Shown: in pieces, positions 1 through 64,000 of the stretch
How positions within the stretch are numbered: the stretch's first letter is position 1
Layout of the letters: every line of letters begins with the position of its first letter
Source: Gandjariella thermophila
GTDB lineage: Bacteria > Actinomycetota > Actinomycetes > Mycobacteriales > Pseudonocardiaceae
Assembly (NCBI RefSeq): GCF_005405885.1
Contig: NZ_BJFL01000002.1
Coordinates: forward strand, 1-64,000
DNA length: 64,000 nucleotides
Direction of reading: 5' to 3'
Translations under genes and position numbers: made by a program
Notes under the pieces: model-generated
The model's input: only the letters and a program-made list of their open reading frames with translations
What the model was told of the DNA's origin: nothing
The model's database searches: none

Positions 1-240
1 CAGCGGAAGTATGGATCGATAAACTCTCGATACGGTCGACTGGCTGACTCCGAACAGGTCGCCCACAGCCGCCTGGTTCAGATTCTGCCGGACGTATACC
101 AAGGTGAGTACGACAGCGCGATACAGTCCCACCACCGGAGGCCAGACTTGCTTTTTATTACAGGAGACGATCTGCCAAATGCGAGCAACAAGCTCCTCGA
201 TCTGGTCGGCAGCAAGTCCTGTAGTAGACTGGTAACGCAA
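1..240 (-). CDS. IS5-type transposase, N-terminal part (runs off window)
   Basis: An open frame of 80 codons reads from a TTG at 240 to the left edge without a stop. It begins LRYQSTTGLAADQIEELVAR and contains a helix-turn-helix near its end (QAAVGDLFGVSQSTVSRVYR). This matches the N-terminal DNA-binding part of DDE transposases of the IS5/HTH_Tnp_4 kind, which bind the IS ends and cut and join DNA. The TTG start follows an AGGCGGGG stretch. Base composition is clearly lower in GC than the neighbours, as expected for acquired DNA. The catalytic DDE part lies outside the window, so whether the element is intact cannot be judged. Confidence 0.7.
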   Translation of the reverse strand, partial: MRYQSTTGLAADQIEELVARIWQIVSCNKKQVWPPVVGLYRAVVLTLVYVRQNLNQAAVGDLFGVSQSTVSRVYRSILPL

Positions 241-302
241 CGGCCCCGCCTGTAAGTCGTGTTCTGTGGGAGGAAAACGATCTTACCTGATCGGGGCCGT
301 TG
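238..302. repeat. 11-bp inverted repeat flanking the IS5-type transposase start
   Basis: CAACGGCCCCG at 238–248 is mirrored exactly by CGGGGCCGTTG at 292–302. The left copy covers the TTG start of the transposase. The pair probably belongs to the right end of the IS5-type element (subterminal repeat or regulatory hairpin). The exact IS terminus cannot be fixed without the other end. Confidence 0.5.
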
Positions 303-304
303 CC

Positions 305-574
305 CTACTTTGAGGTGATCAAGCCGGCCTGAATAACGCTCTCAAGTTGCCGGTTACGCTTACGTAGCTCGGCGAGTTCTTTTTTCTCCGTGGTGGAAAG
401 CCTCGCCGCGCTTCCCTTCTCGTCGGCATCCGCCTGGGCCATCCAGTTGCGCAGGCAGCTCTCGCTGATGCCGAGTTCCTTGGCGATCTGGGCGACCGGT
501 TTGTCGCCCTGCCGGGCCAGCTCCACGGCACGCTGCCGGAACTCGGCCGGGTGTGGTGCGGGCATGCCAGACAT
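305..574 (-). pseudogene. IS3-family OrfA transposase, C-terminally truncated
   Basis: The 89-residue product starts MSGMPAPHPAEFRQRAVELA and has the OrfA helix-turn-helix (VAQIAKELGISESCLRNWM, about residues 28–46) followed by the start of the leucine zipper (ELAELRKRNRQLE). In intact IS3 OrfA proteins this zipper continues for about 20 more residues and is followed by OrfB. Here the frame departs after RNRQLE into an unrelated tail ending ITSK, next to the IS5-type remnant. No OrfB integrase frame is present. The likely history is disruption of an IS3 element by the IS5-type insertion. The second ATG (565) is better spaced from the AGGAAGG ribosome site than the first. Confidence 0.75.
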
Positions 575-606
575 CCTTCCTCGTGACCAACGGTCACCTC
601 AGGTCA

Positions 607-633
607 GGTGTCCGGATCAGGGGGCCAAGCTCA
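607..633. repeat. Candidate left inverted repeat of the IS3 remnant
   Basis: On the minus strand this reads TGAGCTTGGCCCCCTGATCC followed by GGACACC, about 30 bp upstream of OrfA. It resembles the TG-start termini (GGCCCC..GGACAC) of actinobacterial IS3 elements. The partner repeat is missing, so this is inferred by position and pattern only. Confidence 0.35.
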
Positions 634-820
634 CGGCACGTCAAGGACTCCATCGATCGGGCACGCCTGGCAACGACAGCCTCAAACTTGACACAGATGT
701 GAAGAAGCCCGCGACCAAAGATCGTTAGGAGATTTTCACGTCAGAGCCGCTCCCGGGCCACAGATGCCGACTAGTATGTGGTCAAGATCAACTGCTCCCG
801 GTTTGCTCCCACCGACGGCG

Positions 821-852
821 GACGGCCCGCCGGTGAGGATCGACGGGCCGTC
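821..852 (-). terminator. Hairpin downstream of the tRNA-Val attachment site
   Basis: GACGGCCCG at 821–829 pairs with CGGGCCGTC at 844–852 (9-bp stem, 14-nt loop). In the chromosome before AICE insertion it would lie 18 nt beyond the 3' end of tRNA-Val(GAC), so it is probably the original terminator of the minus-strand tRNA operon, now displaced by nearly 11 kb. No U-run is present. Confidence 0.5.
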
Positions 853-869
853 TGACCAGCACATATGCC

Positions 870-914
870 TGGTGGGCGATACTGGGATTGAACCAGTGAC
901 CTCTACCGTGTCAA
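870..914. repeat. attL-like 45-bp direct repeat
   Basis: This copy is identical over 45 bp to 11751–11795 and comprises the CCA-encoding end, T arm, variable loop and anticodon-arm 3' side of tRNA-Val(GAC). Identity breaks exactly at 869/11750 and 915/11796. It is a tRNA fragment without a 5' half, so it marks the left recombination site and is not a functional tRNA gene. Confidence 0.93.
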
Positions 915-1011
915 CGCGGTTACCAGGTCTCACGAAGTGTCGGCGCGGGGCGCTGATGTGGGCGTTCGTGTTGGCGCGTGTCGGCGCGTTCATGCTGCTG
1001 ACAGCTGGTGT

Positions 1012-1030
1012 GCTGACTTTCTGCTGACTC
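1012..1030. repeat. Left candidate integrase/Xis arm-type site
   Basis: GCTGACTTTCTGCTGACTC here matches GCTGACTTCTCGCTGATTC at 11663–11681 near the other end in the same orientation, with 4 differences in 19. Each copy is itself a tandem pair of GCTGA half-sites 11 bp apart. Paired repeats just inside both att sites are what tyrosine integrases or excisionases use as arm sites. Function is inferred. Confidence 0.45.
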
Positions 1031-1071
1031 GGTGGATGACCTTTGGTGATCAACACCAAGCGGGGAGCCTT

Positions 1072-1210
1072 GTGCCATCCCGTCGACCTGGCGCAGCCCT
1101 ATCACGCCGGGTTCAGGGGCGCGACCTGCCGGCGGACTGCACGGACGGTGCCAAGCTCGCGCCCCTGGTTCCGGCGTGATAGCCCTTCCGGGAGGTCGGC
1201 GGGATGGCGC
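1072..1210. repeat. 139-nt imperfect inverted repeat, candidate replication or transfer origin
   Basis: Positions 1099–1124 pair with 1157–1182 (23 of 26), and an outer block 1072–1090 pairs with 1192–1210 (17 of 19, around CCATCCCG and CGACCT), leaving an apical loop near 1125–1156. The single strand could fold into a long cruciform. A third partial copy of GGGCTATC..CCGG lies near 1247–1257. Elements using RepSA-type rolling-circle replication need a double-strand origin, often a single-strand origin, and a clt transfer locus. This structure is the best candidate in the noncoding end. Confidence 0.5.
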
Positions 1211-1494
1211 TCCGAGCTGCCCGCGTCCGCAGCGTTGCGCCGTTCGGGCTATCCCGGAGACCTGCCGGGGGTGCGGGGGCGGCGAGCGCCCCGCGTCCAC
1301 CTGCGCCGGGTGACCGTTTCTCGCTTGCGGCCCCGGCGGTGGGTCGCCGGCCGGCCTGACCGTCCGGGCGCCGCCGGCCCTACCTCGTGCCGGGCCGGCG
1401 CGGGACCGGCCGCCAGGCCGCACGCCCGCTTGCCGGCCCGGCAGAGGGTCGGGGCCGAGCGGCTTGCCCGGACGGATCGAGAGCCGTCGGCCGA

Positions 1495-1518
1495 GCGGCC
1501 CCGCGCTAGCGGGGCCGC
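1495..1518. terminator. Perfect 10-bp GC hairpin downstream of the PP2C gene
   Basis: GCGGCCCCGC and GCGGGGCCGC flank a GCTA loop. It lies 34 bp beyond the stop of the minus-strand PP2C gene and probably ends that transcript. There is no U-run on the minus strand, which is common for actinobacterial terminators. Confidence 0.6.
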
Positions 1519-1551
1519 CTTGATGAAGAAAAGAAATTCTGAACGTGGGCA

Positions 1552-2385
1552 CTACGGGCGCTGTCGGTGAGTGACGCGGCACGGCTTCCACACCGCGATC
1601 AGCTTGTCGTCGTGCACCTTGGCTCTGGGCAGCAGCGCGCCGGAGGGGTCGTTGCGGCTTTCCCACTCTTGGAGTTCTTGTAGTTGCTCGGCGAGTTGGT
1701 CGTCGGTCATCTCGGCGATCCGTTCCCAGGGGATTCCCAGGTGGTCGACTGGTCGTTGAGCACCATCGGTAGCGAGGATGCACCACTCTACGGTGTCAAT
1801 CGGGAAGCTCTGGACGATGGCGTGTTCGGCTGCGGAGGGATCGGCCTCGGCAATCCAGTATCCACCGGGTGTGTTCCGCGCCGCTAGTTGTTCTTCTTGG
1901 AGGCTACGGAGCAATGCGCGGTGGGTGTTGTCGTAGCCGCTTCCCGTGCGTAGTCGGCTCCGGTACTTGTCGTGGTATTCGGGCGCTACTGCGGCTAGTC
2001 GGGTATCCGTGATGCGGTGTGGTTCGTCGTGGTACGTGGTTTTGACGAGCGCAGTGCTATCGCCTAGCAACAGAAGGTCGATGTTCTCCGAAGACTTGCG
2101 GAGGATCAGCACGGTAGATGACGGAGAATGGCCGGGTTTGAGTTGTAGTTTAGAAGCTACCGCGTTGATTGATCGGCCGAGGATTACGCACAGTGACTCC
2201 TGGTCGGCGGGAAGCCTTTGGGAGAGGTCGGCTATCAGCTCGTCAACGAAACGCTCAGCGTTGATTACCGCAGGGGTGAAACTTGACGCACCGTCCAGCA
2301 CGATCAATCCGTTGGTGACGGCGGCCCAGCGGTCTTGTCCTCGTCCTTCATGGGCCGGTAGGGATGCTGTGTGGATGGTCATCAT
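1552..2385 (-). CDS. PP2C-family protein phosphatase-like protein
   Basis: The 277-residue protein shows the PPM/PP2C landmarks in order: an N-terminal metal-binding Asp-Gly (IVLDGASSF, about residue 31), a central LLLLGDSTALV strand pair, ILATDGAQRPVD near residue 206, and a C-terminal metal motif HDDKLIAVW where the family usually has Asp-Asn/Asp. These enzymes remove phosphate from Ser/Thr with two metal ions. No kinase lies on the element, so its target may be a host Ser/Thr kinase substrate. Its start overlaps by 4 bp the stop of the upstream HTH gene, so the two are translationally coupled. Base composition is lower in GC than the core AICE genes, suggesting it is cargo. Confidence 0.72.
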   Translation of the reverse strand: MMTIHTASLPAHEGRGQDRWAAVTNGLIVLDGASSFTPAVINAERFVDELIADLSQRLPADQESLCVILGRSINAVASKLQLKPGHSPSSTVLILRKSSENIDLLLLGDSTALVKTTYHDEPHRITDTRLAAVAPEYHDKYRSRLRTGSGYDNTHRALLRSLQEEQLAARNTPGGYWIAEADPSAAEHAIVQSFPIDTVEWCILATDGAQRPVDHLGIPWERIAEMTDDQLAEQLQELQEWESRNDPSGALLPRAKVHDDKLIAVWKPCRVTHRQRP

Positions 2386-3206
2386 GTCCAGCCTCGGGGC
2401 GGTACGAGGACGTTCGTCTCAATGGGAGTCAGACCGTCGAACTTGGTTGTGACGGCCATGCTGAACTCGGCATCGCCGTAGTTGGCGAACAGGTCTGGCA
2501 GTGAAGTCATAAGGTAGTGTGCTGCTCCAACAGAGCCGAGGGCGTGTAGTCCTGCGATGTGCACGACCACTTGGTTTCCGTATTGGTGCCGAGCTATGTA
2601 CGCATGGTCGGCTCGTGCAGGCTCGCGTTCGTCCATGGGGGACAGGAACCGCTCGCCGGTCGCCCGGTCCTCGATGTACCAGTGCACGTTGTCACCGAGG
2701 GTCATGCCCAGCAGCGGGTCTTGGGACATGAGCTTGTGACCGATGTGGGCGGAGGCCGGACCGCAGACGACGACGGCGTCGCCGGCGGGCTCCCACTCTT
2801 CGCGGGGGTCGATGATGAACCGGTTGGTCAGGAACACCAGCTTGCCCAGCTCGTCGATGAGGTGGGTGCCGGTGGCGTCGTCCTCGCCGGCGATGACGGG
2901 GTCTTGACGGCCAAGGATGATGCGTCCGGGTAGTGCCACTGTGAGCGGTCCGACACCGAAGAAGGCCCGGTATGCAGGGGGCGCGCTGGACCGGATCTGA
3001 GTGATGCGGCCCTTGGTGAGGCCGAAGGCCTTGGCGACTTCGGCATAGCTGCCTCCGAGGACGTCGCGTGCCTCTTCGATCGCTGCTCGGCGGATGCGAG
3101 CCAGTTCGGTGGAGCGTTGCTGGTAGACGGCGAGCAGCTCCGTGGCGCGTCGCCCCCGGCTGATGGGGTCGGGGTCGCGTCGTACTGCCTCGAAGTCCTC
3201 GTCCAC
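2382..3206 (-). CDS. Sigma-like HTH DNA-binding protein with C-terminal sensor-like domain
   Basis: The 274-residue protein has an N-terminal helical stretch (STELARIRRAAIEEARDVLG) leading into a sigma-70 region-4-like HTH (SYAEVAKAFGLTKGRITQIR, about residues 53–72). The C-terminal 190 residues form a separate alpha/beta domain with DAVVVCGPASAHIGHKLMSQ and VVVHIAGLHALGSVGAAHYL, a pattern I know from uncharacterised Streptomyces HTH proteins but cannot tie to a ligand. It is divergent from the SCO3933-like gene across a 112-bp promoter region and overlaps the PP2C gene downstream. A role as a signal-responsive regulator of this two-gene unit is inference. Confidence 0.6.
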   Translation of the reverse strand: MDEDFEAVRRDPDPISRGRRATELLAVYQQRSTELARIRRAAIEEARDVLGGSYAEVAKAFGLTKGRITQIRSSAPPAYRAFFGVGPLTVALPGRIILGRQDPVIAGEDDATGTHLIDELGKLVFLTNRFIIDPREEWEPAGDAVVVCGPASAHIGHKLMSQDPLLGMTLGDNVHWYIEDRATGERFLSPMDEREPARADHAYIARHQYGNQVVVHIAGLHALGSVGAAHYLMTSLPDLFANYGDAEFSMAVTTKFDGLTPIETNVLVPPRGWT

Positions 3207-3255
3207 GGGCGGCGAGTTTAGACCCCTTGACGCTCGCAGACACGCGGGCTACCCT

Positions 3256-3297
3256 GGTTTAGGCCCCTCAACCAGCAGTACGGCAAGATGGTTTAGG
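3256..3297. promoter_or_regulatory. Direct GGTTTAGG repeats in the divergent AICE promoter region
   Basis: GGTTTAGG occurs at 3256–3263 and 3290–3297, 34 bp apart start to start (about three helical turns), each followed by a C-rich or G-rich run. They lie between the minus-strand HTH gene (start 3206) and the plus-strand SCO3933-like gene (start 3319). The position suits an operator for an element-encoded regulator. No binding protein can be named. Confidence 0.4.
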
Positions 3298-3318
3298 GGG
3301 ATAAACGAAGGAGGCGAG

Positions 3319-3648
3319 ATGCGGGACATCCCGGTCAACCTGGGCGGCTTCAAGCTGCGGATCACGGAGGAGCCGTCGATGAAGATGCGGGAGCGGGACG
3401 GGCAGAAGGAGCCGGTCACCGTGGACGGTGTGAGGCAGTTCACCGTGTCGCTGTTCGCCAAGCGTCCCGGGCAGAAGGGTGAGGAGATCCGGGTGACGCT
3501 GCCGGCGGACCCGGGGGAGGGGTTCGAGGAGGGGGACTTGGTCGAGCTGATCGACGCGACGGTGTCGCCGTACTCGTTCACCAACGGCAGGGGCGAGACG
3601 GTGTCGGGGATGGCGTTCAAGGCGGCCGGTCTGAAGCCGCTGGGCTGA
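3319..3648 (+). CDS. SCO3933-family AICE regulatory protein
   Basis: The 109-residue protein (MRDIPVNLGGFKLRI...) matches the small single-domain family known from SLP1/pSAM2-like elements as SCO3933-type regulatory proteins. It is beta-rich with the conserved FTVSLFAKRPGQKGEEIRVT core and a GLKPL end. The ATG at 3319 is chosen because AAGGAGGCGAG lies just upstream and family members begin with this sequence. An in-frame upstream extension would overlap the divergent gene. It opens the plus-strand AICE operon. Its biochemical role is not established. Regulation of transfer or replication genes is inferred from family name and position. Confidence 0.72.
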   Translation: MRDIPVNLGGFKLRITEEPSMKMRERDGQKEPVTVDGVRQFTVSLFAKRPGQKGEEIRVTLPADPGEGFEEGDLVELIDATVSPYSFTNGRGETVSGMAFKAAGLKPLG

Positions 3649-3869
3649 CCACCCGTTTGATTCCGCGTTCCGTTCTAATCGAGCGCACGACGTAAGCCGT
3701 TTTGGCGGCTGCCTGCTCTTTGAGAATTCCATAGTGGGCCGAACCATGCCTGAAAACGGCGCAATGTGTTCTTTGGTTGCGCACATTGGCCCCCGGGGGC
3801 CGGTGGTTTCCGGGGGTCTTTGTGGCTGACCGAGGAACGGAGTTTCGGCGACAGAGGTGGTGGGCGGTG

Positions 3870-3953
3870 ATGGCGTGCGCGCACTGGTTCTTTTACGTGA
3901 TCGGTGGTTTGGCGACGTGTTGCGACTGCGGCCATACGTGGCGGGTCGGATAG
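3870..3953 (+). CDS. 27-residue Cys-rich small protein
   Basis: A short frame starts with ATG at 3870 and encodes a peptide with TCCDCGHTW near its end, a CxxCGHxW zinc-knuckle-like motif, ending WRVG. It ends 9 bp before the next gene, and its stop overlaps the AGGAGG ribosome site of that gene. Tiny Cys-rich frames at this place occur in other actinomycete elements. The upstream 220 bp (3649–3869) holds only a 14-bp palindrome GGCCCCCGGGGGCC at 3788–3801. The length makes the call uncertain. Confidence 0.45.
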   Translation: MACAHWFFYVIGGLATCCDCGHTWRVG

Positions 3954-3962
3954 GAGGTCGGC

Positions 3963-4190
3963 ATGGCAGGGGCAAGTGGCGAGCCGGTCAAGCGTCGGTA
4001 TCCGGTCAAGCCGATGGAGGATGGCGACGATCCCCGGTTCACGTTCGGGCTGGTCTTGGAGGTGGCCGAGGTGCTGGCCAAGCACGGGTATCCCTCGCCG
4101 GCTGATCCGAGCTGCGCCATGGATTTCGTGGACCTGCGGCAGATGCTGTTCCGGTTCCTCTACGCGGAGGACCGGCGGGGGTTGTGGTGA
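3963..4190 (+). CDS. Conserved AICE hypothetical protein
   Basis: The 75-residue acidic protein contains YPVKPMEDGDDPRFTFGL followed by LEVAEVLAKHGYP and FVDLRQMLFRFLYAE. This pattern is conserved among small proteins upstream of tra in Streptomyces and Pseudonocardiaceae AICEs. There is no membrane segment or catalytic motif. TAGGAGGTCGGC precedes the ATG. It lies 9 bp after the 27-residue frame and 6 bp before the GIY-YIG-like gene, within one operon. Function unknown. Confidence 0.7.
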   Translation: MAGASGEPVKRRYPVKPMEDGDDPRFTFGLVLEVAEVLAKHGYPSPADPSCAMDFVDLRQMLFRFLYAEDRRGLW

Positions 4191-4196
4191 TCCGAG

Positions 4197-4745
4197 ATGG
4201 GCTCACCGCAGGGGACGGTGTATCTGCTGCATTTTGATCGGCCGTATGAGCACGCGCGGCATTACACCGGGTGGACGACCGATCTGGACTCCCGGCTGGC
4301 CGAGCACGCGACCGGGCGGGGTGCCCGGCTGTTAGAGGTGGTCAGCGCGGCCGGGATCGGGTGGGAGCTGGCGCGCACGTGGCCGGGCACGCGGGCGCGG
4401 GAGCGGCAACTGAAACGGCAGGGCGGCGCATCGCGGCATTGCCCGATGTGCGGCGTGAAACCACGAAACGGAGGGTTATCGGTGCAAGTACAGGCGGTCA
4501 ACCGGCAGGCACAACGCAAGTACGCGGAGTTCATCGGCGCGCTGGACTTCGTGCGCGAGGTGCTGACTGAGGCCGGGAAGCTGGTGAAGAAGCACAACGG
4601 CAAGCCGGGGGACGCGGCGTGGTCGATCCCGGATCGGGACGAGTTGGAGGCCGCGCACAAGAAGGCGGTGGACGATTTGCAGGCGCTGCGGTCCAGCGCG
4701 AAGAAGTACGAGAAGGAACTCGTGTCGCGGACGTGGAGGGTCTAG
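4197..4745 (+). CDS. GIY-YIG-like nuclease domain fused to a helical C-terminal part
   Basis: Residues 1–90 carry a GIY-YIG-superfamily pattern: TVYLLHF at 7–13 and HYTGWTTDL at 22–30 replace GIY and YIG, followed by the RLAEH helix. The domain ends with a CPMC pair (Cys82, Cys85). Such nucleases cut DNA with a Tyr/Arg/Glu site. The remaining 90 residues (from VQVQAVNRQAQRKYAEF) are helical with a coiled-coil-like KKAVDDLQALRSSAKKYEKEL stretch and no link to GIY-YIG folds. A good internal start (GTG 4482 behind GGAGGG) suggests that two genes have become fused or that two products are made. The gene starts 6 bp after the preceding stop. Confidence 0.6.
   Translation: MGSPQGTVYLLHFDRPYEHARHYTGWTTDLDSRLAEHATGRGARLLEVVSAAGIGWELARTWPGTRARERQLKRQGGASRHCPMCGVKPRNGGLSVQVQAVNRQAQRKYAEFIGALDFVREVLTEAGKLVKKHNGKPGDAAWSIPDRDELEAAHKKAVDDLQALRSSAKKYEKELVSRTWRV
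4482..4745 (+). CDS. Possible nested or independent small helical protein (internal start)
   Basis: A GTG at 4482 is preceded by GGAGGG with 5–6 nt spacing, in frame with the GIY-YIG-like gene, and would give an 87-residue protein beginning (M)QVQAVNRQAQRKYAEF. The product is charged and helical. The site is exactly at the boundary between the zinc-pair end of the nuclease domain and the unrelated C-terminal part. It may be the true separate gene, with the upstream nuclease lacking a stop here. Choosing between the models needs expression data. Confidence 0.4.
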   Translation: MQVQAVNRQAQRKYAEFIGALDFVREVLTEAGKLVKKHNGKPGDAAWSIPDRDELEAAHKKAVDDLQALRSSAKKYEKELVSRTWRV

Positions 4746-4747
4746 TC

Positions 4748-4930
4748 GTGAGCTACCAGGCGGACCGGGTGACCGAGAACATCGACAAGGCGATGAAGCA
4801 ACTGCGGGAGGCGATGAAGGGTATTCCGATTCGCTGGGCGGGGTTCAAGAAGGAACACGACAACGCCGCCCGGTCGATGGCGAACCTGACCGTGCTGATC
4901 ACCGACGCGCGGTCGTCATTCAAGCGGTGA
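4748..4930 (+). CDS. Small helical AICE protein
   Basis: A GTG at 4748, just after the preceding stop and behind GGAGGG, encodes 60 residues (VSYQADRVTENIDKAMKQLR...) with the look of one or two long amphipathic helices and no Cys or membrane segment. It lies directly upstream of the tra promoter/terminator region and co-directional with it. No function can be assigned. Confidence 0.55.
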   Translation: MSYQADRVTENIDKAMKQLREAMKGIPIRWAGFKKEHDNAARSMANLTVLITDARSSFKR

Positions 4931-4953
4931 CCAACCAACCCAACGGAGGGGAG

Positions 4954-5014
4954 CGGGGCCGGCCCGGGGCACTCCTGCGCTTTGTCGCGCGGGTGGTTGT
5001 CGGGGTCGGCCCCG
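4954..5014 (+). terminator. Long-loop hairpin before tra
   Basis: CGGGGCCGGCCC at 4954–4965 pairs with GGGTCGGCCCCG at 5003–5014 (one G·U), followed by TTTCC. It separates the small-gene operon from tra and could be a weak terminator or attenuator limiting translocase expression. Confidence 0.4.
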
Positions 5015-5040
5015 TTTCCTGTCGGGAGGTGTGAGATTCG

Positions 5041-6405
5041 ATGCGTGAGCAGGCGAAGTCCAAGCGCCGCACTGGGATCGAGGTGCGGGCCGGGTTGTGG
5101 CTGGCCCGGCATCCGCACTTTGTGGCGGGTCCGGCGGCGGTCGCGGCGAGTGTGGCCGAACTCGGCCCGGTGGCCACCGGCAGCATCGTCGGCGGGCTGA
5201 CGGCCGGCATGTTGGCCTGGTACCGGGCGCACCCGGACTCCTTCGACACCCTGGTCGCGCCCCGGCTGCGGGCGTTTCGCAGGCGGTGGTGCTCCCGCTA
5301 CACCGGCCACCTGTGGCGGGACGTGGCGCTGTCCTGCGACCTGGCCCCGGTGCACCGCCGCACGGGGGAGCACCGGTTTCCTCGGGTGCTGCGGGTGCGC
5401 TCGTACTCGCCGACGATCGACTCGGTGCTGGTGCGGATGGTGCCGGGCCAGTCGGTGCGCGACTGGCAGGACCGCGCCGAGGCCATGGCCGATGCCCTGC
5501 GGGTGGAGCGGGTGGCGATTGAGCGGGTCCGGCCGCAGATTCTCGGCCTGGTGGTGCAACGTGCCGAGCCGTTCACCGAGGTCATCGACGCACCCGAGAT
5601 CCCCGCCGATGTGGACGCGGTGGATGTGGGTCGGTTGTATCTCGGGGAGGACGAGTACGGCCACGACTGGTGCGAACGGCTGGCCGGTCGGCACTGGTTC
5701 GTCGTCTCGGCCACCGGTGGCGGGAAGAACAGCATCGGCTGGTCGGCGGCGCGCAGTCTGGTTCCGCTGATCGGCGAGGGCTCCTGCCGGTTGTGGATGC
5801 TGGACCCGAAGCGGGTGGAGCTGCAGGCCGGGGCGGGCATGGCCCATCGGTATGCGGCCGAGCCGGACGAGATGCACGCGGTGGTTGAGGAGTACGTGGA
5901 AGACCTGCGCGAGACGCAGCGCCGGTTGTCGGCGGCGGGGCTGCGCAAGGTCACCACACCCTCCCGGGAGTTCCCGCTCAACGTGCTGATGATGGACGAG
6001 CTGGGGATGCTGATGGCCTATGGCGATTCCCGGCTCGCGCGGGACTACCGCTCCTGGCTGGCTGAGATCGGTTCCCAGGGGCGGGCCACGCTGCACTCGA
6101 TGATGGGTTTCGTTCAGGAACCCACCAAGGACGTGGTGCCGATCCGGGACCTGTTCACCACCCGGGTGTGTCTGCGGGTCACGGCGGCGTCGCATGTGGA
6201 CATGGCGCTGGGGGATGGGGCCAGGTTGCGCGGCGCCCTGGCCGATGAGATCCCCGACGACCCGGCCACCGCCGGTATTGGCTACGTGGTCCGCCAGCGT
6301 TCCCGCGTCCCGATGCGCGTGCGCGCGGCCTATGTGGACGACCGGGAGATCACCGAGATGGTCGAGGCCGTCCAGCGCGGCCGGGACCTGCGCGTCGTCG
6401 CCTAG
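5041..6405 (+). CDS. tra: FtsK/SpoIIIE-like conjugative DNA translocase (Tra)
   Basis: The 454-residue protein begins with a basic stretch and hydrophobic segments (about residues 26–60, VAGPAAVAASVAELGPVATG), then an FtsK-like ATPase domain. Walker A is ATGGGKNS with Lys229, and Walker B is NVLMMDEL with Asp319-Glu320. AICE Tra proteins form hexameric pores that move double-stranded element DNA between mycelia, unlike relaxase-based conjugation. The length matches pSAM2-type TraSA minus some of its N-terminus. GGGAGGTGTGAG precedes the ATG. The second Gly and the Asn in the P loop differ from the commoner GATGAGKGS but keep the essential Gly-Lys-x-Ser. Confidence 0.88.
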   Translation: MREQAKSKRRTGIEVRAGLWLARHPHFVAGPAAVAASVAELGPVATGSIVGGLTAGMLAWYRAHPDSFDTLVAPRLRAFRRRWCSRYTGHLWRDVALSCDLAPVHRRTGEHRFPRVLRVRSYSPTIDSVLVRMVPGQSVRDWQDRAEAMADALRVERVAIERVRPQILGLVVQRAEPFTEVIDAPEIPADVDAVDVGRLYLGEDEYGHDWCERLAGRHWFVVSATGGGKNSIGWSAARSLVPLIGEGSCRLWMLDPKRVELQAGAGMAHRYAAEPDEMHAVVEEYVEDLRETQRRLSAAGLRKVTTPSREFPLNVLMMDELGMLMAYGDSRLARDYRSWLAEIGSQGRATLHSMMGFVQEPTKDVVPIRDLFTTRVCLRVTAASHVDMALGDGARLRGALADEIPDDPATAGIGYVVRQRSRVPMRVRAAYVDDREITEMVEAVQRGRDLRVVA

Positions 6406-6488
6406 CCGGCGCGCGGCCCGGCCACCCCTCGGGCGATGCCCCTTTCCCTTTCCCATTTCCGCACCGGTATTTCCGGGAGGTCTTTGTC

Positions 6489-6818
6489 ATGCCCCGAAGT
6501 GAACTCGGCAGCAGCTACCCGGGATACCGGGCGCTGATGCTGGCCCTGTTCGGCCGCTCTGGTCGGCCACCCGCGTGGCGTGCCCGCGCGGCCTGCCGGG
6601 ATGAGGACCCGGCGGTTTTCGATGACCCGGACCGCACCGACGACGCCCTGGCCGTGTGCGCCGGCTGCCCCGTGGTCGAGGAATGCCGCACGGATCAACT
6701 CGCCTGGGAGCGGCAGTCCGGGGTCCGCCGCTTCCACCCCTCCGGCGTCGTTGGCGGCCTGACCGGCACCGAACGCCACCGCATCCACTACCCGCCCAAG
6801 AAGAAGGAGGTGGCCTGA
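6489..6818 (+). CDS. WhiB-like iron-sulfur transcription factor
   Basis: The 109-residue protein has the four cluster cysteines Cys36, Cys57, Cys60 and Cys66 (CAGCPVVEEC) and the turn SGVVGGLTGTER that follows them in all Wbl proteins. A short basic end (PPKKKEVA) replaces the usual AT-hook-like tail. Wbl proteins hold a 4Fe-4S cluster and regulate by binding sigma factors such as SigA. Being on the element, it may control transfer or host development genes. GGGAGGTCTTTGTC precedes the ATG, and its stop overlaps the next start (TGATG). Confidence 0.88.
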   Translation: MPRSELGSSYPGYRALMLALFGRSGRPPAWRARAACRDEDPAVFDDPDRTDDALAVCAGCPVVEECRTDQLAWERQSGVRRFHPSGVVGGLTGTERHRIHYPPKKKEVA

Positions 6819-7027
6819 TGCGCCCCGTCCTGCTCGTGGACACCCGCACCGCCGGCCGCGCGGTGCGGCTGTTCGTCAAGGCCCTGTTGCTCGCCGCGCT
6901 GGCGGTGTTCGTGGTCTACGTCGTCTACGGCCTGGTCGCCGCCGTCACCGCCGGCCTGGTCGCCGGCCTGCTGCTCGCGTTCGCCGTGCGGGTGGCGCGC
7001 TGGTTACTGCGCGGGGGAGGGGACTGA
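6818..7027 (+). CDS. Small two-helix membrane protein
   Basis: The ATG overlaps the stop of the WhiB-like gene. The 69-residue product is mostly hydrophobic from residue 19 to 60 (LFVKALLLAALAVFVVYVVY then GLVAAVTAGLVAGLLLAFAV), predicting two membrane helices with Arg-rich ends. An AAGAAGGAGG site lies 8 nt upstream. Position between tra and spd-like genes suggests a part in mycelial spread, which is inference. Confidence 0.6.
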   Translation: MRPVLLVDTRTAGRAVRLFVKALLLAALAVFVVYVVYGLVAAVTAGLVAGLLLAFAVRVARWLLRGGGD

Positions 7028-7028
7028 C

Positions 7029-7520
7029 GTGGACGGCTTCCAGCCGGCCCTGTTCGGCAGCGCCGCCATCCCGGCCAAGCCGGCCAAGCCAGCCGATCAA
7101 CCGGCGCGGTCGCCGCGTGGCCAGCGGGGCGGATCACCCCAGGTGGCCGCCGAGGTGTTGGCCGAGGTCAACCAGGGCCGCTACGGGGTGGTGGATGCCA
7201 CCGACCGGATCGTGGTCTTCGAAGACTGGGACCGGGTGCGCCACGCCGTCGAGGAAGACGTGATCGCCTCGCTGATGGCCGGCGGCTACGTCACGCAGAA
7301 CGGCAAGGACACCGTGGTGTGCCATCACGGCGCGATCCTCCGACCGGTGACCCCGCTGCGGCTGACCCACCGGGGCCGGCAATTGCTCTCGCGCTGGTCC
7401 GCGCTCAAACCGCTCGGCTCGACCACGCGGTGCCTGTGGTGCGGCAAGCAACCCGTGGCCGGCATGTGGCTGGGCGATCCGCTGTGCGCGGACTGCCTGG
7501 CCGGCGCACGGGTCGAGTAA
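7029..7520 (+). CDS. Zinc-ribbon AICE hypothetical protein
   Basis: A GTG at 7029 follows the preceding stop by one base. The 163-residue protein has a Pro/Ala/Lys-rich N-terminus, a middle winged-helix-like part (VVFEDWDRVRHAVEEDVIASLMAGGYV ... LRLTHRGRQLLSRW), and a C-terminal CLWCGK..PLCADCL pair of CxxC motifs that should bind zinc. This is a DNA-binding look, but the family is unnamed to me. It is in the tra operon, upstream of the DUF2637-like gene. Confidence 0.55.
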   Translation: MDGFQPALFGSAAIPAKPAKPADQPARSPRGQRGGSPQVAAEVLAEVNQGRYGVVDATDRIVVFEDWDRVRHAVEEDVIASLMAGGYVTQNGKDTVVCHHGAILRPVTPLRLTHRGRQLLSRWSALKPLGSTTRCLWCGKQPVAGMWLGDPLCADCLAGARVE

Positions 7521-7572
7521 CCACAGCCAGCGGACCGTCCACACCAAACCAACAGAAGGGAGGAATACCGCC

Positions 7573-8331
7573 GTGTCCGCACGCAACAAGGCCGCCGGGT
7601 TCGGCGGGTGGCTGGCCGGCGCGATCCCGGTGCTGGTGGCCACGGTGCTGGGTGGGATCGGCGCGGCGGCCGGCTTCACCCACACCCATGATTGGGCCGA
7701 GCACCACGGCCAGCACGGCTGGCTGGCGTGGGCGGACGCGGTGGTCATCGAGGGCATCGCCACCGTGGCCGGCTTCGAGATCCACCGCGACCACCGCGCC
7801 GGCCGGCACCCGTCGTGGCGCTCGTTCCCGGTCGTGGTCCTGGTGGTCGGCTTCGTCGTCCAGATGGCCGCCCAGGTCGCCGAAGCCGAACCCAGCCTGC
7901 CCGGCTGGCTCTTGGCCGCGATGCCCGCGCTCGGGTTCCTCACCGTGGTCAAGCTGCTCATCCGCCGGATCCCCGCCGACACGCCGGCACCGTCCACCCC
8001 GGACACCGACCACACCGACAAAGCCACCAACCGGGAAGCCCCGGCCCGGCCGGCACCTTCGGCCGCTACGGCGGCGGGCGCGTCGGCTCGGCCGGTACCT
8101 CGGACGCGGCTGCGGCTGCCGACGGAGATGCGCGAGGCGATCCACGCCACGGCCGACCAAGCCGCCCGCGACGGCCGGGAACTGACCGTCGACGACGTCC
8201 GCCAAGCCGTCCGCGTCCCGGCCGACCTGGCGGAACAGATCGTGCGAGAGATCAACCACGCCCGCAACGGGCACACCCTCACCGGCTCAACAACCCACAC
8301 TCGACAACTCTCGGAAGGACAAACCCCGTGA
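7573..8331 (+). CDS. DUF2637/Spd-like membrane protein with C-terminal DNA-binding-like tail
   Basis: The 252-residue protein has about four hydrophobic segments in its first 135 residues (AGAIPVLVATVLGGIGAAAG, AVVIEGIATVAGF, FPVVVLVVGFVVQMAAQ, LLAAMPALGFLTVVKLL). A Pro/Thr-rich linker (about 140–180) and a charged helical tail (LPTEMREAIHATADQAARDG...) follow. This is the DUF2637 architecture found in actinomycete plasmids and AICEs at the place of spread (spd) genes, which support intramycelial plasmid movement with Tra. The GTG start sits behind GGGAGGAATACC. Its stop overlaps the next start by 4 bp. Confidence 0.65.
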   Translation: MSARNKAAGFGGWLAGAIPVLVATVLGGIGAAAGFTHTHDWAEHHGQHGWLAWADAVVIEGIATVAGFEIHRDHRAGRHPSWRSFPVVVLVVGFVVQMAAQVAEAEPSLPGWLLAAMPALGFLTVVKLLIRRIPADTPAPSTPDTDHTDKATNREAPARPAPSAATAAGASARPVPRTRLRLPTEMREAIHATADQAARDGRELTVDDVRQAVRVPADLAEQIVREINHARNGHTLTGSTTHTRQLSEGQTP

Positions 8332-8612
8332 TCGCTGGGATGTACGACGGACAGATGTACGACGCGTACGGGTACGGCGAGTACCACGCCCGCCCGGACG
8401 GCAGCGTGTGGCTGCCCCGGATCAGCGACGAGGACTACACCAAGCACGAGACCCGCGTCGCCTACTACGAACCTCTCGGGGACCTGCTGCCCTGGCAACT
8501 GTGCCACCCCACCTGTGACCGGCCGGTCCGACGCAACGGCGCTCCGCTGGAGGGGCTGCGGTGGGCTGTCGCCGAGGATCTGCCACCTGATCAACCTTTC
8601 TCCGCCGCGTAA
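8328..8612 (+). CDS. Small AICE hypothetical protein
   Basis: The GTG at 8328 overlaps the stop of the preceding gene (GTGA). The 94-residue product is rich in Tyr and Asp at its N-terminus (MYDGQMYDAYGYGEYHARPD), has a WLPRI strand and a CHPTC motif, and no membrane segment. Coupled position between spd-like and rep genes is typical of uncharacterised AICE proteins. No function can be assigned. Confidence 0.55.
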   Translation: MIAGMYDGQMYDAYGYGEYHARPDGSVWLPRISDEDYTKHETRVAYYEPLGDLLPWQLCHPTCDRPVRRNGAPLEGLRWAVAEDLPPDQPFSAA

Positions 8613-8725
8613 CCGCACCACCGACGCATTCCACGGGGCATGGCCGGCATTGGCCGTGTCCCGTTCTCGCTTCCGGCCCGTGCCGGCCCTGACCCCGTCC
8701 CCTCGTCCATTTAGGAAGGAGGTCA

Positions 8726-10078
8726 GTGGTCGTGCTGACTCTGGAAGACCGCATCACCCGCCGGCTCCGCGCCAGCGACTACACCGGCTGGCGGGCCAAG
8801 GTGGAGGCCACCGGCGGCTGCCTACACCCGGTGCACCTCACCGGCCGCTACGAGCTGCAAGACCTCACCGGCGCGGCACTCACTGGCCGGTCCGGGCACA
8901 TCTTCGCCCCGTGCGGCAACCGCCGCGCCAGCGTGTGCCCGGCCTGCTCGGACCGCTACGCCGCCGACGCCTTCCACCTCGTCCGCGCCGGCCTGGCCGG
9001 CGGCACCAAGGGCGTGCCCGGCTCGGTGGCGGAGCGGCCGCGGTTCTTCGTCACCCTCACCGCCCCCTCGTTCGGCCCGGTGCACAACCGGCGCGTCTCC
9101 CGGCGAGGTCGGGTCCAGCCGTGTGCCTGTGGCGGCTACCACCACGACGCGGACCCGCGCATCGGCACCCCGCTGGACCCGGCCGGCTACGACTACACCG
9201 CGGCGGTGCTGTGGCAGGCCCACGCCGGCGAACTGTGGCACCGGTTCACCATCGCCCTGCGCCGCCAGCTCGCCCACGCCGCCGGGCTGTCCGAACGGGC
9301 CTTCCGCGAGTCCGCCCGGCTGTCTTACGCCAAGGTCGCCGAATACCAACGCCGCGGGCTGATCCACTTCCACGCGGCCATCCGCATCGACGGCCCCACC
9401 GGACCCGACACCCCGGCCCCCGCGTGGGTCACCGCCGACCTCCTCGAGCACGCCATCCGCGCCGCCGCCCGCACGGTCACCCTCACCGCCGCCCGCCCGG
9501 ACGGCGCCCCGGTCGAGCTGGTCTGGGGCGAACAGGTCGACATCCGCCGCATCCGCCCCGACCAGGCGCACCAGGTCGAGGACAAGCGCGGGGAGATCAG
9601 CGACCAACGGCTGGCCGGCTACGTCGCCAAGTACGCCACCAAGGGCACCGGCAAGACCGAAGCCGCCGACCGGCCGATCCGCTCGCAACGCGACATCGAC
9701 CACCTGGCCGTCGCCGACCACCACCGGCGAATGATCCAAACCTGCTGGGACCTCGGCGCGCTGCCGCAATACCAGCGGCTGAACCTGCGCAAGTGGGCCC
9801 ACATGCTCGGCTTCCGGGGCCACTTCCTGACCAAGTCCAAGCACTACTCGACCACCTTCAAGGCCATCCGCGAAGAACGCCGCACCTACCGGCTGCGGCA
9901 AACCCTGGACGAACTCGAAACCCAGGGCGTGGACCTCGACACCGTGGTGGTCGTCAACCACTGGCAATTCACCGGCATCGGCTACGCCGACCAGGCCGAA
10001 CGCGAACTAGCTGAAGCCATCGGCGAACGCAAACGCCAACAACGCCAACGGAAGTACGAACAGGAGGAAGCAGCATGA
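8726..10078 (+). CDS. repSA: RepSA-type rolling-circle replication initiator
   Basis: The 450-residue protein has an N-terminal zinc-knuckle-like region (CGNRRASVCPACSDRYAAD), motif I FFVTLTAPS, the HUH metal motif IHFHAAIR (His214, His216), and a catalytic tyrosine motif YVAKYATKG (Tyr299/Tyr303). These are the hallmarks of Rep from pSAM2-type elements, which nick the double-strand origin and prime rolling-circle replication of the excised circle. A strong GGAAGGAGGT is 2 nt before the GTG at 8726. GTG 8732 is better spaced and may be the true start. Its stop overlaps the xis start (ATGA). Confidence 0.9.
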   Translation: MVVLTLEDRITRRLRASDYTGWRAKVEATGGCLHPVHLTGRYELQDLTGAALTGRSGHIFAPCGNRRASVCPACSDRYAADAFHLVRAGLAGGTKGVPGSVAERPRFFVTLTAPSFGPVHNRRVSRRGRVQPCACGGYHHDADPRIGTPLDPAGYDYTAAVLWQAHAGELWHRFTIALRRQLAHAAGLSERAFRESARLSYAKVAEYQRRGLIHFHAAIRIDGPTGPDTPAPAWVTADLLEHAIRAAARTVTLTAARPDGAPVELVWGEQVDIRRIRPDQAHQVEDKRGEISDQRLAGYVAKYATKGTGKTEAADRPIRSQRDIDHLAVADHHRRMIQTCWDLGALPQYQRLNLRKWAHMLGFRGHFLTKSKHYSTTFKAIREERRTYRLRQTLDELETQGVDLDTVVVVNHWQFTGIGYADQAERELAEAIGERKRQQRQRKYEQEEAA

Positions 10079-10425
10079 CGAGCCACCACGGCAGCTCGAA
10101 TGCGTACGTGCAGCCGTACGTGCCGCAGGGCGGAGACAGCGTGGGGGAGGTGCTTCCGTTCCGCGCTCTCGCCGGCTCGCCCGGGAGGAATGGCCGGACT
10201 CAACAGGGTCGTGGCGTCGGGCCGAGGTCGAACATCTCAACGGAGCGCCTGGTCTACAAGGTGGACGAGGTGGCCCGGATGCTGGGTCTGTCGCGGGGGA
10301 TGGCCTACCAGTACGTGCGGGAGGGCGTGATTCCTGCCGAACGCATCGGCCGGCGCTGGGTGATACCGCGCCGCCGGTTCCACGCCTGGCTCGATGGGCT
10401 CTCGGCGGAGGGAGGTGGTTTCTGA
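10075..10425 (+). CDS. xis: Excisionase, MerR/HTH_17 type (Xis)
   Basis: The 116-residue protein has a disordered N-terminal half and a C-terminal winged HTH (LVYKVDEVARMLGLSRGMAY then QYVREGVIPAERIGRRWVIPRRRFHAWLD, about residues 59–109) of the type used by AICE excisionases. Xis bends DNA at the att arms so that integrase recombines attL with attR. It overlaps repSA by 4 bp and the integrase start by 1 base, the compact rep-xis-int order of pSAM2. The unusually long N-terminal tail may mean that the functional protein starts internally. Confidence 0.8.
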   Translation: MTSHHGSSNAYVQPYVPQGGDSVGEVLPFRALAGSPGRNGRTQQGRGVGPRSNISTERLVYKVDEVARMLGLSRGMAYQYVREGVIPAERIGRRWVIPRRRFHAWLDGLSAEGGGF

Positions 10426-11678
10426 TGGGCCACATCGTCCAGACCCCGGCCGGAAGCTGGCGGGCGAACTGGCGCGAACCTTCCGGCCGCCAACGGTCGA
10501 AGACGTTCAAGACCAAGCGGGAAGCGAGAGCCTTTCTCGCCCAGGTCGAGACAGCGAAGACCCGGGGTGAGTACGTCAGCCCCCACGGTGGGCGGACGCT
10601 GTTCCGGGATCACGCTGACCGGTGGATGAAGGCGCGGCGCACCGAGATCACCACGGCCGCGCGGGATGCCTCGGTGATGCGAACCCACGTGTTGCCGCAG
10701 TGGGGTGACTGGCCACTGGCCAAGATCGATGAACTGTCGGTGCAGACATGGATCACCGAGCTGGCCGGTCGGCGGTCGCAACCGGTCGTTGCGAAGTGCC
10801 TCCAGCTCACCTCGGCGGTGATGCGCTCGGCGGTCCGCAACAAGCTGATCGGCACCAACCCCTGCGAGGGCGTCACACTGCCGAAGCTGCGGAAGCGGGA
10901 CACCGACGAGCGGATCATCAGTCGGGCGGACCTGCGGGCGCGGTTACTCCCCGCTGTGCCCGAGCGGTACCGCGCTGTGGTAGCTGCGGCGGCCGGCGCG
11001 GGCCTGCGTTGGGGCGAGGTCGTCGGCCTGTGCACCGACGCGGTGGACCTCGACGCGGGCTACCTGCGCGTGGTCCGGACCGTGGTTGAGGTCGCGGGCA
11101 ACACGTCGATTAAGCCCTACCCGAAGTCCAGCGCGGGCCGGCGCACGGTCCCGCTGCCGTCCTGGGTGGTTGAGGTCATCTACGAGCACCTGACGCGGTT
11201 CCCGGTCACGGACGGCGCGCTGCTGTTCACGAACCTGGCCGGGGGAGCATTGCGGCGGACCCTCTTCCGCTCCCGGGTCTGGCGGCCGGCGCTCGTGCGA
11301 GCTGGTCTGCTCGGCCGGGTGACGGCGACCGAGGCCGACACCTGGCGAGGGGAGTGGACCGCCGAGGACGGCACCGCGGCGGCCAAGGACTTCACCAGCG
11401 AGACGGAGGCCATCAAGGTCGTTGCCCGCGAGGCGGCCGGCGGGCTGCGCTTCCATGATCTCCGCCACTCCTACGCCACCTGGCTGGTTGACGACGGTGT
11501 GCCGGTGAACATGGTCCAGCGGGTGCTCGGGCACGAACGCTCGTCCACCACGCTCGACCTCTACACCCGGCGCACCGATGACGGGGGCCGCATCCTGCGG
11601 GCACTCGGGGACGCTGACGAGGACGGCCCGGACGATGATCCCGATGAGTCAGCGGGCGGAGCGCTGACTTCTCGCTGA
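10425..11678 (+). CDS. int: Tyrosine site-specific integrase
   Basis: The 417-residue protein has an N-terminal AP2-like arm-binding region (GSWRANWREPSGRQRSKTFK), a SAM-like core-binding domain (about 62–150), and a catalytic domain with Arg195 (GLRWGEVVGL), His344-x-x-Arg347 (HDLRH), His370 (LGHERS) and nucleophile Tyr380 (LDLYTRR). The insertion around residues 300–335 between catalytic strands is common in actinomycete integrases. It recombines the 45-bp sites, the right copy lying 72 bp downstream within tRNA-Val. The ATG shares a base with the xis stop. Confidence 0.95.
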   Translation: MGHIVQTPAGSWRANWREPSGRQRSKTFKTKREARAFLAQVETAKTRGEYVSPHGGRTLFRDHADRWMKARRTEITTAARDASVMRTHVLPQWGDWPLAKIDELSVQTWITELAGRRSQPVVAKCLQLTSAVMRSAVRNKLIGTNPCEGVTLPKLRKRDTDERIISRADLRARLLPAVPERYRAVVAAAAGAGLRWGEVVGLCTDAVDLDAGYLRVVRTVVEVAGNTSIKPYPKSSAGRRTVPLPSWVVEVIYEHLTRFPVTDGALLFTNLAGGALRRTLFRSRVWRPALVRAGLLGRVTATEADTWRGEWTAEDGTAAAKDFTSETEAIKVVAREAAGGLRFHDLRHSYATWLVDDGVPVNMVQRVLGHERSSTTLDLYTRRTDDGGRILRALGDADEDGPDDDPDESAGGALTSR

Positions 11679-11681
11679 TTC
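11663..11681. repeat. Right candidate integrase/Xis arm-type site
   Basis: GCTGACTTCTCGCTGATTC overlaps the last codons and stop of int. It matches the left site at 1012–1030 in the same orientation at 15 of 19 positions, 70 bp from the right att repeat (the left one is 97 bp away). The coincidence at both ends supports an arm-site role. Confidence 0.42.
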
Positions 11682-11698
11682 TCCACGGCCCCAGACAC

Positions 11699-11752
11699 CA
11701 CGAAGGCCAGGTCGCCGGCTCCTGATCAAGCCTGTGACCTGGCCCTTTCGTG
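11699..11752. terminator. Bidirectional hairpin between int and tRNA-Val
   Basis: CACGAAGGCCAGGTC at 11699–11713 pairs with GACCTGGCCCTTTCGTG at 11736–11752 with a 2-nt bulge and a 22-nt loop. It lies between the convergent int gene and the tRNA-Val 3' end and would terminate transcription from both sides. Because it is inside the element, it replaces the tRNA operon's own terminator now at 821–852. Confidence 0.6.
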
Positions 11753-11795
11753 GTGGGCGATACTGGGATTGAACCAGTGACCTCTACCGTGTCAA
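11751..11795. repeat. attR-like 45-bp direct repeat
   Basis: This is the right copy of the 45-bp repeat shared with 870–914. It is contained in the intact tRNA-Val(GAC) gene, which the element restores on integration. Confidence 0.93.
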
Positions 11796-11825
11796 GGTAG
11801 CGCTCTCCCACTGAGCTAATCGCCC
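11751..11825 (-). tRNA. tRNA-Val(GAC)
   Basis: The minus strand folds as a complete tRNA: acceptor GGGCGAT/ATCGCCC, anticodon stem CTACC/GGTAG with loop TTGACAC giving anticodon GAC, T arm GGTTCAATCC, and an encoded CCA at 11751–11753. It is the last of three minus-strand tRNA genes and the integration target of the AICE. Confidence 0.95.
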
Positions 11826-11826
11826 G

Positions 11827-11898
11827 AGGCGGAGGCGGGAATCGAACCCGCGTACAGGGCTTTGCAGGCCCTTGCCTAAACCACTCGGCCACTCCGCC
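11827..11898 (-). tRNA. tRNA-Cys(GCA)
   Basis: The minus strand gives acceptor GGCGGAG/CTCCGCC with U discriminator, anticodon loop CTGCAAA (anticodon GCA) and T loop GGTTCGATTCC. CCA is not encoded. It is 1 nt from tRNA-Val(GAC), so the two are processed from one transcript. Confidence 0.95.
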
Positions 11899-11957
11899 GT
11901 TGCCCCAGGGGTGAGAAGTTACCCCAGGATTCCGGCCCGGGCAGAAGGGCCGCCCAG

Positions 11958-12030
11958 AGCGGACGACGGGACTCGAACCCGCGACCCTCACCTTGGCAAG
12001 GTGATGCGCTACCAACTGCGCTACGTCCGC
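11958..12030 (-). tRNA. tRNA-Gly(GCC)
   Basis: The minus strand gives acceptor GCGGACG/CGTCCGC with U discriminator, anticodon stem TCACC/GGTGA with loop TTGCCAA (anticodon GCC), and T loop GGTTCGAGTCC. CCA is not encoded. It is the first gene of the Gly-Cys-Val tRNA cluster. Confidence 0.95.
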
Positions 12031-12156
12031 GTGACCGTGGCTTCCGGCTTGGTCATCCGTTCACCCGGTGCGAGCAAGACTCTAACGGACGGCCGAAGTG
12101 GGGATCAAACCGGGGTCGCCTCACGGCATCGTGCCTGGCCAGAGGCGAGTGCGGGG

Positions 12157-12582
12157 TCAGGTGAGGTCGTTGGAGATGAGCTGGGTGAGCGCCTCGTCCA
12201 CGTTGACCCACAGGTGCTCGTTGCCGGGCACGGCGACGTCGTAGGTGCGGTCCAGGAAGTCGGCGAGCTCCTGCGCGGACGCCTCGAACATGGCGTGACC
12301 CGACGGCGAGCTGAGCTCGATGATGACCACCTCGGGGTCGTCGGTGGCCGGACGGATGCGGACATCGCCCTCTCCGGCGTCGGAGATCAGTCCGTCGGCG
12401 AGCAGGTCGCGGGCGAACACCCACTCGACCCAACCGGCACGCCCGGTGCGGAACGCCGCCACGACCGCGTAGGGGTCGCGGGTGTCGTAGCGAAGCTCGA
12501 CCTGAACCGGGACGGCTGGGGTCCGCGGTGCCAGCAGATCGAACACCGCGGTTGAGCGGAGTGTCACGTGATCATTGCGCAT
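12157..12582 (-). CDS. ssgB: SsgB-like sporulation and cell-division protein (SALP)
   Basis: The 141-residue protein fits SsgA-like proteins along its whole length: LRYDTRDPYAVVAAFRTG, WVEWVFARDLLADGL, GDVRIRP and VVIIELSSPSGHAMFEA, ending ALTQLISNDLT. SsgB-type proteins recruit FtsZ to septum sites in sporulating actinomycetes. The family is confined to morphologically complex actinobacteria, which fits the Pseudonocardiaceae inference. It is single, upstream of the tRNA cluster on the same strand. The specific paralogue (SsgB rather than another SALP) is inferred from the high conservation and lack of extensions. Confidence 0.85.
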   Translation of the reverse strand: MRNDHVTLRSTAVFDLLAPRTPAVPVQVELRYDTRDPYAVVAAFRTGRAGWVEWVFARDLLADGLISDAGEGDVRIRPATDDPEVVIIELSSPSGHAMFEASAQELADFLDRTYDVAVPGNEHLWVNVDEALTQLISNDLT

Positions 12583-13328
12583 CGTCGCTACCCTTCTGCT
12601 CCCTTCCCGGCCAGGAAACGACCGAGCTCCTCACTTGTGACGCGGATGTGGCCGAGAACGCTCGCGTTCCAGGCGGAGATCACCCGTCTGGGCCAGAAGT
12701 ACTTCGCTGGGCGACTGGCGGACTGCTCTCCGTGTCCGCCCTTTGGGGTTGCGGGGTTCTCTGGCCGGTGTCGCCGATTTGTCGTTGTCGGTGCGGCGCG
12801 TTGGCCGCGCCACTTCTTTGTTGGCTGACCGGCGTCTGATGGTCGGGGCTGACCGGCTGACGCTCTTCTTGTCAGCGGTGATGATGCCATGGTGAGGCCC
12901 ATTCGTACGTAGCTCAAACTCGGGGTGGGGCTGGAACGGGTGGTTTTGCCGGAACGGTTCCCGGGCTCGTGTGCGAACCGTGACCGGCGATATACGCGTA
13001 GTTGTTCACGTGGCCGGGTCCGGGACCGCGCCGGCGCCGACCTCGTCGATCACGCCCGGCTCACCATCAAGATCGTTTCACAGAGATGTGGATGCCAGGT
13101 GGGCGAGCGCGGCTGGGTACCACCTCGCGGCCGGACGGCGTGGCGTGGCCGGCGGGCACGAGCCGGCGGTGCACCGGGTGGTGCGCCGAGGTGCGAGGCG
13201 TTTCCGCTGGTGGACGCGGTGCGAGCGGTTCAGCGTCCGGCAGGGTGGCCCCTGTTGTCGGGGTTGTGGAGGTGATCCTGTAAGGTATGCACAGCACCGC
13301 GGGGGACGGCCCCGCGAGAGCCGAGTGC
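12583..13328. other. 746-bp intergenic region without a supported gene
   Basis: The region lies between divergent ssgB and tRNA-Val(CAC). It holds a GC hairpin near 12790–12813 and GC content lower than average around 12590–12850. Open frames here have composition and residue content unlike real genes. It likely contains the ssgB promoter and that of the tRNA (possible TTGTGG-N16-TATGCA at 13264–13291). Confidence 0.5.
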
Positions 13329-13400
13329 GGGCGATTAGCTCAGCGGGAGAGCGCTTCGTTCACACCGAAGAGGTCACTGGTTCGATCCCAGTATCGCCCA
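13329..13400 (+). tRNA. tRNA-Val(CAC)
   Basis: Acceptor GGGCGAT/ATCGCCC with A discriminator, anticodon stem CTTCG/CGAAG with loop TTCACAC (anticodon CAC), and T loop GGTTCGATCC. CCA is not encoded. Its T arm and acceptor differ by only one base from those of tRNA-Val(GAC), so it resembles the AICE target. Confidence 0.95.
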
Positions 13401-13408
13401 CTCACCGC

Positions 13409-13438
13409 ATGGCCCCGGAGGAACGCTTCCGGGGCCAT
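13409..13438 (+). terminator. Terminator of tRNA-Val(CAC)
   Basis: ATGGCCCCGGA and TCCGGGGCCAT form an 11-bp perfect stem with an 8-nt loop, 9 nt after the tRNA, followed by CGTTGT. Confidence 0.8.
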
Positions 13439-13469
13439 CGTTGTATGAACCTTCACCCGCAGCGTCTGG

Positions 13470-13485
13470 TGTGACTTTCGTCACA
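13470..13485. promoter_or_regulatory. Crp-like operator TGTGACTTTCGTCACA
   Basis: The 16-mer is a perfect match to TGTGA-N6-TCACA, the Crp-family consensus also used by actinobacterial Crp homologues. It is 445 bp upstream of the lipoprotein gene and 69 bp after the tRNA, so its target is uncertain. Confidence 0.45.
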
Positions 13486-13929
13486 TCCGCGTTTGAGCGG
13501 TCATCGATCGACGTGGCGGCGGCCGGCGGAGTCACCGTTGTGACATCTGAGGCTGGTGAGCCGTCCCGGTATCCGACTCTGCCGCGCCGGGTACGTCGCG
13601 GCAGCCGAAAGATCGGCCATTCTTCGCCGGCCGCGATCCGTTTTCGCTGCTCAACTCGGTCATTCCGCACATCGGCTTCGGTCAATTCGGGAGTTCCTCG
13701 ACGCGCACACCGGACGATTCTTCGTGCGGCGCCCGGCGGAACGTACTCCGCTGTTCTGGTGCGTCATTGATCCGTGCCGCTGAGGAATGGGCCGCACCAG
13801 ACCGTGGACTCATCGGTCGCACCGGCCCCGCATGCCTCAGATGTCACCCGAACGGGTGAGGATGTCGTGGGGCCGTCGCCGGCACGTGGCGGCGGGACAA
13901 GCAGTCGCCGAACCCGTGGGAGGAAGCCG

Positions 13930-14592
13930 ATGAGGACCCGCACCGCGACCAGCGGAGCCGCCTGCCTGCTGATGGTGCTGTGCGCCGTCGCGGGATGCCG
14001 GACCGGCACGCTGGGCGGCAGCCAGCCACCCGACCAGAACACCGGTGCATCCGGCCTCCCGGTGGGCAACAGCCACACGCCGATGCCCGCGCCGGACAGC
14101 TGTCGGCTGGGCAACCGGGACGGCCAACCGCTACCCGATCCGAGGTGCACCCCGGGCGCGGTGAACCCGGCGGTGAGCCAGGCCAACATCGACGACACGA
14201 TCTGCAGGTCCGGCTGGACCTCCACCGTCCGCCCGGCCACCTCGGTGACCAGCCGGATGAAGGCCCAGTCCGCCCGCTCCTACGGGCTGTCGCAGAGCGA
14301 GCACGGCGAGTACGACCATCTGGTGTCGCTGGAGCTGGGTGGCGCGCCCGACGATCCGCGCAACCTGTGGGTGGAGCCCGGTTCGATCCCCAACCCCAAG
14401 GACGCCGTGGAGAACAAGCTCAACGAGGCGGTGTGCTCGAACCTCATCCCGCTGGCCACCGCGCAGCGGGCGATCGCGGCGAACTGGGTGACCGCGTTCG
14501 ACGCCGCCGGGCTGCGGGTAGCGGGCGGCAAGGTCTGCCTGCGCCAGGACCCCGGCCGCTGCGCCAGCGGCCGGCACGGCGACTCCGACTGA
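13930..14592 (+). CDS. Secreted lipoprotein with HNH-nuclease-like domain
   Basis: The start at ATG 13930 follows GGGAGGAAG and gives a 220-residue protein with a lipoprotein signal (RTRTATSGAACLLMVLCAVA then GC, lipobox Cys near residue 23). The mature part has CTPGAVNPAVSQANIDDTIC, RSGWTSTVRP, then EYDHLVSLELGGAPDDPRNL and NPKDAVENKL. This DH-x-x-x-LELGG-x-x-x-x-x-NLW pattern resembles the His-Me finger/HNH fold of nucleases and occurs in a widespread family of secreted actinobacterial proteins. Activity is not proven. Four Cys in the mature part may form disulfides. An in-frame upstream extension lacks signal-peptide character. Confidence 0.7.
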   Translation: MRTRTATSGAACLLMVLCAVAGCRTGTLGGSQPPDQNTGASGLPVGNSHTPMPAPDSCRLGNRDGQPLPDPRCTPGAVNPAVSQANIDDTICRSGWTSTVRPATSVTSRMKAQSARSYGLSQSEHGEYDHLVSLELGGAPDDPRNLWVEPGSIPNPKDAVENKLNEAVCSNLIPLATAQRAIAANWVTAFDAAGLRVAGGKVCLRQDPGRCASGRHGDSD

Positions 14593-14712
14593 CAGTGCGT
14601 TCCGGGCCGCCTGGACGGTCTGCGAGCCCGGAACACGCCCGGGCGAAGCTCGGCGAGCGCTCGCGGCAGCAACACGGGACAAGCGCGGAACAAGCAGGCG
14701 GCCGGGCGGCGG

Positions 14713-15969
14713 TCAGGCCGGGTCGGCCGCCGCCCGGCCCGCCCGCACCGCTGCGGCGGCCGCGGAGACCAGCAGCGCCACCGAGAGCAGCACGTAGGAG
14801 TCGCCGAACAGTTGCTGGCCCGGCGTCCAGTGCAGTTCCCTGCCGTCGCCCTCGGGCAGAAAGTTGTGCGCGCCGACGGAGAACACCACGGCGATGGCCA
14901 GCGCCGCGGCACCCCAGCCCACGCTTCGCCACCGCACCGCGTGGGCCAGCACCGCGAGCAGCGCGGGAGCCACCCACACCCAGTGGTGTGACCACGACGT
15001 CGGCGACACCAGCAGGGCGGCCGTCGCGTTCAGGCCGAGCGCGAGCACGACCTCGCCGTCCTGCACCGCGTGCCGCATCGCCATCCACGCGGCCAGCACC
15101 ACCAGGGCGGCCAGTACCAGCCACAGCGCGCTCTGCTCCGCCCTGGGCAGGTCGAGCCTGGCCAGCGCGCCGCGCAGCGTCTGGTTGGTGGCGAACGGCG
15201 ACCCGCTCACCCCGGACGCGCCGGCCAACCCGCCGAACCAGTACCGCACCGACGCGGACGGCGCGGCCAGGAAGCCGACCAGGCTGGCCGCCGCGCCGCC
15301 GATGACCGTCCACACGGCGGCTCTGACGTCCCGGCGCACCAGGAAGAACAGGAGGAAGGCGGCCGGGGTGAGCTTGATCGCCGCGGCGACGCCGACCAGC
15401 ACGCCCCGCGGCCAGCGCGGTCGCTCGACCAGGCAGTCCAGCGCGACCAGGACCATCAGCAGGATGTTCACCTGGCCGAACCAGTACGTTTCGCGTACCG
15501 GCTCCAGCCAGGTCGCCACGGGGAGCGCCAGCGCGGCCAGCACCACCGCGCCCCACTGCCCACCGCCCGGCCAGATGCGTCGGCAGGCCAGGTAGAGCGT
15601 GACCGCCAAGCCTACGGTGGTCAGCGTGAAGGTGGCGATCGCGGACACCGTCCACGGCACCAGGGCGAGCGGGCTGAGTAGGACCGCGGCGAACGGGGGG
15701 TAGATGAACGGCAGCCGGGTGCCCAGCTGGGTCGGCGGCAGTTGCCCGTACGGGTCGGCGCCGTGCAGCCACGCCTGCACGCCGAGGCGGTACACGTCCA
15801 GGTCGATGAAGCCGTGCCGGCCGGAGGTCAGCAACCGGTAGACCGCCGCGAGTTCGCCCAGCGCGGCGACGGCGAGCAGCGGCAGCCGGTAGCGCCGCAG
15901 CCCGCTCCCGACGGCTCGGACCACCGCCGGCGACGGGCGGCTCCCGCGTACCTCGGCAAGCAAAGACAA
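14713..15969 (-). CDS. GT87-family polyprenol-phosphate mannosyltransferase
   Basis: The protein has about 10 membrane helices and the GT87 (DUF2029) signature near its N-terminus: GFIDLDVYRLGVQAWLHGADPY with the Asp pair, then LPFIYPPFAAVLLSPLALVP. Later RETYWFGQVNILLM and SPTSWSHHWVW match alpha-1,2-mannosyltransferases that use decaprenyl-phosphomannose to build PIM/lipomannan side chains. I place the start at TTG 15969 (418 residues) because the helix-like N-terminus begins there. In-frame ATGs at 16053 (behind GGTGGAG) and 16086 would add residues unlike this family. It stands alone between divergent neighbours. Confidence 0.78.
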   Translation of the reverse strand: MSLLAEVRGSRPSPAVVRAVGSGLRRYRLPLLAVAALGELAAVYRLLTSGRHGFIDLDVYRLGVQAWLHGADPYGQLPPTQLGTRLPFIYPPFAAVLLSPLALVPWTVSAIATFTLTTVGLAVTLYLACRRIWPGGGQWGAVVLAALALPVATWLEPVRETYWFGQVNILLMVLVALDCLVERPRWPRGVLVGVAAAIKLTPAAFLLFFLVRRDVRAAVWTVIGGAAASLVGFLAAPSASVRYWFGGLAGASGVSGSPFATNQTLRGALARLDLPRAEQSALWLVLAALVVLAAWMAMRHAVQDGEVVLALGLNATAALLVSPTSWSHHWVWVAPALLAVLAHAVRWRSVGWGAAALAIAVVFSVGAHNFLPEGDGRELHWTPGQQLFGDSYVLLSVALLVSAAAAAVRAGRAAADPA

Positions 15970-16375
15970 TGTCCCACCACTCCACAGCGTCCCGGGCCAG
16001 GTGGACACACAGTAGTAAGCACCGCGGCACCGGGATGGCCCGGCCGGCCCCATGGTGACCACTCCACCGGATGATCGTGGCGGCACACCCTTCCGTCACC
16101 GTGGCGTACCGGAATGCCGCATTGCTACTCGCGCGGCCGGTTGGCGCAGATTGCCGGCCTCAGGTTGGTCCAGTCGGGTGGTCCGGCTGCCGGTTCATGG
16201 GGTGCGATGTGTCAAGATCAGTACACTCAGCGCGACGAAGCCCGTGGCGGCGTCGTGTTCGGCGCCGCGGAGATCCACGGCCCGCTCGGCGGTATCCAGG
16301 TGCCGCCGCGTGGCGGGTCCTCCTCCCGCCGGCACGGGGACGGCGCGGCGGCCGGCCGCACGACACCACGAGAGC
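15970..16375. other. Divergent promoter region between GT87 and PAS-GGDEF-EAL genes
   Basis: These 406 bp hold the promoters of the two divergent genes. I see no strong hairpin, operator or small gene. Frames running through it have no family resemblance. Confidence 0.4.
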
Positions 16376-18511
16376 ATGCCCGACGACACAGCCGCGCAGG
16401 ACACCAGCCACAGAACCGGATCGGCCCGCTCCCGGGCTGCGGGTGCCGTCGCCTTCGCCAGGCGGTGGGCCGCCGAACTGGTCGAGACCAGCCACGTGCC
16501 GATGTCGCTCGGGCAGGTCGAGGAGTTCCTGCTACCGCTGACCGAGCTGATCGCGGCGGCACTGGAGAGCGACCCCTTCGACGCCGAGCCGGTCGTGGAG
16601 GTGGGGGACGACCTGGTCGCCATGCACTTCACCGGCGAGGGCGTGCTGCGGTCGACACTCGCCCTGGTCACCGGGGAACTGCCGGAGCTGCTCTGCCTGC
16701 CTGGCGGGCCGGACCTCGTCGCCCGCGCCGGCGCCGTGTGCGGGGTGCTCGCCGACGCCTACGCGCACGCACTGCGCCAGCGGACCCTGGACGAGCAGGA
16801 GACGATCAAGCGGGCGGTGCTCAAGGCACGGGACGCGATGGAGCAGCGGCTGCGCGCCAGCGAGGAACGCTTCCGCACCGTGTTCACCACCTCGGCGGTC
16901 GGTATCGGCATCGTCAGCACCGACTGGTACATCCTCGACGCGAACGAGTCGTTGCTGGACATCCTCGGTTACGAGCGCGACGAGCTGTCCCGCACCTTCG
17001 CCGGGGAACTGGTGCACCCGGACGACATCAGCGGGCTGGCCGACCTCTACGGCGAGCTGGTGCGCGGCCAGCGGAGGCACTTCACCACCGAGAAACGCCT
17101 GCTGCGCAGCAACGGCGACCAGGTGTGGGCGCACATGGTGGTCTCGCTGGTCCGGGACGAGCGGGGCGAGCCCGACTACCACGTGGTGATGGTCGAGGAC
17201 GTCTCCGAGCTGCACCTGCTGCAGGAGTGGCTGCGCCACCAGGCCGTGCACGACCGGCTCACCGGGCTGCCCAACCGCGCCCAGTTCGTCTCCCGGGTGG
17301 AGAGCGCCGCCGGCCGCGCCGGGCCGACCACCAGGATCGCCCTGTGCCACCTGGGCATCGACGGCTTCAAGGTGCTCAACAACGGGCTCGGCCACGACGT
17401 CGGCGACGGCGTGCTGCGGGAGACCGCGCTGCGGCTGCGTTCGCTCGTGCCGGAGAGCCGCGGGCTGGTCGCCCGCACCGGCGGCGACGAGTTCGGCATC
17501 CTGCTGGAGCGGACCTCGGACACCGCCGAGGTGGTCGACCTGGTGGAACGGGCGCTGCGCGCGGTCGCGGAGCCGATCAGGACCGGCGGGCACGAGGTGT
17601 CGGTGTCCGCCAGCGCCGGGGTGGTGGAGCGCCGGGCGGCCGGCGCGGACCCGGCCGAGTTGCTCCGCGACGCGGCGCTGACGCTGCACTGGGCCAAGAC
17701 GGACGGCCGGGCCCAGTGGACGCTGTTCGATGCCGAGCGCAGCCGCCGGGACCGGGACCGCCTGGAACTGGCCGCCACCATTCCCACCGCGCTGCGCAAC
17801 GGCGAGTTCTTCGTGGCCTACCAGCCGCAGGTGCGGCTCGCCGACGGGGTGGTGGTCGGCGTCGACGCCCTGGCCCGGTGGGACCACCCCGTGCTCGGCG
17901 AGCTGGGCGCCGAGCGGTTTCTGGACCTGGCCGAGCAGACCGGCTCGGCGGTGCCGCTGGGCTGGCGGCTGCTCGGCGAGGCGTGTGCCCAGGCCACTGA
18001 GTGGCGCCGCACCCTGCCCGGCCCGGCGCTCGCCGTGAACGTCCGGCTGGGCCTGCGCCACTGGCGGGACCCGGAACTCATCGGCGGGATCCGGTCGGTG
18101 CTCGCGGACAGTGGCCTGGACGCCGAGCGGCTCCGGCTGGAGGTGCCGGCGGCCGCGGTGCTCGCCGAGGACGGTGACCTCCCGGAGACCCTGGAGGTGC
18201 TGGGCGCGATCGGGGTGCGGGTGGTGCTCACCGGGCTCCGGCCGGGCCACGTCGACCGGCCGGCCCTGGAGCTGCTTCCCGTGCACGGGTGGAAGGTGAG
18301 CCGCGTCCCCGCCGAGACGGCCGAGGAACGCGGGCTGGCCGAACTGGTCGCCCTGGCGCACAAGGCGGACCGGGTGGTCGTCGCGGACGGCGTGGCCACC
18401 GAGGAACATGCCACTCGGCTCCGCGACCTCGGCGTCGACGTCGCGCAGGGCCCCCACTACGGCGAGCCGGGCCACGCCGCCGACATCGAGGAACTACTCG
18501 CCGACCGGTGA
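16376..18511 (+). CDS. PAS-GGDEF-EAL protein with apparently defective catalytic sites
   Basis: The 711-residue protein has an N-terminal helical domain (about 20–145), a coiled coil, a PAS domain (about 160–280, FRTVFTTSAVGIGIVSTDWY), a GGDEF domain (about 295–450) and an EAL-like domain (about 465–705). GGDEF itself is intact (369–373), but the first metal Asp of the DxDxFK motif is Gly327 (HLGIDGFK), and no RxxD inhibitory site precedes GGDEF. In the EAL domain the signature is DAL (497–499) and the DDFGTG loop is TGLRPG (619–624), with KVSR for KIDR. Cyclic-di-GMP turnover is therefore doubtful. A sensory or effector role is more likely. The ATG at 16376 is chosen by domain fit. The 3' end overlaps the convergent MFS gene by 18 bp. 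Confidence 0.82.
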   Translation: MPDDTAAQDTSHRTGSARSRAAGAVAFARRWAAELVETSHVPMSLGQVEEFLLPLTELIAAALESDPFDAEPVVEVGDDLVAMHFTGEGVLRSTLALVTGELPELLCLPGGPDLVARAGAVCGVLADAYAHALRQRTLDEQETIKRAVLKARDAMEQRLRASEERFRTVFTTSAVGIGIVSTDWYILDANESLLDILGYERDELSRTFAGELVHPDDISGLADLYGELVRGQRRHFTTEKRLLRSNGDQVWAHMVVSLVRDERGEPDYHVVMVEDVSELHLLQEWLRHQAVHDRLTGLPNRAQFVSRVESAAGRAGPTTRIALCHLGIDGFKVLNNGLGHDVGDGVLRETALRLRSLVPESRGLVARTGGDEFGILLERTSDTAEVVDLVERALRAVAEPIRTGGHEVSVSASAGVVERRAAGADPAELLRDAALTLHWAKTDGRAQWTLFDAERSRRDRDRLELAATIPTALRNGEFFVAYQPQVRLADGVVVGVDALARWDHPVLGELGAERFLDLAEQTGSAVPLGWRLLGEACAQATEWRRTLPGPALAVNVRLGLRHWRDPELIGGIRSVLADSGLDAERLRLEVPAAAVLAEDGDLPETLEVLGAIGVRVVLTGLRPGHVDRPALELLPVHGWKVSRVPAETAEERGLAELVALAHKADRVVVADGVATEEHATRLRDLGVDVAQGPHYGEPGHAADIEELLADR

Positions 18512-19924
18512 ACCCGCCGCCACGGCCGGGGTGTCCCCGGTCTCCGCGTTGACCTCTTCCAGCGCGCGGCCGGTGGTGTGCGGGCCGAACGCGCCGATGT
18601 CCACCGCGATCGCCACCATGGCCGCGGCCACCACGGCGAACAGCGCTGACGCCCCGGCGTGGTCGAGCAGCGGCACGAGCACGAACGGCATCGCCGCGGT
18701 GGACAGCCGGGACAGCGCGTAGGTGGAGCCGGCGGCGGTGGAGCGCAACGAGGTGGGGAAGATCTCCGCCTGATAGATGTGGAACGCGTTGGAGAACACG
18801 TTCGACACCGCGGTGTAGGCGAAGCCGAGCACCAGGACCGTCGCCGTCGACCCCGCATAGCCGAAGCCGACGCCGAGCGCGGCCATCGCCAGGCACGACC
18901 CGATCACCAGGTACTTCCGCTCGAACCGCTCCACCAGCGGCAGCGACAGCGCGGACCCGATCGGGTAGCCGAGGAAGGTGACCGCGGTGAACAGCAGCGA
19001 CTGCACCACCGGGTAGCCCTTCGCCGCCAGCACCAGTGGGACCAGCGTGCCGAACCCGTAGTAGCCGAAGGTCTGCAGCAGGTGGAATCCGGTCATCATG
19101 CCGGCCCGTCGGCGGTGCGGCGGCCGGAGCAGGTCACGCAGCCGGCCGACCCGGGACGGCGGAACCGGGTCCGCGGCCGGCTCGGCCAGGGTGTGCCCGG
19201 CGGCGGTCGCCTCCGCCTCGAACCGGCTGGCGATCGCGTCGGCATCCGCGTTCCGGCCCACCGACTCCAGCCACCGTGGTGACTCGGGCAGGCCGCCGCG
19301 CAGCAGGGCCACCACCAGCGCGCCCAGCGAGCCGAGCACGAACATCCAGCGCCAGCCGGCGAACCCGAGCGGGGCCAGCGATACCAGGGCGTGCCCGAGG
19401 AACCCGACCGTGGGCACGCCGAGGAAGGACAGCGTGTACGCCCAGGCGATGTACCGGCCGCGCCGGCGCGCCGGCAGCAGGTCGCTGAGGTAGGCGTCCG
19501 CCAGCGCCGGCTCCGCGCCCAGCCCGACCCCGGCCAGGAACCGGCTGCCCAGCAGCATCCACGGCCCGCCGCTGAACGCGCCGAGCAGCGAGAACAGCGA
19601 GTAGGTGCCCAGCCCGGCGAGGAACGCGCCGCGCCGGCCGAACCGATCGGCCAGCCGGCCGAGCAGCACCGCGCCGAGGAACATGCCGACGAACGTGCTG
19701 GCCAGCACCGCCGGTAGCTGTGCCTTGTTCAGGTGGAACTCGCCGACCAGCACCGCGCTGAGCACGCTGGTGAGGAAGATCTCGTAGAAGTCGAAGAACA
19801 GTCCCAGGCCGACGGCCACGGTGGCCATCCGGTGCGTCCGGGTGATCGGCAGCCGGTTCATCCGGGCGGCGACGGTCGGCCCCGGCGTGCTCGGCTCGCT
19901 CCGCGGCGCGGACCGCGTCCCCAT
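18494..19924 (-). CDS. MFS transporter of the sugar/aromatic-acid porter type
   Basis: The 476-residue protein has 12 predicted membrane helices, the loop 2–3 motif GRLADRFGRR, a second GRLADR-like copy replaced by LPLVERFERK in the second half, and PESPRWL after helix 6, typical of the sugar-porter and related acid-transporter branches. A start at ATG 19924 behind GAGGAGG is preferred over an upstream in-frame ATG. It is divergent from an IclR regulator across a palindromic operator. IclR/MFS pairs usually import an aromatic or organic acid that is the inducer. The substrate cannot be told from sequence. Confidence 0.82.
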   Translation of the reverse strand: MGTRSAPRSEPSTPGPTVAARMNRLPITRTHRMATVAVGLGLFFDFYEIFLTSVLSAVLVGEFHLNKAQLPAVLASTFVGMFLGAVLLGRLADRFGRRGAFLAGLGTYSLFSLLGAFSGGPWMLLGSRFLAGVGLGAEPALADAYLSDLLPARRRGRYIAWAYTLSFLGVPTVGFLGHALVSLAPLGFAGWRWMFVLGSLGALVVALLRGGLPESPRWLESVGRNADADAIASRFEAEATAAGHTLAEPAADPVPPSRVGRLRDLLRPPHRRRAGMMTGFHLLQTFGYYGFGTLVPLVLAAKGYPVVQSLLFTAVTFLGYPIGSALSLPLVERFERKYLVIGSCLAMAALGVGFGYAGSTATVLVLGFAYTAVSNVFSNAFHIYQAEIFPTSLRSTAAGSTYALSRLSTAAMPFVLVPLLDHAGASALFAVVAAAMVAIAVDIGAFGPHTTGRALEEVNAETGDTPAVAAGSPVGE

Positions 19925-19972
19925 CGACCACTCCTCCTCGCCCGCATGCTCGAGGTGCGCCGACCTTGCCTT

Positions 19973-20006
19973 CCCACATAGTGGCAAGTAGCGTTTGTTA
20001 TGTGGG
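19973..20006. promoter_or_regulatory. IclR-type operator CCCACATA-N18-TATGTGGG with overlapping promoter
   Basis: CCCACATA (19973–19980) is mirrored by TATGTGGG (19999–20006). The region also has TTGCCT (19966–19971), a 17-nt spacer and TAGCGT (19989–19994), a plausible plus-strand promoter whose start site would fall at the GTG of the IclR gene (20002). Binding of IclR here would block its own transcription and affect the MFS promoter. Confidence 0.55.
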
Positions 20007-20631
20007 CGGGACGGTAACCGGCGTCGGTGTGCTCGACAAGGGGGTCGCGATCCTCGACGTGGTCGAGCGGGCGCCCGCCGGAGCCAGCGAACTGGCCCGG
20101 GAGACCGGGCTTTCGGTGTCCACCGCCCACCGGCTGGCCAACGCGCTGGTGGCGCACGGGCTGCTGCGCCGCGACCCGGACGGCCGGTTCCGGCTCGGCC
20201 CGCGGTTCGCCACCTCGGTGCTCACCGAGGTGGCCCTGCCGGTGCTGGCCGAGCTTCGGGACCGCACCGGCGAGTCGGCCCAGCTCTGGGTGCGCCGCGG
20301 CGAGCACCGGCTGTGCGTGGCCGCCGTCGACTCCACCGCGGAGCTACGCGCCGCCGTACCCGTGGGCACCCTGCTGCCGCTCCCGCTGGGCTCGGCCGCC
20401 ACCGTGCTGCTCGGCGAGACCGACCTCGGCCGGCGCGGCTGGATCGAGAGCATCGCGGAACGTGCCCCCGGCGTGGGCTCGGTCAGCGCCCCGGTGCGGC
20501 TGCACGGCGAGGTGGTCGCCGCGGTCTGCCTGTCCGGCCCGCTGCACCGGCTCGGCCGCCGCCCCGGCGAGCGCTACGGAAGCGTCGTGGTGACCGCCGC
20601 CCGCCAGGTCGAGGCGGCCGTGCACGTCTGA
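20002..20631 (+). CDS. IclR-family transcriptional regulator
   Basis: From GTG 20002 the 209-residue protein has the IclR winged HTH (VLDKGVAILDVVERAPAGAS followed by ELARETGLSVSTAHRLANAL, then RRDPDGRFRLGPRF) and a shortened effector domain (TLLPLPLGSAATVLL, VGSVSAPVRLHGEVVAAVCL). It is about 40 residues shorter than typical IclR proteins, mainly in the ligand domain. No Shine–Dalgarno precedes the GTG, and the promoter spacing fits a leaderless mRNA. It should control the divergent MFS gene in response to the transported compound. Confidence 0.82.
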   Translation: MGGTVTGVGVLDKGVAILDVVERAPAGASELARETGLSVSTAHRLANALVAHGLLRRDPDGRFRLGPRFATSVLTEVALPVLAELRDRTGESAQLWVRRGEHRLCVAAVDSTAELRAAVPVGTLLPLPLGSAATVLLGETDLGRRGWIESIAERAPGVGSVSAPVRLHGEVVAAVCLSGPLHRLGRRPGERYGSVVVTAARQVEAAVHV

Positions 20632-21038
20632 CAGCCTGTTCCGGGAACCGGACGGACCCTGCGATAACGAGTATGGGAACGTGCCAGGGCGAAGCCCCGC
20701 GATCGCGGGGGCGGGGCGCCTGGTCAGGCGCGACCGGAGTGCCGGGTCCCGATCGCGCCCCGGCGACGCGATCGCGGCGCGCGTTCAGGAACAAGCACTG
20801 AACCCGCGGCCCGACCAAGTCCTGCCGGGCCACGCCGGAGTATCCGCCCGCCGCTCGCGGTCTGATCAGGATGTCGCCGGTCCACGGCACGGCGCTGGCG
20901 GGTGTCCGGAGTGGTCCAGCGCACGCGGCGGGTGCGGTCCGGCCCGACGAGCCGGTGCCCCGGCTGCTCGGCGACCGGCCGCTGCCGGCGTCCTGAGACG
21001 TGGGACGGGAGCACCGGCGGCAGCCGGGGATCCGGACC
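20632..21038. other. 407-bp intergenic region
   Basis: The region between the IclR gene and the convergent membrane-protein gene holds a 16-bp palindrome CCCCGCGATCGCGGGG at 20695–20710 that may end iclR transcription. No gene is supported. Confidence 0.4.
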
Positions 21039-21587
21039 TCAGGACGGGGTGGCCGGCGCGGAGGGGGTCGGCGTGGAGGACGGCGACGGTGCGCCCGGTC
21101 GCGATCCGTGCCGGCCGCGGTGGGCGAAGCCGCGCCCGTCCCACTGCGGCGGCAGCTGCCGGCCGTGGTGGTAGCGGCCGTGGGCGGCCGGCCCGCCGCG
21201 GCCGTGACCGCCGTCGCCGTGCGTGCTGAACGCGACGATCCCGCCGCCGATCAGCAGGCCCAGCACCCCGGCGGCCACCAGTTGGGTGGCCCGGTGCCGG
21301 ACGATCCGGCCCGCGGTCTGCCGGGCACGGGACGATCGGCCGCCCGCCGTGGGCGGCGGAGGGACAGCCGGGGTGGCCCCCACCGGCCGGGTGGCATCGC
21401 GGTCCGGAGCCTCCGCGGCGTGTGCGGACGCGCTCTGCCCGGACGCGGTCTGGTCGGACGCCGCCTGGCCGGCGGTTTCGTGGCCGGCGGTTGGCTGATC
21501 GGCGGTCGGCGGGGAGGTGGGCTGCTCGGGGGCCGGGTGCTCGGACGCCGGCCGCTCGCCGGACCGGTCGTCACGGGGTTCGGACAT
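21039..21587 (-). CDS. One-pass membrane protein with low-complexity flanks
   Basis: A start at ATG 21587 behind AGGAG gives 182 residues: a cytoplasmic Ala/Thr/Gln/Pro-rich N-terminal half, one membrane helix (QLVAAGVLGLLIGGGIVAF, about residues 103–121), and an external part rich in Gly/His/Arg (HGDGGHGRGGPAAHGRYHHG) ending with Pro/Ser/Thr. The His-rich part could bind metal. No family is recognised, and it has no operon partners. Confidence 0.6.
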   Translation of the reverse strand: MSEPRDDRSGERPASEHPAPEQPTSPPTADQPTAGHETAGQAASDQTASGQSASAHAAEAPDRDATRPVGATPAVPPPPTAGGRSSRARQTAGRIVRHRATQLVAAGVLGLLIGGGIVAFSTHGDGGHGRGGPAAHGRYHHGRQLPPQWDGRGFAHRGRHGSRPGAPSPSSTPTPSAPATPS

Positions 21588-21951
21588 CGCCTGCTCCTGG
21601 TCGTGCGCTGGCGGCGGAGTGACCGCCGCGACAGCATCAGCATGCACCCGAATTGTTGAAGAAACGCTGAGAGCGACCTGTCGACTCCCGGAACCCTCGG
21701 TCCCGATCGGTTGAGCGAGCGCGCCGCCCCGGGTACCGGGGGCAGCGGGGTAGGTTGGGCGGGAGTGGCCCGCGCCCAGGAGCGCCTGGCGCAGGACGGC
21801 GCCGAGGCGGCCGACGGTCACCCGGCCGCGGCCGATCCGGTGGCGAAACCCGCAGGTGGTGCCCGGCGGCCGGCCGATAACATCGATGTCTGGTCATCAG
21901 GTTTCCGTGGCCTCGCGGCGGGACCGCGGGGGTCCGTCAGGAGGAGTCATC
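21588..21951. other. Divergent promoter region upstream of thrS
   Basis: These 364 bp separate the minus-strand membrane protein and thrS. No T-box-like specifier stem is evident to me. A GGAGGAG site sits just before thrS. Other frames here look noncoding. Confidence 0.4.
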
Positions 21952-24009
21952 GTGTCCGAGCAGCACCCGGCCGCCGTGGTACCCGCTGTCCGCGTGGCGG
22001 TGCCGGCCGGCACGACCGCGGGCACCGCGGTGCGCGAGGCCGGGCTGCCCGGCAAGGGGGCCGACGCCGTCGTGGTGGTCCGCGACCCGGAGGGGCGGCT
22101 GCGGGACCTGTCCTGGGCGCCGGAGATCGACGTGGAGGTCGAGCCGGTGGCCGCGGGCACCGAGGAGGGCCGCAGCGTGATCCGGCACTCCTGCGCGCAC
22201 GTGCTGGCCCAGGCCGTGCAGCAACTCTTCCCCGAGGCCAAGCTGGGCATCGGCCCGCCGGTGCGGGACGGCTTCTACTACGACTTCGACGTCGACCGCC
22301 CGTTCACCCCGGAGGACCTGCGGGCGCTGGAGAAGCGCATGAAGCAGATCGTCAAGGGGGCGCAGCGGTTCTCCCGGCGGGTGGTCGAGTCCGTCGACGC
22401 GGCCAGGCAGGAACTGGCCGCCGAGCCGTACAAGCTGGAACTGGTCGACCTGAAGTCCGATGTGGACACCTCCGAGGTGATGGAGGTCGGCGGCGGCGAC
22501 CTGACCATCTACGACAACCTGGACCCGCGCAGCGGTGAGCGGGTCTGGTCCGACCTGTGCCGCGGCCCGCACGTGCCCACCACCAAGCACATTCCGGCGT
22601 TCAAGCTGATGCGGGTGGCCGCCGCGTACTGGCGGGGCAACGAGCACAACCCGCAGCTGCAGCGGATCTACGGCACCGCGTGGGAGTCGCAGGAGGCGCT
22701 GGACCACCACCTGGAGATGCTCGCCGAGGCGGAGCGGCGGGACCACCGCAGGCTGGGCGCGGAGCTGGACCTGTTCTCCTTCCCCGACGAGATCGGCTCG
22801 GGGCTGGCGGTGTTCCACCCCAGGGGCGGCGTGGTGCGCAAGGAGATGGAGGACTACTCGCGGCGCCGGCACGAGGAGGCCGGCTACGAGTTCGTCTACA
22901 CCCCGCACATCACCAAGAGCGCGCTGTTCCAGACCTCCGGGCACCTGCAGTGGTACGAGGAGGGCATGTTCCCGGCGATGCACCTCGACGCCGAGTACGA
23001 CGGCGAGGGCAAGGTCCGCAAGCCCGGGCAGGACTACTACCTCAAGCCGATGAACTGCCCGTTCCACAACCTGATCTACCGCTCCCGGGGCCGGTCCTAC
23101 CGGGAACTGCCGCTGCGGCTGTTCGAGTTCGGCAGCGTGTACCGGTACGAGAAGTCCGGCGTGGTGCACGGCCTGACCCGCGCTCGCGGCTTCACCCAGG
23201 ACGACGCGCACATCTACTGCACCCCCGAACAGTTGCAGGACGAGCTGAAGTCGCTGCTGACCTTCGTGCTCGACCTGCTCCGCGACTACGGCCTGGACGA
23301 CTTCTACCTGGAGCTGTCCACCCGGGACGAGAACAAGTCCGTGGGCTCCCTGGAGAACTGGGACATCGCCACCGAGGCGCTGCGCGACGCGGCCCGGGCC
23401 AGCGGCCTGGAACTGGTGGACGACCCGGGCGGCGCCGCCTTCTACGGGCCGAAGATCTCGGTGCAGGCCAAGGACGCGCTCGGCCGCACCTGGCAGATGT
23501 CCACTATCCAGGTGGACTACAACATGCCGGATCGGTTCGGGTTGGAGTACACCGCCGCGGACGGGTCCCGGCAGCGGCCGGTCAAGATCCACCGGGCGCT
23601 GTTCGGCTCCATCGAGCGGTTCTTCGGCGTGCTCACCGAGCACTACGCCGGCGCGTTCCCGGCCTGGCTGGCGCCGGTGCAGGCGGTCGGCATCCCGATC
23701 GCCGACGAGCACGTGGAGCACCTGCTCCAGGTGGCGAAGGAACTGCGCGCCCGGGGCGTGCGGGTCGAGGTGGACACCTCGGACGACCGCATGCAGAAGA
23801 AGATCCGTACCCACACCACGCAGAAGGTGCCGTTCCTGCTGCTGGCCGGTGGCAAGGACGTCGAGGCGGGGGCGGTGTCGTTCCGGTTCCGGGACGGCAC
23901 CCAGGTCAACGGCGTTCCGGTGGACCGGGCGGTCGCGGCGATCACGGAGTGGATCGCCCGCCGGGACAACACCTCGCCCACCGCGGAGAGCTTCCGGGCG
24001 GTGCTGTGA
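21952..24009 (+). CDS. thrS: Threonyl-tRNA synthetase
   Basis: The 685-residue enzyme charges tRNA-Thr. It has a TGS domain (about 10–70), the editing domain with [11 protein letters not shown] (HxxxH) and a later TKH-like part, the class II core with MNCPFHN (zinc Cys369) and [14 protein letters not shown], and a C-terminal anticodon-binding domain ([20 protein letters not shown], then [20 protein letters not shown]). The length is usual for actinobacteria. Start is GTG 21952 behind GGAGGAG. It heads a block in the mycobacterial order thrS–HIT–pgsA–acyltransferase–pimA. Confidence 0.97.
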
Positions 24010-24041
24010 CACCCTGGCCCGTCGACCGCGGAGGCGGCAGA

Positions 24042-24599
24042 GTGACCGGCCGGCCGGAGTTCGTGGCCCAGGACGGTGTGGGGGAGCACGACGCGCTGCA
24101 GCGGCTGTGGACCCCGCACCGGATGGCCTACATCCGCGGCGAGAACCGCCCGGACGACGAGAACGCGGTGACCGGCTGCCCGTTCTGCCGGGTGGTCGAC
24201 CTGCCGGACGCCGACGGTCTGGTCATCGCCCGCGGTGAGCTGGTGTACGCGGTGCTCAACCTGTACCCGTACAACCCGGGGCACCTGATGGTGCTGCCGT
24301 ACCGGCACGTGGCCGACTACACCGACCTCACCCCGGACGAGACGGTGGAGTTGGCCGAGTTCACCCAGCGCGCGATGCGGACGGTGCGATCGGTGTCGGC
24401 GCCGCACGGGTTCAACATCGGGATGAACCAGGGTGCGGTCGCCGGCGCCGGCATCGCCGCCCACCTGCACCAGCACGTGGTGCCCCGGTGGGGCGGGGAC
24501 TCGAACTTCATGCCGGTGATCGGCCAGACGAAGGTGTTGCCGGAACTGCTCACCGAGACCCGGGAACTGCTCGCCGGCGCCTGGTCGCGCTCGCACTGA
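24042..24599 (+). CDS. HIT-family Ap4A phosphorylase-like protein
   Basis: The 185-residue protein has the HIT fold with CPFCRVVDLPDADGLVIARG, YPYNPGHLMVLPYRH, and the catalytic triad AAHLHQHVVPRWGGD (H-x-H-x-H). It corresponds by sequence and position to Rv2613c, an Ap4A phosphorylase in mycobacteria, which phosphorolyses diadenosine tetraphosphate. Start GTG 24042 is behind GGAGGCGG, 32 bp after thrS. Confidence 0.88.
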   Translation: MTGRPEFVAQDGVGEHDALQRLWTPHRMAYIRGENRPDDENAVTGCPFCRVVDLPDADGLVIARGELVYAVLNLYPYNPGHLMVLPYRHVADYTDLTPDETVELAEFTQRAMRTVRSVSAPHGFNIGMNQGAVAGAGIAAHLHQHVVPRWGGDSNFMPVIGQTKVLPELLTETRELLAGAWSRSH

Positions 24600-24602
24600 G
24601 TC

Positions 24603-24622
24603 GGGCGGATCCCGGGCCGCCC
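24603..24622 (+). terminator. Weak hairpin after the HIT gene
   Basis: GGGCGG and CCGCCC flank an 8-nt loop just after the HIT stop. It may separate thrS-HIT from the XRE gene. Confidence 0.35.
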
Positions 24623-24693
24623 GCGGCCGCGCGGCTACGACGGTCGGCGGACAGGTGATCTCCGTGTGCCCGTTCCCGGCTACTGTGCCGGAC

Positions 24694-25533
24694 ATGACCG
24701 CACCCGAGCGTTCCCGCCTCGCGCGGGAGCGCCTGTCCCGCGAGCTGCGCCGGTTACGCGTGGCCGCCGGGCTGACCGGCACCGCGGCGGCGCGCGCCGC
24801 GGGGATGAGCCAGTCGAAGATCTCCAAGATCGAGAACGGCATGCTGCTGCCTTCCGTGGCCGACGTCGAGCGGCTGGTGGCCGTGCTCGGCGCGGAGCAG
24901 GCGGTGGCGGAGGAGCTGGTGGGCCTGGCCAGGACGCTGCACACCCGGGCGGAGAGCCGGCGGGTGGTGCTGCAGCGCAACGCGCACCGCAGGCAGTGGG
25001 AGATCGCCCAGCTCCAGGCGCGGGCCACGGTGCACCGCCAGTTCCTGGTCGGCGACGTGCCGGCGCTGCTGCAGACCGAGCGCTACATGCGTGCGGTGCT
25101 GGCGTCGCTGCCGCAGCAGGACCGCGACGCGGCGGCGCGGGACCGGCTGGCCGCCCAGCGCGTGCTGGACGATCCGGCGAAGCGGTTCCGGTTCGTCCTG
25201 GCCGAGGGTGCGCTGCGGTGGCGGGTCGGCGGTGCGGAGCTGATGGCCGAGCAGGTCGACCACCTGGGCGTGGTGGCCGGGCACGGCAACGTCCGGCTCG
25301 GGGTGATCCCGTGGACGGCGGAGACCGGGGTGGCGGCGCTGCACGGCTTCCACGCCTACGACGACCGGCTGGTCACGCTCACCGCGCTCACCGCGAACGC
25401 GGTGATCACCGATCCGGTGGATGTCGGCGAGTACCTGGCTCTGTTCGAGAAGCTGGAGCGGATCGCGGTGCACGGCGACGAACTGCGGCGGCTGCTGGAC
25501 CGGGTGGCCGCCGAGTACCGCGGGCTTGGCTGA
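24694..25533 (+). CDS. XRE-type regulator with DUF5753 domain
   Basis: The 279-residue protein has an N-terminal HTH_31 (LRVAAGLTGTAAARAAGMSQ followed by SKISKIENG, about residues 17–50) and a C-terminal DUF5753 domain (QLQARATVHRQFLVGDVPAL, VIPWTAETGVAALHGFHAYD). Such regulators usually pair with a DUF397 protein, which is absent here. TACTGT lies 8 bp before ATG 24694 with no Shine–Dalgarno, so it is probably leaderless. It interrupts the otherwise mycobacteria-like PIM gene order, which suggests insertion in this lineage. Confidence 0.85.
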   Translation: MTAPERSRLARERLSRELRRLRVAAGLTGTAAARAAGMSQSKISKIENGMLLPSVADVERLVAVLGAEQAVAEELVGLARTLHTRAESRRVVLQRNAHRRQWEIAQLQARATVHRQFLVGDVPALLQTERYMRAVLASLPQQDRDAAARDRLAAQRVLDDPAKRFRFVLAEGALRWRVGGAELMAEQVDHLGVVAGHGNVRLGVIPWTAETGVAALHGFHAYDDRLVTLTALTANAVITDPVDVGEYLALFEKLERIAVHGDELRRLLDRVAAEYRGLG

Positions 25534-25758
25534 TCTCCAGGCCCCGGCCGGCCCGCTGACCTGCGGTGACAACCGCGGCGCCGGCCGAGGCGCGACGTCG
25601 GCCGGCCAACCTCCCGCGGGGAGCGGGCCGCCGGTGGCGCGGCCGCGCCGGGCAGTACCCGGCCGGCGATCCCGAGGTGTCCCTGCGCGGCCGCCTGAAC
25701 TGGACGGTTAGGCTGCCTGGGCCAGATCGCTCCTGCCGGTAGGTGTCCCCACAGCACG

Positions 25759-26370
25759 ATGCTCAACATCTTCGCCCGCGCGTCGGTTTCCCGCGTCACC
25801 GATCCGATCGGGGCGTGGCTGGTCCGCCGTGGCCTCTCGCCGAACGCGGTGACCGTGGTGGGGACCACCGGCACCGTGGTGGGGGCGCTGTGGTTCTTCC
25901 CGCGCGGGCAGTTGTTCGTGGGGACCCTGGTGGTCACCCTGTTCGTGCTGTTCGACCTGCTGGACGGGGCGATGGCGCGGGCGCGGGGACGCGGCACCCC
26001 GTTCGGCGCCGTGCTCGACTCGACCTGTGACCGGATCGCCGACGGCGCGCTGTTCGGCGCGATCACCTGGTGGTGCTTCGTGCCGGCGGGTAACCGGTGG
26101 CTGGGCGTGGCGGCGCTGGTCAGCCTGGTCGCCGCGCAGGTGATCTCCTACGTCAAGGCGCGCGCAGAGGCCGGTGGGCTGGGGGCGAACGGGGGGCTGA
26201 TGGAGCGGGCCGAGCGGACCCTCCTCGCCCTGGTCGGCACCGGCCTGCAGGGGCTGGGCGTGCCGCACGCGGTGGAGGTCGCCCTGTGGGCGTTGGCCGT
26301 GCTCACGGTGATCACCGTGGTGCAGCGGTTGGTCGCCGTCTACCACGCCGCGAGGGAGACTGGGGAATGA
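25759..26370 (+). CDS. pgsA: Phosphatidylinositol phosphate synthase (CDP-alcohol phosphatidyltransferase)
   Basis: The 203-residue membrane enzyme has six hydrophobic helices and the CDP-AP signature split over DLLDGAMARARGRGTPFGAV followed by LDSTCD, with both catalytic Asp pairs (D-x2-D-G-x2-A-R-x8-G-x3-D-x3-D). In mycobacteria the homologue at this place joins CDP-diacylglycerol and inositol phosphate, the first step to PI and PIMs. Its stop overlaps the next start (ATGA). Confidence 0.93.
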   Translation: MLNIFARASVSRVTDPIGAWLVRRGLSPNAVTVVGTTGTVVGALWFFPRGQLFVGTLVVTLFVLFDLLDGAMARARGRGTPFGAVLDSTCDRIADGALFGAITWWCFVPAGNRWLGVAALVSLVAAQVISYVKARAEAGGLGANGGLMERAERTLLALVGTGLQGLGVPHAVEVALWALAVLTVITVVQRLVAVYHAARETGE

Positions 26371-27320
26371 TCCGATTCCGGGGCAGGGTGGCCGACCTGG
26401 GCTACGCGGCCGGCTGGCGGCTGACCGGCGCCGCGCCGCAGCGGCTGGCGGACGCCGTGTTCCGCTGGGGCGCGGACCTGGCCACCGAGCAGGGTGGCGA
26501 GGGGGTCACCCAGCTCCGCAGGAACCTGGCCCGGGTGGTGCCGCAGGCCGACGAGGCGGAGTTGGACGACCTGGTCCGGGACGGCATGCGTTCGTACGCC
26601 CGGTACTGGTGCGAGATGTTCCGGCTGCCCGTGATGGACCTGGCGGCGGTGCACCGCGCAGTGGACGAGACGATCACCGGGGTGGAGAACCTGGACGCCG
26701 CGCTCGCCGAGGGCAACGGGGCCGTGCTGGCCCTGCCGCATTCCGGCAACTGGGACGTGGCCGGGGTGTGGCTGGTCCACCACGCCGGCACGTTCACCAC
26801 GGTGGCCGCCCGCCTGCAGCCGGAGTCGCTGTTCCGCCGCTTCGTGGCGTTCCGCGAGGCGCTCGGGTTCGAGGTGCTGCCCATCAATGGGGGACGGCGG
26901 CCGCCGTCCGTGGTGCTCGCCGAGCGGCTGCGGCAGAACCGGGTGGTGTGCCTGCTCGGCGACCGCGAACTGACCGCCGCCGGCGTGCCGGTGACGTTCT
27001 TCGGCGAGGAGACCCGCATGCCGGCCGGGCCGGCATACCTGGCCGCGCGCACCGGGGCCGCGCTGCTGCCGGTGGGTTCCTGGTTCACCGCGACCGGCTG
27101 GGGGTTCCGGGTGCACCCGCCGATCCGGGTGGCCGGGCCGGACGGGGTGAGCGCGGCGACCCAGGCGCTCGCCGACGTGTTCGCCGCGGACATCGCCTCC
27201 CGCCCCGCGGACTGGCACATGCTGCAGAAGCTGTGGGTGGCGGACCTGCCGCCGCGCCGGCGGGCCGCGCTGGCCCGCGCCTCGGCCGCGCAGCGGCCCA
27301 CCGGACGGGGCGAACCGTGA
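26367..27320 (+). CDS. patA: PIM acyltransferase (LpxL/HtrB-like)
   Basis: The 317-residue protein of the lysophospholipid acyltransferase family has the HX4D catalytic motif LPHSGNWDVAGVW, followed by LLGDRELTAAGVPVTFFGEE and ADWHMLQKLW. It corresponds to PatA (Rv2611c), which puts palmitate on the 6-position of mannose in PIM1/PIM2 at the inner membrane face. It overlaps pgsA by 4 bp and precedes pimA by 46 bp, one operon for PIM assembly. Confidence 0.92.
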   Translation: MIRFRGRVADLGYAAGWRLTGAAPQRLADAVFRWGADLATEQGGEGVTQLRRNLARVVPQADEAELDDLVRDGMRSYARYWCEMFRLPVMDLAAVHRAVDETITGVENLDAALAEGNGAVLALPHSGNWDVAGVWLVHHAGTFTTVAARLQPESLFRRFVAFREALGFEVLPINGGRRPPSVVLAERLRQNRVVCLLGDRELTAAGVPVTFFGEETRMPAGPAYLAARTGAALLPVGSWFTATGWGFRVHPPIRVAGPDGVSAATQALADVFAADIASRPADWHMLQKLWVADLPPRRRAALARASAAQRPTGRGEP

Positions 27321-27366
27321 GGGCGGGATCCGGCCGGCAGGGGCTACGCGCGGGCGGTGATGCCGG

Positions 27367-28524
27367 GTGAAGATCGGTGTCGTGTGCCCGTACTCCTTCG
27401 ACGTTCCCGGCGGAGTGCAGGCGCACGTCGTCGACCTGGCCAGGGCGCTGCGCCGGCTCGGGCACGAGGTGCACGTGCTTGCCCCCGCCGAGGACGACAC
27501 GCCGGTACCCGAGTTCGTCACCTCGGCCGGCCGGGCGATGGGCATCCCGTACAACGGGTCGGTGGCCCGGCTGGCGTTCGGACCGGTCTCCTACGCCCGG
27601 GTCCGCCGGTGGATCCGGGAGCACGAGTTCGACGTGCTGCACCTGCACGAGCCGGTCGCGCCCAGCCTGTCCATGCTGGCGTTGATGATCGCCGACGGCC
27701 CGATCGTGGCGACCTTCCACACCTCGACGGCCCGGTCCCGTGCGCTGCTGGCGTTCCAGGCGGTGCTGCAACCGTTCCTGGAGAAGATCACCGCGCGGAT
27801 CGCGGTGTCCGCACTGGCCCGCCGGGTTCAGGTGGAACACCTCGGCGGGGACGCGGTGGAGATTCCCAACGGTGTCGACGTGTCGCTGTTCGCCGACGCC
27901 GAACCGCTGCCCGGCTACCCGCGCACCGGGGGCACCGTCGGGTTCGTCGGCCGGTTCACCGAGCCGCGCAAGGGCATGCGCACGCTGCTGGAGGCGCTGC
28001 GCCTGCTGCTGCCCGACCTGCCGGAGCTGCGCCTGCTGGTGGTCGGCCGCGGCGACGCGGGCGAGCTGCGCCGGGCCGCCGGGACGGAGCTGGCCGGGCG
28101 GCTGGTCATGCTCGGCCAGGTGGACGACGCGACCAAGGCCCGGATGCTGCGCAGCGTGGACGTGTACTGCGCGCCGAACGTGGCGGGGGAGAGCTTCGGT
28201 GTGATCCTCGCCGAGGCGATGGCCGCCGGCGCCGCGGTCGTGGCCAGCGACCTCGACGCGTTCCGCCGGGTGCTGGACGGCGGTCGGGCCGGGGTGTTGT
28301 TCCCGCGGGGCGACCCGGGCGCGCTGGCCGAGCGGCTTCGCGGGATGATCACCGACCCGGGGTGGCGCGCCGAACTGGTCGCGGCCGGCCGGGCGCGGGT
28401 GGCCGCGCTGGACTGGTCGGTGGTCGCCACCCAGGTGATCCGGGTGTACGAGACGGCGATCGCGGCGGACCCGCGGCGGGTCCGCGAGGCGGGCGAGGTG
28501 CCCATGCCGGGGGTTGAGTGGTGA
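27367..28524 (+). CDS. pimA: Phosphatidylinositol alpha-mannosyltransferase
   Basis: The 385-residue GT4 enzyme has the N-terminal PYSFDVPGGVQAHV loop, HLHEPVAPSLSMLAL, the FVGRFTEPRKGM phosphate site and the GESFGVILAEAMAAG donor-binding E-x7-E. PimA moves the first mannose from GDP-mannose to PI. Length agrees with mycobacterial PimA. Start GTG 27367. It lies in the order pgsA-patA-pimA. Confidence 0.95.
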   Translation: MKIGVVCPYSFDVPGGVQAHVVDLARALRRLGHEVHVLAPAEDDTPVPEFVTSAGRAMGIPYNGSVARLAFGPVSYARVRRWIREHEFDVLHLHEPVAPSLSMLALMIADGPIVATFHTSTARSRALLAFQAVLQPFLEKITARIAVSALARRVQVEHLGGDAVEIPNGVDVSLFADAEPLPGYPRTGGTVGFVGRFTEPRKGMRTLLEALRLLLPDLPELRLLVVGRGDAGELRRAAGTELAGRLVMLGQVDDATKARMLRSVDVYCAPNVAGESFGVILAEAMAAGAAVVASDLDAFRRVLDGGRAGVLFPRGDPGALAERLRGMITDPGWRAELVAAGRARVAALDWSVVATQVIRVYETAIAADPRRVREAGEVPMPGVEW

Positions 28525-29069
28525 GTGGCACCGGACTGGGCGCGCTGATCGCGCTGGTGGCGTTGATGTTCGTGGTGATCCCCTGGCTGCTGGGCATCGC
28601 GAACCGGCTGGACCGGCTGCACATCCGCACCGACGCGGCGTGGGCCGCGGTGGACGCCGCGCTGGCCCGGCGGGCCGTGGTGGCCAGGGCGGTCGCGGCG
28701 ACCTCCGCTCTCGACCCGCGCGCCGCGGCCGCGCTGCGGGTGGCCGCGGACACCGCCGAGCGGGCGCCGCGGGCGGAGCGGGAGGCGGCCGAGAACCAGC
28801 TCAGCCGGCTGCTCGCCGATCTCGACCGGGACCGGCTGCCCGGCCCGCTGGCCGCCGAACTGGCCGACGCGGAGCAGCGCGTGGTGCTGGCCCGCCGGGT
28901 GCACAACGACGCGGTCCGGGACACGCTGGCGCTGCGCCGCCGCCGCACGGTGCGCTGGCTGCGGCTGGCCGGCACCGCCCCGCGGCCCGAGTACTTCGAG
29001 ATCGCCGAGCCGGAGGCGCCCGCCGAGGTGGCCAGCCCGTGGCCGGACCGCACCCGGGACGCCGGCTGA
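28518..29069 (+). CDS. LemA-like membrane-anchored protein
   Basis: Overlapping the end of pimA, the gene encodes 183 residues: an N-terminal signal anchor (ALIALVALMFVVIPWLLGIA) and an extended helical domain starting NRLDRLHIRTDAAWAAVDAA, similar to the LemA helix (x-x-AW-x-x-VD-x-x-L-x-RR). In mycobacteria the homologue here (Rv2609c) joins such an N-terminus to a Nudix domain, which is missing in this protein. It belongs to the PIM operon. Its function is unknown. Confidence 0.65.
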   Translation: MVSGTGLGALIALVALMFVVIPWLLGIANRLDRLHIRTDAAWAAVDAALARRAVVARAVAATSALDPRAAAALRVAADTAERAPRAEREAAENQLSRLLADLDRDRLPGPLAAELADAEQRVVLARRVHNDAVRDTLALRRRRTVRWLRLAGTAPRPEYFEIAEPEAPAEVASPWPDRTRDAG

Positions 29070-29123
29070 GCCCACCGGGCGCGGTCCGTTGTGGACTGTG
29101 GAACGGCCGAGACCGGCTGGCTG

Positions 29124-31250
29124 TCAGTGGTCCATCTTGGCGGCCAGGTGGTCGGGCAGCGGGTCGTAGCGGGCGAACCGGCGGGTGAACGTGGCCGTTC
29201 CCGAGGTCATCGCGCGCAGGTCCACCGCGTAGCGGAGGAGTTCGGTGGCCGGCACCTCGGCGCGCACCACGGTGCGCCCCGTTTCGTCCGGCTCCGTGCC
29301 CAGCACCCGGCCGCGCCGGCTGGACAGGTCGCCGAGCACCGTGCCCAGGTGCTCGTCGGAGAGCCGGATCGCCACCTCGTCCACCGGCTCCAGCAGCTTC
29401 ACCTGGGTCTTCGCCGCGGCGTCCTTGAGCGCGAGGGCACCGGCGGTCTGGAACGCCGCGTCCGACGAGTCGACGCTGTGCGCCTTGCCGTCCACCAGCG
29501 TCACCCGGAGGTCCACCACCGGGTGGCCGGCCGTCAGGCCGCGCTCCATCTGCGCCCGCACGCCCTTCTCCACGCTGGGAATGAACTGGTTGGGGATCGC
29601 CCCGCCGACGATGCGATCCACGAACTCGAACCCGGAGCCGCGCGGCAGCGGCTCCACGTCGATGTCGCACACCGCGTACTGGCCGTGCCCGCCGGACTGC
29701 TTGACGTGCCGGCCGTGCCCCTTGGCCGGGGCGGCGAAGGTCTCCCGCAGCGCCACCTTGACCGGTTCGACGTCCACCTCGGCGCCGCCCGCGCGCAGCC
29801 GCGACAGCACCACGTCCGCGTGCGCCTCGCCCATGCACCACAGCACCAGTTGGCGGGTCTCCGCGTTGCGCTCCAGCCGCAGGGTCGGGTCGCCGGCCAC
29901 CAGCCGGCCCAGGTTGCGGGCCAGGGTGTCCTCGTCGCTGCGGCTGCGCGGCACCACCGCGACCGGCAGCAGCGGCTCCGGCATCTCCCACGGCGGCATC
30001 AGCAGCGGGTCGTCCGGCGCGGACACGGTGTCGCCGGTTTCGGCGGAGCCCAGCTTGGTCAGCGCGCACAGGTCGCCGGCGGTGCAGTAGGGCACCTCGC
30101 GCAGGGTGGCGCCGAGCGGCGAGTAGATGTGCGCGACCCGCTCGTCGGCGTCGTGGTCGGCGTGCCCCCGGTCGGCCAGGCCGTGCCCGGAGATGTGCAC
30201 CGGGCCTTCCGGGCGCAGCGTGCCGGAGAACACCCGGACCAGCGAGACGCGGCCCACGTACGGGTCTACCGCGGTGCGCACCACCTCGGCGACCAGCGGA
30301 CCGTCCGGGTCGGCGGACAGCCGGGGCCGGGGTATCCCATCGAGCGTGGTCACCTCCGGCGCGGCGTGCTCAAGCGGGGAGGGGAACGCGCGGGTCAGCG
30401 CCTCCAGCAGCTCGGCGACGCCGACGCCGGTGGCCGCGCACACCGGGAACACCGGGTGGAACGAGCCGCGCGCCACCGCGGTTTCCAGATCGTTGATCAG
30501 CGTCTGCTGGTCGATCTCCTCGCCGCCCAGGTAGCGGTCCATGAGGGTCTCGTCCTCGCTCTCGGAGATGATCCCCTCGATGAGCTCGTTGCGGGCCGCG
30601 GTGATCCGCTCGGCGTCGGCCGGGTCGGGTTCGGTGACCGTGGGCGGGTAGCCGTTCGAGTAGTCGAAGAAGCGCTGGGTGATCAGCCCGACCACGCCGG
30701 GCCGGGCGCCGGTCCCGGGCAGGTACAGCGGCAGCACGCCGGCGCCGAACGCCTTCTGGCAGGCGGTGATCTCGGCGTCCGGGTCGGCGCGGTGGTGGTC
30801 CAGCCGGGACACCACCACGGCCCGCGGCATGCCGACCGCGGCGCACTCCTCCCACAGCGCGACCGTGGTGGCGTCGACCCCTTCGGCCGCGCTGACCACG
30901 AACAGCGCCGCGTCCGCCGCGCGCAGCCCGGCGCGCAGCTCACCGACGAAGTCGGCGTACCCGGGCGTGTCGATGAGATTGACCTTGATGCCGTCGTGCA
31001 TCAGCGGCGCCACGGCCAGCCCCACGGATCGCTGCTGGCGGACCGCGGCGGGATCGTGGTCGCAGACCGTGGTTCCCTCCGTAACGGAACCGGCCCTGCT
31101 CACCACGCCGGACGCGGCGAGCAGGGCCTCGGTGAGGGTGGTTTTCCCGGCGCCGGACGGTCCCACCAGGACCACGTTCCGCACCTGCGCCGGGCTTTCT
31201 ACAGCGACCGCGCCTGCCGCGCTGCCGTTGTCCGCGTGCTTGGTGCCCAT
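29124..31250 (-). CDS. fusA2: Elongation factor G-like GTPase EF-G2
   Basis: The 708-residue protein has all five EF-G domains, but the GTPase signatures differ from canonical EF-G: G1 GPSGAGKTTL, G3 DTPGYADF with Tyr where the catalytic His of DTPGH stands, and G4 SRLD in place of NKxD. These changes are typical of the actinobacterial EF-G2 family (Rv0120c type), for which ribosome-dependent GTPase activity and an essential role are doubtful. The start at ATG 31250 behind GGAGGTGGAG is preferred to an upstream extension. It is single and convergent with the PIM operon. Confidence 0.88.
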   Translation of the reverse strand: MGTKHADNGSAAGAVAVESPAQVRNVVLVGPSGAGKTTLTEALLAASGVVSRAGSVTEGTTVCDHDPAAVRQQRSVGLAVAPLMHDGIKVNLIDTPGYADFVGELRAGLRAADAALFVVSAAEGVDATTVALWEECAAVGMPRAVVVSRLDHHRADPDAEITACQKAFGAGVLPLYLPGTGARPGVVGLITQRFFDYSNGYPPTVTEPDPADAERITAARNELIEGIISESEDETLMDRYLGGEEIDQQTLINDLETAVARGSFHPVFPVCAATGVGVAELLEALTRAFPSPLEHAAPEVTTLDGIPRPRLSADPDGPLVAEVVRTAVDPYVGRVSLVRVFSGTLRPEGPVHISGHGLADRGHADHDADERVAHIYSPLGATLREVPYCTAGDLCALTKLGSAETGDTVSAPDDPLLMPPWEMPEPLLPVAVVPRSRSDEDTLARNLGRLVAGDPTLRLERNAETRQLVLWCMGEAHADVVLSRLRAGGAEVDVEPVKVALRETFAAPAKGHGRHVKQSGGHGQYAVCDIDVEPLPRGSGFEFVDRIVGGAIPNQFIPSVEKGVRAQMERGLTAGHPVVDLRVTLVDGKAHSVDSSDAAFQTAGALALKDAAAKTQVKLLEPVDEVAIRLSDEHLGTVLGDLSSRRGRVLGTEPDETGRTVVRAEVPATELLRYAVDLRAMTSGTATFTRRFARYDPLPDHLAAKMDH

Positions 31251-31572
31251 TGGTCTCCACCTCCAACCCGGACGGCGATGTCCGGTAGACCCGGTTAGGT
31301 AGACCTCTGTGCTCGATCTCACACCCATTTGGGCAGGTCGGACAACCCCACGGCGGGCGAGCCCAGCCGGCCGGGCTAACGTCCGGTCGCACGGTGGTCG
31401 GTGCCCGGCACCATGTGCTCACCGTCCGTGACGTGGCGCGGAACACCGAGTGGACTGCTGAAAACGGCCGGAATTGGCCTGCATCGGCGGTCCACGTGGC
31501 ACGTACCATGACAGGCGTACGGCTCGCAGGCGGCCGTCCACTCCGATTCCCCGATCAGTCGAAGGGCCAACC
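31251..31572. other. Divergent promoter region of EF-G2 and pdxS
   Basis: These 322 bp contain a CCACGTGG palindrome at 31492–31499 and a TACCAT hexamer about 65 bp before pdxS that could be a -10 element. No gene or riboswitch-like fold is supported. Confidence 0.4.
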
Positions 31573-32505
31573 GTGACCTCGTCCGAGACCACTCCCACCG
31601 CTGCTGACGGCACCCTCGCGCCACCGGCGACCGGCACCGCGCGGGTGAAGCGCGGCATGGCGGAGATGCTCAAGGGCGGCGTGATCATGGATGTGGTCAC
31701 GCCCGAGCAGGCCAAGATCGCCGAGGACGCCGGTGCGGTCGCGGTGATGGCGCTGGAACGCGTGCCGGCCGACATCCGCGCCCAGGGCGGCGTGGCCAGG
31801 ATGAGCGACCCGGACATGATCGAGGGGATCATGAACGCGGTGTCCATCCCGGTGATGGCCAAGGCGCGCATCGGCCACTTCGTCGAGGCCCAGGTGCTGC
31901 AGGCGATCGGCGTCGACTACGTGGACGAGTCCGAGGTGCTCACCCCGGCCGACGAGGCGCACCACATCGACAAGTTCGCCTTCACCGTGCCGTTCGTGTG
32001 TGGCGCCACCAACCTCGGCGAGGCGCTCCGGCGGATCTCCGAGGGCGCCGCGATGATCCGCTCCAAGGGCGAGGCCGGCACCGGCAACGTGGTCGAGGCC
32101 ACCCGGCACATGCGCCAGATCCGCGCCGAGATCCGCCGGCTGACCGTGCTCGGCCCGGACGAGCTTTACGCGGCGGCCAAGGAACTGCGCGCCCCGTACG
32201 AGCTGGTCCGCGAGATCGCCGAGACCGGCAGGCTGCCGGTGGTGCTGTTCACCGCGGGCGGCATCGCCACCCCGGCCGACGCGGCGATGATGATGCAGCT
32301 CGGCGCCGAGGGCGTCTTCGTCGGCTCGGGCATCTTCAAGTCCGGTGACCCGGCCAAGCGCGCCGAGGCGATCGTGAAGGCCACCACCTTCTACGACGAC
32401 CCCGACGTGGTGGCCAAGGTGTCCCGCGGCCTCGGCGAGGCCATGGTCGGCATCAACGTCGCCGACCTGCCCGAGTCCGAGCGCCTGGCCGTCCGCGGCT
32501 GGTAG
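31573..32505 (+). CDS. pdxS: Pyridoxal 5'-phosphate synthase subunit PdxS
   Basis: The 310-residue TIM-barrel subunit makes PLP from ribose 5-phosphate, glyceraldehyde 3-phosphate and the ammonia released by PdxT. It shows [20 protein letters not shown], the catalytic lysines in [11 protein letters not shown] and [11 protein letters not shown], and [20 protein letters not shown]. The first 25 residues (Thr/Pro/Ala) are an extension. Start GTG 31573. Its partner pdxT is 2 kb downstream, beyond a vapBC remnant and a permease. Confidence 0.97.
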
Positions 32506-32517
32506 TTCACGGGTTCC

Positions 32518-32549
32518 CGTCCCGGTGTCCGGCTGCGGGCACCGGGACG
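32518..32549 (+). terminator. Terminator of pdxS
   Basis: CGTCCCGGTG (32518–32527) and CACCGGGACG (32540–32549) form a perfect 10-bp stem with a 12-nt loop, directly after pdxS. Confidence 0.75.
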
Positions 32550-32552
32550 CCG

Positions 32553-32809
32553 TCACGAGATCGGGTACAGCTCGACCTCGGCCGTGTGCCCGTTGCTCTT
32601 CGCCAGCCTGGCGTCACAGGTCACCAGCGGCACGTCCAGCCGCTCGGCCAGCGCGACGAAGGCCGCATCGTACGGGCGGATGCTGTGCCGCAGCTCCCAG
32701 ACACGGCGCAGCAGCGGACGGTGCGGCGCGCGCGTGACGGGCGGCGCGGGTGCACAGCACCGTGTACGTCCGGGTCGTCGACGTTCCGGATCTGGATCGT
32801 CTTCGCCAT
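32553..32809 (-). pseudogene. Remnant of a vapBC toxin–antitoxin pair (deletion fusion)
   Basis: ATG 32809 opens with MAKTIQIRNVDDPDVH, the N-terminus of a VapB-like antitoxin. After about 16 codons the sequence is unrelated, and the final 54 residues of a PIN-domain toxin (RRVWELRHSIRPYDAAFVAL, VPLVTCDARLAKSNGH) follow in another frame up to the stop at 32553. The antitoxin's remainder and the toxin's first half, including its catalytic Asp, are missing. One deletion of several hundred bases explains this. In M. tuberculosis a vapBC pair sits in the same neighbourhood, near the yebC homologue. Confidence 0.7.
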
Positions 32810-32866
32810 GCATGAAGTCTGCATACATCGGGTTTTGGTCCGCGGTGATCCGAGGCGTCACGCCCC

Positions 32867-32882
32867 TGTGACTCTCGTTACA
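32867..32882. promoter_or_regulatory. Crp-like site TGTGACTCTCGTTACA
   Basis: The 16-mer matches TGTGA-N6-TCACA at 9 of 10 conserved positions. It lies 119 bp before the permease gene and could control it. It is closely similar to the site at 13470–13485. Confidence 0.35.
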
Positions 32883-33001
32883 TCAAGCCTTGCCTAAGTT
32901 CTGATTCCCCGATGACGCCCGATGACTAGGGTCCCCCGGCACGGGGAGAGGTTGATCACCCCGGCTAACGCGCGGGGATCGCGGGAGGCCCGGCGCGTCC
33001 G

Positions 33002-34462
33002 ATGAGGACGGAAGGACCTGATTTCGTGGACGCATCGCTCTCGACCGAGCGGACCACACCGCCAGCGGTCGACGCCGAGGGCTACACCAAGGCGCTCGGC
33101 AACCGGCAGGTGCAGATGATCGCCATCGGCGGCGCGATCGGCGTCGGCCTGTTCCTCGGCGCCGGTGGCAAGCTGGCCACCGCAGGGCCGTCGCTGGTGC
33201 TCTCCTACGCGCTGTGCGGGCTGGCCGCGTTCTTCGTCATGCGGGCGCTCGGCGAACTGGTGCTGCACCGGCCGACCGCGGGCAGCTTCGTGTCCTACGC
33301 CCGGGAGTTCATCGGGCCGTGGGCCGGCTTCGCCTCGGGCTGGATGTACTGGGTGAACTGGGCGATGACCGGCGTCGCGGAGATCACCGCGGTCGGCATC
33401 TACGTGCACCGCTGGCTGCCCACCGTGCCGCAGTGGCTGACCGCCCTGGCCGCGCTCGGCGTGCTGCTGGCGGTGAACCTGCTGTCCGTGCGGCTGTTCG
33501 GGGAGCTGGAGTTCTGGTTCTCGGTGGTCAAGGTGCTGGCCATCGTGGTGTTCCTGTTCGTCGGCGTGGCCATGGTGCTCGCCGGCGCGCACGTCGGCGG
33601 CAGCGCGGCCGGCGTGGCCAACCTGACCGGGCACGCGGGATTCTTCCCGCACGGCGTGGGCGTGACCCTGATGGCGCTGCAGGCCGTGGTGTTCGCCTAC
33701 TCGGCGATCGAACTGGTCGGCATCGCGGCGGGGGAGACCCGGGACGCCCGCAAGGTGCTGCCCAGGGCGATCAACGGGGTGGTGTGGCGCATCGCGATCT
33801 TCTACGTCGGCTCGGTGCTGCTGCTGGCCATGCTGCTGCCGTGGACCGCGTACAGCGACACGGAGAGTCCCTTCGTCACGGTGTTCTCCCGGCTGGGCAT
33901 CCCCGCGGTGGGCGACGTGATGAACGCGATCGTGCTCACCGCCGCGCTGTCCTCCTGCAACTCGGGGCTGTACTCGACCGGGCGGGTGCTGCGGGCGCTC
34001 GCCGACCGCGGCGAGGCGCCGGCGTTCGCCGGGCGGATGAGCGGCCGGCACGTGCCCTACGGCGGCATCCTGTTCACCTCGGGCGTGTACGTGCTCGGCG
34101 TGGTGCTCAACGGCGTGGTGCCCCACGACGCCTTCGACATCGCCACCTCGATCGCCTCGCTCGGCGTGGTGGCCACCTGGGCCACCCTGGTGGTCTGCCA
34201 GATGCGGCTGCGTGGTGCCGCGCTGCGGGGGGAGGTGGTCCGGCCCTCCTACCGGATGCCGGGCGCGCCCTACACCGCGTGGGCGACGCTGGGCTTCCTC
34301 GTCCTGGTCGTGGTGCTCATGGCGTTCGCGGGCGGCGCGGACCGGATCGCGTTCTACTCGCTGCCGGCGATCGTCGCGGTGATCGCCCTGGGCTGGCGGG
34401 CCGTGTCCGCGCGGCGTGCCGCCCGGGCCGTGCCGGCCGCCGCGGACCCCGCGACCGAGTAG
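33002..34462 (+). CDS. Amino-acid permease, APC family (asparagine/GABA type)
   Basis: The 486-residue protein has 12 predicted membrane helices, beginning with QMIAIGGAIGVGLFLGAGGK, the consensus of amino-acid permeases (GTGLF site as GVGLF). SYARE, GWMYWVNWAMTGVAEITAVG and the VFAYSAIELVGIAAGETRDA loop match AnsP/CycA-like transporters. The GTG at 33026 behind GGAAGGA is an alternative start. It separates pdxS from pdxT, which is not the usual arrangement. The amino acid moved cannot be named with certainty. Confidence 0.85.
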   Translation: MRTEGPDFVDASLSTERTTPPAVDAEGYTKALGNRQVQMIAIGGAIGVGLFLGAGGKLATAGPSLVLSYALCGLAAFFVMRALGELVLHRPTAGSFVSYAREFIGPWAGFASGWMYWVNWAMTGVAEITAVGIYVHRWLPTVPQWLTALAALGVLLAVNLLSVRLFGELEFWFSVVKVLAIVVFLFVGVAMVLAGAHVGGSAAGVANLTGHAGFFPHGVGVTLMALQAVVFAYSAIELVGIAAGETRDARKVLPRAINGVVWRIAIFYVGSVLLLAMLLPWTAYSDTESPFVTVFSRLGIPAVGDVMNAIVLTAALSSCNSGLYSTGRVLRALADRGEAPAFAGRMSGRHVPYGGILFTSGVYVLGVVLNGVVPHDAFDIATSIASLGVVATWATLVVCQMRLRGAALRGEVVRPSYRMPGAPYTAWATLGFLVLVVVLMAFAGGADRIAFYSLPAIVAVIALGWRAVSARRAARAVPAAADPATE

Positions 34463-34560
34463 GCCGGGGTGCGCGCACCGGGTGGCCAGCCCCGGCGTCC
34501 CACCCGGTGCGCGCGGTTGCCTACGCTGATCGGTACCAGCTTTTTCGGAGGTAGCCCACC

Positions 34561-35178
34561 GTGCCCGCACAGCCCGTGATCGGCGTGCTCGCCCTGCAGG
34601 GCGACGTTCGCGAGCATCTCGCCGCGCTCGCCGGCTGCGACGTGACCGCCGTGCCGGTGCGGCGACCGGAGGAGCTGGCGAGGGTGGACGGCCTGGTGCT
34701 GCCCGGCGGCGAGTCCACCACGATGAGCCGGCTGCTGGAGTCCTTCGAACTGCTCGAGCCGCTGCGCAAGCGACTCGCCGAGGGCATGCCGGCGTTCGGC
34801 TCGTGCGCCGGGATGATCCTGCTGGCCAGGGAGGTCCTGGACGGCCGTCCCGACCAGCGGCAACTCGGCGCGCTGGACATGGTGGTCCGGCGGAACGCCT
34901 TCGGCCGGCAGGTCGACTCGTTCGAGACCGACCTCGATTTCGCGCACCTGGACGACCGCCCGGTGCACGCCGTCTTCATCCGCGCGCCCTGGGTGGAGAG
35001 CGCCGCCGACGAGGTCGAGGTGCTCGCCAGGGTGCCCGACTCGCCGTCGGCCGGCGCGGCCGTCGGTAGGATCGTCGCAGTTCGGCAGGGTCCCGTGCTC
35101 GCCACCGCGTTCCATCCGGAGCTGACCGGTGACGGCCGGGTGCACCGCCTTTTCGTGCAGACGGTTCGCGCGTCCTGA
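34561..35178 (+). CDS. pdxT: Pyridoxal 5'-phosphate synthase glutaminase subunit PdxT
   Basis: The 205-residue class-I glutaminase has LVLPGGEST, the nucleophile Cys in FGSCAGM, and the His-Glu pair in AFHPELT. It hydrolyses glutamine and channels ammonia to PdxS. Start GTG 34561 lies after GGAGGTAGCCCACC. It is followed at 60 bp by the yebC-type gene, as in mycobacteria. Confidence 0.96.
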
Positions 35179-35238
35179 CCGCGATGCCCACCATGAGGGG
35201 GCGGAACGGGCGCCGGCTCGACAGTTGACGGAGGAGAG

Positions 35239-35991
35239 ATGAGCGGCCACTCCAAGTGGGCCACGACGAAGCACAAGAAGGCCGCCGTCGACGCGAAGCG
35301 TGGCAAGCTGTTCGCTAAGTTGATCAAGAACATCGAGGTGGCCGCGCGGACCGGCGGGGGCGACCCGGACGCCAACCCCACGCTCTACGACGCGATCCAG
35401 AAGGCCCGGAAGAACTCGGTGCCGATGGACAACATCGAGCGTGCCCGCAAGCGCGGCAGCGGCGAGGAGGCCGGCGCGGCCGACTGGCAAACCATCATGT
35501 ACGAGGGCTACGGGCCAGGCGGCGTGGCCGTGCTCATCGAGTGCCTCACCGACAACCGCAACCGCGCGGCCGGCGAGGTGCGCACCGCGATGACCCGCAA
35601 CGGCGGCTCGATGGCCGACGCCGGCTCGGTGGCCTACCTGTTCAACCGCAAGGGCGTGGTGCTGCTGCCCAAGAACGGGCTGTCCGAGGACGACGTGCTG
35701 GCCGCGGTGCTGGAGGCGGGCGTCGAGGAGGTCAACGACCTCGGGGACACCTTCGAGGTGGTGTGCGAGCCCGGCGACCTCGTCGAGGTGCGCACGGCGC
35801 TGCAGACCGCCGGCATCGACTACGAGTCCGCCGAACTCAACTTCCTGCCCTCGGTGAACGTGCCGCTGGACGCCGACGCCGCGCGCCGGGTCTTCAAGCT
35901 CATCGACGCCCTCGAGGACTGTGACGACGTGCAGAACGTCTACGCTAACTTCGACGTTCCCGACTCGGTCCTGGAGGAGGCGAACGCCTAG
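35239..35991 (+). CDS. YebC/PmpR-family transcriptional regulator (TACO1 family)
   Basis: The 250-residue protein starts [20 protein letters not shown] and has the NNxxG-like and [20 protein letters not shown] segments of the family, ending [11 protein letters not shown]. YebC proteins act as regulators or translation factors at proline-rich sequences. GGAGGAGAG precedes the ATG. In actinobacteria it stands between pdxT and ruvC, as here. Confidence 0.95.
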
Positions 35992-36096
35992 CCGGCGCGA
36001 CGTCCCCGCTCCGGCGGACCGACGGACGTCCTGCCGTCGCAGGCCGGCCGCGGGGACGGGTGATCGACCGACTTCGAGGGAAGAGTTTGGGACGCC

Positions 36097-36612
36097 GTGG
36101 CGACGACGCAGGGACTGAGCGCGGAGCACGAGCGGCTTCGGCGAGAGCTGTTGCGGGACATCGAGGAGCACGGCCACGCCGTCGTGCACGTCGCCGAGGA
36201 CGACCAGGGTGCCCCGTACTCGTTCACCGTCGGCGCGTGGCGGCGGTTCGGCGTGGCCGAGGCGGTGGTGGTCGGCCTACCGGCGGAGATGGCTGGGGTA
36301 CTGCTCGCCGCCTACGTCAGCCGGGCCCGAGGCGGTGAGCGTTTCCTGCCGGGCAAGCTCTACCACGGCATCTTCCAGGACGTGCCGATCACTGTGGAGC
36401 GCGTGGCCAAGGGGCACTACCTGGAGTTCTTCGGCGGCGCATTCCTGATCTACCGCAAGGGTGACTTTCCCGCGCTGCAGCTCATCGTGCCCACCCCGGA
36501 CGGCCACTGGCCGTGGCACCCGGACGCCCCCGAGGGGTTCGCCGAGTGGCAGCCGGTGCTCACCCAGAGCGGCCTGCCGGAGAGTTGGGCGCCGGGCATC
36601 GGCGGTCCCTGA
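36097..36612 (+). CDS. DUF4262 protein
   Basis: The 171-residue protein has the DUF4262 pattern: [34 protein letters not shown], and [14 protein letters not shown] at the end. The family has no known function. It lies between yebC and ruvC as an addition to the mycobacterial order. Start is GTG 36097. Confidence 0.75.
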
Positions 36613-36697
36613 TCCGTCCGGGCGAGCCGGCCGGCGGCGCCGGGGTGCCCCGGTCCACAACCGACGGTCACCCCGGCATGCGGTTCCGCGGACTCGC

Positions 36698-37198
36698 TCA
36701 GCCGGCGGGGCAGCGCCAGTCGTCGGCGGCTTCGACGGGGAGCGCGGCGCCAGGAGCGGGAAACGCGTCGCGGAATGTGAAGGCGTGCGGCGTCGGGCCG
36801 TGCCTCCGCAGATGCCCCAGCCGTTCCTCGGCCTCAGTGACGGTGGGGCGGTGGCCGGCCGGCACCCACCACAGCGCGGTGACCGCCTCCCGCAGCGGCG
36901 GGAACCACTCCCGGCGGCGGCGCAGCACGGCGAGGTGGCCCTGGTCGCGGTAGACGAAGTCGGCCAGCGCCTCCAGCGACCGCCACACCGACATGTTGAC
37001 GATGATCCGGTCGTCGCCGAAGCCGCGCACGGCGGTGGCGTTGCCGTCCTCGGTGCGCAGCCGCCACACGAAGCCGGGGGCGGCGTCCGCCCGGGCGTTG
37101 ACCGGGTCAAGCGCGGCGACGAAGTCCGCAAGGCGGGCCGACTCGAGAGGTTCGAGCGGGAGCGCGATGTTCACCTGGGCGAGGTGGTAGGTGGTCAT
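36698..37198 (-). CDS. DUF3291 protein
   Basis: The 166-residue protein has the DUF3291 pattern: [51 protein letters not shown] and [18 protein letters not shown]. It resembles an antibiotic-biosynthesis-monooxygenase-like ferredoxin fold. It is divergent from ruvC. Function is unknown. Confidence 0.8.
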
Positions 37199-37286
37199 GC
37201 CCGGAATTTATCGAGATCGGCTCCACGGGAGGGTCGGTTCCGCGCGTCGGTGCCGGAAGCGTCGGCGGCAGCCGGTAGCCTCGCGC

Positions 37287-37302
37287 TCGAACGGATGTTC
37301 GG
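37287..37302. promoter_or_regulatory. LexA (SOS) box upstream of ruvC
   Basis: TCGAACGGATGTTCGG differs from the actinobacterial SOS consensus TCGAAC-N4-GTTCGA in one position, and lies 20 bp before the ruvC GTG. The Holliday junction genes are SOS-controlled in related bacteria. Confidence 0.75.
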
Positions 37303-37321
37303 CGTGCGGGAGGCATGTGGC

Positions 37322-37951
37322 GTGCGGGTGCTCGGCGTGGACCCGGGGCTGACCCGCTGCGGGCTCGGCGTGGTGGACGGCGGCTCGGGGCGAGCGGTCC
37401 ACTGCGTCGCGGTCGACGTGGTCCGCACCCCGGCCGATCTCGACGTGGCCAGCCGCCTGCTCCGGCTGGCCGACGCGCTGGAGGAGTTCTGCGACCGGCA
37501 CCGGCCGGACGTGGTCGCCGTGGAGCGGGTGTTCACCCAGCACAACGTGCGCACCGTGATGGGCACCGCGCAGGCCGGCGGGGTGGTGGCGCTGGGCGCG
37601 GCGCGGCGCGGGCTGCCCGTCGCGTTCCACACGCCGAGCGAGGTCAAGGCCGCGGTCACCGGGTCCGGCCGGGCGGACAAGACCCAGGTCGCCGTCATGG
37701 TCACCCGGTTACTGCGGCTGGCGGAGACACCCCGGCCGGCGGACGCGGCCGACGCGCTCGCCCTGGCCATTTGCCACCTCTGGCGGGCGCCGATGCGCGA
37801 CCGGCTGGCCGAGGCGGAGGCCACCGCCGCCGCGCTGGCCCGCAACCACCGAGCCCGGCTGGCGTCGGCGCGGCGCGCCCGCACGGCCGGCGGCACCAGG
37901 GCACCGGTGCGGGGAGCGCGGCGGAGCGTGGAGGGAGGTGCGTCCGGGTGA
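37322..37951 (+). CDS. ruvC: Holliday-junction endonuclease RuvC
   Basis: The 209-residue RNase-H-fold resolvase has the first catalytic Asp in [13 protein letters not shown] (Asp7), Glu in VVAVERVF and the C-terminal Asp pair in [13 protein letters not shown]. It cuts Holliday junctions at the RuvAB complex. The C-terminal 30 residues are an Ala/Arg-rich tail. I chose GTG 37322 because GGGAGG is 8 nt upstream. Its stop overlaps the ruvA start. Confidence 0.95.
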
Positions 37952-38538
37952 TCTCGTCGGTGCGTGGCCCGGTGCTGTCGGTGGGGCTGGACCACGCGGT
38001 GATCGAGGTCGGCGGGGTCGGCCTCGCCGTGTGCACCACCCCGGCCACGCTGGCCACGTTGCGCCGCGGCGAGGAGGCCCGGCTGCACACCGCCCTGGTG
38101 GTCCGGGAGGACTCGCTCACCCTCTACGGTTTCGCCGACGTCGACGCCCGCGAGTTGTTCGGGCTGCTGCAGACCGTGTCCGGGGTGGGGCCGAGGCTGG
38201 CCATCGCGATGCTCGCGGTGCTCGAGCCGGACAAGCTGCGCACCGCGCTCGCCGAGGGCAACACGTCGGTGCTCACCCAGGTGCCGGGCATCGGCAAGAA
38301 GGGCGCCGAGCGGCTGGTCATCGAGTTGCGGGACAAGGTGGGCGCGGTGGCCGCCGCGGACGCGGCCGGCGGGCCCGGCGGCGCGGTGCGCGAGTCGGTG
38401 GTCGAGGCGCTGGTCGGCCTCGGCTTCCCGGCCAAGCAGGCCGAGCCCGCGGTGGACCGGGTGCTCGCCGAGGACGGCGGCGGGGACACGTCGAGCGTGC
38501 TGCGGCGGGCGCTGGCCGCGCTCGGCCGCAAGCGGTAG
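37948..38538 (+). CDS. ruvA: Holliday-junction branch-migration protein RuvA
   Basis: The 196-residue protein has the OB-fold N-terminus ([20 protein letters not shown]), the two HhH motifs ([37 protein letters not shown]), and the C-terminal UBA-like part that contacts RuvB ([19 protein letters not shown]). GTG 37948 overlaps the ruvC stop, so it is coupled. Confidence 0.96.
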
Positions 38539-38646
38539 AGGAGGCTCCCCGATGCGTGTGTCCGGCCGCGACGACCCAGGTGACCACGGCGCGCGCCGGG
38601 CCGCCATGGCGGGCGGGGTCTCGCGGCAGTAAGGAGGGTTCACTCG

Positions 38647-39714
38647 GTGCACGAGGCGGACGCCTGGACCGACGACGGCGATGGTGTGGTGCTGTCCCCG
38701 CACCCGGTGCCCACCGAGCGGGACGTGGAGGCCACGCTGCGGCCGAAGCGGCTGGCCGACTTCGTCGGCCAGGCAAGGGTGCGCGAGCAACTGGAGCTGG
38801 TGCTGGAGGGCGCCCGACGCCGCGGCGTGCCACCGGACCACGTGCTGCTGTCCGGGCCGCCCGGGCTGGGCAAGACCAGCCTCGCCATGATCATCGCCGC
38901 GGAGCTGGGCAGCGCGCTGCGGGTCACCTCCGGCCCCGCCCTGGAGCGGGCCGGCGACCTCGCGGCCATGCTGTCCAACCTGGTCGAGGGCGACGTGCTG
39001 TTTATCGACGAGATCCACCGCATCGCCCGGCCCGCGGAGGAGATGCTCTACCTGGCGATGGAGGACTTCCGGGTGGACGTGGTGGTCGGCAAGGGCCCAG
39101 GCGCCACCAGCATCCCGCTGGAGATCGCCCCGTTCACCCTGGTCGGCGCCACCACCCGGTCCGGGTCGCTGACCGGGCCGTTGCGCGACCGGTTCGGGTT
39201 CACCGCGCACATGGAGTTCTACTCAGCGGAGGAACTGGAGCAGGTGCTCCGCCGCTCCGCCGCCATCCTCGGAGTCGAACTGCGGCCGGACGGCGCCGCG
39301 GAGATCGCGGGCCGGTCCCGGGGCACCCCGAGGATCGCCAACCGCCTGCTCCGCCGGGTGCGGGACTACGCCGAGGTGCGCGCGGACGGCGCGGTCACCC
39401 TGCCGGTGGCACGGGCCGCGCTGGAGGTCTACGACGTGGACGAGTTGGGCCTGGACCGGCTGGACCGGGCGGTGCTCGGCGCACTGGTGCGGACCTTCGG
39501 CGGCGGCCCGGTCGGCATCTCCACCCTCGCCGTCGCGGTGGGCGAGGAACCGAGCACGGTGGAGGAGGTGTGCGAGCCGTACCTGGTGCGGGCCGGCATG
39601 CTGGCCCGCACCCCGCGCGGCCGGGTGGCCACCGCCGCGGCATGGCACCATCTGGGCCTGGAGCCGCCGGCGCAGACGCTCGGCGATCCGGCGCCAACCC
39701 TGTTCGACGCATGA
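38647..39714 (+). CDS. ruvB: Holliday-junction helicase motor RuvB
   Basis: The 355-residue AAA+ protein has Walker [11 protein letters not shown], Walker [10 protein letters not shown], sensor 1 [18 protein letters not shown] and an arginine-rich winged-helix end. It drives branch migration with RuvA. Start GTG 38647 behind AAGGAGGG. It is 108 bp after ruvA, the usual ruvCAB order. Confidence 0.97.
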
Positions 39715-39899
39715 CGCCGGTGACCCGGACGTGACGGCTCGGCTGCGCAGCGTGCGCTGACCTCGGTGCTTTCCGCGCCACGTCGTAGGCTGCCGCGTCG
39801 GGAACCACACATACCTGGCACACTCAGGGATGAGGGTTCCCACCCATTGGACGATCGAGAGCGAAGTAACAAAGGCGGCGTCCCGCCGATCGGAGAACG

Positions 39900-40307
39900 A
39901 TGAACTTTTCGTCCCTGCTCTTCCCGCTGCTGATCATCGCGCTTGCGCTGCCGCTGTTCCTCAGCGCCCGCAAGCAGAAGCGATCCATGCACGAGATGCA
40001 GCAACTGCAGAAGTCGCTGGAGCCCGGGGACCGGGTGATGACCACGTCCGGCCTGTACGCCACCGTGGTGGACACGTCGGACGATGACACCCTCGACCTC
40101 GAGATCGCTCCGGGCGTGACGACCACCTGGCTGCGCGCGGCCGTGCGGGAGCGGGTCCGGGACACCGGCGCGGACCAGGACACCGCCGTCGCCGAGGACG
40201 ACGAGCAGGAGCCCGCCGCCGACGTGGCCGAGCAGCACACCACCGCCGACCGCGCCGACGAGCCGAAGGTCGCCGCCCCCCTGGAGCACGAGAAGCACCG
40301 CGGCTGA
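39900..40307 (+). CDS. yajC: Preprotein translocase subunit YajC
   Basis: The 135-residue protein has one N-terminal membrane helix (SLLFPLLIIALALPLFL), then RKQKRSMHEMQQLQKSLEPG and DRVMTTSGLYATVVD. The Asp/Glu/Ala-rich C-terminal tail is common in actinobacteria. YajC binds SecDF and aids protein export. It heads yajC-secD-secF. Confidence 0.95.
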   Translation: MNFSSLLFPLLIIALALPLFLSARKQKRSMHEMQQLQKSLEPGDRVMTTSGLYATVVDTSDDDTLDLEIAPGVTTTWLRAAVRERVRDTGADQDTAVAEDDEQEPAADVAEQHTTADRADEPKVAAPLEHEKHRG

Positions 40308-40393
40308 AGACCAGTGCGGTAACCCGGTCGCCTGATTGACCGGCGACTTGCTCAGGGAAGCGACACGCGCCTCACACGGTGCGGAGTACGCTG

Positions 40394-40428
40394 CGCCCCC
40401 GCCCACTCGATGTGCTCGGGTGGGGGCG
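40394..40428 (+). terminator. Hairpin between yajC and secD
   Basis: CGCCCCCGCCC at 40394–40404 pairs with GGGTGGGGGCG at 40418–40428 (one G·U) with a 13-nt loop, followed by TT. It may be a terminator or an attenuator that allows separate levels of YajC and SecDF. Confidence 0.55.
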
Positions 40429-40497
40429 TTCCGCTGCCATCGCGACCCGCCGGTGGCGGCGCCGAAGAGAACGAAGGTTTGAGGAGACCGACCGACC

Positions 40498-42249
40498 GTG
40501 GCACCACCGGCCGGGCAGATCCGCCCAGGACGCTACCTCGCGGTTTTTGCCCTGATCGTGGTCGTGCTGTACGCCCTGGTGTTCTTCACCGGAGGCGGGA
40601 AGCCGACCCCCAAGCTGGGCATCGACCTGCAGGGCGGCACCCAAGTCACCCTGACCGCGCGGTCTCCGGACGGCAAGCCGCCGCCGCAGCAGTCGCTGGA
40701 CCAGGCCCGGCAGATCATCGAGGCGCGCGTCAACGGCCTCGGCGTGAGCGGGGCCGAGGTGGTGCTCAACGGCAACAACGTGGTCATCACCGTGCCCGGC
40801 GCCCGAGGCGACGAGGCGAGGAGCCTCGGGCAGACCGCGAAGCTGGGCTTCCGCAAGGTGATCGACGCCGAACCGGTGCAGCAGGCGCCGGCCACCCCAC
40901 CGCCGGCCAAACCGTCCGCGCCGAACTCGCCCCCGCCCAGCGCGCCCCCGGCCGGCGGGCAGCAGCCCTCGGTGGCGCCGTCCCGGCCGCCCCAGGGCAT
41001 GCCGGCACCCAGCGGGAACGGCGACCTCACCGTGCCGCAGGCGGCCGGGCAGGCCGCGCCGTCGCCCGCGCCGCCGACACCGACGCCCACCCCCACCCCG
41101 GGCGGCGACCAGTCGGTGGACCCGCGGGTCGCCCAGGAGATCCAGCAGGCCAAGGCGCTGCGGCAGAGCACCGACCAGCAGGTGCAGGCGCAGGCGCTGG
41201 CCCTGCTGAACTGCGGGCCGGGCCACCGGGATCCGCTGGCCGGCAACGACGACCCGAACCTGCCGCTGGTCACCTGCTCCCAGGACGGCAAGGAGAAGTA
41301 CGTCCTGGACAAGGTGTTCCTCAAGGGTGAGGAGATCGGCAACGCCTCGGCCGGGCCGAACCCGCAGGGCGCGGGTTACGTGGTGAACCTCAACTTCAAG
41401 CCGGCCGGCACCAAGACCTGGGCCGACTTCACCTCGGCCAACGTCGGCCAGCGGGCCGCGTTCGTGCTGGACACGCAGGTCGTCTCGGCGCCGTCGATCA
41501 ACGAGCCGATCCTCGGCGGCAACACGATGATCAGCGGCCAGTTCAACCAGACCCAGGCGCAGCAGTTGGCGAACGTGCTGAACTACGGGTCGCTGCCGCT
41601 GTCGTTCGACCAGTCCGACGCCCAGACCGTGTCGGCCACGCTGGGCTTGGCCTCGCTCAAGGCCGGCCTGCTCGCCGGCGCGATCGGCCTCGCCCTGGTG
41701 GTCGTGTACTGCCTGTTCTACTACCGGGCGCTGGGCGTGCTGACCGTGCTCTCGCTGGCGCTGTCCGGCATCACCGTCTACGCGGTGCTGGTGCTGCTCG
41801 GCCGGTGGATCGGGTTCACCCTGGATCTGGCCGGCATCGCCGGCTTCATCGTGGCCATCGGTATCACCGCGGACTCGTTCGTGGTGTTCTTCGAGCGGCT
41901 CAAGGACGAGGTGCGCGAGGGCCGCACGTTCCGCTCCGCGGTGCCGAGGGCCTGGGTGCGGGCGCGGCGCACGATCCTCTCCGCCGACGCGGTGAGCTTC
42001 CTGGCTTCGGCGGTGCTGTACGTGCTCGCCGTCGGCCAGGTGCGGGGCTTCGCGTTCACCCTCGGCATGTCCACCGTGCTGGACCTGCTGGTGGTGTTCC
42101 TGGTGACGCACCCGCTGGTGGTGTTCGCGTCGCGGAACAAGAAGCTGTCCAGCCCGAGGTTCTCCGGGCTCGGCGCCGTACAACGCCTCGCCGCCGCGAA
42201 ACGCGCGGCGGGCAGGGCGACCGGCGCCGCCGCCGTGAAGGAGGTCTGA
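40498..42249 (+). CDS. secD: Protein translocase subunit SecD
   Basis: The 583-residue RND-type protein has a first membrane helix (YLAVFALIVVVLYALVFF), the periplasmic D1–D6 motifs LGIDLQGGTQVTL, NVGQRAAFVLD and INEPILGG..ISGQF, then five further helices with IGITADSFVVFFERLKDE. SecDF uses the proton gradient to complete export. A Pro/Ser/Thr-rich insertion of about 75 residues (about 125–200) in the first periplasmic domain is longer than in E. coli SecD and common in actinobacteria. Confidence 0.97.
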   Translation: MAPPAGQIRPGRYLAVFALIVVVLYALVFFTGGGKPTPKLGIDLQGGTQVTLTARSPDGKPPPQQSLDQARQIIEARVNGLGVSGAEVVLNGNNVVITVPGARGDEARSLGQTAKLGFRKVIDAEPVQQAPATPPPAKPSAPNSPPPSAPPAGGQQPSVAPSRPPQGMPAPSGNGDLTVPQAAGQAAPSPAPPTPTPTPTPGGDQSVDPRVAQEIQQAKALRQSTDQQVQAQALALLNCGPGHRDPLAGNDDPNLPLVTCSQDGKEKYVLDKVFLKGEEIGNASAGPNPQGAGYVVNLNFKPAGTKTWADFTSANVGQRAAFVLDTQVVSAPSINEPILGGNTMISGQFNQTQAQQLANVLNYGSLPLSFDQSDAQTVSATLGLASLKAGLLAGAIGLALVVVYCLFYYRALGVLTVLSLALSGITVYAVLVLLGRWIGFTLDLAGIAGFIVAIGITADSFVVFFERLKDEVREGRTFRSAVPRAWVRARRTILSADAVSFLASAVLYVLAVGQVRGFAFTLGMSTVLDLLVVFLVTHPLVVFASRNKKLSSPRFSGLGAVQRLAAAKRAAGRATGAAAVKEV

Positions 42250-42250
42250 C

Positions 42251-43501
42251 GTGTCGACCCCCGACACCCCCACCGCGCCCTCGGCCCGCGGCCAGCGCCC
42301 GGCGGGCCTGCTCACCCGCCTCTACACCGGCACCGGCGCGTTCGACATCGTCGGCAAGCGCCGGCGGCTCTACGTGTTCTTCGGGCTGCTGGTGGCGGTC
42401 TGCGTGCTGTCGATCGCGTTCCGCGGGTTCACCTTCGGCATCGACTTCTCCGGCGGCACCACCATCCAGATGCCGACCCAGGGCGCCAATGGCGCCATCA
42501 GCACCCAACAGGTGGAGTCCACCTTCACCAGGGCGCTGGGCAGCCCGCCGTCGTCGGTGCAGAGCGTGGGAACCGGCGGCACGGCGAGCATCCAGATCCG
42601 GTCCAAGACGCTGACCATCCAGCAGACCGCCACCGTCAAGGACGCGCTGTACAGGGACCTGCAGCCGAAGGACGCCAGCGGAAAGCCCAACCCGCAGGTG
42701 ATCAGCGACAGCGCGGTGAGCGCGTCCTGGGGCGGGGAGATCACCCAGAAGGCGATCATCGCGCTGGCGGTGTTCCTGGTGCTGGTCACCGCGTTCATCG
42801 CGCTCTACTTCGAGAAGTGGATGGCGGTGGCCGCGCTGGTCGCGCTGGTGCACGACGTGCTGGTGACCGCGGGTGTCTACTCGATCGCCGGGTTCGAGGT
42901 CACCCCGGCCACCGTGATTGGTCTGCTGACCATCCTCGGGTTCTCCCTCTATGACACGGTCGTGGTGTTCGACAAGGTCCGGGAGAACACCCGCGGCCTG
43001 CTCGGCCTGACCAGGCGCACCTACGCGGAGGCGGCGAACCTGGCGCTCAACCAGACGCTGATGCGGTCGATCAACACCTCACTCATCGCGCTGCTGCCGG
43101 TGCTCGGCCTGCTCGTGGTCGGTGTCGGCCTGCTCGGCGTCGGCACCCTGCAGGACCTGGCCCTGGTGCAGCTCACCGGTCTGCTCGCGGGCACCCTGTC
43201 GTCGATCTTCCTGGCCACCCCACTGCTGGTGGACCTGAAGATGCGGGAGCCGGCGTACCAGCAGCAGGCCGAGCGGGTGCTGGCCCGCCGGGCGAACGCC
43301 GCCCGGCGCAGCGCCGCGCAGGCCGAGGGCGACGAGGACGTCGAGTCCACCGACGACGAGGCGCTCGCCGCCGAACTGCGCCGGGAGAGGGCACTCGCCG
43401 CGGCGGCCAGCGTGCCCGCGCGCACCGGCAAGTCGGGGCCGGCCCGCCGCGGCCGGCCGACCGGCAAGAGCGCCCGACCCAGCGGCAAGAGGCGGCGATG
43501 A
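42251..43501 (+). CDS. secF: Protein translocase subunit SecF
   Basis: The 416-residue partner of SecD has FTFGIDFSGGTTIQM, six membrane helices with GFSLYDTVVVFDKVRENTRG, LNQTLMRSINTSLIALLPVL, and a long basic cytoplasmic C-tail (ARTGKSGPARRGRPTGK). It follows secD by one base and overlaps apt by 4 bp. Confidence 0.97.
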   Translation: MSTPDTPTAPSARGQRPAGLLTRLYTGTGAFDIVGKRRRLYVFFGLLVAVCVLSIAFRGFTFGIDFSGGTTIQMPTQGANGAISTQQVESTFTRALGSPPSSVQSVGTGGTASIQIRSKTLTIQQTATVKDALYRDLQPKDASGKPNPQVISDSAVSASWGGEITQKAIIALAVFLVLVTAFIALYFEKWMAVAALVALVHDVLVTAGVYSIAGFEVTPATVIGLLTILGFSLYDTVVVFDKVRENTRGLLGLTRRTYAEAANLALNQTLMRSINTSLIALLPVLGLLVVGVGLLGVGTLQDLALVQLTGLLAGTLSSIFLATPLLVDLKMREPAYQQQAERVLARRANAARRSAAQAEGDEDVESTDDEALAAELRRERALAAAASVPARTGKSGPARRGRPTGKSARPSGKRRR

Positions 43502-44064
43502 CCGGGCGGCAGGAGGCGGCGACCGGCACGTCGCGGCCCGCGTCCGCCGACCTGGCCGCCGCGTTCGCGCTGATCCGGGAGATCCCGGACTTTCCCGAAC
43601 CGGGCGTGCTGTTCCGGGACATCGGCCCGCTGCTGGCCGACGCTGCCGCGTTCCGTACCGTGGTCGACGCGCTCGCCGGCACCGTGCCCGACCGGGTCGA
43701 CCTGGTGGTCGCCCTGGAGGCGCGGGGCTTCCTGCTCGGCGCCGCGGTCGGCTACGCCCGCAACCTCGGCGTGGTCGCGGTGCGCAAGCCGGGCAAGCTG
43801 CCGATGGTCGCGCACCGGGTCGACTACGCGCTGGAGTACGGCTCGGCCACCTTCGAGTTGTCTGACCAGATCGTGGCGCCCGGCCAGCGGGTGGTCGTGG
43901 TGGACGACGTGCTGGCCACCGGCGGCACCGTGCGGGCCGCCTGCGAACTGGTCGAGCACGTCGGCGGCGAGGTGGCCGCGGTGTCCGTGGTCCTGGAACT
44001 CGCCGGGCTGGGCGGCCGCGACCGGCTGGCCGACCGGGACGTGCGCACCCTGCTCACCGTCTGA
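43498..44064 (+). CDS. apt: Adenine phosphoribosyltransferase
   Basis: The 188-residue enzyme makes AMP from adenine and PRPP. It shows IREIPDFPEPGVLFRDIGPL, ALEARGFLLGAAVGY, GKLPMVAHRVDYALEYGSAT and the PRPP loop VVVVDDVLATGGT. ATG 43498 overlaps secF. It lies before rel, as in mycobacteria. Confidence 0.96.
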   Translation: MTGRQEAATGTSRPASADLAAAFALIREIPDFPEPGVLFRDIGPLLADAAAFRTVVDALAGTVPDRVDLVVALEARGFLLGAAVGYARNLGVVAVRKPGKLPMVAHRVDYALEYGSATFELSDQIVAPGQRVVVVDDVLATGGTVRAACELVEHVGGEVAAVSVVLELAGLGGRDRLADRDVRTLLTV

Positions 44065-44149
44065 CGGCACGTTCCGTGACCACGAGCGCGGGACCAGGCG
44101 CTGAACCGTTCCCAGTCGCCGGACCCCGTGATCGGGTGTACCGAACGGG

Positions 44150-44163
44150 GTGACGCTGTTCAC
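44150..44163. promoter_or_regulatory. Crp-like palindrome upstream of rel
   Basis: GTGACGCTGTTCAC matches GTGA-N6-TCAC with an extra G·C pair on both sides and lies 123 bp before the rel start. It is one of three Crp-like sites in this window. Confidence 0.35.
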
Positions 44164-44285
44164 CGCGGGAACCGGTACGTTCGTCCCCACCGGAAGGCGG
44201 GACACCCGTACGGCGTTATTCTCGGTATCCGGGTCGGATGACACGGCCCGGACCGAACGCGTAACGCAACAGTCCGGGAGCGTGG

Positions 44286-46586
44286 GTGAGCCAGGATGTC
44301 GAACCCGCGGCGGCCACACCGCCGCTGAGCCCGCGACCGCCATCGGCGACACGGCGGGTACGGGCACGCCTGGCGCGCCGGATCACCGCGCAGCGCGCGG
44401 CGCCGGTGAAGCAGGTGCTCGAACCGCTCGCCGCGGTGCACCGCGAGCTGCACCCCAAGGCCGACCTGGCGCTGCTGCAGCACGCCTACGACGTGGCCGA
44501 GGAGAAGCACCGCGACCAGCGGCGCAAGTCCGGCGACCCGTACATCACCCACCCGCTAGCGGTCGCCACCATCCTCGCCGAGCTGGGCATGGACACCACC
44601 ACGCTGATGGCCGCCCTGCTGCACGACACGGTGGAGGACACCGACTACTCGCTGGAGCGGCTGCGCGAGGACTTCGGCGACGAGGTGGCGCACCTCGTGG
44701 ACGGCGTCACCAAGCTGGACAAGGTCAAGCTGGGCGCCGCCGCGGAGGCGGAGACCATCCGCAAGATGGTCATCGCCATGGCCCGCGACCCCCGGGTGCT
44801 GGTGATCAAGCTCGCCGACCGGCTGCACAACATGCGCACCATGCGTTTCCTGCCGCCGGAGAAGCAGGCCCGCAAGGCGCGGGAGACGCTGGAGGTGCTC
44901 GCCCCGCTGGCGCACCGGCTGGGCATGGCCACGGTCAAGTGGGAGCTGGAGGACCTGGCGTTCGCCATCCTGCAGCCGAAGAAGTACGACGAGATCGTCC
45001 GGCTGGTCGCCAACCGCGCCCCGTCCCGGGACATCTACCTGCGCAAGGTCGTCGCCGAGCTGTCCGCGCAGCTCGAGGAGGCCCGGATCGTCGCCCGGGT
45101 CGAGGGCCGGCCCAAGCACTACTACTCGATCCACCAGAAGATGATCGTCCGCGGCCGGGACTTCGACGACATCCACGACCTGGTCGGGGTGCGCATCCTG
45201 GTGGACGAGGTGCGCGACTGCTACGCCGCCATGGGGGTGGTGCACGCGCTGTGGCAGCCGATGCCCGGCCGGTTCAAGGACTACATCGCCCAGCCCCGGT
45301 TCGGCGTCTACCAGTCGTTGCACACCACGGTGATCGGCCCGGACGGCAAGCCGCTCGAGGTGCAGATCCGCACGCACGAGATGCACCGCACCGCCGAGTA
45401 CGGCATCGCCGCGCACTGGCGTTACAAGGAGACCCGGGGCACGCACAACGGCAAGGCCGTCGAGGTCGACGAGATGGCCTGGATGCGGCAGCTGCTGGAC
45501 TGGCAGCGGGAGGCCGCCGACCCGGGCGAGTTCCTCGAGTCGCTGCGCTACGACCTGGCCACCCGGGAGATCTTCGTCTTCACCCCCAAGGGCGACGTGA
45601 TCACCCTCCCGGCCGGGTCCACCCCGGTCGACTTCGCCTACGCGGTGCACACCGAGGTGGGGCACCGCTGCATCGGTGCGCGGGTCAACGGCCGGCTGGT
45701 CGCGCTGGAACGGAAGCTGGAGAACGGCGAGGTCGTCGAGATCTTCACGTCCAAGGCGGAGGGCGCCGGCCCGAGTCGGGACTGGCTGTCCTTCGTCGCC
45801 TCGCCGCGGGCCAAGACGAAGATCAAGCAGTGGTTCGCCAAGGAGCGGCGGGAGGAGGCGATCGAGGCCGGCAAGGAGGCCATCGCCAAGGAGGTCCGCC
45901 GGGTCGGCCTGCCGCTGCAGCGGCTGGTCTCCGCGGACTCGATGGCCGCGCTGTCCCGCGAGCTGCGCTACCCGGACGTCAGCGCGCTCTACGCCGCCGT
46001 CGGCGAGGCGCATGTGGGCGCGCGGCACGTGGTCCAGCGGCTGGTCGCGCTGCTCGGCGGGGTGGAGCACGCCGAGGACGAGCTGGCCGAGCGCGCCACC
46101 CCGTCCACCATCACCCGGCGGCGCGGCTCCGGTGACGTGGGCGTGGTCGTCAGGGACGCCGGCGACGTGTGGGTCAAGCTGGCCCGCTGCTGCACCCCGG
46201 TGCCCGGCGACGACATCCTCGGCTTCGTCACCCGCGGCGGCGGGGTCAGCGTGCACCGCACCGACTGCACCAACGCCGATGACCTGCGGGCCTCCCCCGA
46301 GCGGCTGGTGGACGTGGAGTGGGCGCCGTCGTCGTCCTCGGTGTTCCTGGTCGCCATCCAGGTGGAGGCGCTGGACCGGCACCGGCTGCTCTCCGATGTC
46401 ACCAAGGTGCTCGCCGACGAGCGGGTGAACATCCTGTCCGCGTCGGTGACCACGTCCCGCGACCGGGTGGCGGTCAGCCGGTTCACCTTCGAGATGGGTG
46501 ACCCGAAGCACCTGGGTCACGTGCTCAAGGCGGTGCGCAACGTCGAAGGCGTGTACGACGTCTACCGGGTGACCTCGGCGTCCTGA
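44286..46586 (+). CDS. rel: Bifunctional (p)ppGpp synthetase/hydrolase Rel
   Basis: The 766-residue stringent-response enzyme has the HD hydrolase domain (LLHDTVEDT, His113-Asp114), the synthetase domain ([50 protein letters not shown]), a TGS domain ([20 protein letters not shown]), a zinc/helical part ([20 protein letters not shown]) and a C-terminal ACT domain. Both activities look complete, as in the single Rel of mycobacteria. GTG 44286 is preferred over later starts. Confidence 0.96.
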
Positions 46587-46597
46587 CCCGCGTCAGG
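46582..46597. terminator. Hairpin shared by the rel and cyclophilin stop codons
   Basis: CCTGAC and GTCAGG flank CCGC. The stem holds the rel TGA and abuts the stop of the convergent cyclophilin gene. It is short, so termination is a guess. Confidence 0.35.
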
Positions 46598-47435
46598 GGG
46601 CCGCCATGGCGGCCTGCTGGACGGTCACCGGCAGCTTGGGCTTGCCGTCACCCTGGCCGTTGGATCCGTCGTCACCCGCCGCGGCGATCCTGTCGAGCAC
46701 CTGCAGGCCCTGCGGCGAGATGGTGCCGAAGACGGTGTAGTCGGGCGGCAGCGTGGAGTCCGCGTACACCATGAAGAACTGGCTGCCGCCGCTGTTCGGC
46801 TGGCCGGTGTTGGCCATGGCGAGCACGCCGCGCGGGTAGGTCGAGCCCTGGCCCTTCGGTGAGGCCTTGAGGGTGGTCGGCTTCTCGTCCTTGATCGTGT
46901 ACCCGGGGCCGCCGGTGCCCTTGCCGGTCGGGTCGCCGCACTGCAGCACCTTCAGCGCGTCCGCCGTGGTCAGGCGGTGGCAGGGGCTGCCGTCGTAGAA
47001 CTTCGCCTGCACCAGGTGCGCGAAGTTCTGCACCGTGCACGGGGCCTCGGCCCGGTCCAGCGTGATCGGGATGTCGCCCTGGTTGGTCTTCAGGGTGACC
47101 GCCACGGTGCCCTGGTTCGGTGTCGGGTTCGGGTCGTCCGGCAAGCCCACCGGCTTGGCGGCGGGCTCATCAGGCGTCGCGGTGTACTTGCACGGGCCGC
47201 CGGTGGTCTGCGCCGACGGGGCGGTGCTCGGGGAGGGCGTCGGCGTGGCCGCCGCGCTGCTGTCGCCGTGACCCTGCGTGGTCAGGAAGTAGATGCCGCC
47301 GACCGCCACGACCACCACCACGACCGTGCCGACCACGCCGATCAGCCGGCGCCGTCGGGCCCGTTCCGCCCGCCGGGCGAGCTGGCGTTCCAGCTTCCGC
47401 TTGGCCGCCTCGCGGCGCTGCTCGTTGCTCGGCAC
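46593..47435 (-). CDS. ppiB: Membrane-anchored cyclophilin peptidyl-prolyl isomerase
   Basis: The 280-residue protein has a basic coiled-coil N-terminus (QRREAAKRKLERQLARRAER), one membrane helix (LIGVVGTVVVVVVAVGGIYF), a Ser/Thr/Pro linker, and a cyclophilin domain (VQNFAHLVQAKFYDGSPCHR, NSGGSQFFMVYADSTLPPDY, TVFGTI). The active-site Arg and QFF are present. It folds exported proteins outside the membrane. Convergent with rel, in the position of Rv2582. Confidence 0.94.
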   Translation of the reverse strand: MPSNEQRREAAKRKLERQLARRAERARRRRLIGVVGTVVVVVVAVGGIYFLTTQGHGDSSAAATPTPSPSTAPSAQTTGGPCKYTATPDEPAAKPVGLPDDPNPTPNQGTVAVTLKTNQGDIPITLDRAEAPCTVQNFAHLVQAKFYDGSPCHRLTTADALKVLQCGDPTGKGTGGPGYTIKDEKPTTLKASPKGQGSTYPRGVLAMANTGQPNSGGSQFFMVYADSTLPPDYTVFGTISPQGLQVLDRIAAAGDDGSNGQGDGKPKLPVTVQQAAMAAP

Positions 47436-47577
47436 GTGATGACTCCCCGAGATCGCACACTCGTAGCTGGGCGAAGTTTAGAGGCGTGGGGTGTGACCGC
47501 GGTGAGGGTGCACCCCGCTACGCTGGAGCAAGGTCCTTCTGCCCACCAACCATTCCTGCGGGAGCGGAGGTTCGCGC

Positions 47578-48282
47578 GTGCTTGTCGTCGGGTTCCCCGT
47601 CGGGGCCCTGCAGGCCAACTGCTACCTGCTGGCCACGGGTGAGGGGGAGGCGTGCGTCATCGTCGACCCAGGCCAGGACGCCGTCGAGCCGATCACCGAG
47701 GCGCTGCGCAAGCACCGGCTGTCTCCGGTCGCCGTGCTGCTCACGCACGGTCATTTCGACCACGTGTTCTCCGTGGCGCCGGTGTGTGACGGCCACGACG
47801 TGCCCGCCTGGATTCACCCGGACGACCGCGACCTGCTGGCCGACCCGCTGAAGGGGATCAGCCCGGAGACCGCGGCGTTCTTCGGCGGCAGGCTGGCCAT
47901 GCGGGAGCCGGCCGAGGTGCGCGAGCTCACCGACCGCGCCGACCTGGACCTGGCCGGGCTCACCCTGACCGTCGACCACACGCCGGGCCATACCGGCGGG
48001 TCGGTGTGCTTCAGCGCCGGCACCGAGGAGGGCGGACGGATCATGCTGTCCGGGGACACCCTCTTCGCCGGGTCGATCGGGCGCACCGACCTGCCGGGCG
48101 GCGACCACGCACGCATGCTGGTGACGCTGCGCGAGAAGGTGTTGCCGTTGGACGATGACACCGTCGTACTGCCCGGCCACGGACCGACCACGACCATCGG
48201 CCGGGAGCGCGCGAGCAACCCGTTCCTGCTGGAGCTGCAGCGCGGAACGGGCGCGCCGGCCGCCCCACACCGAGGACTGTGA
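47578..48282 (+). CDS. Glyoxalase II-like metallo-beta-lactamase-fold hydrolase
   Basis: The 234-residue protein has the metal motif LLTHGHFDHVF, the second site HTPGHTGGS, LSGDTLFAGSIGRTDLPGGD and the last ligand LPGHGPTTT. It corresponds to Rv2581c (glyoxalase II type), hydrolysing thioesters. Start is GTG 47578. It is 11 bp before hisS. Confidence 0.9.
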   Translation: MLVVGFPVGALQANCYLLATGEGEACVIVDPGQDAVEPITEALRKHRLSPVAVLLTHGHFDHVFSVAPVCDGHDVPAWIHPDDRDLLADPLKGISPETAAFFGGRLAMREPAEVRELTDRADLDLAGLTLTVDHTPGHTGGSVCFSAGTEEGGRIMLSGDTLFAGSIGRTDLPGGDHARMLVTLREKVLPLDDDTVVLPGHGPTTTIGRERASNPFLLELQRGTGAPAAPHRGL

Positions 48283-48293
48283 CGTAACCGGCG

Positions 48294-49556
48294 ATGAGCA
48301 CGTTCAACGCCCCCAAGGGCATCCCGGAGTACTACCCGCCGCGCTCGGCGGCGTTCCTGGCGGTCCGCGAGACGCTGGCCGAGGCGGTCCGCCGGGCCGG
48401 CTACGGCTACATCGAGCTGCCGATCTTCGAGGACACCACGCTGTTCGCCCGCGGCGTGGGCGAGTCCACCGACGTGGTGTCCAAGGAGATGTACACCTTC
48501 GCCGACCGCGGCGGCCGGTCGGTCACGCTGCGCCCGGAGGGCACCGCCGGCGTGGTCCGCTCGGTGATCGAGCACGGCCTGGACCGCGGCCAGCTCCCGG
48601 TGAAGCTGTGCTACGCCGGCCCGTTCTTCCGCTACGAGCGCCCGCAGGCCGGCCGCTACCGCCAGTTGCAGCAGCTCGGCGTGGAGGCCATCGGGGTGGA
48701 CGACCCGGCGCTGGACGCCGAGGTGATCGCCATCGCGGACGCCGGCTTCCGGGCCCTCGGGCTGACCGGCTACCGGCTGGAGATCACCTCGCTGGGCGAC
48801 GCCACCTGCCGGCCCGGCTACCGGGAGCGGCTGCAGGAGTTCCTGCGCGACCTGCCGCTGGACACCGAGACCCGGGCGCGCGCCGAGCTGAACCCGCTGC
48901 GGGTGCTGGACGACAAGCGGCCCGCGGTGCGGGAGATGCTCACCGACGCGCCGCTGATGGTGGACCACCTCTCGGCCGAGTGCCGGGAGAACTACGAGCA
49001 GGTCAAGGGGTTCCTCAACGACCTCGGGGTGAAGTTCACCGAGAACCCGCGGCTGGTGCGCGGGCTGGACTACTACACCAAGACCACGTTCGAGTTCGTG
49101 CACGACGGCCTGGGCGCGCAGTCCGGCATCGGCGGTGGCGGCCGCTACGACGGGCTGATGGCCGAGCTGGGTGGCCAGCCGCTGTCCGGGGTCGGGTTCG
49201 GGCTCGGCCTGGACCGCATCCTGCTCGCCTGTGAGGCCGAGGGCCTGATGGTCGGCGATGAGGCCCGGTGCCAGGTGTTCTGCGTGCCGCTCGGTGAGGT
49301 GGCCAAGGCGCGGCTGGTCGCGGTGGCCGGTGAGCTGCGCGCCGCCGGGGTACGGGTGGACCTCGCCTACGGCGGCAAGGGGCTCAAGGGCGCGATGAAG
49401 GCGGCCGACCGGTCCGGCGCCCGGTACGCGCTGGTGCTCGGCGACCGGGACCTGGACGCCGGGGCGGTGCAGCTCAAGGAGCTGGCCAGCGGGGAGCAGC
49501 GGACCGTCGCCCTGGAGGGCGTGGTCACCGCGGTGCGGGAAGCGCTCGGCCGGTGA
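48294..49556 (+). CDS. hisS: Histidyl-tRNA synthetase
   Basis: The 420-residue class II enzyme has motif 2 [18 protein letters not shown], the histidine loops [13 protein letters not shown] and [10 protein letters not shown], and motif 3 [13 protein letters not shown]. It charges tRNA-His. Its stop overlaps the next start. Confidence 0.97.
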
Positions 49557-50206
49557 GCGGCGCGGCGCCCGGCGAGCCCGACGACCGGGTACCACTGGAC
49601 CTGCTCGACGCGGCCACGCTGCACCGGCGGGCCCGGTTGGTCGGCGCGGGCGGGCTGATCGTGGCCGCCGCGTTTGGCGGGCTGGTCGGGTTGCTCGGCG
49701 GCCGGGTCGCGGGCGTGCTGGCCGCCGCGGTGGTCGCGGTACCGCTGCTGCTGCTCGCCTGGGGCGAGGCACGGCGGCGGAGCTGGCTGGCCGGCAGTGT
49801 GGTCACGGTGCGCGCGTTCGGCAGCCGGGTGGTGGACCTGCACCAGGCCGACCGGCTCGACCTGCTGGTTACCGACATGCGCGGCAGCCGCACGGTCGGC
49901 CTGCTTGCCGGGGGGCCACCCAGGGGAAAGACGGTGAACGTGGCGCTGGCCATGTACGCCGGATCAGGCGGGCGGGCGCTGGGCATCCTGCCGCTGCGCC
50001 GGCTGGCCGACGCGTTGGCCGGCACCGGCGACGCCCGCGGCCTGGTGCTCTCCGAGCTGCTGGTGGCCGAGCTGCGGGCGGAGGCGCGCGGCGAGTCGCT
50101 GGGCGACCGCCCGCTGTACCGGCTGGCCTCCCTGGCGCCGGCCGGTCGCCTCGCTCAGCGGCTGCACCCGGACGCCGTGTCCCGGTTCGTCGCCACCCTC
50201 GACTGA
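49553..50206 (+). CDS. Two-helix membrane protein, coupled to hisS
   Basis: The 217-residue protein has a hairpin of two membrane helices at about residues 30–70 ([36 protein letters not shown]) and a C-terminal soluble part with [32 protein letters not shown]. The GTG overlaps the hisS stop. No family name is recognised. It looks like a PH-like/bPH membrane protein but this is uncertain. Confidence 0.65.
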
Positions 50207-50279
50207 TCGGCGGCCCGCGGCGCCGGTGGCTCGGCCGAGGTCCGTCCCGGCGCTCCGCGTTCCGTGGGGCCGCGCCGTC

Positions 50280-52301
50280 CTACGGCTCGCGGTAGCGGTG
50301 CCGCCGCGGCGGGCCGGGCTCCGGCCGGTCCTCCGGCGGCTCCGGGGGCCAGTGGTGCGCCGCGATCTCCTCCGAGGGTTCCCGGGGCCAGCGCGGGGCG
50401 TCGAACTCGTCGGGCGCCAGGCGCCCTCGTAGGGTCCCGCCGGGTCGCCCGCCGGGGGTCGGCCGACCGTCACCCGGTTCACCGGGACCGGGGGCGGTGC
50501 GCCGGTCCCAGGACGGCGGAGTGGCCGGTCCGGTTTGGCGGGGCGGCGTCTCCGCGTGCCGGGGAGCCTCGTCCCCGGGTGACGGTGGCTCCGGCGGCCA
50601 CACCCGGTGGTCCTGCGGTCCCGGGCGGGTGCCCTCGCCGGCGTGCCACGCGCTGGTGTCGCCCCCGACCCGCCGGGTGCGCGACACGGCCGGGTCGGCG
50701 TCAGGTCGGGGTGGGGCACCGGTGGGTGGCCCGGCCTCCGGCCGCGCTCGGGCAGGTCCGCCGACATCCGGCCGTGCTCGGGACCGTTCGCGGGCGTCCG
50801 GCCACTCCCAGGAGCCGGTGTCCCGGCGGGTCCAGGAGGTCGCGGCCGCTCCGATCCTCCGTTCGGTGCCCGCCGGCGCGCGCTCCGGCCGCTGGCCGCG
50901 CGCGGTCGGCGGGTTCGCCGGGGCGGTGCGGGCGACCGAGGCGGCCGGCTCGGCGGCGCCGTCCGGCTCCGCCGGGACGGGGTCGCCCTGATCGGCGGTG
51001 TCCTCGTCGGGTTCCTCGTCGGGTTCCTCGTCGGCGGGTTCGATGCGCTCGTGGCTGGCCACCAGCGCGGCCAGCACCGTGGTGATGGGCACCGAGGCGA
51101 CCAGGCCGATGCTGCCGACCAGGGTGCGCATCACCTCCTGGGCCACCGCCTGCACGCTCACCACGTCGCCGAAGCCGCGGCCGGAGACCGAGTAGGCCAG
51201 CAGCACCGGCAGCGCCGCGCCGGCGTAGGCCATGACCAGCGTGTTCACCGCCGAGGCGACGTGGTCCCTGCCGATGCGCAGGCCCGCCGCGTAGAGCTGC
51301 CGCCAGCCCAGGGCGGGGTTGGCCCGGCGCAACTCCCACACCGCGCTGGTCTGGGTGACCGTGACGTCGTCCAGCACACCGAGCGCGCCGATCACCACGC
51401 CGGCGAGCAGCAGGCCGCGGCTGTCCACCCCGTGGCCGAGCACCGCGATGAGGTTCGCGGTGTCCTCGTCCAGCCCGGTCAGCTTGGCCACCGCCGAGAA
51501 CGCCACGCCCAGCGCGCCGATCAGCGCGAGGCTGACCAGCGTGCCGAGCACCGCGGTGGAGGTTCGGGCGGACAACCCGTGGGTCAGGTAGAGCACCGCG
51601 AACATGATCAGTCCGGCACCGACCACGGCGACCAGCACCGGGTCGTGGCCGGCCAGGATGGCCGGCAGCACGAAGAACACCAGCACCAGGAAACTCAGCA
51701 CCAGGGCCCCCAGCGCGGCCAGGCCCTGCCAGCGGCCGAGCACCAGCACGGCGAGCGCGAACAGCAGCGCCAGCGCCACCAGCGGAACGCCGCGCTGGAA
51801 GTCGACGATCTCGTAGGAGTCCGGGCTGCCGGGGTTGCTGCCGTTGTAGGCGAGCACCACGTGGTCGCCGACGGAGAAGCGCGGGGTGCTCGGCTCGATC
51901 GGCACCGGTTCGGTGACGCTCTGCCCGGCGGCCACGCCATCGGTCATCTGCACGGTCACCAGCAGGCACTGCTTGCCCTGCGGGTCGGCGTTGGCCGTGT
52001 CGGCCGGCGGGCCGGTCGGCGCGCCGACGTGCGAACTGGCCCCCGGTGTGCAGCCGCCGGTGACGACCGCGATGACGTCGCCCTTCACCGGCACCTGGTG
52101 GGCCAGGTCGGAATTGGCGGTCGGGCGCTTGCCCCACGGGTAGAGCAGCAGCGCGCCGGCCACGGCGGCCAGCGCGCACGGCAGCAGCAGCACGACGAGC
52201 AGCCGGCGCACCCGGCGGGATGCCGGTGGGGCCGGCGAGTGCCGGTGGCCGTGCCCGTGCTGCGGAGCGTTCCGCGGGCGGCTGGCGGGGTCGCTGTGCA
52301 C
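50280..52301 (-). CDS. YibE/F-like integral membrane protein
   Basis: From GTG 52301 the 673-residue protein has a signal anchor (VRRLLVVLLLPCALAAVAGA), an external beta part with VKGDVIAVVTGGC, and seven or more helices with the YibE/F hallmarks LVFFVLPAILAGHDPVL and GVVIGALGVLDDVTVTQTSA. About 230 C-terminal residues are Pro/Glu/Arg-rich and disordered. Members are thought to be transporters, substrate unknown. AGGA 7 nt upstream supports GTG 52301, and GTG 52307 is possible. It is divergent from the SOS-controlled radical SAM gene. Confidence 0.85.
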   Translation of the reverse strand: MHSDPASRPRNAPQHGHGHRHSPAPPASRRVRRLLVVLLLPCALAAVAGALLLYPWGKRPTANSDLAHQVPVKGDVIAVVTGGCTPGASSHVGAPTGPPADTANADPQGKQCLLVTVQMTDGVAAGQSVTEPVPIEPSTPRFSVGDHVVLAYNGSNPGSPDSYEIVDFQRGVPLVALALLFALAVLVLGRWQGLAALGALVLSFLVLVFFVLPAILAGHDPVLVAVVGAGLIMFAVLYLTHGLSARTSTAVLGTLVSLALIGALGVAFSAVAKLTGLDEDTANLIAVLGHGVDSRGLLLAGVVIGALGVLDDVTVTQTSAVWELRRANPALGWRQLYAAGLRIGRDHVASAVNTLVMAYAGAALPVLLAYSVSGRGFGDVVSVQAVAQEVMRTLVGSIGLVASVPITTVLAALVASHERIEPADEEPDEEPDEDTADQGDPVPAEPDGAAEPAASVARTAPANPPTARGQRPERAPAGTERRIGAAATSWTRRDTGSWEWPDARERSRARPDVGGPARARPEAGPPTGAPPRPDADPAVSRTRRVGGDTSAWHAGEGTRPGPQDHRVWPPEPPSPGDEAPRHAETPPRQTGPATPPSWDRRTAPGPGEPGDGRPTPGGRPGGTLRGRLAPDEFDAPRWPREPSEEIAAHHWPPEPPEDRPEPGPPRRHRYREP

Positions 52302-52349
52302 CCGCACATCCTGACGGCTCACCGCCGCGGAGTCACACTTGACCAGACC

Positions 52350-52365
52350 TCGAACTGGTGTTCGA
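52350..52365. promoter_or_regulatory. Perfect LexA (SOS) box upstream of the radical SAM gene
   Basis: TCGAACTGGTGTTCGA fits TCGAAC-N4-GTTCGA exactly and lies 8 bp before the GTG of the radical SAM gene. It also lies 48 bp upstream of the divergent YibE/F gene. Confidence 0.85.
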
Positions 52366-52373
52366 ATGAGGGC

Positions 52374-53412
52374 GTGCGATGGGACGGTCAGCGGACGGAC
52401 CGGGACGACGAGCCCGCCCTGCTCGGGCTGCCCGGGCTGGTGCGCACGGTGCGCACACCGGAGTTCGACGGGGTCACCTTCCACGAGGTGCGGGCCCGTT
52501 CCGTGCTCAACCGCGTCCCCGGCTCGTCCCCGATGCCCTTCCGCTGGACGGTCAACACTTTCCGCGGATGCGGTCATGGGTGCGTTTACTGCTTCGCCCG
52601 CAACAGCCACACGTACCTGGATTTCGACGCGGGTAGGGACTTCGACAGCCAGGTGGTGGTGAAGGTCAATGCGGTGGAGGTGCTCACCGCGCAGCTCCGC
52701 TCCCCGCGCTGGGCCCGGGAGCACGTCGCCATGGGCACCAACACCGGACCCGTACCAGCGGGCCGAGGGGCGGTACCGGCTGATGCCGGGGATCATCCGG
52801 GCGCTGGCCACCTCCGGCACCCCGTTCTCGATCCTCACCAAGGGCACCGTGGCAATGCGGGACGTGCCGCTGCTCGCCGAGGTCAGCAGGGACGTTTCGG
52901 TGGGCATGGGGGTGTCCATCGCGCTGCTGGACCGGGACCTGCAACGCAGCGTGGAGCCGGGCACGCCCAGCCCGCAGGCCCGGCTGGAGCTGGTGCGCCG
53001 GATCCGTGCGGCCGGCCTGGACTGCGGCGTGTTCATCGCGCCCGTGCTGCCCGGGTTGACCGACGGCGAGGAGGATCTCGACGCCCTGCTCGCCGCGGTG
53101 GCCGATGCTGGGGCCACCGGCGTGACGGTGCTGCCGCTGCACCTGCGGCCGGGCACCCGGGAGTGGTTCGCCGCCTGGCTGCGCCGGGAGCATCCCGCAC
53201 TGGTGCCGCGCTACCGCGAGCTGTACGCCCGGGGCAGCTACGTCGACAAGGGCTACCGGCGCTGGCTGTCCGGTCGGGTGAGCCGGTTGCTGCGCCGGCA
53301 CGGGCTGGACCGCGCCGACCGGGATACCGGGGACACCTGGCCGGACGGCAGCCTGCCCTCGGGCACACCCGGACCGGTGCGCGTCGACCAGGAGCAGCTC
53401 ACCCTGCTGTGA
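52374..53412 (+). pseudogene. Radical SAM protein of the Rv2578c (SPL-like) type, frameshifted
   Basis: The N-terminal part starts at GTG 52374 and has the cluster motif FRGCGHGCVYCFARNSHTY (C-x3-C-x2-C). At MGTNT the frame is lost: an extra G in the GG at 52746–52747 shifts the reading. Dropping it gives MGTNTDPYQRAEGRYRLMPG and the rest of the protein in the other frame (ILTKGTVAMRDVPLL, GVFIAPVLPGLTDGEEDLDA) to the stop at 53412, about 345 residues. Either the gene is dead, or it is a sequence error. The family resembles spore photoproduct lyase and sits in the LexA regulon in mycobacteria as I recall. The last part resembles the Rv2578c C-terminus. Confidence 0.82.
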
Positions 53413-53426
53413 GCCGGGCCCCGTCC

Positions 53427-54161
53427 TCAGGCGCCGCCGTTGGCGGGCACCACGGCGCCGGAGACGAAGCTGGCCAGGTCGCTGACCAGGAACAGCACCA
53501 CGCCGGCGATCTCCTCGGGCTCACCCACCCGGCCGAGCGCGGCGCGCGCGGCATACATGCCCCGGCGTTCCTCGGTCAGCCCGGCCATGTCGGTGTCCAC
53601 CAGGCCGCAGCTGATCGCGTTGACCCGGACGCGGCGCCGGCCGAGTTCGCGCGCCGCGGACCGGGTCAGCCCGATCAGGCCGGCCTTGGCGGCGGCGTAG
53701 TGCGCCTGCGCCGGCGCGCCGGTCTCGGCCAGCCCCGACCCGATGTTCACCACCGACGCGCCGTCGGCGAGCAGCGGCGCGCAGTGGTGCAGCACGAGGA
53801 AGGGCGCGGTGAGGTTGGTGTCCAGCAGCCGGCGCCACTCGTCGGTCGGCAGCCGCTCGATCGGCGCGCGGCCGGTCGCGCCCGCGTTGTTGACGATGAT
53901 GTCCAGGCCGCCGAGCGCGGACCGGCACTGCTCGGCGAGCCGCGCCACCTCCTCCTCGCGGCGGAGGTCCGCCTGCGTCACCAGGTGCGCGACCCCGGTC
54001 TCCTTCAGCTCCCGCTCCAGGCTCGCCGCCGCGTCGCCGTCGCGGCGGTGGCAGGTCACGATGTCGACGCCCTGGCCGGCGAGCGCCAGGACGATCGCCC
54101 GGCCGATGCCCCGGGTGCCGCCGGTCACCAGGGCGCGGCGGCGGTCGAGATTCAGATCCAC
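53427..54161 (-). CDS. Short-chain dehydrogenase/reductase (FabG-like)
   Basis: The 244-residue SDR has the NAD(P) site VTGGTRGIGRAI, NNAG, the catalytic Ser in NIGSGLAETG, and YAAAK (Tyr-x3-Lys). It probably oxidises or reduces a hydroxyacyl or related substrate. I place the start at GTG 54161 behind GAGGGGG; 14 more upstream residues look spurious. It is 45 bp after the hydroxyisobutyrate dehydrogenase-like gene, in one minus-strand pair near the TetR operator. Confidence 0.85.
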   Translation of the reverse strand: MDLNLDRRRALVTGGTRGIGRAIVLALAGQGVDIVTCHRRDGDAAASLERELKETGVAHLVTQADLRREEEVARLAEQCRSALGGLDIIVNNAGATGRAPIERLPTDEWRRLLDTNLTAPFLVLHHCAPLLADGASVVNIGSGLAETGAPAQAHYAAAKAGLIGLTRSAARELGRRRVRVNAISCGLVDTDMAGLTEERRGMYAARAALGRVGEPEEIAGVVLFLVSDLASFVSGAVVPANGGA

Positions 54162-54206
54162 GCGGACCCCCTCACGTGCCGGATGCTCCCCGTGCCGCCC
54201 CACGCC

Positions 54207-55097
54207 TCACCGCTCGCCGACCGCCTCGGCCGCGCCGACCATCCGGATCACCGCGGCGCAGTCGTCGTCGCCGTAGCCACGGTCCACCGCGGCCTGGTGG
54301 GTCCGGCTGGCCGCCTCGGTCACCGGCAGGCGCAGCCCCGCGCCGGCCGCCTGCGCCACGGCCAGCGCCAGGTCCTTGGCCATCAGCCGGAGCCGGAAGT
54401 CGGGGTCACCGAACCGCGCGCTGGCCAGCCGGCTCGCCTTGAACGCCATCACCGGCGCGGCGAACCCGCTGTGCGCGATCGCGTCGAGCACCACCTGGCG
54501 ATCCAGCCCCCCGGCCACGCCGAGTTCGGTGGCCTCGGCCATGGCCTGCAGTTCCACCCCCATCAGCAGGTTGAGCAGCAGCTTCAGCCGCATCCCGGTG
54601 CCCAGCGGACCGACGTGCACGACCTGCTTGCCGAGCAGGTCCAGCAGCGGCCGGGCGGCGGCGAGCACCGATGCGTCACCGCCCACGTAGAGCCGGAGTT
54701 GCCCGGCGCGGGCGTGCTCGCGGTTGCCCATCATGCCGACGTCCAGCACGCCGGACGCGCGCCGGGCCAGTTCCGGGACGTCATCCGGGGAGACCGTGCT
54801 CGCGCACAGCAGGATGCCCGGATAGCCGCCGTCGGCGAGCACCCCGTGCCGGCCGAGCAGCACCCCGTCCAGCGCCTCGCCGTCGGCCACCGCGACGATC
54901 GTCGCGCCGGTGCCGGCGGCCGCCTCCACCGGGGTGGCGGCGACCGCCGCGCCGCGCGCGCCAAGCGGTGCGGCACGCTCCGGCGACCGATTCCACACCC
55001 GCACGGACGTGCCCGAGTCGAGCAGCCGCTCGGCGAGCCCGGCCCCCATCACGCCCAGCCCGAGCATGGCCACCGGCCGGTCCCATACCGCGGTCAT
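54207..55097 (-). CDS. 3-hydroxyisobutyrate dehydrogenase-like oxidoreductase
   Basis: The 296-residue protein has the beta-hydroxyacid dehydrogenase NAD site VAMLGLGVMGAGLAERLL, the substrate loop around AGQLRLYVGGD (usual GxLxxxVGG), and the catalytic Lys near GTGMRLKLLLNLLMGVE (G-x2-K-x3-N). Start ATG 55097 lies behind GGGGGGACGG. It is divergent from the TetR gene across a 198-bp gap that holds the palindrome. Valine-like or branched-chain 3-hydroxyacids are likely substrates, by inference. Confidence 0.85.
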   Translation of the reverse strand: MTAVWDRPVAMLGLGVMGAGLAERLLDSGTSVRVWNRSPERAAPLGARGAAVAATPVEAAAGTGATIVAVADGEALDGVLLGRHGVLADGGYPGILLCASTVSPDDVPELARRASGVLDVGMMGNREHARAGQLRLYVGGDASVLAAARPLLDLLGKQVVHVGPLGTGMRLKLLLNLLMGVELQAMAEATELGVAGGLDRQVVLDAIAHSGFAAPVMAFKASRLASARFGDPDFRLRLMAKDLALAVAQAAGAGLRLPVTEAASRTHQAAVDRGYGDDDCAAVIRMVGAAEAVGER

Positions 55098-55243
55098 CCG
55101 CCGTCCCCCCGTGAGTCGCCTGCCGGCACGGACACCGCACCGGGCCCGCCGCCTCCGGGACGTGGGGTGCCCCGCGCCGGGCCGGGCCACACCTGGCTCC
55201 CCGGATGGGGTGAGGCCGGCCGGGTGGCGACCACCGCGCCAGC

Positions 55244-55277
55244 CCACTAACAAACAGTCTTGACTGTTTGTTAGTGG
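55244..55277. promoter_or_regulatory. 34-bp perfect palindrome, TetR operator overlapping a promoter
   Basis: Two perfect 16-bp arms (CCACTAACAAACAGTC and its complement) meet around TT. It lies 19 bp before the TetR start. TTGACT at 55260–55265, a 17-nt spacer and AACACT at 55283–55288 form a promoter whose -35 lies in the operator. Transcription would start at about the ATG (55296), so the mRNA is leaderless. The repressor should shut its own operon and perhaps the divergent dehydrogenases. Confidence 0.82.
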
Positions 55278-55295
55278 TCCGGAACACTCGGCCGC

Positions 55296-55925
55296 ATGGC
55301 GGCCGAGACCAGGCAGCGGCAGGTGGACCGCAGCCGGGAGACCAGACGCAAGCTCATGACGGCCACGGTGGAGTGCCTGGTCGAGCGGGGCTGGGCGGGC
55401 ACAACGACGACGTTGGTCGCGGAGCGGGCCGGCGTCTCCCGCGGCGCGCAGCTGCACCACTTCCGCACCCGCGGCGAGCTGGTCGCCGCGGCCGTCGAGC
55501 ACGTCGGCGTGCAGAGCGCGCACGAGCTGCGGGAACGGGCCGCGGCGTTCGACTCCTCGGCCGACCGGACCAACGCCGTGGTGGAGCTGATCGCCAACTT
55601 CTTCGCCAGCGACCTGTTCACCGCCGCGCTGGAGCTGTGGGTGGCCGCGCGCACCGACCCGGAACTGAAGCGGCTCGTCGTGCCGCTCGAGGCGCGGGTG
55701 GGCCGGGAGTGCCACCGGATCGCGGTGGAACTGCTCGGCGCGGACGAGAGCCGGCCCGGGGTGCGGGAGGCGGTGCAGGCCACGCTCGACCTGGCCCGTG
55801 GCCTCGCGCTCGCCAATCAGCTCACCGATGACAGCCGGCGGCGCGGGCGCATCGTGCGCCAGTGGGCGACGATGCTGGACGCGGCGCTGCGCGCGGGTGA
55901 ACCCGGGACGGGGGACCAGCCATGA
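55296..55925 (+). CDS. TetR-family transcriptional regulator
   Basis: The 209-residue protein has the TetR HTH ([23 protein letters not shown], about residues 32–55, with gap only for length) and a ligand domain of nine helices. It has no Shine–Dalgarno and begins at the promoter's transcription start. By position it controls the TIGR03084–AtuA–acyl-CoA operon downstream, whose first gene overlaps it by 4 bp. The ligand is probably an acyl-CoA intermediate. Confidence 0.9.
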
Positions 55926-56710
55926 CGGACCTCGCCGCCCTGCAGCACGACCTGGCCGAGGAGAGCGCCGAACTGGACGCCCTGGTCGCCGGGCTGGAGT
56001 CGCCGGCGTGGGCCACGCCGACCCCGGCCGAGGGGTGGACCGTCGCGCACCAGATCGCGCACCTGGCCTGGACCGACCGGGTCGCGGTGCTCGCCGCCAC
56101 GGACGGCGCCGCCTTCGCCGAGGTGCGCAAGGCCGCGATGACCCACCCCGACCTGGTGTCGCGCACCGCCGAGGAGGGCGCCGGGGACCCGCCGGCCGAG
56201 CTGCTCGACCGCTGGCGCACCGGCCGCGCCGCGCTGGCGGACGCGCTGCGCGCGCTGCCGCCCGGCACCAGGCTGCCCTGGTTCGGCCCGCCGATGAGCG
56301 CGCCGTCCATGGTCACCGCTCGGCTGATGGAGACCTGGGCGCACGGTCAGGACGTGGCCGACGCGCTGGGCGCGCACCGCCGGCCGACCGCGCGGCTGCG
56401 GCACGTCGCCCACCTGGGCGTGCGCACCATGGCGTTCGCGTTCGCGCTGCACGGCCTGCCCGAGCCGGACCGCCCGGTGCGGGTCGAGCTCACCGGCCCC
56501 GGCGGCGAGCCGTGGACCTGGGGCCCGGAGGACGCCGAGGACCGGGTGACCGGACCCGCGCTGGACTTCTGCCTGCTGGTCACCCAGCGCCGGCACCCCG
56601 ACGACCTGGCCGTAATCGCGGTCGGTGAGCTGGCCCGGCGCTGGCTGCCGATCGCGCAGGCGTTCGCCGGCCCGGCCGGCGCCGGCCGGAAGGCGGGGCA
56701 GTTCGGATGA
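55922..56710 (+). CDS. TIGR03084-like DinB-type metal-binding protein
   Basis: The 262-residue protein has the DinB/maleylpyruvate isomerase-like N-terminal bundle with metal His ([18 protein letters not shown], and [16 protein letters not shown]) and a C-terminal SCP2-like part ([17 protein letters not shown]). Proteins of this type may use mycothiol, the actinobacterial thiol. In this cluster it could isomerise or thiolate an intermediate, but the reaction is unknown. It overlaps the tetR stop and the AtuA start by 4 bp each. Confidence 0.75.
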
Positions 56711-58404
56711 CCCCTGCCCCACTTCGGATCGGCAACGCCTCCGGGTTCTACGGCGACCGGTTCGCCGCCGTGCGCGAAATGCTCGAGGGCGGCCCGCTGG
56801 ACGTGCTCACCGGCGACTACCTCGCCGAGCTGACCATGCTCATCCTCGGCCGGGACCGGATGCGCGACCCGGACGCCGGCTACGCCCGCACCTTCCTGCG
56901 GCAGATGGAGGAATGCCTCGGGCTCGCGCGGGACCGGGGTGTCCGGGTGGTGACCAACGCCGGCGGCCTCAACCCCGCCGGCCTGGCCGCGAGGCTCACC
57001 GAACTGGCCGACCGGCTCGGCGTGCCCGCCCGGATCGGGTACGTCACCGGGGACGACCTCCGCGAGCGTGCCGGAGAGCTGGGCCTCGGCGAACCGCTGA
57101 CCGCCAACGCGTACCTGGGCGCGTGGGGCATCGCGGAGTGCCTGCGCGGCGGCGCCGACGTGGTGGTCACCGGGCGGGTCACCGACGCCTCGCTGGCGGT
57201 CGGCCCGGCCGCGGCGCACTTCGGCTGGCGACGGGACGACTGGGACGCGCTGGCCGGCGCCACCGTGGCCGGGCACGTGCTGGAGTGCGGGGCGCACGCC
57301 ACCGGCGGCAACTTCGCGTTCTTCGGCGAACTGGCCGACGCCAGCCACCCGGGGTTCCCCGTCGCCGAGGTGCACGCCGACGGCTCCGCGGTGATCACCA
57401 AGCATGCCGGCACTGGCGGGGCGGTCACCGTGGACACGGTCACCGCCCAACTGCTCTACGAGATCGCCGGCCCCGACTACGCAGGCCCGGACGTGGTCAC
57501 CCGGTTCGACACGATCCGGCTCAGCCCCGACGGTCCGGACCGGGTCCGCGTCGACGGGGTGCGCGGCGCACCGCCGCCCGGTGAGCTGAAGGTCTGCCTG
57601 AACACCCTCGGCGGGTACCGCAACGCCACCACGTTCGTCCTCTGTGGACTCGACCTCGACGCCAAGGCCGCGCTGGTGCGCCGTCAGCTCGAGGGTGCCG
57701 TCGGACCGGGCGGGCTGACCTGGACGCTGGCCCGCACGGACCGCGAGGACGCGGACACCGAGGAGACCGCGAGCGCGCTGCTGCACGCCACCATCCGAAC
57801 CCCGGACGCCCAGCGCGCCAAGGCGTTCTCCCGGGCGGCGATCGAACTGGCCCTGGCCTCCTACCCGGGGTTCCACGTCACCGCACCACCCTCGGACGGC
57901 TCGCCGTTCGGCGTGTACTCCGCCGGATGGGTACCGCAGCAGGAGGTCCGGCACGTCGCCGTGCTGCCGGACGGTTCCCTGGTGGACGTTCCGCCGCCAC
58001 CGTCCACAGCGGACGTCCAGCGCCGGGAGACGGCGCCGCCGGAGCCGCCGCCGGCCGGGCCGACCAGGTGGGTACCGCTCGGCGCGGTGGCCGGGGCACG
58101 CTCCGGGGACAAGGGCGGCGACGCCAACCTGGGCGTGTGGGTGCGGTCCGAGCCCGCCTACCGCTGGCTCGTGCACCACCTGACCGTGGACCGGCTGCGC
58201 GTGCTGCTGCCGGAGACCGCGCCGCTGGCCGTCGACCGGCACCTGCTGCCCAACCTCCGGGCGGTCAACTTCGTCGTCCACGGGCTGCTCGGCGACGGCG
58301 TGGCGGCCAGCACCCGGTTCGACCCGCAGGCCAAGGCGCTCGGCGAGTGGCTGCGTTCCCGGCACGTGGACGTTCCGGTGTCTCTTCTGGACGGTCAACC
58401 GTGA
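56707..58404 (+). CDS. AtuA-like (DUF1446) acyclic terpene utilisation protein
   Basis: The 565-residue protein has the DUF1446 signature: [62 protein letters not shown] and [16 protein letters not shown] near the C-terminus (two AtuA domains). AtuA is needed for citronellol/geraniol breakdown in Pseudomonas, reaction unknown. Here it is between the DinB-like gene and the acyl-CoA dehydrogenase, overlapping each by 4 bp. Confidence 0.88.
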
Positions 58405-59548
58405 TCGGCGCGGTGTTCGACACCCCGGAACGCCGGCAGCTGCGGGCCACCGTGCGCCGCTTCGTCGAGCGTGAGGTGCGCCCGCACCTGGAGGAGTGGG
58501 AACGCGCCGGGGAACTGCCCCGCGAGCTGCACCGGCGCACCGCCGAGGTGGGTCTGCTCGGCGTCGGCTTCCCCGAGGCGGTCGGCGGCTGCGGCGGCGA
58601 CCTGCTGGACACCGTGGTGCTCACCGAGGAACTGATCCAGGCCGGCGGCTCGTCCGGGCTGGTCGCCGGGCTGCTCACGCACGGCATCGCGCTGCCGCAC
58701 ATCGTCGACTCCGGGAACGCCGACCTGATCGACCGGTTCGCCCGGCCCACCCTGGCCGGCGAACGGATCGGCGCGCTCGCGGTCACCGAACCGGACGGCG
58801 GCTCGGACGTGGCCGCGATCCGCACCACCGCGGTCCGCGACGGTGACCACTACGTGATCAACGGTACCAAGACGTTCATCACGTCCGGCTGCCGCGCCGA
58901 CTGGGTCACCACCGCGGTGCGCACCGGGCCGCCCGGCCACGCCGGGATCAGCCTGCTGGTGGTGGAGCGCGGCGCACCAGGGTTCACCGTCACCCGCCGG
59001 CTCGCCAAGATGGGCTGGCACTGCTCGGACACCGCCGAGCTGTCCTATGTAGACGCCCGAGTGCCGGCGGCCAACCTGGTCGGTCCGGAGCACGAGGGCT
59101 TCCCTGCGCTGATGCGGCAGTTCCAGGTGGAGCGGATCTCGCTGGCCGTGCAGGCGTACGCCACCGCGGCCCGCTGCCTCGACCTCACGCTCGGCTGGGT
59201 GCGGGCGCGGCGGACCTTCGGCCGGCCGCTGGTGTCCCGGCAGGTGGTGCGGCACCGGCTGGTGGAGATGGCGCAGCGGATCGATCTGGCCCGCACCTAC
59301 ACCCGGGACGTGGCCACCCGCGTGGCGGCCGGCGAGGACTGCGTGGCCGAGGTGTGCCTGGCCAAGAACGCCGCGGTGGACGCCTGCGCGTTCGTCGTGG
59401 ACGCCGCCGTCCAGCTGCACGGCGGCGCCGGCTACCTGCGGGACACCGAGGTGGAGCGGCACTACCGGGACGCGCGGATCCTCGGCATCGGCGGCGGGGC
59501 GAGCGAGGTGCTCACCGAGTTGGCGGCGCGACGGATGGGATTCACCGG

Positions 59549-59552
<4 letters not shown>
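58401..59552 (+). CDS. Acyl-CoA dehydrogenase (first of two)
   Basis: The 383-residue flavoenzyme has the catalytic-domain pattern LAVTEPDGGSDVAAIRTTAV, RRTFGRPLVSRQVVRHRLVE, and QLHGGAGYLRDTEVERHYRD with the FAD contacts. The usual catalytic Glu region fits long-chain or isovaleryl-type enzymes. Start GTG 58401 overlaps AtuA. It likely dehydrogenates a branched or terpenoid acyl-CoA. Confidence 0.93.
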
Positions 59553-61150
<1,598 letters not shown>

Positions 61151-61163
61151 AAGGACCGCCACG

Positions 61164-63158
61164 GTGATCAGTCGCCTGATGGTTGCCAACCGGGGGGAGA
61201 TCGCCCGCCGGGTGATCCGCACCTGCCGCGCCCTGGGCATCTCCCCGGTGGTGGTGTGCTCCGACCCGGATGCCGACGCGCCGTTCGTCGCCGAGGCGGA
61301 TGCCGCCGTCCGGCTGCCCGGCGCCAGCCCGACCGAGACCTACCTGCGGGCCGCCGCGCTGGTGGCCGCGGCGCGGGCGGCCGGCGCGGACGCCGTGCAT
61401 CCCGGTTACGGGTTCCTGTCGGAGAACGCCGCGTTCGCCCGTGCCGTGCTGGACGCCGGGCTGACCTGGGTGGGCCCCGACCCTGACTGCATCGAGGCGA
61501 TGGGCTCCAAGATCGCCGCGAAGAAACGGATGGCCGCCGCCGGAGTTCCGGTGCTGCCCGAACTGGACCCGGAGTCGGTGACCGAGGACGACCTGCCGGT
61601 GCTGGTCAAGGCGTCCGCCGGGGGCGGAGGCCGCGGCATGCGAACGGTCCGCTCGCTCGCCGACCTGCCCGGTGAGCTGGCCGCGGCGCGGGCCGAGGCG
61701 GCGTCCGCGTTCGGCGACGGCGCGGTGTTCTGCGAGCCGCTGCTCACCGGGGCGCGACACGTCGAGGTGCAGGTGCTCGCTGACGCGCACGGCACGGTGT
61801 GGGCGCTGGGCGAGCGGGAGTGCTCCATCCAGCGGCGGCACCAGAAGATCGTGGAGGAGACGCCCAGCCCCGCGGTGGACGCCGGCATCCGCGCGCGGCT
61901 GTGCGAGGCAGCGGTCACCGCCGCCCGCGCCATCGGCTACGTCGGCGCCGGCACCGTCGAGTTCCTGCTGGACGACCAGGGCCGGTTCCACTTCCTGGAG
62001 GTCAACACCCGGCTGCAGGTGGAGCACCCGGTCACCGAATGCGTCTACGGGATGGACCTGGTGGCCTGGCAGCTTGCCGTCGCCGAGGGGGAACGGCTGC
62101 CCGCCGAGCCGCCCGCGCCGCGCGGCCACGCCATCGAGGTCCGCCTCTACGCCGAGGACCCGGCGCACGACTGGCGGCCGGCCAGCGGGCGGCTGCTCCG
62201 CTTCGAAGTGTCCGATGTGGACGCCGAGTTCGCGGTGCCGCCGTCGTACGGGCTGCGGCTGGACGCCGGTGTGGCCAGCGGCAGCGAGGTCGGCGTGCAC
62301 TACGACCCGATGCTGGCCAAGGTGATCGCCTGGGCGCCGAACCGGACCGCCGCCGCTCGCCGGCTGGCCGCCGCCCTGGCCGGCGCCCGCGTTCACGGGC
62401 TCACCACCAACCGCGAGCTGCTGGTGAACGTGCTGCGCCACCCCGAGTTCCTCGCCGGCCGCACGGACACCGCCTTCCTCGACCGGCACGGCGTCGCCGC
62501 GCTCGCCGAGCCGCTGGCCGGCCCGGACGCGGTGCGGCTTTCCGCGCTGGCCGCCGCGCTCGCCGAGGCCCAGCGCCGCCGTGCCACCGCCCGGGTGCAG
62601 CGCACCGTGCCAGCCGGCTGGCGCAACCTGCCGTCGGCGCCGCAGCGGGTCGCGTTCCGGCACGCGGAGTCCATCGTGGACGTCGAGTACCGGCTGACCC
62701 GGGACGGCCTGGCGAGCAATGTGCCCGGCGAACCCACGCTGCTGTCCGCCACCGAGGACCAGGTGGTGCTGGACGTGGCCGGCGTGCGGCACCGGTTCGC
62801 CGTCGCCGGCTATGACACCGGCGACGGCCGGCTGGTCGCGGTGGACTCGCCCCTCGGGCCGGTGTCGCTGGCCACCGTGCCGCGCTTCCCCGACCCGGAC
62901 GCCGTGCTGGCCGAGGGCGCCACCGTGGCGCCGATGCCCGGCACCGTGCTGCGGGTCGCGGTGCGCGAGGGCGACCGGGTGGACGCCGGCGCGGAACTGC
63001 TGGTGCTGGAGGCGATGAAGATGGAGCACCGGGTCACCGCGGCCGCCTCCGGTGTGGTCACCGAACTGCCGGTCCGGCCCGGCCAGCAGGTCGACGCCGG
63101 CACGGTGCTCGCCGTCGTGTCGGACCCGCACCCCGAGCGGGACGTCGAACGGCCATGA
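61164..63158 (+). CDS. Acyl-CoA carboxylase biotin carboxylase/BCCP (alpha) subunit
   Basis: The 664-residue subunit has the biotin carboxylase ATP-grasp (VKASAGGGGRGMRTVRSLAD, ECSIQRRHQKIVEETPSPAV, VEFLLDDQGRFHFLEVNTRL), a linker BT-like domain (about 490–590), and a C-terminal biotinyl domain with the biotin Lys in LEAMKMEHRV. It forms an alpha/beta carboxylase with the preceding gene, 13 bp upstream. MCC- or GCC-type specificity cannot be told by eye. Confidence 0.94.
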   Translation: MISRLMVANRGEIARRVIRTCRALGISPVVVCSDPDADAPFVAEADAAVRLPGASPTETYLRAAALVAAARAAGADAVHPGYGFLSENAAFARAVLDAGLTWVGPDPDCIEAMGSKIAAKKRMAAAGVPVLPELDPESVTEDDLPVLVKASAGGGGRGMRTVRSLADLPGELAAARAEAASAFGDGAVFCEPLLTGARHVEVQVLADAHGTVWALGERECSIQRRHQKIVEETPSPAVDAGIRARLCEAAVTAARAIGYVGAGTVEFLLDDQGRFHFLEVNTRLQVEHPVTECVYGMDLVAWQLAVAEGERLPAEPPAPRGHAIEVRLYAEDPAHDWRPASGRLLRFEVSDVDAEFAVPPSYGLRLDAGVASGSEVGVHYDPMLAKVIAWAPNRTAAARRLAAALAGARVHGLTTNRELLVNVLRHPEFLAGRTDTAFLDRHGVAALAEPLAGPDAVRLSALAAALAEAQRRRATARVQRTVPAGWRNLPSAPQRVAFRHAESIVDVEYRLTRDGLASNVPGEPTLLSATEDQVVLDVAGVRHRFAVAGYDTGDGRLVAVDSPLGPVSLATVPRFPDPDAVLAEGATVAPMPGTVLRVAVREGDRVDAGAELLVLEAMKMEHRVTAAASGVVTELPVRPGQQVDAGTVLAVVSDPHPERDVERP

Positions 63159-63210
63159 GCGGGAACGAGCGGTCGCGGTCGCGCGCGAACTCGCGGAAGA
63201 GGAGGCGTCG

Positions 63211-64000
63211 ATGAGTCAGCCGAACGGGTTCACCGAGAGCGAGGAGCGGCTGGCGTTGCGCGCCGCCGTGGCCGACCTGGCCGGCCGGTACGGGTCCGGC
63301 TACTTCACCGCGAGGGCGCGGGCCGGGGAGAAGACCACCGAACTGTGGGCCGAGGTCGCCAAGCACGGCTACCTCGGCGTCGCCGTACCGGAGGAGTTCG
63401 GCGGCGGGGGCGGCGGCATCGGCGACCTGGCCGCGGTGTGCGAGGAACTGGCCGCCGCCGGTTGCCCGCTGCTGCTCATGGTGGTGTCCCCGGCCATCTG
63501 CGCCACGGTGATCAACCGCTACGGCACGGCGGCGCAGCGGCAGCGTTGGCTGCCTGGGTTCGCGGCGGGCACCACGAAGATGGCGTTCGCCATCACCGAG
63601 CCGGACGCCGGGTCCAACGCGCACCGGCTGGCCACCACGATCCGCCGGGACGGGGTGGACTGGGTGCTCTCCGGGCAGAAGGTGTTCATCTCCGCGGTGG
63701 ACGAGGTCGAGGCGGTGCTCGTGGTGGCCCGGCACGTGGACGCCAGCGGGCAGCGACTCCAGCCGTCGCTGATGATCGTGCCCACCGGCGCGCCCGGCTT
63801 CAGCTACCACTCCATCGAGATGGACATCCTCTCCCCGGAGAAGCAGTTCACCCTGTTCTTCGACGACGTGCGGCTGCCCGCGGACGCACTGGTCGGCAGC
63901 GAGGACGCCGGACTCGCCCAGCTCTTCGCCGGGCTCAACCCGGAACGGATCATGGCGGCCTCGTTCTCCACCGGCGTCGCCCGGCACGCGCTGGCCAAGG
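63211..64000 (+). CDS. Acyl-CoA dehydrogenase (second of two), runs off the window
   Basis: The 263 residues visible start at ATG 63211 behind AGAGGAGG. They include the N-terminal helical part, the FAD-binding middle domain with AITEPDAGSNAHRLATTIRR, and the start of the third domain. The product is only about 70% seen. It differs enough from the first dehydrogenase (58401–59552) to serve another step of the same pathway. Confidence 0.9.
   Translation, partial: MSQPNGFTESEERLALRAAVADLAGRYGSGYFTARARAGEKTTELWAEVAKHGYLGVAVPEEFGGGGGGIGDLAAVCEELAAAGCPLLLMVVSPAICATVINRYGTAAQRQRWLPGFAAGTTKMAFAITEPDAGSNAHRLATTIRRDGVDWVLSGQKVFISAVDEVEAVLVVARHVDASGQRLQPSLMIVPTGAPGFSYHSIEMDILSPEKQFTLFFDDVRLPADALVGSEDAGLAQLFAGLNPERIMAASFSTGVARHALAK

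Follow-up and report, generated by a model that had tools for sequence, protein, structure and literature searches.

The identical repeats near the start of contig NZ_BJFL01000002.1 of Gandjariella thermophila raise the question of whether the DNA between them is an integrated AICE (actinomycete integrative and conjugative element), where such an element would begin and end, and how it might move and be expressed. The stretch analysed here, referred to as the window, comprises the first 64,000 nucleotides of the contig. In our view, an integrated AICE with a pSAM2-type RepSA replicon very likely occupies positions 870-11795, next to what is left of an older element at the same tRNA gene.

Boundaries and tRNA Target

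Several lines of evidence delimit the element. First, the two direct repeats (870-914 and 11751-11795) match exactly over 45 bp, and the match ends at precisely those coordinates, as the initial annotation had reported. The copies are 10.9 kb apart, for which a chance origin is far too improbable, and the first 14 kb contain no second exact direct repeat of at least 25 bp with copies more than 3 kb apart. Second, the tRNA-proximal copy (11751-11795) coincides with the 3' half of tRNA-Val(GAC), an intact gene on the minus strand (11751-11825; ARAGORN and Rfam), and in the ARAGORN prediction it extends from the anticodon loop to CCA; the proposed integration in tRNA-Val(GAC) is thereby borne out. 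Next to this gene are tRNA-Cys (11826-11898) and tRNA-Gly (11957-12030), forming a Val-Cys-Gly cluster, and a tRNA-Val(CAC) at 13329-13401 matches the att core region at 91%; the Rfam scan returned four tRNAs and no further match. The element therefore has the flanking direct att repeats, one of them in the 3' end of a tRNA, by which AICEs are recognized (Ghinet et al. 2011, PMC3218068).

This arrangement would have arisen when Int recombined the 45-bp core carried by a circle with the corresponding 3' half of tRNA-Val(GAC); since the incoming core makes up the missing half, the tRNA gene remains intact. Together, Int and Xis should excise the element as a circle, with a predicted attP junction of ...ctggccctttcg-core-cgcggttaccagg... 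and a predicted attB junction after excision of ...accagcacatatgcc-core-ggtagcgctctccc... A candidate unoccupied site is the tRNA-Val(GAC) on contig C9 of genome G001 (L073), which has a single core copy and no integrase detected within 10 kb. An empty-site comparison using the left flank of that locus was abandoned: the native left neighbor could not be placed, and the flank matches scattered contigs (C5, C24, and C3) of the G. thermophila genome (G000). An element-free genome with a matching left flank was not found here because the left flank of the window element consists of a remnant, IS copies, and the contig end.

Candidate Int arm-type sites sit just inside both element ends, with GCTGACTTTCTGCTGACTC in the left arm (1012-1030, plus strand) and GCTGACTTCTCGCTGATTC in the right arm (11663-11681, plus strand), where it overlaps the 3' end of int. 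The pattern GCTGACTTYTSGCTGAYTC, which was built from those same two sites, has two matches in the 64 kb, at 1012-1030 and 11663-11681, against 0.03 expected. A GCTGAC repeat with an 11-bp step lies beside int, at the int-side end, in six Int relatives (L074, L075, L042, L076, L038, and L039), and these repeats therefore provide independent support for the candidate arm sites.

Gene Content and the Condition of Tra

Profile searches against protein families, a check that the initial annotation had suggested, matched the Tra, Rep, Xis, and Int families, and an FtsK/SpoIIIE-type Tra (PF01580), a RepSA-type Rep, and a tyrosine integrase with xis, all of which are expected of an AICE by the criteria of Ghinet et al., lie between the repeats. 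RepSA (8726-10078, plus strand) matches PF20199 at E = 7e-156 and 520 bits and retains the HUH and Tyr motifs of a rolling-circle initiator. Its match to the NF041486 equivalog is also strong (E = 1.6e-141, 472 bits) and falls under the 700-bit cut-off; on these scores we would place it in the RepSA family but outside the pSAM2 equivalog. Downstream on the same strand are xis (10075-10425), encoding an HTH_17 excisionase (TIGR01764, PF12728), and int (10425-11678), encoding a tyrosine recombinase (PF00589) with intact catalytic residues (R/K/HxxR/H/Y). The tra gene (5041-6405, plus strand) matches PF01580 above its curated cut-off. Thus, rep, xis, int, and tra are all present as first described, whereas the accompanying spd genes are candidates for which no spd family was matched. 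A small hydrophobic protein of 69 aa (6818-7027, plus strand), a possible Spd judging by sequence, and a DUF2637 protein (7573-8331, plus strand; PF10935, 2e-7) stand where spd genes usually do. A WhiB-like regulator (6489-6818, plus strand; PF02467, 5e-14) is encoded between tra and these genes, and no clt/TRS repeats were found beside tra.

The left part of the element encodes a protein (3319-3648, plus strand) that resembles SCO3933 (NF051478, E = 7e-10, under its curated cut-off) and an ORF at 4197-4745 (plus strand) with weak N-terminal GIY-YIG similarity. This ORF is conserved only from about residue 59-96 onward, and therefore the conserved gene may start at the GTG at 4482. That GTG is accompanied by a Shine-Dalgarno-like GGAGG, and the GIY-YIG-like part is in frame with the conserved gene with no stop between them.

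Two further genes are on the minus strand. The first (1552-2385) encodes a PP2C-like phosphatase of 277 aa that matches PF13672 at E = 2e-5, its PP2C_2 score of 24.7 bits exceeding the cut-off of 24 by a small margin; in an alignment, the DG, GDS, ATDG, and DD motifs are retained in eight homologs. Its partner (2382-3206) encodes a 274-aa HTH protein with weak HTH matches below the cut-off. Among 20 related elements, seven carry the PP2C gene, five of them with the HTH partner (49-75% identical) beside it, in the same place and orientation, and two with PP2C alone. The module lies inside the att repeats wherever repeats are known, and it likely has a regulatory or signaling role. Single-sequence structure models of the PP2C and HTH proteins (pLDDT 36 and 42) were too poor for use, and a PDB sequence search and PADLOC returned nothing useful for either. 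Elsewhere in the genome, on contig C3, about 9 kb separates a PP2C homolog (355928) and an integrase (365105).

The initial annotation held the conserved residues of Int, Rep, and Tra to be intact, and this holds for Int and Rep but not for Tra, the P-loop of which reads SATGGGKNS: its first position (residue 223) is Gly in all 25 aligned relatives and Ser here. This substitution may weaken transfer, and it is a reason to ask whether the element is a complete-looking but defective AICE that lost transfer through an impaired Tra and has been kept by vertical inheritance or with the help of another AICE. A second AICE-type Tra is encoded in the same genome (C32:17220-18542, 37% identical), and the element adjoins a decayed element and IS copies, both of which are compatible with that history. 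However, the core reading frames are all intact, as are the Int and Rep signatures, and att repeats this exact point to selection or to an integration in the recent past. We therefore regard a defective element as unlikely and favor an AICE in which the FtsK-like Tra should transfer DNA in double-stranded form from one hypha to another.

Relatives and Modular Exchange

The integrase and the backbone of the element have different relatives. Int homologs of 55-66% identity are encoded directly beside tRNA-Val genes, usually in rep-xis-int order, at tRNA-Val(GAC) in Longimycelium (L074) and L075 and at tRNA-Val(CAC) in Micromonospora (L038 and L039) and L076. The Tra proteins of these Int relatives, where found, are merely 27-35% identical to that of the window, whereas Tra homologs within the same bacterial family reach 48-62%. 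We sampled 20 related elements of this family by the latter similarity. Their common backbone comprises SCO3933-like, Tra, and RepSA genes in SCO3933-Tra-Rep order, the SCO3933-like gene being present in 20 of 20; DUF2637 and a tyrosine integrase are usual, not universal. Where Ints were detected in these elements they are only about 23-32% identical to the window Int, and the nearby tRNA genes are mostly Pro, Arg, Lys, Leu, or Met. The occurrence of tRNA-Val Ints with other backbones, and of the same backbone with other Ints, therefore indicates that integration module and backbone have been exchanged. From these comparisons, the window element appears to be a modular AICE whose Int belongs to a tRNA-Val family found with other backbones.

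The related elements also bear on the boundaries, since 10 or 11 of the 20 have tRNA-like exact repeats of 38-71 bp spaced 10.5-13.2 kb apart. In nine of these the repeat overlaps an ARAGORN tRNA or its 3' end, and a tenth was assigned by sequence. Such tRNA-derived repeats, about 10-13 kb apart around the same backbone, support the initial view that the element can be delimited from sequence, and the relatives match it in size and gene span.

Exchange of AICE integration modules and backbones has been described previously (Ghinet et al., PMC3218068; PMC9513070). Streptomyces AICE03 (PMC9513070) is similar in its tRNA-Val target, in its repeats (46 nt versus 45 bp here), in integrase exchange by modules, and in accretion at one tRNA; it resides in another host family, and the likeness is drawn from the published description. 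The prototype of AICEs with RepSA replicons, the class to which the window element belongs, is pSAM2 of Streptomyces ambofaciens. The window element differs from pSAM2-type AICEs in that its regulatory set has the PP2C and HTH pair and the SCO3933-like gene, and no Nudix or GntR (KorSA-type) gene is found among the window's family matches.

An Earlier Occupant of the Same tRNA

The left att repeat adjoins the remnant of an earlier tRNA-Val element, followed by IS fragments and the contig end, not untouched chromosome. The remnant (about 775-869, plus strand) comes from a second type of tRNA-Val element, of which it is the int-side end; it is composed of TGCTCCCg/TGCTCCCA, a hairpin, and TCTGACCAG, and the distal att repeat (870-914) doubles as its right boundary. 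It matches int-adjacent ends at four loci (L046, L050, L051, and L053), which represent a tRNA-Val(GAC) element type in which an integrase like that on contig C48 (27% identical to the window Int) reaches up to the core, and it has a second copy on contig C69. Relatives that carry this motif and lack a detectable integrase are presumably remnants as well. Farther left, 511-641 matches an IS3-like end and 1-341 is the end of a multicopy IS that recurs, whole or in part, about 20 times in the genome, in many cases at contig ends. We had also considered the left flank as native sequence downstream of the tRNA and dropped this idea, as a different integrase ORF reaches the same motif in several relatives. 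Judging from the flank, the window AICE is a newcomer that would have inserted next to what a previous user of the same tRNA had left behind, that is, by accretion.

Related cores occur elsewhere. On contig C69 of the same genome, a third att core copy (2007-2054, minus strand; L006) has a left flank that is 94% similar, a different arm sequence after it, and BacA-like and DUF347 genes nearby; it is probably another end of the tRNA-Val array. Contig C48 carries a decayed att core (139-168, minus strand; L007) and, at a distance of about 0.8 kb, an intact integrase (1013-2302) that belongs to the second tRNA-Val family. In Actinomycetospora straminea (L041), an Int homolog is followed at 11348-11394 by a partial core of tRNA-Val(CAC) that does not itself amount to a tRNA, which suggests another tandem array.

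Arrays of AICEs in tandem at a single tRNA have been described (PMC3218068, PMC9513070), and the C69 and C48 cores could be taken to mean that remnant and AICE together form one larger, composite mobile unit, with a further core to the left, past the contig end, and 870-11795 as its inner part only. We consider this improbable: the two candidate arm-type sites are placed immediately inward of 870 and 11795, and the related elements agree with this interval in size and gene span. We thus retain 870-11795 as the element.

Candidate Replication Origins

Alignment of the noncoding DNA of the element to that of the 20 related elements revealed three conserved blocks, A, B, and C. Block A (1070-1211) is a long conserved hairpin and a candidate single-strand origin (sso). 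Covariation supports its structure: among 18 sequences, 26 of 43 pairs have changes on both sides, and 96.9% of cells are paired versus 81.8% after shuffling, a value that none of 500 shuffles matched. In a sliding control, pairing fell to 32-44%. Block B (1488-1544, plus strand), a hairpin followed by CTTGA (1519-1523), is conserved in 20 related loci, two of which have another, distant backbone, and is a candidate dso nick region. The CTTGA is invariant across 21 aligned sequences, and CTTG^A is the nick consensus of phiX174/pC194-type initiators, which would place the predicted cut at 1522/1523. RepSA has been related to initiators of this type (PMC3218068). The block A hairpin lies just upstream of block B, the usual geometry of sso and dso, and RepSA should replicate the excised circle by the rolling-circle mode from this left-end origin. 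Blocks A and B thus offer a candidate sso and dso for this AICE family.

A boxA-like Leader Ahead of the Transfer Genes

Block C (3712-3832, plus strand) is a conserved leader that follows the SCO3933-like gene and precedes the tra genes. It contains a boxA-like sequence, TTTGAGAATTCCATAGTG (3719-3736, plus strand), followed by hairpins that include a terminator-like CCCCCGG...CCGGGGG. The block is present on the coding strand in all 20 related elements, two of which keep only the boxA half (the first ~50 nt), and in most of them a terminator-like hairpin lies 3' of boxA. Its best conserved part, TTTGASAATTnnAnAGTG, is identical or nearly so over 18 nt to the host boxA of the 16S leader and the 16S-23S spacer, so that block C carries a boxA of the kind found in host rRNA leaders. 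In mycobacteria, too, the rRNA leader and spacer carry boxA (PMC5676007).

We scanned nine Pseudonocardiaceae genomes for this motif, allowing up to one mismatch. Most matches are same-strand pairs about 2 kb apart, and the ten loci that yielded Rfam matches are 16S or 23S rRNA leaders. Among the others are a few single sites, two sites in G016 with one mismatch, and three AICE leaders, namely those of the window, G014, and G033; in G014 and G033, tra lies 1.4 kb downstream of the site. A reversed control pattern gave one match in total. Outside AICE leaders, the motif is therefore nearly confined to rRNA operons in these genomes. A scan of 297 genomes with a block C model, in which many genomes were from other families and 12 of thousands of candidates were scored per genome, matched the window alone and for those reasons is no guide to how the leader is distributed.

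Based on these findings, the element most likely uses host Nus factors for read-through at block C. More broadly, we hypothesize that this Pseudonocardiaceae AICE family took over the host rRNA antitermination signal, such that the leader boxA would carry polymerase past the hairpin and along the long tra-rep-int operon, linking expression of the element to host Nus factors; we hold this with roughly even confidence. The system shares the 18-nt motif with rRNA-operon boxA antitermination (NusB/NusE) and differs from it in that boxA here stands in an AICE tra-operon leader, before a terminator-like hairpin. For antitermination in an ICE there is a reported precedent in Tn916 (PMC11658703). The literature searched contained no earlier report of an rRNA-type boxA in an AICE tra-operon leader, which is not proof of absence.

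Block C might instead be no antitermination signal, with a boxA likeness that is coincidental or that reflects rRNA processing or decoy binding, a reading we regard as possible but somewhat doubtful. The antitermination role is read from sequence, the resemblance between block C and rRNA leaders is limited to about 25 nt, and a few Tra loci of ~50% identity in the nine scanned genomes have no motif nearby at up to one mismatch. On the other hand, boxA is the part of block C best conserved in all 20 elements, on the correct strand and upstream of the tra genes, it precedes a terminator-like hairpin in most of them, and elsewhere it is almost exclusive to rRNA operons. These features lead us to prefer antitermination.

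As an element, the window AICE is ordinary and well delimited, and it is useful as an integration system for tRNA-Val whose core and arm sites have been predicted. Of greater importance than the element itself are its conserved cis-elements, namely the candidate dso and sso and the boxA leader, and the boxA leader is the one most worth following. If the hypothesis is correct, such a leader would be a simple answer to the problems of read-through and growth coupling in the 8-kb operons of AICEs.

Follow-up and report, generated by a model that had tools for sequence, protein, structure and literature searches.

The analysed window, a stretch of 64,000 nucleotides of Gandjariella thermophila DNA, contains a 10.9-kb AICE, a small mobile conjugative element of soil bacteria, inserted in a tRNA-Val gene. 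The features of the element are collected in Table 1. Two minus-strand genes, encoding a 274-residue HTH protein and a PP2C-type phosphatase and overlapping by 4 bp, were recovered by an ORF check as in the preliminary description of this DNA, and they are indeed oriented away from the plus-strand Pra-like, FtsK, DUF2637, RepSA, Xis and Int genes. The lower GC content ascribed to the pair is clear for the PP2C gene (60.1%, where the element averages 68.7% and the window 72.2%) and only mild for the HTH gene, whose 65.0% lies close to the 65.8% of a neighbouring small ORF.

Table 1. Genes, domains and sites of the element and of its boundaries (positions in the window)
Feature	Position	Strand	Remarks
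att identity segment	870..914		one end of the element; perfect 45-bp repeat of the tRNA-Val 3' part
PP2C-type protein phosphatase, 277 aa	1552..2385	-	ATG start; presumed metal-ligand Asp 18, 31, 109, 207, 259, 260
HTH regulator, 274 aa	2382..3206	-	GTG start; probably leaderless; 4-bp overlap with the PP2C gene
C-terminal alpha/beta domain of the HTH regulator, residues 76-262	2421..2981	-	predicted fold; GH67/GH84/GH20/GH115 N-domain and BcsB-like
sigma-70 region 4-like helix-turn-helix, about residues 34-76	2979..3107	-	
TAAACT, -10-like	3215..3220	-	8 nt before the GTG start of the HTH gene
operator-like site 3, GTCAAGGGGTCTAAAC	3216..3231	-	shares bases with the -10-like TAAACT
operator-like site 2, GTTGAGGGGCCTAAAC	3257..3272	-	
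operator-like site 1, GTTTAGGGGGATAAAC	3291..3306	+	immediately precedes the RBS of the divergent Pra-like gene
opening gene of the divergent operon, a relative of the SCO3933 (Pra) family	3319..3648	+	full-length match below the curated cut-off
FtsK/SpoIIIE-type transfer protein	5041..6405	+	
DUF2637 protein	7573..8331	+	
RepSA replication initiator	8726..10078	+	
excisionase (Xis)	10075..10425	+	
tyrosine integrase	10425..11678	+	
tRNA-Val(gac)	11751..11825	-	integration site, other element end

Further genes were noticed in and around the element. The transfer region includes a WhiB-family gene (6489-6815, plus strand; Pfam E 5.5e-14), and a WhiB gene also stands beside the pair in several plasmid relatives. 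The product of an ORF of the transfer operon (4197-4745, plus strand) gives a weak GIY-YIG nuclease match, below the cut-off (E 0.0076). Beyond the att copy, on the short stretch towards the contig start, lies a small minus-strand ORF (305-574), which we take to resemble the first protein of IS3-type transposases.

The HTH gene is present as a single copy in its own genome. In profile searches its product matched sigma region 4-like and other short HTHs, and it also matched phrog_686, an "HTH DNA binding protein" (9.8e-6). The protein is not a sigma factor, as region 2 was found neither in the protein itself at E up to 1 nor in any of the 79 family members at E up to 0.01 (79 of 81 sequences, L044 and L073 being left out). 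It is not a GntR protein of the KorSA family, as PF00392 is absent at E up to 1 and none of the matches of the genome search falls at 2382-3206. A phage origin was set aside, there being no match in phage records or viral contigs; the model of the HTH protein likewise found nothing at E up to 0.001 in the viral structure library.

The structure model of the HTH protein is of high confidence (pLDDT 96.3, pTM 0.91). Its C-terminal domain, of a kind that the preliminary description could not assign, has no convincing sequence match in Pfam or PDB; structure prediction and search indicate, by predicted fold only, a GH67/BcsB-like domain. In the VIA comparison, which barely covered the HTH part of the model and leaves families outside the result lists possible, residues 76-262 align with the N-domain of the GH67 alpha-glucuronidase 1mqq (Z 12.9, rmsd 2.4, 125 aligned) and with the BcsB domain 9b8v (Z 11.4, rmsd 2.7, 124 aligned), and the N-domains of GH84, GH115 and GH20 enzymes match likewise. 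Foldseek gave a best E of only 2.9e-3, at a probability of 1.00. Since the top matches bring together several enzyme families that share one kind of domain, the predicted relation to GH67 N-domains and BcsB is credible; the fold says nothing on function. What is shared with these domains is the predicted fold alone, whereas here the domain is joined C-terminally to an HTH as part of a DNA-binding regulator, and no sequence similarity was found. By analogy, a sugar or another ligand could be sensed by it.

Within the HTH family, T64 and T69 are occupied by Ser or Thr in 79/79 rows, and no conserved phosphosite stands out. Position 64 is also a usual helix cap in sigma-4-like HTHs; position 69 may be Asp or Gly in plasmid relatives. 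The plasmid relatives of the HTH protein carry the annotation "sigma-70 family RNA polymerase sigma factor"; their PP2C partners are in several cases called "integrase" or "UTRA domain-containing protein". The present analysis corrects these misleading labels.

The phosphatase of the window reaches 24.7 bits with the Pfam PP2C_2 profile (cut-off 24), and the profile is matched by 51 of 69 members of the family at E up to 0.01 (69 of 71 sequences, without L044 and L075). Its model (pLDDT 95.3) has a PP2C fold, with a best Foldseek E of 1.1e-9; the best VIA match is PstP, 1txo (Z 20.3, rmsd 3.9, 214 aligned). A lack of metal ligands, named in the preliminary description as one of two refuting results, was not observed: all six Asp of Table 1, which on the basis of PP2C structures we take to be the metal-ligand positions, are invariant in 69/69 sequences. 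An inactive pseudophosphatase is thus unlikely, and judged by its residues the enzyme looks catalytically active. Invariants specific to the family include N171, G175, W177, D246, R254 and K256. The fold and the metal-ligand Asp are shared with PP2Cs of the PstP/PphA type, from which the element enzyme differs in sequence (about 14% identity), in having no adjacent kinase gene and in being paired, on mobile elements, with a DNA-binding protein. A SpoIIE/RsbU partner switch was rejected, as the PP2C matches listed at E up to 1 include no SpoIIE. On the host chromosome there is a PP2C relative 32% identical to the element enzyme (G000:C3:355916-356680), for which no HTH partner was noticed; the adjoining ORF is presumably DNA-ligase-like, and genes similar to this relative are present in many related genomes (also at L142 7488-8693).

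The intergenic region that separates the HTH gene from the divergent Pra-like gene holds three copies of GTYWAGGGGNNTAAAC, with the consensus GTYWAGGGG(N)NNTAAAC. At up to 1 mismatch, these three intergenic sites are the sole matches in the 6.1-Mb genome, from which the reversed control pattern is absent; a host regulon with such sites was therefore rejected. When up to 3 mismatches are allowed, a site occurs in 72 of 81 upstream regions (80 relatives and the window); for control windows taken from the same loci the figure is 40 of 3335. At up to 2 mismatches and a length of 16 or 17, three sites are found in 55 of the 80 loci, four in 1, two in 16, one in 5 and none in 3. The spacing in relatives is mostly 41-46 bp, with 42-44 bp, close to four DNA turns, being commonest, and in 45/55 loci site 1 is reversed and faces the divergent gene. 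Elsewhere in the loci only 11 far sites were counted in 1.43 Mb, three of which form a second triplet in L069. This second complete triplet (about 2575-2674) has no HTH gene behind it and is perhaps the remnant of another element. Of 15 distant relatives, only 2 carry the strict or generalised pattern, although in others repeated G/C-run motifs can be seen by eye.

Exact matches of the site were also counted in 100 genomes. There are 16, of which 11 adjoin an HTH gene and 5 do not; the latter (three in G053, one in G015 and one in G017) lie inside a different palindrome, built around GTTTAG(C/G)GGGCTAAAC. This palindrome (L160, L161, L162, L163) resembles the operator-like site and is interspersed in places, and no HTH or AICE gene was found near it in the three genomes.

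These distributions bear on a possible host-directed role, with the HTH protein as a transcription factor for host genes and the pair as adaptive cargo. A precedent exists in SCO3932, the GntR regulator of an AICE remnant, which also binds host promoters according to the available text of PMC8584621. In the present genome, by contrast, sites with at most 1 mismatch do not occur beyond the element, and the conserved site architecture is confined to the promoter of the HTH gene itself, so that this explanation appears very improbable.

The promoter scan of the intergenic region revealed no sigma-70 consensus pair. The -10-like TAAACT is found at the corresponding place in 76 of the 80 loci, and the first in-frame start follows 6-8 nt further on in 71 of them. 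Such a short distance points to a leaderless transcript, and judged by its sequence the HTH gene is probably transcribed in this form.

The survey of the neighbourhood of HTH genes, in which 99 HTH relatives were found by scanning genome contigs and 80 were kept, indicates that the pair co-occurs widely, contrary to the other refuting result named in the preliminary description. A PP2C-profile match on the same strand starts within 44 nt of the HTH stop in 70/80 relatives. Among plasmids, an HTH relative is present in 23 records and a PP2C relative in 31; by comparison of positions the PP2C adjoins the HTH gene in 21 of the 23, the exceptions being NZ_LN868939 and NZ_CP109431, and in eight plasmid regions that were read the pair was seen in seven. 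Of 100 related genomes, 26 give an HTH match (E up to 1e-3), and in 16 of these the genes are near-full-length; with the window's own gene excluded, 18 near-full-length HTH genes remain, 12 with an adjacent PP2C and 6 without. At E up to 1e-10 the HTH protein was found in only 7 of 396 genomes drawn from the phylum, which means that the family is clustered and not universal.

The ten loci without a PP2C match are L073, where the contig ends in the HTH gene, and L076, L104, L105, L112, L114 and L116-L119. With L073 dropped, the remaining nine are also without detectable FtsK, Rep or Int genes upstream; in the resulting table, loci with AICE genes divide 50/0 into those with and without PP2C, against 20/9 for the other loci (Fisher p 5e-5), detection being by single-sequence searches with the window's proteins, which miss distant ones. 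The joint absence of PP2C and of these genes ties the pair to the elements. Six of the nine loci (L112, L114, L116-L119) belong to Nocardia; one or two sites are left there, and these HTH genes may be domesticated single regulators. The suggestion that the pair is AICE cargo does not agree with these observations: in many elements the pair occupies a constant place beside divergent backbone genes, which argues for a regulatory module. A search of PADLOC-DB (2023 library) gave no match at E up to 1, an absence that is compatible with defence.

The same adjacency has to be considered for the substrate of the phosphatase. The PP2C might target host proteins in signalling, growth or surface exclusion, and be linked to the HTH gene only through shared expression in the quiescent state. 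The host kinases speak for this reading: a PF00069 scan of the complete genome returned 24 Pkinase matches, none within the element, in agreement with the earlier remark that the element has no kinase, and a simple HRD-motif regex, which odd kinases would escape, found none in the 80 loci. The chromosomal PP2C relative, being without an HTH partner, indicates moreover that the family can work alone. The adjacency in the elements is, however, near-strict, in 50/50 loci with AICE genes (contig-end locus dropped), and distances of HTH and PP2C correlate better with each other (rho 0.69) than with those of FtsK (0.45 and 0.43, respectively; 40 loci, phylogeny uncorrected). Correlated divergence is expected for partners, but equally for neighbours. 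A host-protein target is considered improbable, and interference with host phospho-signalling, as had been suggested, is not called for by anything found here.

The divergent gene connects the pair with known AICE control. The first divergent gene of the window matches the SCO3933 family at E 7.4e-10 with 38.9 bits, under the NCBI cut-off of 80; in 13 of the 80 loci a first gene of this type is read away from the HTH gene at a distance of no more than 700 bp, and tblastn with the window's gene found no plasmid relative. Among 36 scanned divergent first genes, hand-picked from 63 (the window gene plus 35 of 62 that an RBS rule had identified), 12 match the SCO3933/Pra family. A second type of first gene, with L066 as the query, is 45% identical to a "plasmid replication, integration and excision activator" of Streptomyces sp. 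X335 and also matches a "transcriptional regulator" on an 11-kb record of Micromonospora rosaria. The site-bearing promoter region is thus common to the HTH gene and a Pra-type gene, with the Pra score of the window under the cut-off. A search for KorSA/GntR proteins in elements with the HTH/PP2C pair, using one seed only, found none.

According to the available text of PMC8584621 and PMC3218068, SCO3933 is a Pra homologue, KorSA represses pra, and Pra activates rep, int and xis. As the divergent gene is Pra-like, the HTH/PP2C module stands where KorSA stands. With KorSA/Pra of pSAM2 and SCO3932/SCO3933 of Streptomyces coelicolor it shares a repressor gene beside a Pra activator gene and sites in the promoter region; the repressor gene is divergent from pra in SCO3932/SCO3933 and next to it in pSAM2 (same sources, available parts). 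KorSA is of the GntR type, with no phosphatase partner mentioned in the accessible portions of these two papers, whereas the window regulator joins a sigma-4-like HTH to a GH67/BcsB-like domain and has both a PP2C partner and a set of three sites.

Taken from comparative sequence evidence, the role of the pair as a conserved regulatory switch of the element is well supported: the pair and the three sites recur in many related elements, as would be expected of an on/off switch. The HTH protein is in all likelihood the repressor of the element. It would bind the three copies of GTYWAGGGG(N)NNTAAAC as putative operators, repress its own promoter, where site 3 lies on the -10-like box, and through site 1 also repress the promoter of the divergent Pra-like activator, so that the transfer, replication and excision genes would remain silent. 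That the PP2C acts on the HTH protein or on its regulation has a slightly better than even chance. We infer the substrate and the direction of action of the PP2C as follows: the co-transcribed enzyme would strip from the HTH protein the phosphate added by host Ser/Thr kinases, leaving the repressor still able to bind; when kinase activity exceeds that of the phosphatase, the repressor would release the DNA, Pra would be made, and the element would excise and transfer. The C-terminal domain might, more tentatively, sense a ligand or carry an oligomer interface. An autoregulated repressor of the Pra-like activator, with the PP2C setting its phosphorylation against the host kinases, is our preferred reading, and as a whole we judge it evenly balanced. 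The phosphatase-controlled switch considered in the preliminary description fits the conserved pair and the three conserved operator-like sites at both promoters, with none elsewhere in the host genome.

The same switch may operate with the opposite sign. The phosphorylated HTH protein would then bind DNA, and a signal-activated PP2C would strip the phosphate and free the element, acting as an anti-repressor. ICEBs1 is the relevant comparison, in which an element repressor also works with a controlling enzyme; ImmA is a metalloprotease that inactivates its partner ImmR through cleavage (available text of PMC6540685), whereas the second gene of the window encodes a PP2C, the sign of whose action is only proposed. 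The position of the enzyme gene directly after a repressor-type gene in 70/80 loci is compatible with such a role. PP2C enzymes are, however, usually constitutive, and a DNA-binding domain that gains negative charge more often binds less well. The anti-repressor is accordingly regarded as rather unlikely, and a PP2C that guards the repressor is slightly favoured over it.

The control of AICEs has been described mainly through KorSA and Pra of pSAM2 (PMC3218068, PMC8584621, available parts), and the regulators listed in the accessible text of PMC3218068 are Pra, KorSA-like GntR, XRE, NsdA-like and WhiB proteins. The word "phosphatase" does not occur in the available text of PMC3218068, PMC3364876, PMC9513070 and PMC8584621, nor do "HTH" and "plasmid" in that of the bacterial PP2C paper PMC12088040. 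A literature search, with subscription journals mostly outside its range, returned no paper on a PP2C controlling a conjugative element, and nothing useful on the C-terminal fold.

The HTH/PP2C pair with its fixed operators represents a second, apparently common solution to AICE control and a new variant of the kor/pra switch, and the module pinpoints the exact DNA for testing. If the PP2C acts on the repressor, transfer of the element would be tied to Ser/Thr kinase signalling of the host. It is possible, though on the doubtful side, that a large family of actinobacterial conjugative elements and plasmids chooses between silence and transfer by the reversible Ser/Thr phosphorylation of a repressor of a new type, in which a GH67/BcsB-like sensor domain is attached to the sigma-4-like HTH; phosphorylated by host kinases and reset by the element's own PP2C, this repressor would let the element read the PknB-type signalling of the host.
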